8,157 nucleotides of DNA from contig QMWA01000071.1 of NCBI GenBank assembly GCA_003661385.1, forward strand, positions 1-8,157, read 5' to 3'. Within the stretch, counting starts at the first letter, position 1. Every line of letters starts with the position of its first letter. The position numbers and the translations under genes were made by a program. Shown in pieces: positions 1 to 8,157 of this stretch. This stretch comes from Thermoproteota archaeon. GTDB taxonomy: Archaea > Korarchaeota > Korarchaeia > B14-G2. Below the pieces are notes generated by a model. It had not been told where the DNA came from, made no database searches, and saw nothing but the letters and a program-made list of their open reading frames with translations.

Positions 1-69
1 CAGCCTGCTGAGCCTGAGATAAGCTTAAGCTCGCTGGAGTCTTGTACTCCCACCTGCTCCACGGCATCC

Positions 70-103
70 GACCTGCTGCCGGGTCATCGCAATCCAGCAG
101 GTC
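70..103 (-). repeat. 9-bp perfect inverted repeat near the left edge
   Basis: GACCTGCTG and CAGCAGGTC form a perfect 9-bp stem with a 16-base loop. It begins about eight bases after the start site expected from the promoter at 131-145, so it would lie in the first part of that transcript. A second small stem (36-40 with 46-50) follows. Confidence 0.5.
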
Positions 104-130
104 TTCACCACAGGTTAAGCCGTCACACCG

Positions 131-145
131 TACTTATAAGCTTTT
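131..145 (-). promoter_or_regulatory. BRE/TATA promoter element firing leftward
   Basis: The minus strand reads GAAAAGCTTATAAGTA. The palindromic CTTATAAG (133-140) is a near-ideal archaeal TATA box, and the A-rich GAAAAG just upstream fits a TFB recognition element in the minus direction. The start site would be near 111, feeding the left edge of the window. Because the box itself is palindromic, plus-strand use is possible but has no target gene here. Confidence 0.6.
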
Positions 146-184
146 CGTATGGGTGCCGTACGCATAGAGAGGGCTCCATGCTGC

Positions 185-192
185 AAAATATT
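185..192 (-). terminator. T-rich stretch after the membrane protein gene
   Basis: AATATTTT on the minus strand starts seven bases past the stop. Archaeal polymerase can stop at short T-rich tracts without a hairpin. The tract is short, so the call is tentative. Confidence 0.25.
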
Positions 193-198
193 GGGTTG

Positions 199-1176
199 TC
201 ACGCTGGCTGGTAGCTTACCAGCAGCATCACGGTCTTTCCGCTAGGTGACTCCACCACAACCTTGATTGGAATAGGCACATCTCTCGAGATCCAGTATCT
301 TGAAGTCACGCCCTCGCTTCTGCACTCGTAGACCTCACATGTGAACGTGCCAGCTGGAACCTTCACCGTCTCATGTCCTATGAACACGAGCTCTGCTCCA
401 GGACGCTTCTCAGCAGCAGCGAATATGGTGCTGTTGCTGAACTGGTAGCATGGCATCTCCATTTCCATCTGCCCAGCCTTAACATACATCTTCACACACT
501 CCAACGTCGCTTTGCTCACGTACATTATGAGCGTAGTCTCCCTCCCATACATCTCGCTTACTATGGTTATAGCCCAGCAGTCTCTCCCGTCAACAACCTT
601 AGACTCAACCTTGTAGCGCTGCGTGATCTCCATGCGTTCTCCCTGAGCTGTCGTGATGATCAGCTTGTAGCTGAACGACTTCACGTTAGCAAGCCCGAAC
701 AGCTGCTCGAAGCCTATGCTCGGGGTGGCCTCAGCTGTCGGCGTTGGAGACCTAGGCGTCGCTATCGGGCTCTGTGCTGTCGGCGTTGGAGGCTTAGGTG
801 TCCTCCTTGGTCTAGGAGATCTGGTAGGTGGAGGAGACGACTTAGGAGGCCTAGGAGGCCTAGGAGAAGGCCTAGGAGGCTTAGGCTTGGTCGGCGTAAC
901 CGTGTGTGTTGGAGCAGGTGTTGGAGCAGGCTTTCCACCTCTCCTCAAGTATAGTAGCCCACCTATAGCAACTATGGCGATGAGGACTACAGCAAGTGCT
1001 ACTGGAAGCCAGGGCCTGCGGGGTGCAGAGGGAGGTGAAGGAGGTGGTGGCGGTGCAGCCTGCAGCTGCTTCAGGTACTTCTGCTTAAGTTCCCTATATG
1101 TCGCCTCACTTATCCTCCCCTCAGCCAGAGCTTCATCAAGCTTCCTAAGCTTCTCCTCGATGCTGCTCTCAGGCAA
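199..1176 (-). CDS. Single-span membrane protein: SHOCT-like N-terminus, Pro-rich stalk, C-terminal domain
   Basis: The protein has 325 residues with a TTG start. Residues 5-38 form two short amphipathic helices split by 'AEGRISEATY', closely like the SHOCT motif usually found at protein C-termini. A short Pro-rich linker and Arg-Arg-Pro precede one membrane helix (about 57-76), followed by Arg-Arg-Gly-Gly-Lys. Residues 81-150 are a Pro/Thr/Ser/Arg-rich stalk. Residues 153-325 form a beta-rich domain with five cysteines (200, 227, 243, 280, 285), a sequon at Asn248 and 'VPAGTFTC ... RYWISRDVPIPIKV', which recalls lipoprotein-like DUF3108 or LolA-type half-barrels. The most likely topology is N-terminus in the cytoplasm and C-terminal domain outside; flanking charges are similar on both sides, so this is not certain. 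I do not recognise a named family or function. It appears to be a separate transcription unit. Confidence 0.75.
   Translation of the reverse strand: MPESSIEEKLRKLDEALAEGRISEATYRELKQKYLKQLQAAPPPPPSPPSAPRRPWLPVALAVVLIAIVAIGGLLYLRRGGKPAPTPAPTHTVTPTKPKPPRPSPRPPRPPKSSPPPTRSPRPRRTPKPPTPTAQSPIATPRSPTPTAEATPSIGFEQLFGLANVKSFSYKLIITTAQGERMEITQRYKVESKVVDGRDCWAITIVSEMYGRETTLIMYVSKATLECVKMYVKAGQMEMEMPCYQFSNSTIFAAAEKRPGAELVFIGHETVKVPAGTFTCEVYECRSEGVTSRYWISRDVPIPIKVVVESPSGKTVMLLVSYQPA
734..802 (-). repeat. Two 27-base direct repeats, 42 bases apart, in the stalk coding region
   Basis: Positions 734-760 and 776-802 match with three differences and share an identical 16-base core. The 42-base step keeps the frame and gives the repeated Pro-Thr-Pro-Thr-Ala peptide of the stalk (residues 125-148). 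This points to growth of the stalk by in-frame duplication. Confidence 0.6.
842..887 (-). repeat. Short tandem CTAGGAGGC units in the stalk coding region
   Basis: The 9-base unit CTAGGAGGC occurs three times, with edge copies starting TTAGGAGGC and TTAGG and one copy interrupted by three bases. It encodes the Lys/Arg-Pro-Pro-rich part of the stalk. Such units are prone to slippage in steps that preserve the frame. Confidence 0.55.
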
Positions 1177-1180
1177 GATA

Positions 1181-1187
1181 CTCCCCC
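1181..1187 (-). promoter_or_regulatory. Ribosome-binding site deciding a TTG start
   Basis: GGGGGAG on the minus strand ends four bases before the TTG at 1176. No ATG, GTG or TTG occurs in frame between this codon and an upstream in-frame TAG, so TTG is the first possible start. Confidence 0.55.
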
Positions 1188-1207
1188 ATAATGCTTGTGC
1201 AAGCCCT

Positions 1208-1217
1208 GTAAATAAGG
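1208..1217 (-). promoter_or_regulatory. TATA-like box of the SHOCT-like membrane protein gene
   Basis: CCTTATTTAC on the minus strand lies about 32 bases upstream of the TTG start. The usual archaeal spacing would start the transcript near 1186, giving a leader of about ten bases that is just long enough to hold the ribosome-binding site at 1181-1187. Confidence 0.45.
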
Positions 1218-1249
1218 GTTGTGGAGCCCCAGTCTATCCATCCGCAGCA

Positions 1250-1294
1250 CAGGAGGGAGGCTGCAGCTAGCTGGATGGGAGCCTCTCCTCCCTG
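1250..1294 (-). terminator. Imperfect hairpin downstream of the helicase gene, possible terminator
   Basis: The arms at 1250-1262 and 1280-1294 form 13 pairs with two single-base bulges, begin 32 bases past the helicase stop and are very GC-rich. The 17-base loop carries the perfect palindrome CAGCTAGCTG (1264-1273). No T run follows directly, so termination is inferred only from position. Confidence 0.4.
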
Positions 1295-1325
1295 CCTGCT
1301 CGCCCATAGGCTGAGCTGAACTTCC

Positions 1326-4300
1326 TCAGGGTGCTTTGAGCTTCATGAGCTCCCTGATGGCTGTGTAGAGGGTGTATATCAGCTTAGAGCTCTCTGCGGT
1401 GTAGGCTGAGGCCTTCTCCCTGAGGCGCCTGGTGTAGTGAGGCCACTTCTCCCACCCCCTCTCCTCTAGGATCTGGGATGCTCTAGTGAGCTCGCTCCAA
1501 ACCTCCTTCAGTGGCACTTCTCTGCTCCACCCTAGGGCGCTCAGGAGCTCTTCAAGTGGCGCAGCTGGCACACCTAGCACCGACTTAGCTAGGGAGGAGA
1601 GGTCAGCTACCTTCTCATCTCTCACCAGCCCCTCTATGACGTAGGCTGCTGACCTGAGCTCTAGGCCTTTTAAGCCTTCTAGTAGCTGGCTGGTGCTGTA
1701 GGCTACTATGGTGAAGCCCTGGTTGACCAGCCGCTCAAGCTTCTGCCCTGCTTCACCCCAGCCTGCTACCTCAAGCAGCTCCTTCACTATGAAGTCTACC
1801 AGAGCCTCTTCGCCGTCGTAGACTGCTAGGAAGCCTATCCTAGCTGCCCCGAACTCGAATGACAGCAGGTCCACTGCAGCTAGCCTGAGAGCTCTAGATG
1901 GCTTCGGTATAGCCAGCTCGCGTCCAGCCAGCTTGACCCTAATCCTCTGAGCTGCCAGCATGTAGTCCACTGCCCTCCTAGCATACCTCTTAGCTAGATC
2001 CCACCTAGCACCACTTGACACCAGCTGGTAGTGAGCTTGGTCATCAACCTGCTTCAGCAGCACCTCGACAATGGGGTTTGGCTCAAGCTCCTCAGCAAGC
2101 CTGCTGGCCTCAAGCCAGTCTAGGGACTCGAGGAGGCCTGCTGAGCTAGGCTCATGGACCCCCATGACCTTCCTGTCACCCACGTTATGCACCTCATACT
2201 TGAAGAGCTCAAGTGGGAGGTTGAGCTTCAGCCTCAAAGCTATCATGAGAAATGCTAGCCCAACTCTAAGCCACTCAAGGTCTTCACTTGGCTCAAGCTC
2301 GTAGACAGCTCCATAGGTGAAGTCCCTGTACGCTCCTGCAGTCAAGGCTGTCACTGGGATGCTCTTAGACTCCCTGATGAAGTACGTCCTGCCCTCAGCC
2401 TCGATTGCCCTGTACTCTGGGGCTAGAAGCCTCCAGTAAACCCTGTTAGGGACCTTAAGGTACCTGCCGAAGCCGCGAGCTGGAGGCTCAACCACGCATA
2501 TGACCTCTGAGAACAGCCTCCCACCATAGTAGTCTCCAAGGAAGTCTGGGCTCTCACCCCACTCAGCCTTAGCCTTCTCATACTCCTCAAGCGCCTGAGC
2601 GAATGCATCTACTTCCCTGAGCCTCCTATAGCTGAGCTTAGCCTCCTCCACCCCAGTGACAACCCTGCCCTTCCTCCTGTACCCGACTACTATAGCGTCC
2701 TCAGAGTAGTCTAAGCACCCCATCTGAAACCTCTCAACCATGTCACAGTACCCTATGTCCTCTAGGTAGGCTCCTGAGTCTAGCATGAGCCTCTTCAGCC
2801 CATATGGAGGCCCATACTCGTAGAAGCTCATGTTCCTCCAGGCTCTCCTCCCAGCTTCAGTGAGCTTACCTCCCTCAGCCAGCTTAAGCTCCTCGAGGAG
2901 CTCAAGCTCCTCTCTCGTGAGCATGCCACGCAGGTGCCTTGACATGAGCTTGTAGAGCCCCTCGAAGAGCGTGGAGTACTTGTTCCCTGGGTTGAGGACA
3001 GCAGCCTCAAGGCTTAAGCTAGTCCACTCCCTGAGAGCACCAGCTCCACGGGAGAGCAGCTCCCTATCCCATGGCGTGTAGGGGAGGATCACAGTCTCGG
3101 TGTAGGGGAGCTCAGGCCTCCTACCCTTACGCCCCTCACGCTGCCTGAACTCCCTGACAGACTCAGGGAGCCCAAGGTGCACAACCCTGATGACAAGCCC
3201 TATGTCAATCCCCTGAGCAAGCGTCCTAGGGCTCACCACAACCTTAACCCTCCCCTCTCTAGCAGCCTTCTCTATCTCAGCTCTCTCAGCCTTAGAGACA
3301 AGGTGGTGGTGTGCCTTGACCAAGCCAGCTAGCTCAGGCCACCTGCTCCTAACCCTCCTACAGACCTCCTCAGCTCCCCTGATGCTCCTGGTGAACACCA
3401 GGGTAACGCCCTCGTCCCTGGCATAGGATGCCACCACCTCGCTGTAGTCCACGGCAGGAGCAGGAAGCTCGCAGCCAGCTGCCTTCAAGGCAAGGTAAAC
3501 CCTGTAGGCGTTCTCCTTGAACCTCCCGTAGTCCTCTAAGGCCTCTCTTATGTCAGTGGGAGCCCTGCCTGCATGCTTTCTAGCTTCAAGCCAGAGAGCC
3601 TTGAGGTCCTTTCCCAGGACAACATATGTCCTGTTCTCGACGCTGAATGGCTTGCCCTCAACAACCCTGGTCTCTAAGCCGTTAATGTCGCTGAGTGCTC
3701 TAGCAGCCTCCCTTGGGTTCCCTAGGGTGGCTGTGAGCAAGGCGACCTGGAACTTCAAGCCCCAGAGCTTCATCAGCCTCAGCATGGAGAGCATGAGGGA
3801 GGCCTCCCTAGGCCCATAGAAGTCGAACTCGTCGACCACGATGAGCCCAGCCTTCTGGCAGAAGCCGTAGAGCAGCTTGCTGCCTCCTGAAGCCCACCTC
3901 TTCAGCTCAGCCATCAGGAAAGCAGGGTTGGTGGCTATGATGTCCATGGTAGCAAGGTAGCTGCCTAGGCCACGGCCATGCCTCCTCGCAAGCTCCCTCC
4001 TCCTAACAGAGTCCAGTGCCTCAACCCTAAGCCCGAGAGCCATGGAGTAGCTCCTAAGCCTCTCAACCTGGTCGTTAGCCAAGGCTAAGGTAGGGTAGAT
4101 GGCTAAAGCCCTAACCTTGTTCAGATAGCAGTAAAGGAACCAGGCTTCAGTCTTACCGCTGCCAGACCCAGAGACCAGAACCAGGTTCCCCCCGCTCTCA
4201 AGAGCCTCAAGAGCCTCAGCCTGATGCCTATATAGCTTAGCTCCAGCGATAGCCCTCCCCCGCTCACACCCAGCTAGCTTAGGAGCTAAGTCCAGGAACC

Positions 4301-4406
4301 TCACATCAGAGAGCTCAGGCCTACACCCAGGCGAGCTGAACGAGTAAAACTCGTAGCCAAGCCTCCTGAGCACTCTACTGGAGTCCAGGACCCTCAGAGA
4401 AGGCAC
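1326..4406 (-). CDS. Large superfamily 2 DExD-type helicase, YprA/Hrq1/Lhr-like, with long C-terminal region
   Basis: The protein has 1026 residues. The start is GTG, three codons after an in-frame TAG. A full SF2 motif set is visible: YRHQ (59-62), Walker A SGSGSGKTE (79-87), PTLALANDQ (105-113), TNP (159-161), DEFD (192-195), TAT (225-227), LVFTRS (336-341), SPRTLAQGIDIG (392-403) and QREGRKGR (422-429). The second RecA-like domain, with its 'HHHLVSKAERAEIEKAAREG' stretch, is like that of YprA (MrfA) and Hrq1, which are ATP-driven 3'-5' DNA helicases in repair. Here DEFD replaces the commoner DEAH/DEVH motif. Residues 690-765 vaguely recall the DUF1998 region of that group, without a clear four-Cys cluster. 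Residues 838-960 may be a degenerate nuclease-like fold. It is cytoplasmic and probably acts on DNA; the partner and pathway are unknown. It is encoded 67 bases after a secreted peptidase, which gives no clear functional clue. Confidence 0.85.
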   Translation of the reverse strand: MPSLRVLDSSRVLRRLGYEFYSFSSPGCRPELSDVRFLDLAPKLAGCERGRAIAGAKLYRHQAEALEALESGGNLVLVSGSGSGKTEAWFLYCYLNKVRALAIYPTLALANDQVERLRSYSMALGLRVEALDSVRRRELARRHGRGLGSYLATMDIIATNPAFLMAELKRWASGGSKLLYGFCQKAGLIVVDEFDFYGPREASLMLSMLRLMKLWGLKFQVALLTATLGNPREAARALSDINGLETRVVEGKPFSVENRTYVVLGKDLKALWLEARKHAGRAPTDIREALEDYGRFKENAYRVYLALKAAGCELPAPAVDYSEVVASYARDEGVTLVFTRSIRGAEEVCRRVRSRWPELAGLVKAHHHLVSKAERAEIEKAAREGRVKVVVSPRTLAQGIDIGLVIRVVHLGLPESVREFRQREGRKGRRPELPYTETVILPYTPWDRELLSRGAGALREWTSLSLEAAVLNPGNKYSTLFEGLYKLMSRHLRGMLTREELELLEELKLAEGGKLTEAGRRAWRNMSFYEYGPPYGLKRLMLDSGAYLEDIGYCDMVERFQMGCLDYSEDAIVVGYRRKGRVVTGVEEAKLSYRRLREVDAFAQALEEYEKAKAEWGESPDFLGDYYGGRLFSEVICVVEPPARGFGRYLKVPNRVYWRLLAPEYRAIEAEGRTYFIRESKSIPVTALTAGAYRDFTYGAVYELEPSEDLEWLRVGLAFLMIALRLKLNLPLELFKYEVHNVGDRKVMGVHEPSSAGLLESLDWLEASRLAEELEPNPIVEVLLKQVDDQAHYQLVSSGARWDLAKRYARRAVDYMLAAQRIRVKLAGRELAIPKPSRALRLAAVDLLSFEFGAARIGFLAVYDGEEALVDFIVKELLEVAGWGEAGQKLERLVNQGFTIVAYSTSQLLEGLKGLELRSAAYVIEGLVRDEKVADLSSLAKSVLGVPAAPLEELLSALGWSREVPLKEVWSELTRASQILEERGWEKWPHYTRRLREKASAYTAESSKLIYTLYTAIRELMKLKAP

Positions 4407-4425
4407 CTCAGGCTAGCAGCCTAAG
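4407..4425 (-). promoter_or_regulatory. Hairpin abutting the helicase start codon
   Basis: On the minus strand CTTAGGCT pairs with AGCCTGAG across a three-base loop (seven Watson-Crick pairs and one G-T), and the GTG start follows at once. The GAG that would serve as the ribosome-binding sequence is the 3' end of the stem, so folding would hide it. Confidence 0.45.
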
Positions 4426-4473
4426 GCCAGCTGAAGCCAGCCAAAAAGCTTAGGGTCTCAACCCAGCTACCAG
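4407..4473. other. Short gap between the permuted peptidase and helicase genes
   Basis: These 67 bases hold a run of five T on the minus strand (4443-4447, inside AGCTTTTTGG), which could be a weak terminator for the peptidase gene or a weak TATA-like element for the helicase. The hairpin at 4407-4425 follows. Read-through from the peptidase gene seems likely but is not shown. Confidence 0.4.
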
Positions 4474-6681
4474 CTAACCGGCAGCTGAGCCGAGACAGCA
4501 GCAGTAGTTGTTCACGGTGTCCTCCTCTGGGTAAGCTGGCTCCAGGTATGCATGCACTATAAGCCTACACACTAAGCCTGGCTCAATTGACGTCACTATG
4601 CTCGCGCTGGATACGGCCTCTACACACTGCCCAGGCAGAAGCATACCCAGCGTCCTTGCTGGTAGCTGGATGACCCCCATGCCAGGGATGTCTACTTCAA
4701 ATGTGACTGTGACTGAAGCGTCAACAGCTCCTCCTGTATTACAGACTTCTGCATGTGCTTCAATGAGCCACTCGTTCTCTCTCACTGGCTGCACAAGCAG
4801 GGTGCACCAGGTGACGTTGATGTCAGGTAGGCTCTCATGGGCTACTATGCTGTAGCTGTCTACTCCAGGGTCATCTACGTCCCCGTTACTGTTTACATCA
4901 AGCCACTCCACTATAACCCACTTGAAGCTGAGCTCAGCAGGCATGGTGAAGCAACATATGCCGCTCTTGTTTGTGAGGTTGTTGAACCAGAGTGCAGCTG
5001 CAAAGGTCCCCCTCCAGCCCACCCCATACGTCTTAACTACAGTCCTGCCTTGAGAGTCGTTGAACACCTCTATGAGGAACAGGTCTCTGTGCTCGAGCTC
5101 ATTGAAGCCTACCTCAGCCCCCTCTATCCTGCCGAAGGTCCTGCTAGTGAACCAGACAAGGCTTCCATCAGACTCAGCGTAGACCTCATCCTCCTGGGTT
5201 ACAGTCTCATACCACCAGGTCGCTATGTTCACTACCCGCCCACCGAAGAGCACTAGCACGGAGCCTGGCTCAGCTAGGATCCCAGCCTCAAGGTCAAAGA
5301 ACTCAGGGCTGTTGTCATACACGGTGACATCGTATGGGGCTATGCCGCCGAAGTACCCTGCTGCAGTCCAGTCTGTAGCCTGAGCGTTTATGACTGGAAC
5401 CTCAGGCAGAGGCTTGCCTTGGACATTAGGTAGCACTGTGTAGCAGAGTGGGCTGCTGAGCATGTAGGGGAGCATCCTGATGCAAGGCTCCCTGATCACA
5501 CGCTCAACCCTCTGTACACCTGAAGCTATAGCTATTATCCCAACCCAGCTCTCTGCCTCTGGTGGGAGGTAGAAGCTCAGGACATTCTCTCCCTCGAATA
5601 TGGGTGTAGTCAGGGGGTCAAAGTACAGCTTGCCTACTCCATCCTCTCCAATCTCAACGTCACCTATGTAGTAGTCGTTCAGCCACACTGGTATGGTCTC
5701 GACACCATAGGCTTCAATGTACACGAAGGGATCGTGGCCGTACCTCACTGCACTAACAAAGTCCTCCTCAAGCTCAAAGTATGCGCCGTACATCCCACCC
5801 TCGAGGACGCTTGAGATGTTCTTCTTCACAGCAACTCCACCATGCCCTACAGCATAGAAGATGAACTGCTCTCCGCTGCTCATAGCCACCCTCAGCCACT
5901 GAAAGGCATGCTGCAGCATAAACTTGGTGCCTGGCCCTCTGACCATAGGCCTAGGGACAGGTGCCCCGTTAGGCTTAGTCTCACAGTCGTATAGCACATA
6001 GGTGTCTGCATGAGCTAGCCTATAGGTGTCCGTGAACAGGTTGTATATGGCTAGCACGTTATTCCAGTCCGACCAGCAGCCTGGGTGCGTCTTCTCTAAG
6101 GTGTATCCTGCGAATATTATGAGCTTCTTGGTGGTCTCAGGCTCCTTCAAGGTGAGCTTGCCTGCATTAGCCCCCTTGCAGTGGAACTTCGGGTCATCTG
6201 CCGGTGAAACCCCCTTTACCATGGCTCTAGCCCTGTCGAAGGCGTCCTTCAGTGTGGATCCAGGGTTATTTCGGAGCACCTGATACAGGAATGAGGTGAA
6301 GTCTCCATTGTTGTCCTCCATCTCCCTCCTGCTGTCGTCTGTTGTTGAGCAACGCTTATGTGGGGCTGATGCCATGAGGACTAGTGGCCCGCTTAGCGCG
6401 TTGTCAAGTGAGTTCCAGAAGCACTCTGAGAAGCAGCACTGGAATATGAAGACTGCACTGTGGTAGCCTGCTCCACCCTGTGCTGGCTCCAGTGCTTGAG
6501 CAGCCCACTGAGCTATCTCGTGAGCCCAGATCACATCTCCGTGCTTGTCAGGGAGGTAAGCCTGCTGCTCCTGCCCTGGAGAGAGCCGAGCTTTTGCATC
6601 CAAGGAGGCAGCTGCCACGAGAATCCAAGACAAGGCGACAGCAACACAGGCTAAGGGGAGCACTTTCTCCTTGAGGTACAA
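4474..6681 (-). CDS. Secreted caspase-like cysteine peptidase with permuted halves, calcium-loop motif and CARDB-like C-terminus
   Basis: The protein has 735 residues. The start is TTG; an in-frame TGA four codons upstream rules out a longer start there. Residues 1-31 form a signal peptide (Lys4, Lys6, hydrophobic 7-25). Residues 50-156 match the second half of a caspase/legumain-like domain: helix, strand 'AVFIFQCCFSECF' with likely nucleophile Cys83, then 'LVLMASAP', an acidic stretch, 'GDFTSFLYQVL' and 'TLKDAFDRARAMV'. Residues 184-282 match the first half: 'KKLIIFAGYT', 'ADTYVLYDCETKPNG', a helix, then 'QFIFYAVGHGG' with likely catalytic His280. Residues 310-395 look like a beta sandwich. 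A DxNxNGxxDD loop (595-604) resembles an EF-hand or dockerin calcium site. Residues 630-729 resemble CARDB (Asn-Thr-Gly; ending EEDTVNN). No C-terminal anchor is seen, so it is probably released or bound by interaction. Five N-x-S/T sequons and about 19 cysteines fit export. Peptidase activity is inferred. Confidence 0.75.
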   Translation of the reverse strand: MYLKEKVLPLACVAVALSWILVAAASLDAKARLSPGQEQQAYLPDKHGDVIWAHEIAQWAAQALEPAQGGAGYHSAVFIFQCCFSECFWNSLDNALSGPLVLMASAPHKRCSTTDDSRREMEDNNGDFTSFLYQVLRNNPGSTLKDAFDRARAMVKGVSPADDPKFHCKGANAGKLTLKEPETTKKLIIFAGYTLEKTHPGCWSDWNNVLAIYNLFTDTYRLAHADTYVLYDCETKPNGAPVPRPMVRGPGTKFMLQHAFQWLRVAMSSGEQFIFYAVGHGGVAVKKNISSVLEGGMYGAYFELEEDFVSAVRYGHDPFVYIEAYGVETIPVWLNDYYIGDVEIGEDGVGKLYFDPLTTPIFEGENVLSFYLPPEAESWVGIIAIASGVQRVERVIREPCIRMLPYMLSSPLCYTVLPNVQGKPLPEVPVINAQATDWTAAGYFGGIAPYDVTVYDNSPEFFDLEAGILAEPGSVLVLFGGRVVNIATWWYETVTQEDEVYAESDGSLVWFTSRTFGRIEGAEVGFNELEHRDLFLIEVFNDSQGRTVVKTYGVGWRGTFAAALWFNNLTNKSGICCFTMPAELSFKWVIVEWLDVNSNGDVDDPGVDSYSIVAHESLPDINVTWCTLLVQPVRENEWLIEAHAEVCNTGGAVDASVTVTFEVDIPGMGVIQLPARTLGMLLPGQCVEAVSSASIVTSIEPGLVCRLIVHAYLEPAYPEEDTVNNYCCCLGSAAG
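4870..4899 (-). other. Calcium-loop-like motif within the secreted peptidase
   Basis: Residues 595-604 read D-V-N-S-N-G-D-V-D-D, with Asp/Asn at the spacing of an EF-hand or dockerin calcium loop. It sits between the beta-rich middle and the CARDB-like end. It could stabilise the domain junction or mediate docking. Confidence 0.45.
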
Positions 6682-6713
6682 ACTCTCAGCTCATATACCA
6701 AGTACTGAGGTGG

Positions 6714-6720
6714 TATTTAA
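6714..6720 (-). promoter_or_regulatory. TATA-like box of the permuted caspase-like gene
   Basis: TTAAATA on the minus strand lies 33 bases upstream of the TTG start. Archaeal transcription usually begins about 25 bases past the box, which would put the start near 6690 and give a leader of about ten bases. The element upstream of the box is not purine-rich, so its strength is unclear. Confidence 0.45.
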
Positions 6721-6865
6721 GTGGAGGTGGTCAGGTTAAGCTGTACTCTAGCTGTTAAGCTCGGCACCAGGCTAAGCTTCTGCCCTAGCAGCTATGCCCT
6801 CATGGTGTAGGGCTGCTACTGCAGAGACCTGTCTGAGTGCCTGTATGTGAGTAGAGCAGGGGACT

Positions 6866-6883
6866 GGAGCAGCATCCTGCTCC
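6866..6883 (-). terminator. Hairpin just after the cyclo-ligase-like gene, possible terminator
   Basis: A perfect 7-bp stem (GGAGCAG paired with CTGCTCC) closes a four-base loop and begins nine bases past the stop codon. The stem has five G-C pairs. No T run follows on the minus strand, so it is not a classical terminator; it could instead stabilise the 3' end of the transcript. Confidence 0.4.
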
Positions 6884-6892
6884 TCAAGTGGG

Positions 6893-7666
6893 TCAACCAG
6901 AACGAGAATGCCTTGTGGAGCTGGGAAGCTTCCTCGCAGCCTCAGGGTGAGCTGCCCTCTTCCTCAGCTCCATCAGCACGGGGATCTCATCAAGGTACCT
7001 CTCATCCAGCAGCTCCCACATCACTCCCTTTGGCCTCCTCACCTCCCCCCTGGCTTCTATAAGCCTGATTGGGGTTGCTATCAAGTCTACTGTGATGTCA
7101 TGGGGCTCAGCTGGGATGTGCTCCACAACCTGAAGGTCATGGACCGTGGTAGCTACAGGGGTCTCCTCGCTTACAGCCCCAACCTCCCTGAGGATGGCGT
7201 ACTCCAGCTCACTATACCCATGCCCCTTCCCAAGCCTATCACCCCTCTCCGTAACTGCCACGGAGCCTGTGACCTTCACGTCAACCTGAGGCAGCTCATC
7301 AAGCTGGATAAGCCTACCCACCTTAAATGCCCCCCTTATGGTTGATGCCAGCCTATACCTACCAGCTGCCATGCCTGGTGTGAGGAGGATGAAGCCCCTG
7401 GCCAGCCTGGGTGTAGCCATGACAAGCGTCTTCCCCCTCCTCAGGAGGAGCTCTCTGAGGGGCCTCTGAGGTGAGTCTGGGTTGCAGAACACAACTCTAG
7501 CTTTAATGAGCTCCCCTTGGCCAGCAAGCCTCCGTGCAGCCGCTGCAGCCCCCTTGAAGTTCGGTATCCTCCCAGCTATAGGCTTAGGTGGGAGAGCTAC
7601 ACCACTCGCCTCAAGAGCCCTATAGACCCTCATCCTGACCTCATGCTTCTCCCTCTTCACATCCAT
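6893..7666 (-). CDS. 5-formyltetrahydrofolate cyclo-ligase family protein (archaeal/MTHFSD-like)
   Basis: This 257-residue protein matches the cyclo-ligase family (COG0212) through most of its length. Seen directly: a basic N-terminus; 'GRIPNFKGA' at 32-40; a [10 protein letters not shown] segment at 62-71 followed by '[11 protein letters not shown]'; the nucleotide-loop type motif RLGKGHGY at 144-151; and [10 protein letters not shown] (173-182) with a later HD-x-x-VD. The canonical enzyme converts 5-formyltetrahydrofolate to 5,10-methenyltetrahydrofolate with ATP in the cytoplasm. Archaeal members of this branch also resemble the uncharacterised human MTHFSD, and many archaea use modified pterins, so the true substrate is uncertain. 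The ATG start is supported by AGGTG five bases upstream. The last 20 or so residues (Ser/Arg-rich) look like a disordered tail. It probably forms an operon with the RAD55-like gene. A 7-bp hairpin lies just past the stop. Confidence 0.87.
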
Positions 7667-7671
7667 CCCAA

Positions 7672-7676
7672 CACCT
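7672..7676 (-). promoter_or_regulatory. Ribosome-binding site of the cyclo-ligase-like gene
   Basis: AGGTG on the minus strand ends five bases before the ATG at 7666. It matches the anti-Shine-Dalgarno core of archaeal 16S rRNA and fixes the start. Its presence suits an internal operon gene that needs its own initiation signal. Confidence 0.7.
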
Positions 7677-7689
7677 GCTGCTGGAGCTG

Positions 7690-8157
7690 CTAGGCCTTAA
7701 CTACCCTACCATCTCTTATAGTAAATGTGAAGTAAGGCCTCATACACTCCCCTCTACACTTCAAGACAAGTATCCTCCTCCTCATCCTCCCCTTATACTC
7801 CATTTCAAGCCTGAGCACGTTGTCTGCTGTGTTCATCACAGCTCTAGTCCACCTCTCCTCCTGTGTAGCTGGATCCAGTGTGACTATAGCTGTAGTGCCC
7901 AGCTCACGTACCCTAGCTGCCATAACCCTGATGAGCCCTACTACAGAGGCCTTATCTGATATGTGGATGAACAGGTCTGTAAGCGTGTCGAAGACCCCCC
8001 TGCCACCTGGCCCAAGCTCTGACCTAGCCTTAGAGACCATGTATAGGACGTGGGGTAGGCTGAGCTCCTCAATGGTATACTTCTCACGTGTAAGTGCCTC
8101 CGGAAACCAGCTTCTTATAACCCAGCTATAGCAGTCGACAAGCCTGAACAGCCCCTC
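7690..8157 (-). CDS. RAD55/KaiC-like RecA-superfamily ATPase, C-terminal part (5' end beyond the window)
   Basis: The frame is open to the right edge, so only the last 155 residues are seen; the ATG at 8040 is internal, because homologous sequence continues upstream of it with no stop. The order of elements fits the second half of a single-domain RAD55/KaiC-like ATPase. A strand with Asp-Cys-Tyr-Ser (visible residues 8-11) is followed by a hydrophobic strand ending in Phe-Asp-Thr-Leu-Thr-Asp, where Asp57 is the likely Walker B aspartate. Next come a helix, the strand TTAIVTLDP, an 'ADNVLRLE' strand and a basic hairpin ending in 'FTFTIRDG'. The Walker A loop must lie beyond the window. Members are cytoplasmic ATPases, often regulatory or linked to DNA repair or signalling; the specific role cannot be told here. 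It is probably co-transcribed with the cyclo-ligase-like gene 23 bases downstream. The family call is fairly sure and the function is open. Confidence 0.8.
   Translation of the reverse strand, partial: EGLFRLVDCYSWVIRSWFPEALTREKYTIEELSLPHVLYMVSKARSELGPGGRGVFDTLTDLFIHISDKASVVGLIRVMAARVRELGTTAIVTLDPATQEERWTRAVMNTADNVLRLEMEYKGRMRRRILVLKCRGECMRPYFTFTIRDGRVVKA

Follow-up and report, generated by a model that had tools for sequence, protein, structure and literature searches.

A C13-like peptidase of the caspase clan, very probably secreted and circularly permuted by nature, with relatives in archaea and bacteria

Introduction

Clan CD of cysteine peptidases is defined partly by the order of its catalytic residues, His then Cys. 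Activation cleavage of caspases falls between strands beta4 and beta5 (PMC4357240). An engineered, single-chain circularly permuted caspase-2 (cpCasp2) has been reported to show constitutive activity (PMC7760212), and the closest natural precedent for a rearrangement inside a caspase-like enzyme is the p10/p20 swap of algal type III metacaspases, in which p10 stands in front and both dyad residues lie in p20 according to the p20/p10 definitions (PMC5756287, PMC4357240). A published survey of caspase homologues in prokaryotes lists Thermococcus onnurineus and Pyrococcus yayanosii, with no permutation mentioned in the accessible part of its text. In the literature searched, which took in few subscription papers, we found neither a natural permuted legumain (family C13) nor a description of a clan CD permutation broken between the two catalytic residues.

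Here, we describe a gene in an 8,157-nucleotide stretch of archaeal DNA (the window; contig C71 of a 1.74 Mb assembly in 206 contigs) which very probably encodes a secreted, C13-like cysteine peptidase of the caspase clan, circularly permuted by nature and folding as a single chain with the usual dyad. The family to which it belongs resembles legumain (C13, PF01650) in its sequence profile, in the strands and helices predicted, and in DHG and QCxxG-type motifs, with an RHxN-like helix 1 in many members (the Arg-His of this helix is not kept in every one). Unlike legumain, its halves are reversed, its members are prokaryotic secreted multidomain proteins, and the window member falls below the Pfam cut-off.

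Layout of the Window Gene

Translation of positions 4477-6681 (minus strand) gave the protein described in an earlier sequence-only reading of the window, whose motif and residue coordinates all proved correct: QCCFSECF at residue 81, MASAP at 103, TLKDAF at 143, IIFAGYT at 188, and GHGG at 279. A hydrophobic N-terminus is followed by HGDVIWAHEIAQW...AVFIFQCCFSECF, which carries Cys83, and then by MASAP and TLKDAF; the His half comes next, with IIFAGY, TYVLYD, and FIFYAVGHGG (including His280), ahead of beta-rich domains (Table 1). Cys83 thus stands ahead of His280, the same order seen in all homologues listed. In the join between the halves, DDPKF aligns with the HPQY motif.

Table 1. Features of the window gene, with positions in the window and residues of the protein.
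Feature	Residues	Position	Strand	Basis or content
Whole gene		4474..6681	-	735 aa, TTG start; probable secreted permuted C13-like peptidase
Putative signal peptide	~1-25	6607..6681	-	Hydrophobic N-terminus; boundary by eye
Cys half	45-160	6202..6549	-	Permuted-family alignment, HMM match to C-terminal part of model, predicted secondary structure; helix before beta4, beta4 with Cys83, beta5, following helices
Putative catalytic Cys83 codon	83	6433..6435	-	Invariant column C52, alignment A2
Join	161-185	6127..6201	-	Ordinary C-terminal end of the domain leading to ordinary N-terminal strand
His half	186-285	5827..6126	-	Permuted-family alignment, predicted secondary structure, HMM; beta1 IIFAGY, helix, beta2 TYVLYD, helix, beta3 FIFYAVGHGG
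Putative catalytic His280 codon	280	5842..5844	-	Invariant H266-G267, alignment A2
Beta-sandwich domain after peptidase core	300-395	5497..5784	-	Alignment, low-confidence predicted strands
C-terminal domain	402-621	4819..5478	-	Also present in further secreted proteins encoded by this genome

The beta-sandwich domain includes a stretch alignable in Thermococcus, Archaeoglobus, and bacterial homologues, and gave carbohydrate-binding-module-like structural matches (Z about 6). The C-terminal domain also lies behind a canonical clostripain of the same genome (L002:124-2130; Pfam C11, 196 bits) and occurs in two more of its ORFs (L003 and L004), and is perhaps a surface-attachment domain of secreted proteins. 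The genes adjoining the peptidase, a 1026-aa ORF (1326-4406) whose motifs look, by eye, like those of DEAD/H-box helicases and a 257-aa ORF that by eye resembles 5-formyltetrahydrofolate cyclo-ligase (6893-7666), are without an obvious functional link to it.

Distribution of the Permuted Order

The same order was identified in 22 further proteins from 21 other genomes, several of them single-contig, and is found in Thermococcaceae, Archaeoglobales, a Dadabacteria bin, and Planctomycetes. A profile search of contigs with the window protein alone returned no loci; with the family alignment it returned nine, the named ones lying in Thermococcus, Thermococcaceae, Archaeoglobus/Archaeoglobales, the Dadabacteria bin (on a contig with bacterial genes by inspection, namely SRP Ffh, MetG, and an outer-membrane-type protein), and a Phycisphaeraceae bin. 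Planctomycetes contributed more permuted proteins, as did three genomes belonging to the same phylum as the Archaeoglobus locus. No permuted copy was present in 28 other genomes of the window's own phylum or in the viral contigs searched, and plasmids gave no match to a homologue by tblastn.

Whole-genome searching also led to a distant archaeal genome (G095, single contig) with the Cys half and the His half in overlapping frames. The break in this homologue (L007:1195-1289) falls at a run of seven A, where a relative (L011) has six, and may reflect an error, a pseudogene, or slippage. Thirteen other genomes of its family each carry one intact frame of 732-790 aa with Cys before His.

A reversed order could in principle be an artefact of one metagenome bin (through contig chimerism, a frameshift, or breakage of an ordinary domain), and the window is indeed a short contig of a 206-contig assembly, while the G095 homologue is broken by a one-base difference. 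Against this, the same order stands in intact single ORFs of 13 further genomes of the Thermococcaceae family, of five more archaeal genomes, and of three from bacteria, and the permuted proteins contain no leftover second halves. Given that the order is conserved in single-contig genomes, we consider the artefact refuted, with a negligible chance of being correct.

The same searches returned canonical-order archaeal and bacterial proteins with the same motifs, among them L034, L043, L046, L060, L070, and L071, the closest sequence relatives found; L034, L043, L046, and L060 pass Pfam Peptidase_C13. These C13-like cousins have an end motif in common with the permuted forms (ETPQY, EHPQ) and differ from them by having His before Cys. 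The motif closes the ordinary domain, and in the permuted forms it sits shortly ahead of the first strand, HAILFAG, thereby marking the join.

Profile Evidence for Reversed Halves

We built a profile HMM from 13 canonical-order relatives and ran it on the full-length permuted proteins. The canonical cousins are a selected set because they were found via the permuted profile, although the result on order is independent of that. The window protein was matched with E = 4.1e-10 in two pieces of swapped order, residues 59-139 corresponding to model positions 115-186 and residues 188-285 to positions 12-102; the Cys piece by itself scored weakly (5 bits). Each of the 22 permuted proteins tested covered the domain once and in swapped order, with the Cys piece (model about 100-251) ahead of the His piece (model about 7-107). 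The two pieces abut in L029, the cleanest homologue, where residues 177-341 match model positions 102-251 and residues 341-441 match 7-107. Opening the HMM threshold gave no sign that either half occurs a second time in the permuted proteins, and each element is present in one copy; in one protein, the Cys piece was broken in two.

Rotating the domains in silico produced one continuous match scoring above the best native piece in 22/22 proteins, with shuffles scoring below zero. For the window domain, the single match reached 39.6 bits vs 23.9 for the best native piece (shuffle below zero), and for L029 the best single match rose from 74.3 to 114.4 bits. In a scan of 10 permuted proteins rotated in steps of four residues, the optimal new start fell at, spanned, or preceded beta1 by no more than seven residues in all 10; the plateau was narrow in three of them (L018, L020, and L029) and broad in the other seven (the window protein, L010, L032, L033, L041, L058, and L059). 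Canonical controls, scored leave-one-out, peaked at their native order. A profile of the rotated rows searched against the PDB matched legumains across the junction (best E = 7.2e-6).

Family and Clan Assignment

The window protein alone matches no Pfam family up to E = 10, so its family membership rests on its relatives. Its rotated domain scored 12.5 bits with Peptidase C13 (PF01650), below the gathering score of 22.8, which homologues in their native order exceeded (32.0, 28.3, 25.7, 30.5, and 33.4 bits); the permuted members of Thermococcaceae and Archaeoglobales pass this model, and the window protein is too divergent to do so. Rotation raised the C13 score of L018 from 32.0 to 39.0 bits and that of L029 from 33.4 to 43.7 bits, with matches crossing the junction. 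Scores with Peptidase C14 (PF00656) stayed below its cut-off of 21.4 for the rotated window (14.2 bits) and rotated L007 (16.5 bits) domains, and a C14 search of the window's own genome found nothing. NCBIfam returned only a sub-threshold match of the window protein to caspase_w_EACC1 (14.5 bits vs a cut-off of 140). In a phmmer search of the rotated L007 domain against the PDB, BurrH repeat proteins came first, which we took as spurious because they matched as many scattered fragments only; legumain-type ligases followed.

With respect to the MEROPS definition of clan CD, the H-G and C columns of the dyad are invariant in alignments A2 and A3, and the caspase/haemoglobinase fold is seen on predicted models only. 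The invariance of Cys and His-Gly across the aligned permuted family argues for catalysis, and the enzyme is probably proteolytic. The window protein does have SECF after its Cys where relatives have GGGM or SGG, and its residues in the beta5 region depart from the family as well, as might be expected of a permuted but inactive pseudo-peptidase retained as a binding module; in view of the invariant dyad columns, we regard such a module as unlikely.

Predicted Structure

The window core and L032 were modelled with AlphaFold at middling overall confidence (mean pLDDT of 61.9 and 67.3, respectively), the core lying mostly at 70-90. Foldseek returned nothing below E = 0.001 for either model in native order. 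With VIA-align, the best solved match of both was the engineered cpCasp2 (8vp4, 9c2y; PMC7760212), which has the permuted caspase fold in common with them: the window core aligned over 158 residues (model 72-263; Z 10.2, rmsd 3.8; next best Z 6.0), and L032 over 151-153 residues (model 68-272; rmsd 3.7-3.8) at Z 8.6, a value that barely exceeds the range VIA-align calls common and is followed by a beta-domain match at Z 8.2. The L032 model also matched GH156 and GH86 enzymes, but through its C-terminal beta domain, and we set these matches aside. The halves of the window model matched different parts of native chains. For the Cys half (19-160), these were later segments in the c-FLIP/caspase-8 complex, caspase-11, and metacaspases; for the His half (about 150-263), they were early segments of caspase-3, -6, and -8 and of Yca1. 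The matched ranges break at what we take to be the catalytic His of those chains. The predicted fold is consistent with a permuted caspase.

The resemblance to cpCasp2 extends to the fold and not to the position of the break, as cpCasp2 is man-made, was opened at the boundary of its large and small subunits (beta4/beta5), and still has His before Cys. The rival arrangement is an obligate domain-swapped dimer, in which each Cys half would pair with the His half of its partner molecule; packing within and between chains is indistinguishable at the level of sequence. Yet in both models the best match places segments from each half on a single permuted caspase chain, and in L029 the join brings the two HMM pieces directly together, so that we hold such a dimer to be quite improbable.

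Taken together, the profiles, the rotation, the structure matches, and the conservation in two domains of life bear out the sequence-only reading in its central claim that the halves of one caspase-like domain are reversed. Its proposal that rejoining them would rebuild an ordinary domain agrees with the gain in score on rotation. None of the contrary outcomes that it had named was seen, and both halves match the same clan. The order recurs in archaeal genomes, as it had suggested checking (Thermococcaceae and Archaeoglobales), and in bacteria too. A different complete domain that is merely broken here does not fit this recurrence or the lack of a second complete or partial copy.

Origin

We built a tree of 38 domains, rotated and canonical; in it, the 23 permuted proteins (from 22 genomes) all fell on one side of a branch with support of 93/89, just under the threshold used, and the window protein formed the longest branch. 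The grouping is consistent with one ancient permutation event. An origin by duplication followed by trimming of the outer halves, as first suggested from the sequence, is plausible; no tandem or fused H-C-H-C intermediate was found among the homologues. Two canonical C13-like genes (L043 and L051) lie close together on the same strand of one contig (G330, C3), and a tandem pair of this type could be a starting point for duplication and trimming.

Working Model and Implications

In the proposed arrangement, the ordinary C-terminal end of the domain would be linked straight to its own N-terminal strand, with the new chain ends opening after beta3, which bears the catalytic His, and ahead of the helix that leads into beta4, which bears the catalytic Cys. 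With the break placed between beta3 and beta4, the order of the dyad itself is inverted, and the break separates the His strand from the Cys strand, unlike the swap in type III metacaspases, which, like cpCasp2, are rearranged at the beta4/beta5 boundary. The earlier expectation that the usual cleavage point between subunits would become the chain ends or a new linker did not hold, because beta4 and beta5 remain contiguous here. After export, both halves of one chain would fold together into a single sheet, in which His280 and Cys83 may come together as the usual dyad. By analogy with the activity of cpCasp2 (PMC7760212), the enzyme should act as a single chain, as engineered circularly permuted caspases do.

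The peptidase is likely secreted or attached to the cell surface, given the N-terminal hydrophobic segment of the window protein and its homologues, the PEP-CTERM-like anchors of planctomycete members (by eye), and the domain that the window protein shares with a clostripain; its role would then be extracellular. Two planctomycete proteins (L033:4926-6362 and L059:631-2262) end in PEP-CTERM-like tails by eye, which suggests anchoring at the cell surface, and L059 also appears by eye to have a dockerin-like repeat. The permutation itself may be functional. It places the new N-terminus next to the active site, where the His loop and the helix leading to the Cys strand are parted, and the enzyme may be kept shut until export or trimming by its signal peptide or, in the Thermococcus forms, by their N-terminal beta domain. 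We offer this as a speculative and rather doubtful suggestion; if true, it would be a new mode of control for a caspase-clan peptidase.

The permuted family breaks the rule of dyad order in clan CD while apparently keeping the fold. Its permutation would be widespread in nature and probably ancient, and would give the protease clan a natural counterpart of the engineered permuted caspases. Because searches by profile or Foldseek overlook such members, wholly or in part, when the native order is used, counts of prokaryotic legumains and caspases are likely incomplete. The Thermococcus members would provide heat-stable proteins suited to the study of single-chain activity and of control without subunit cleavage.
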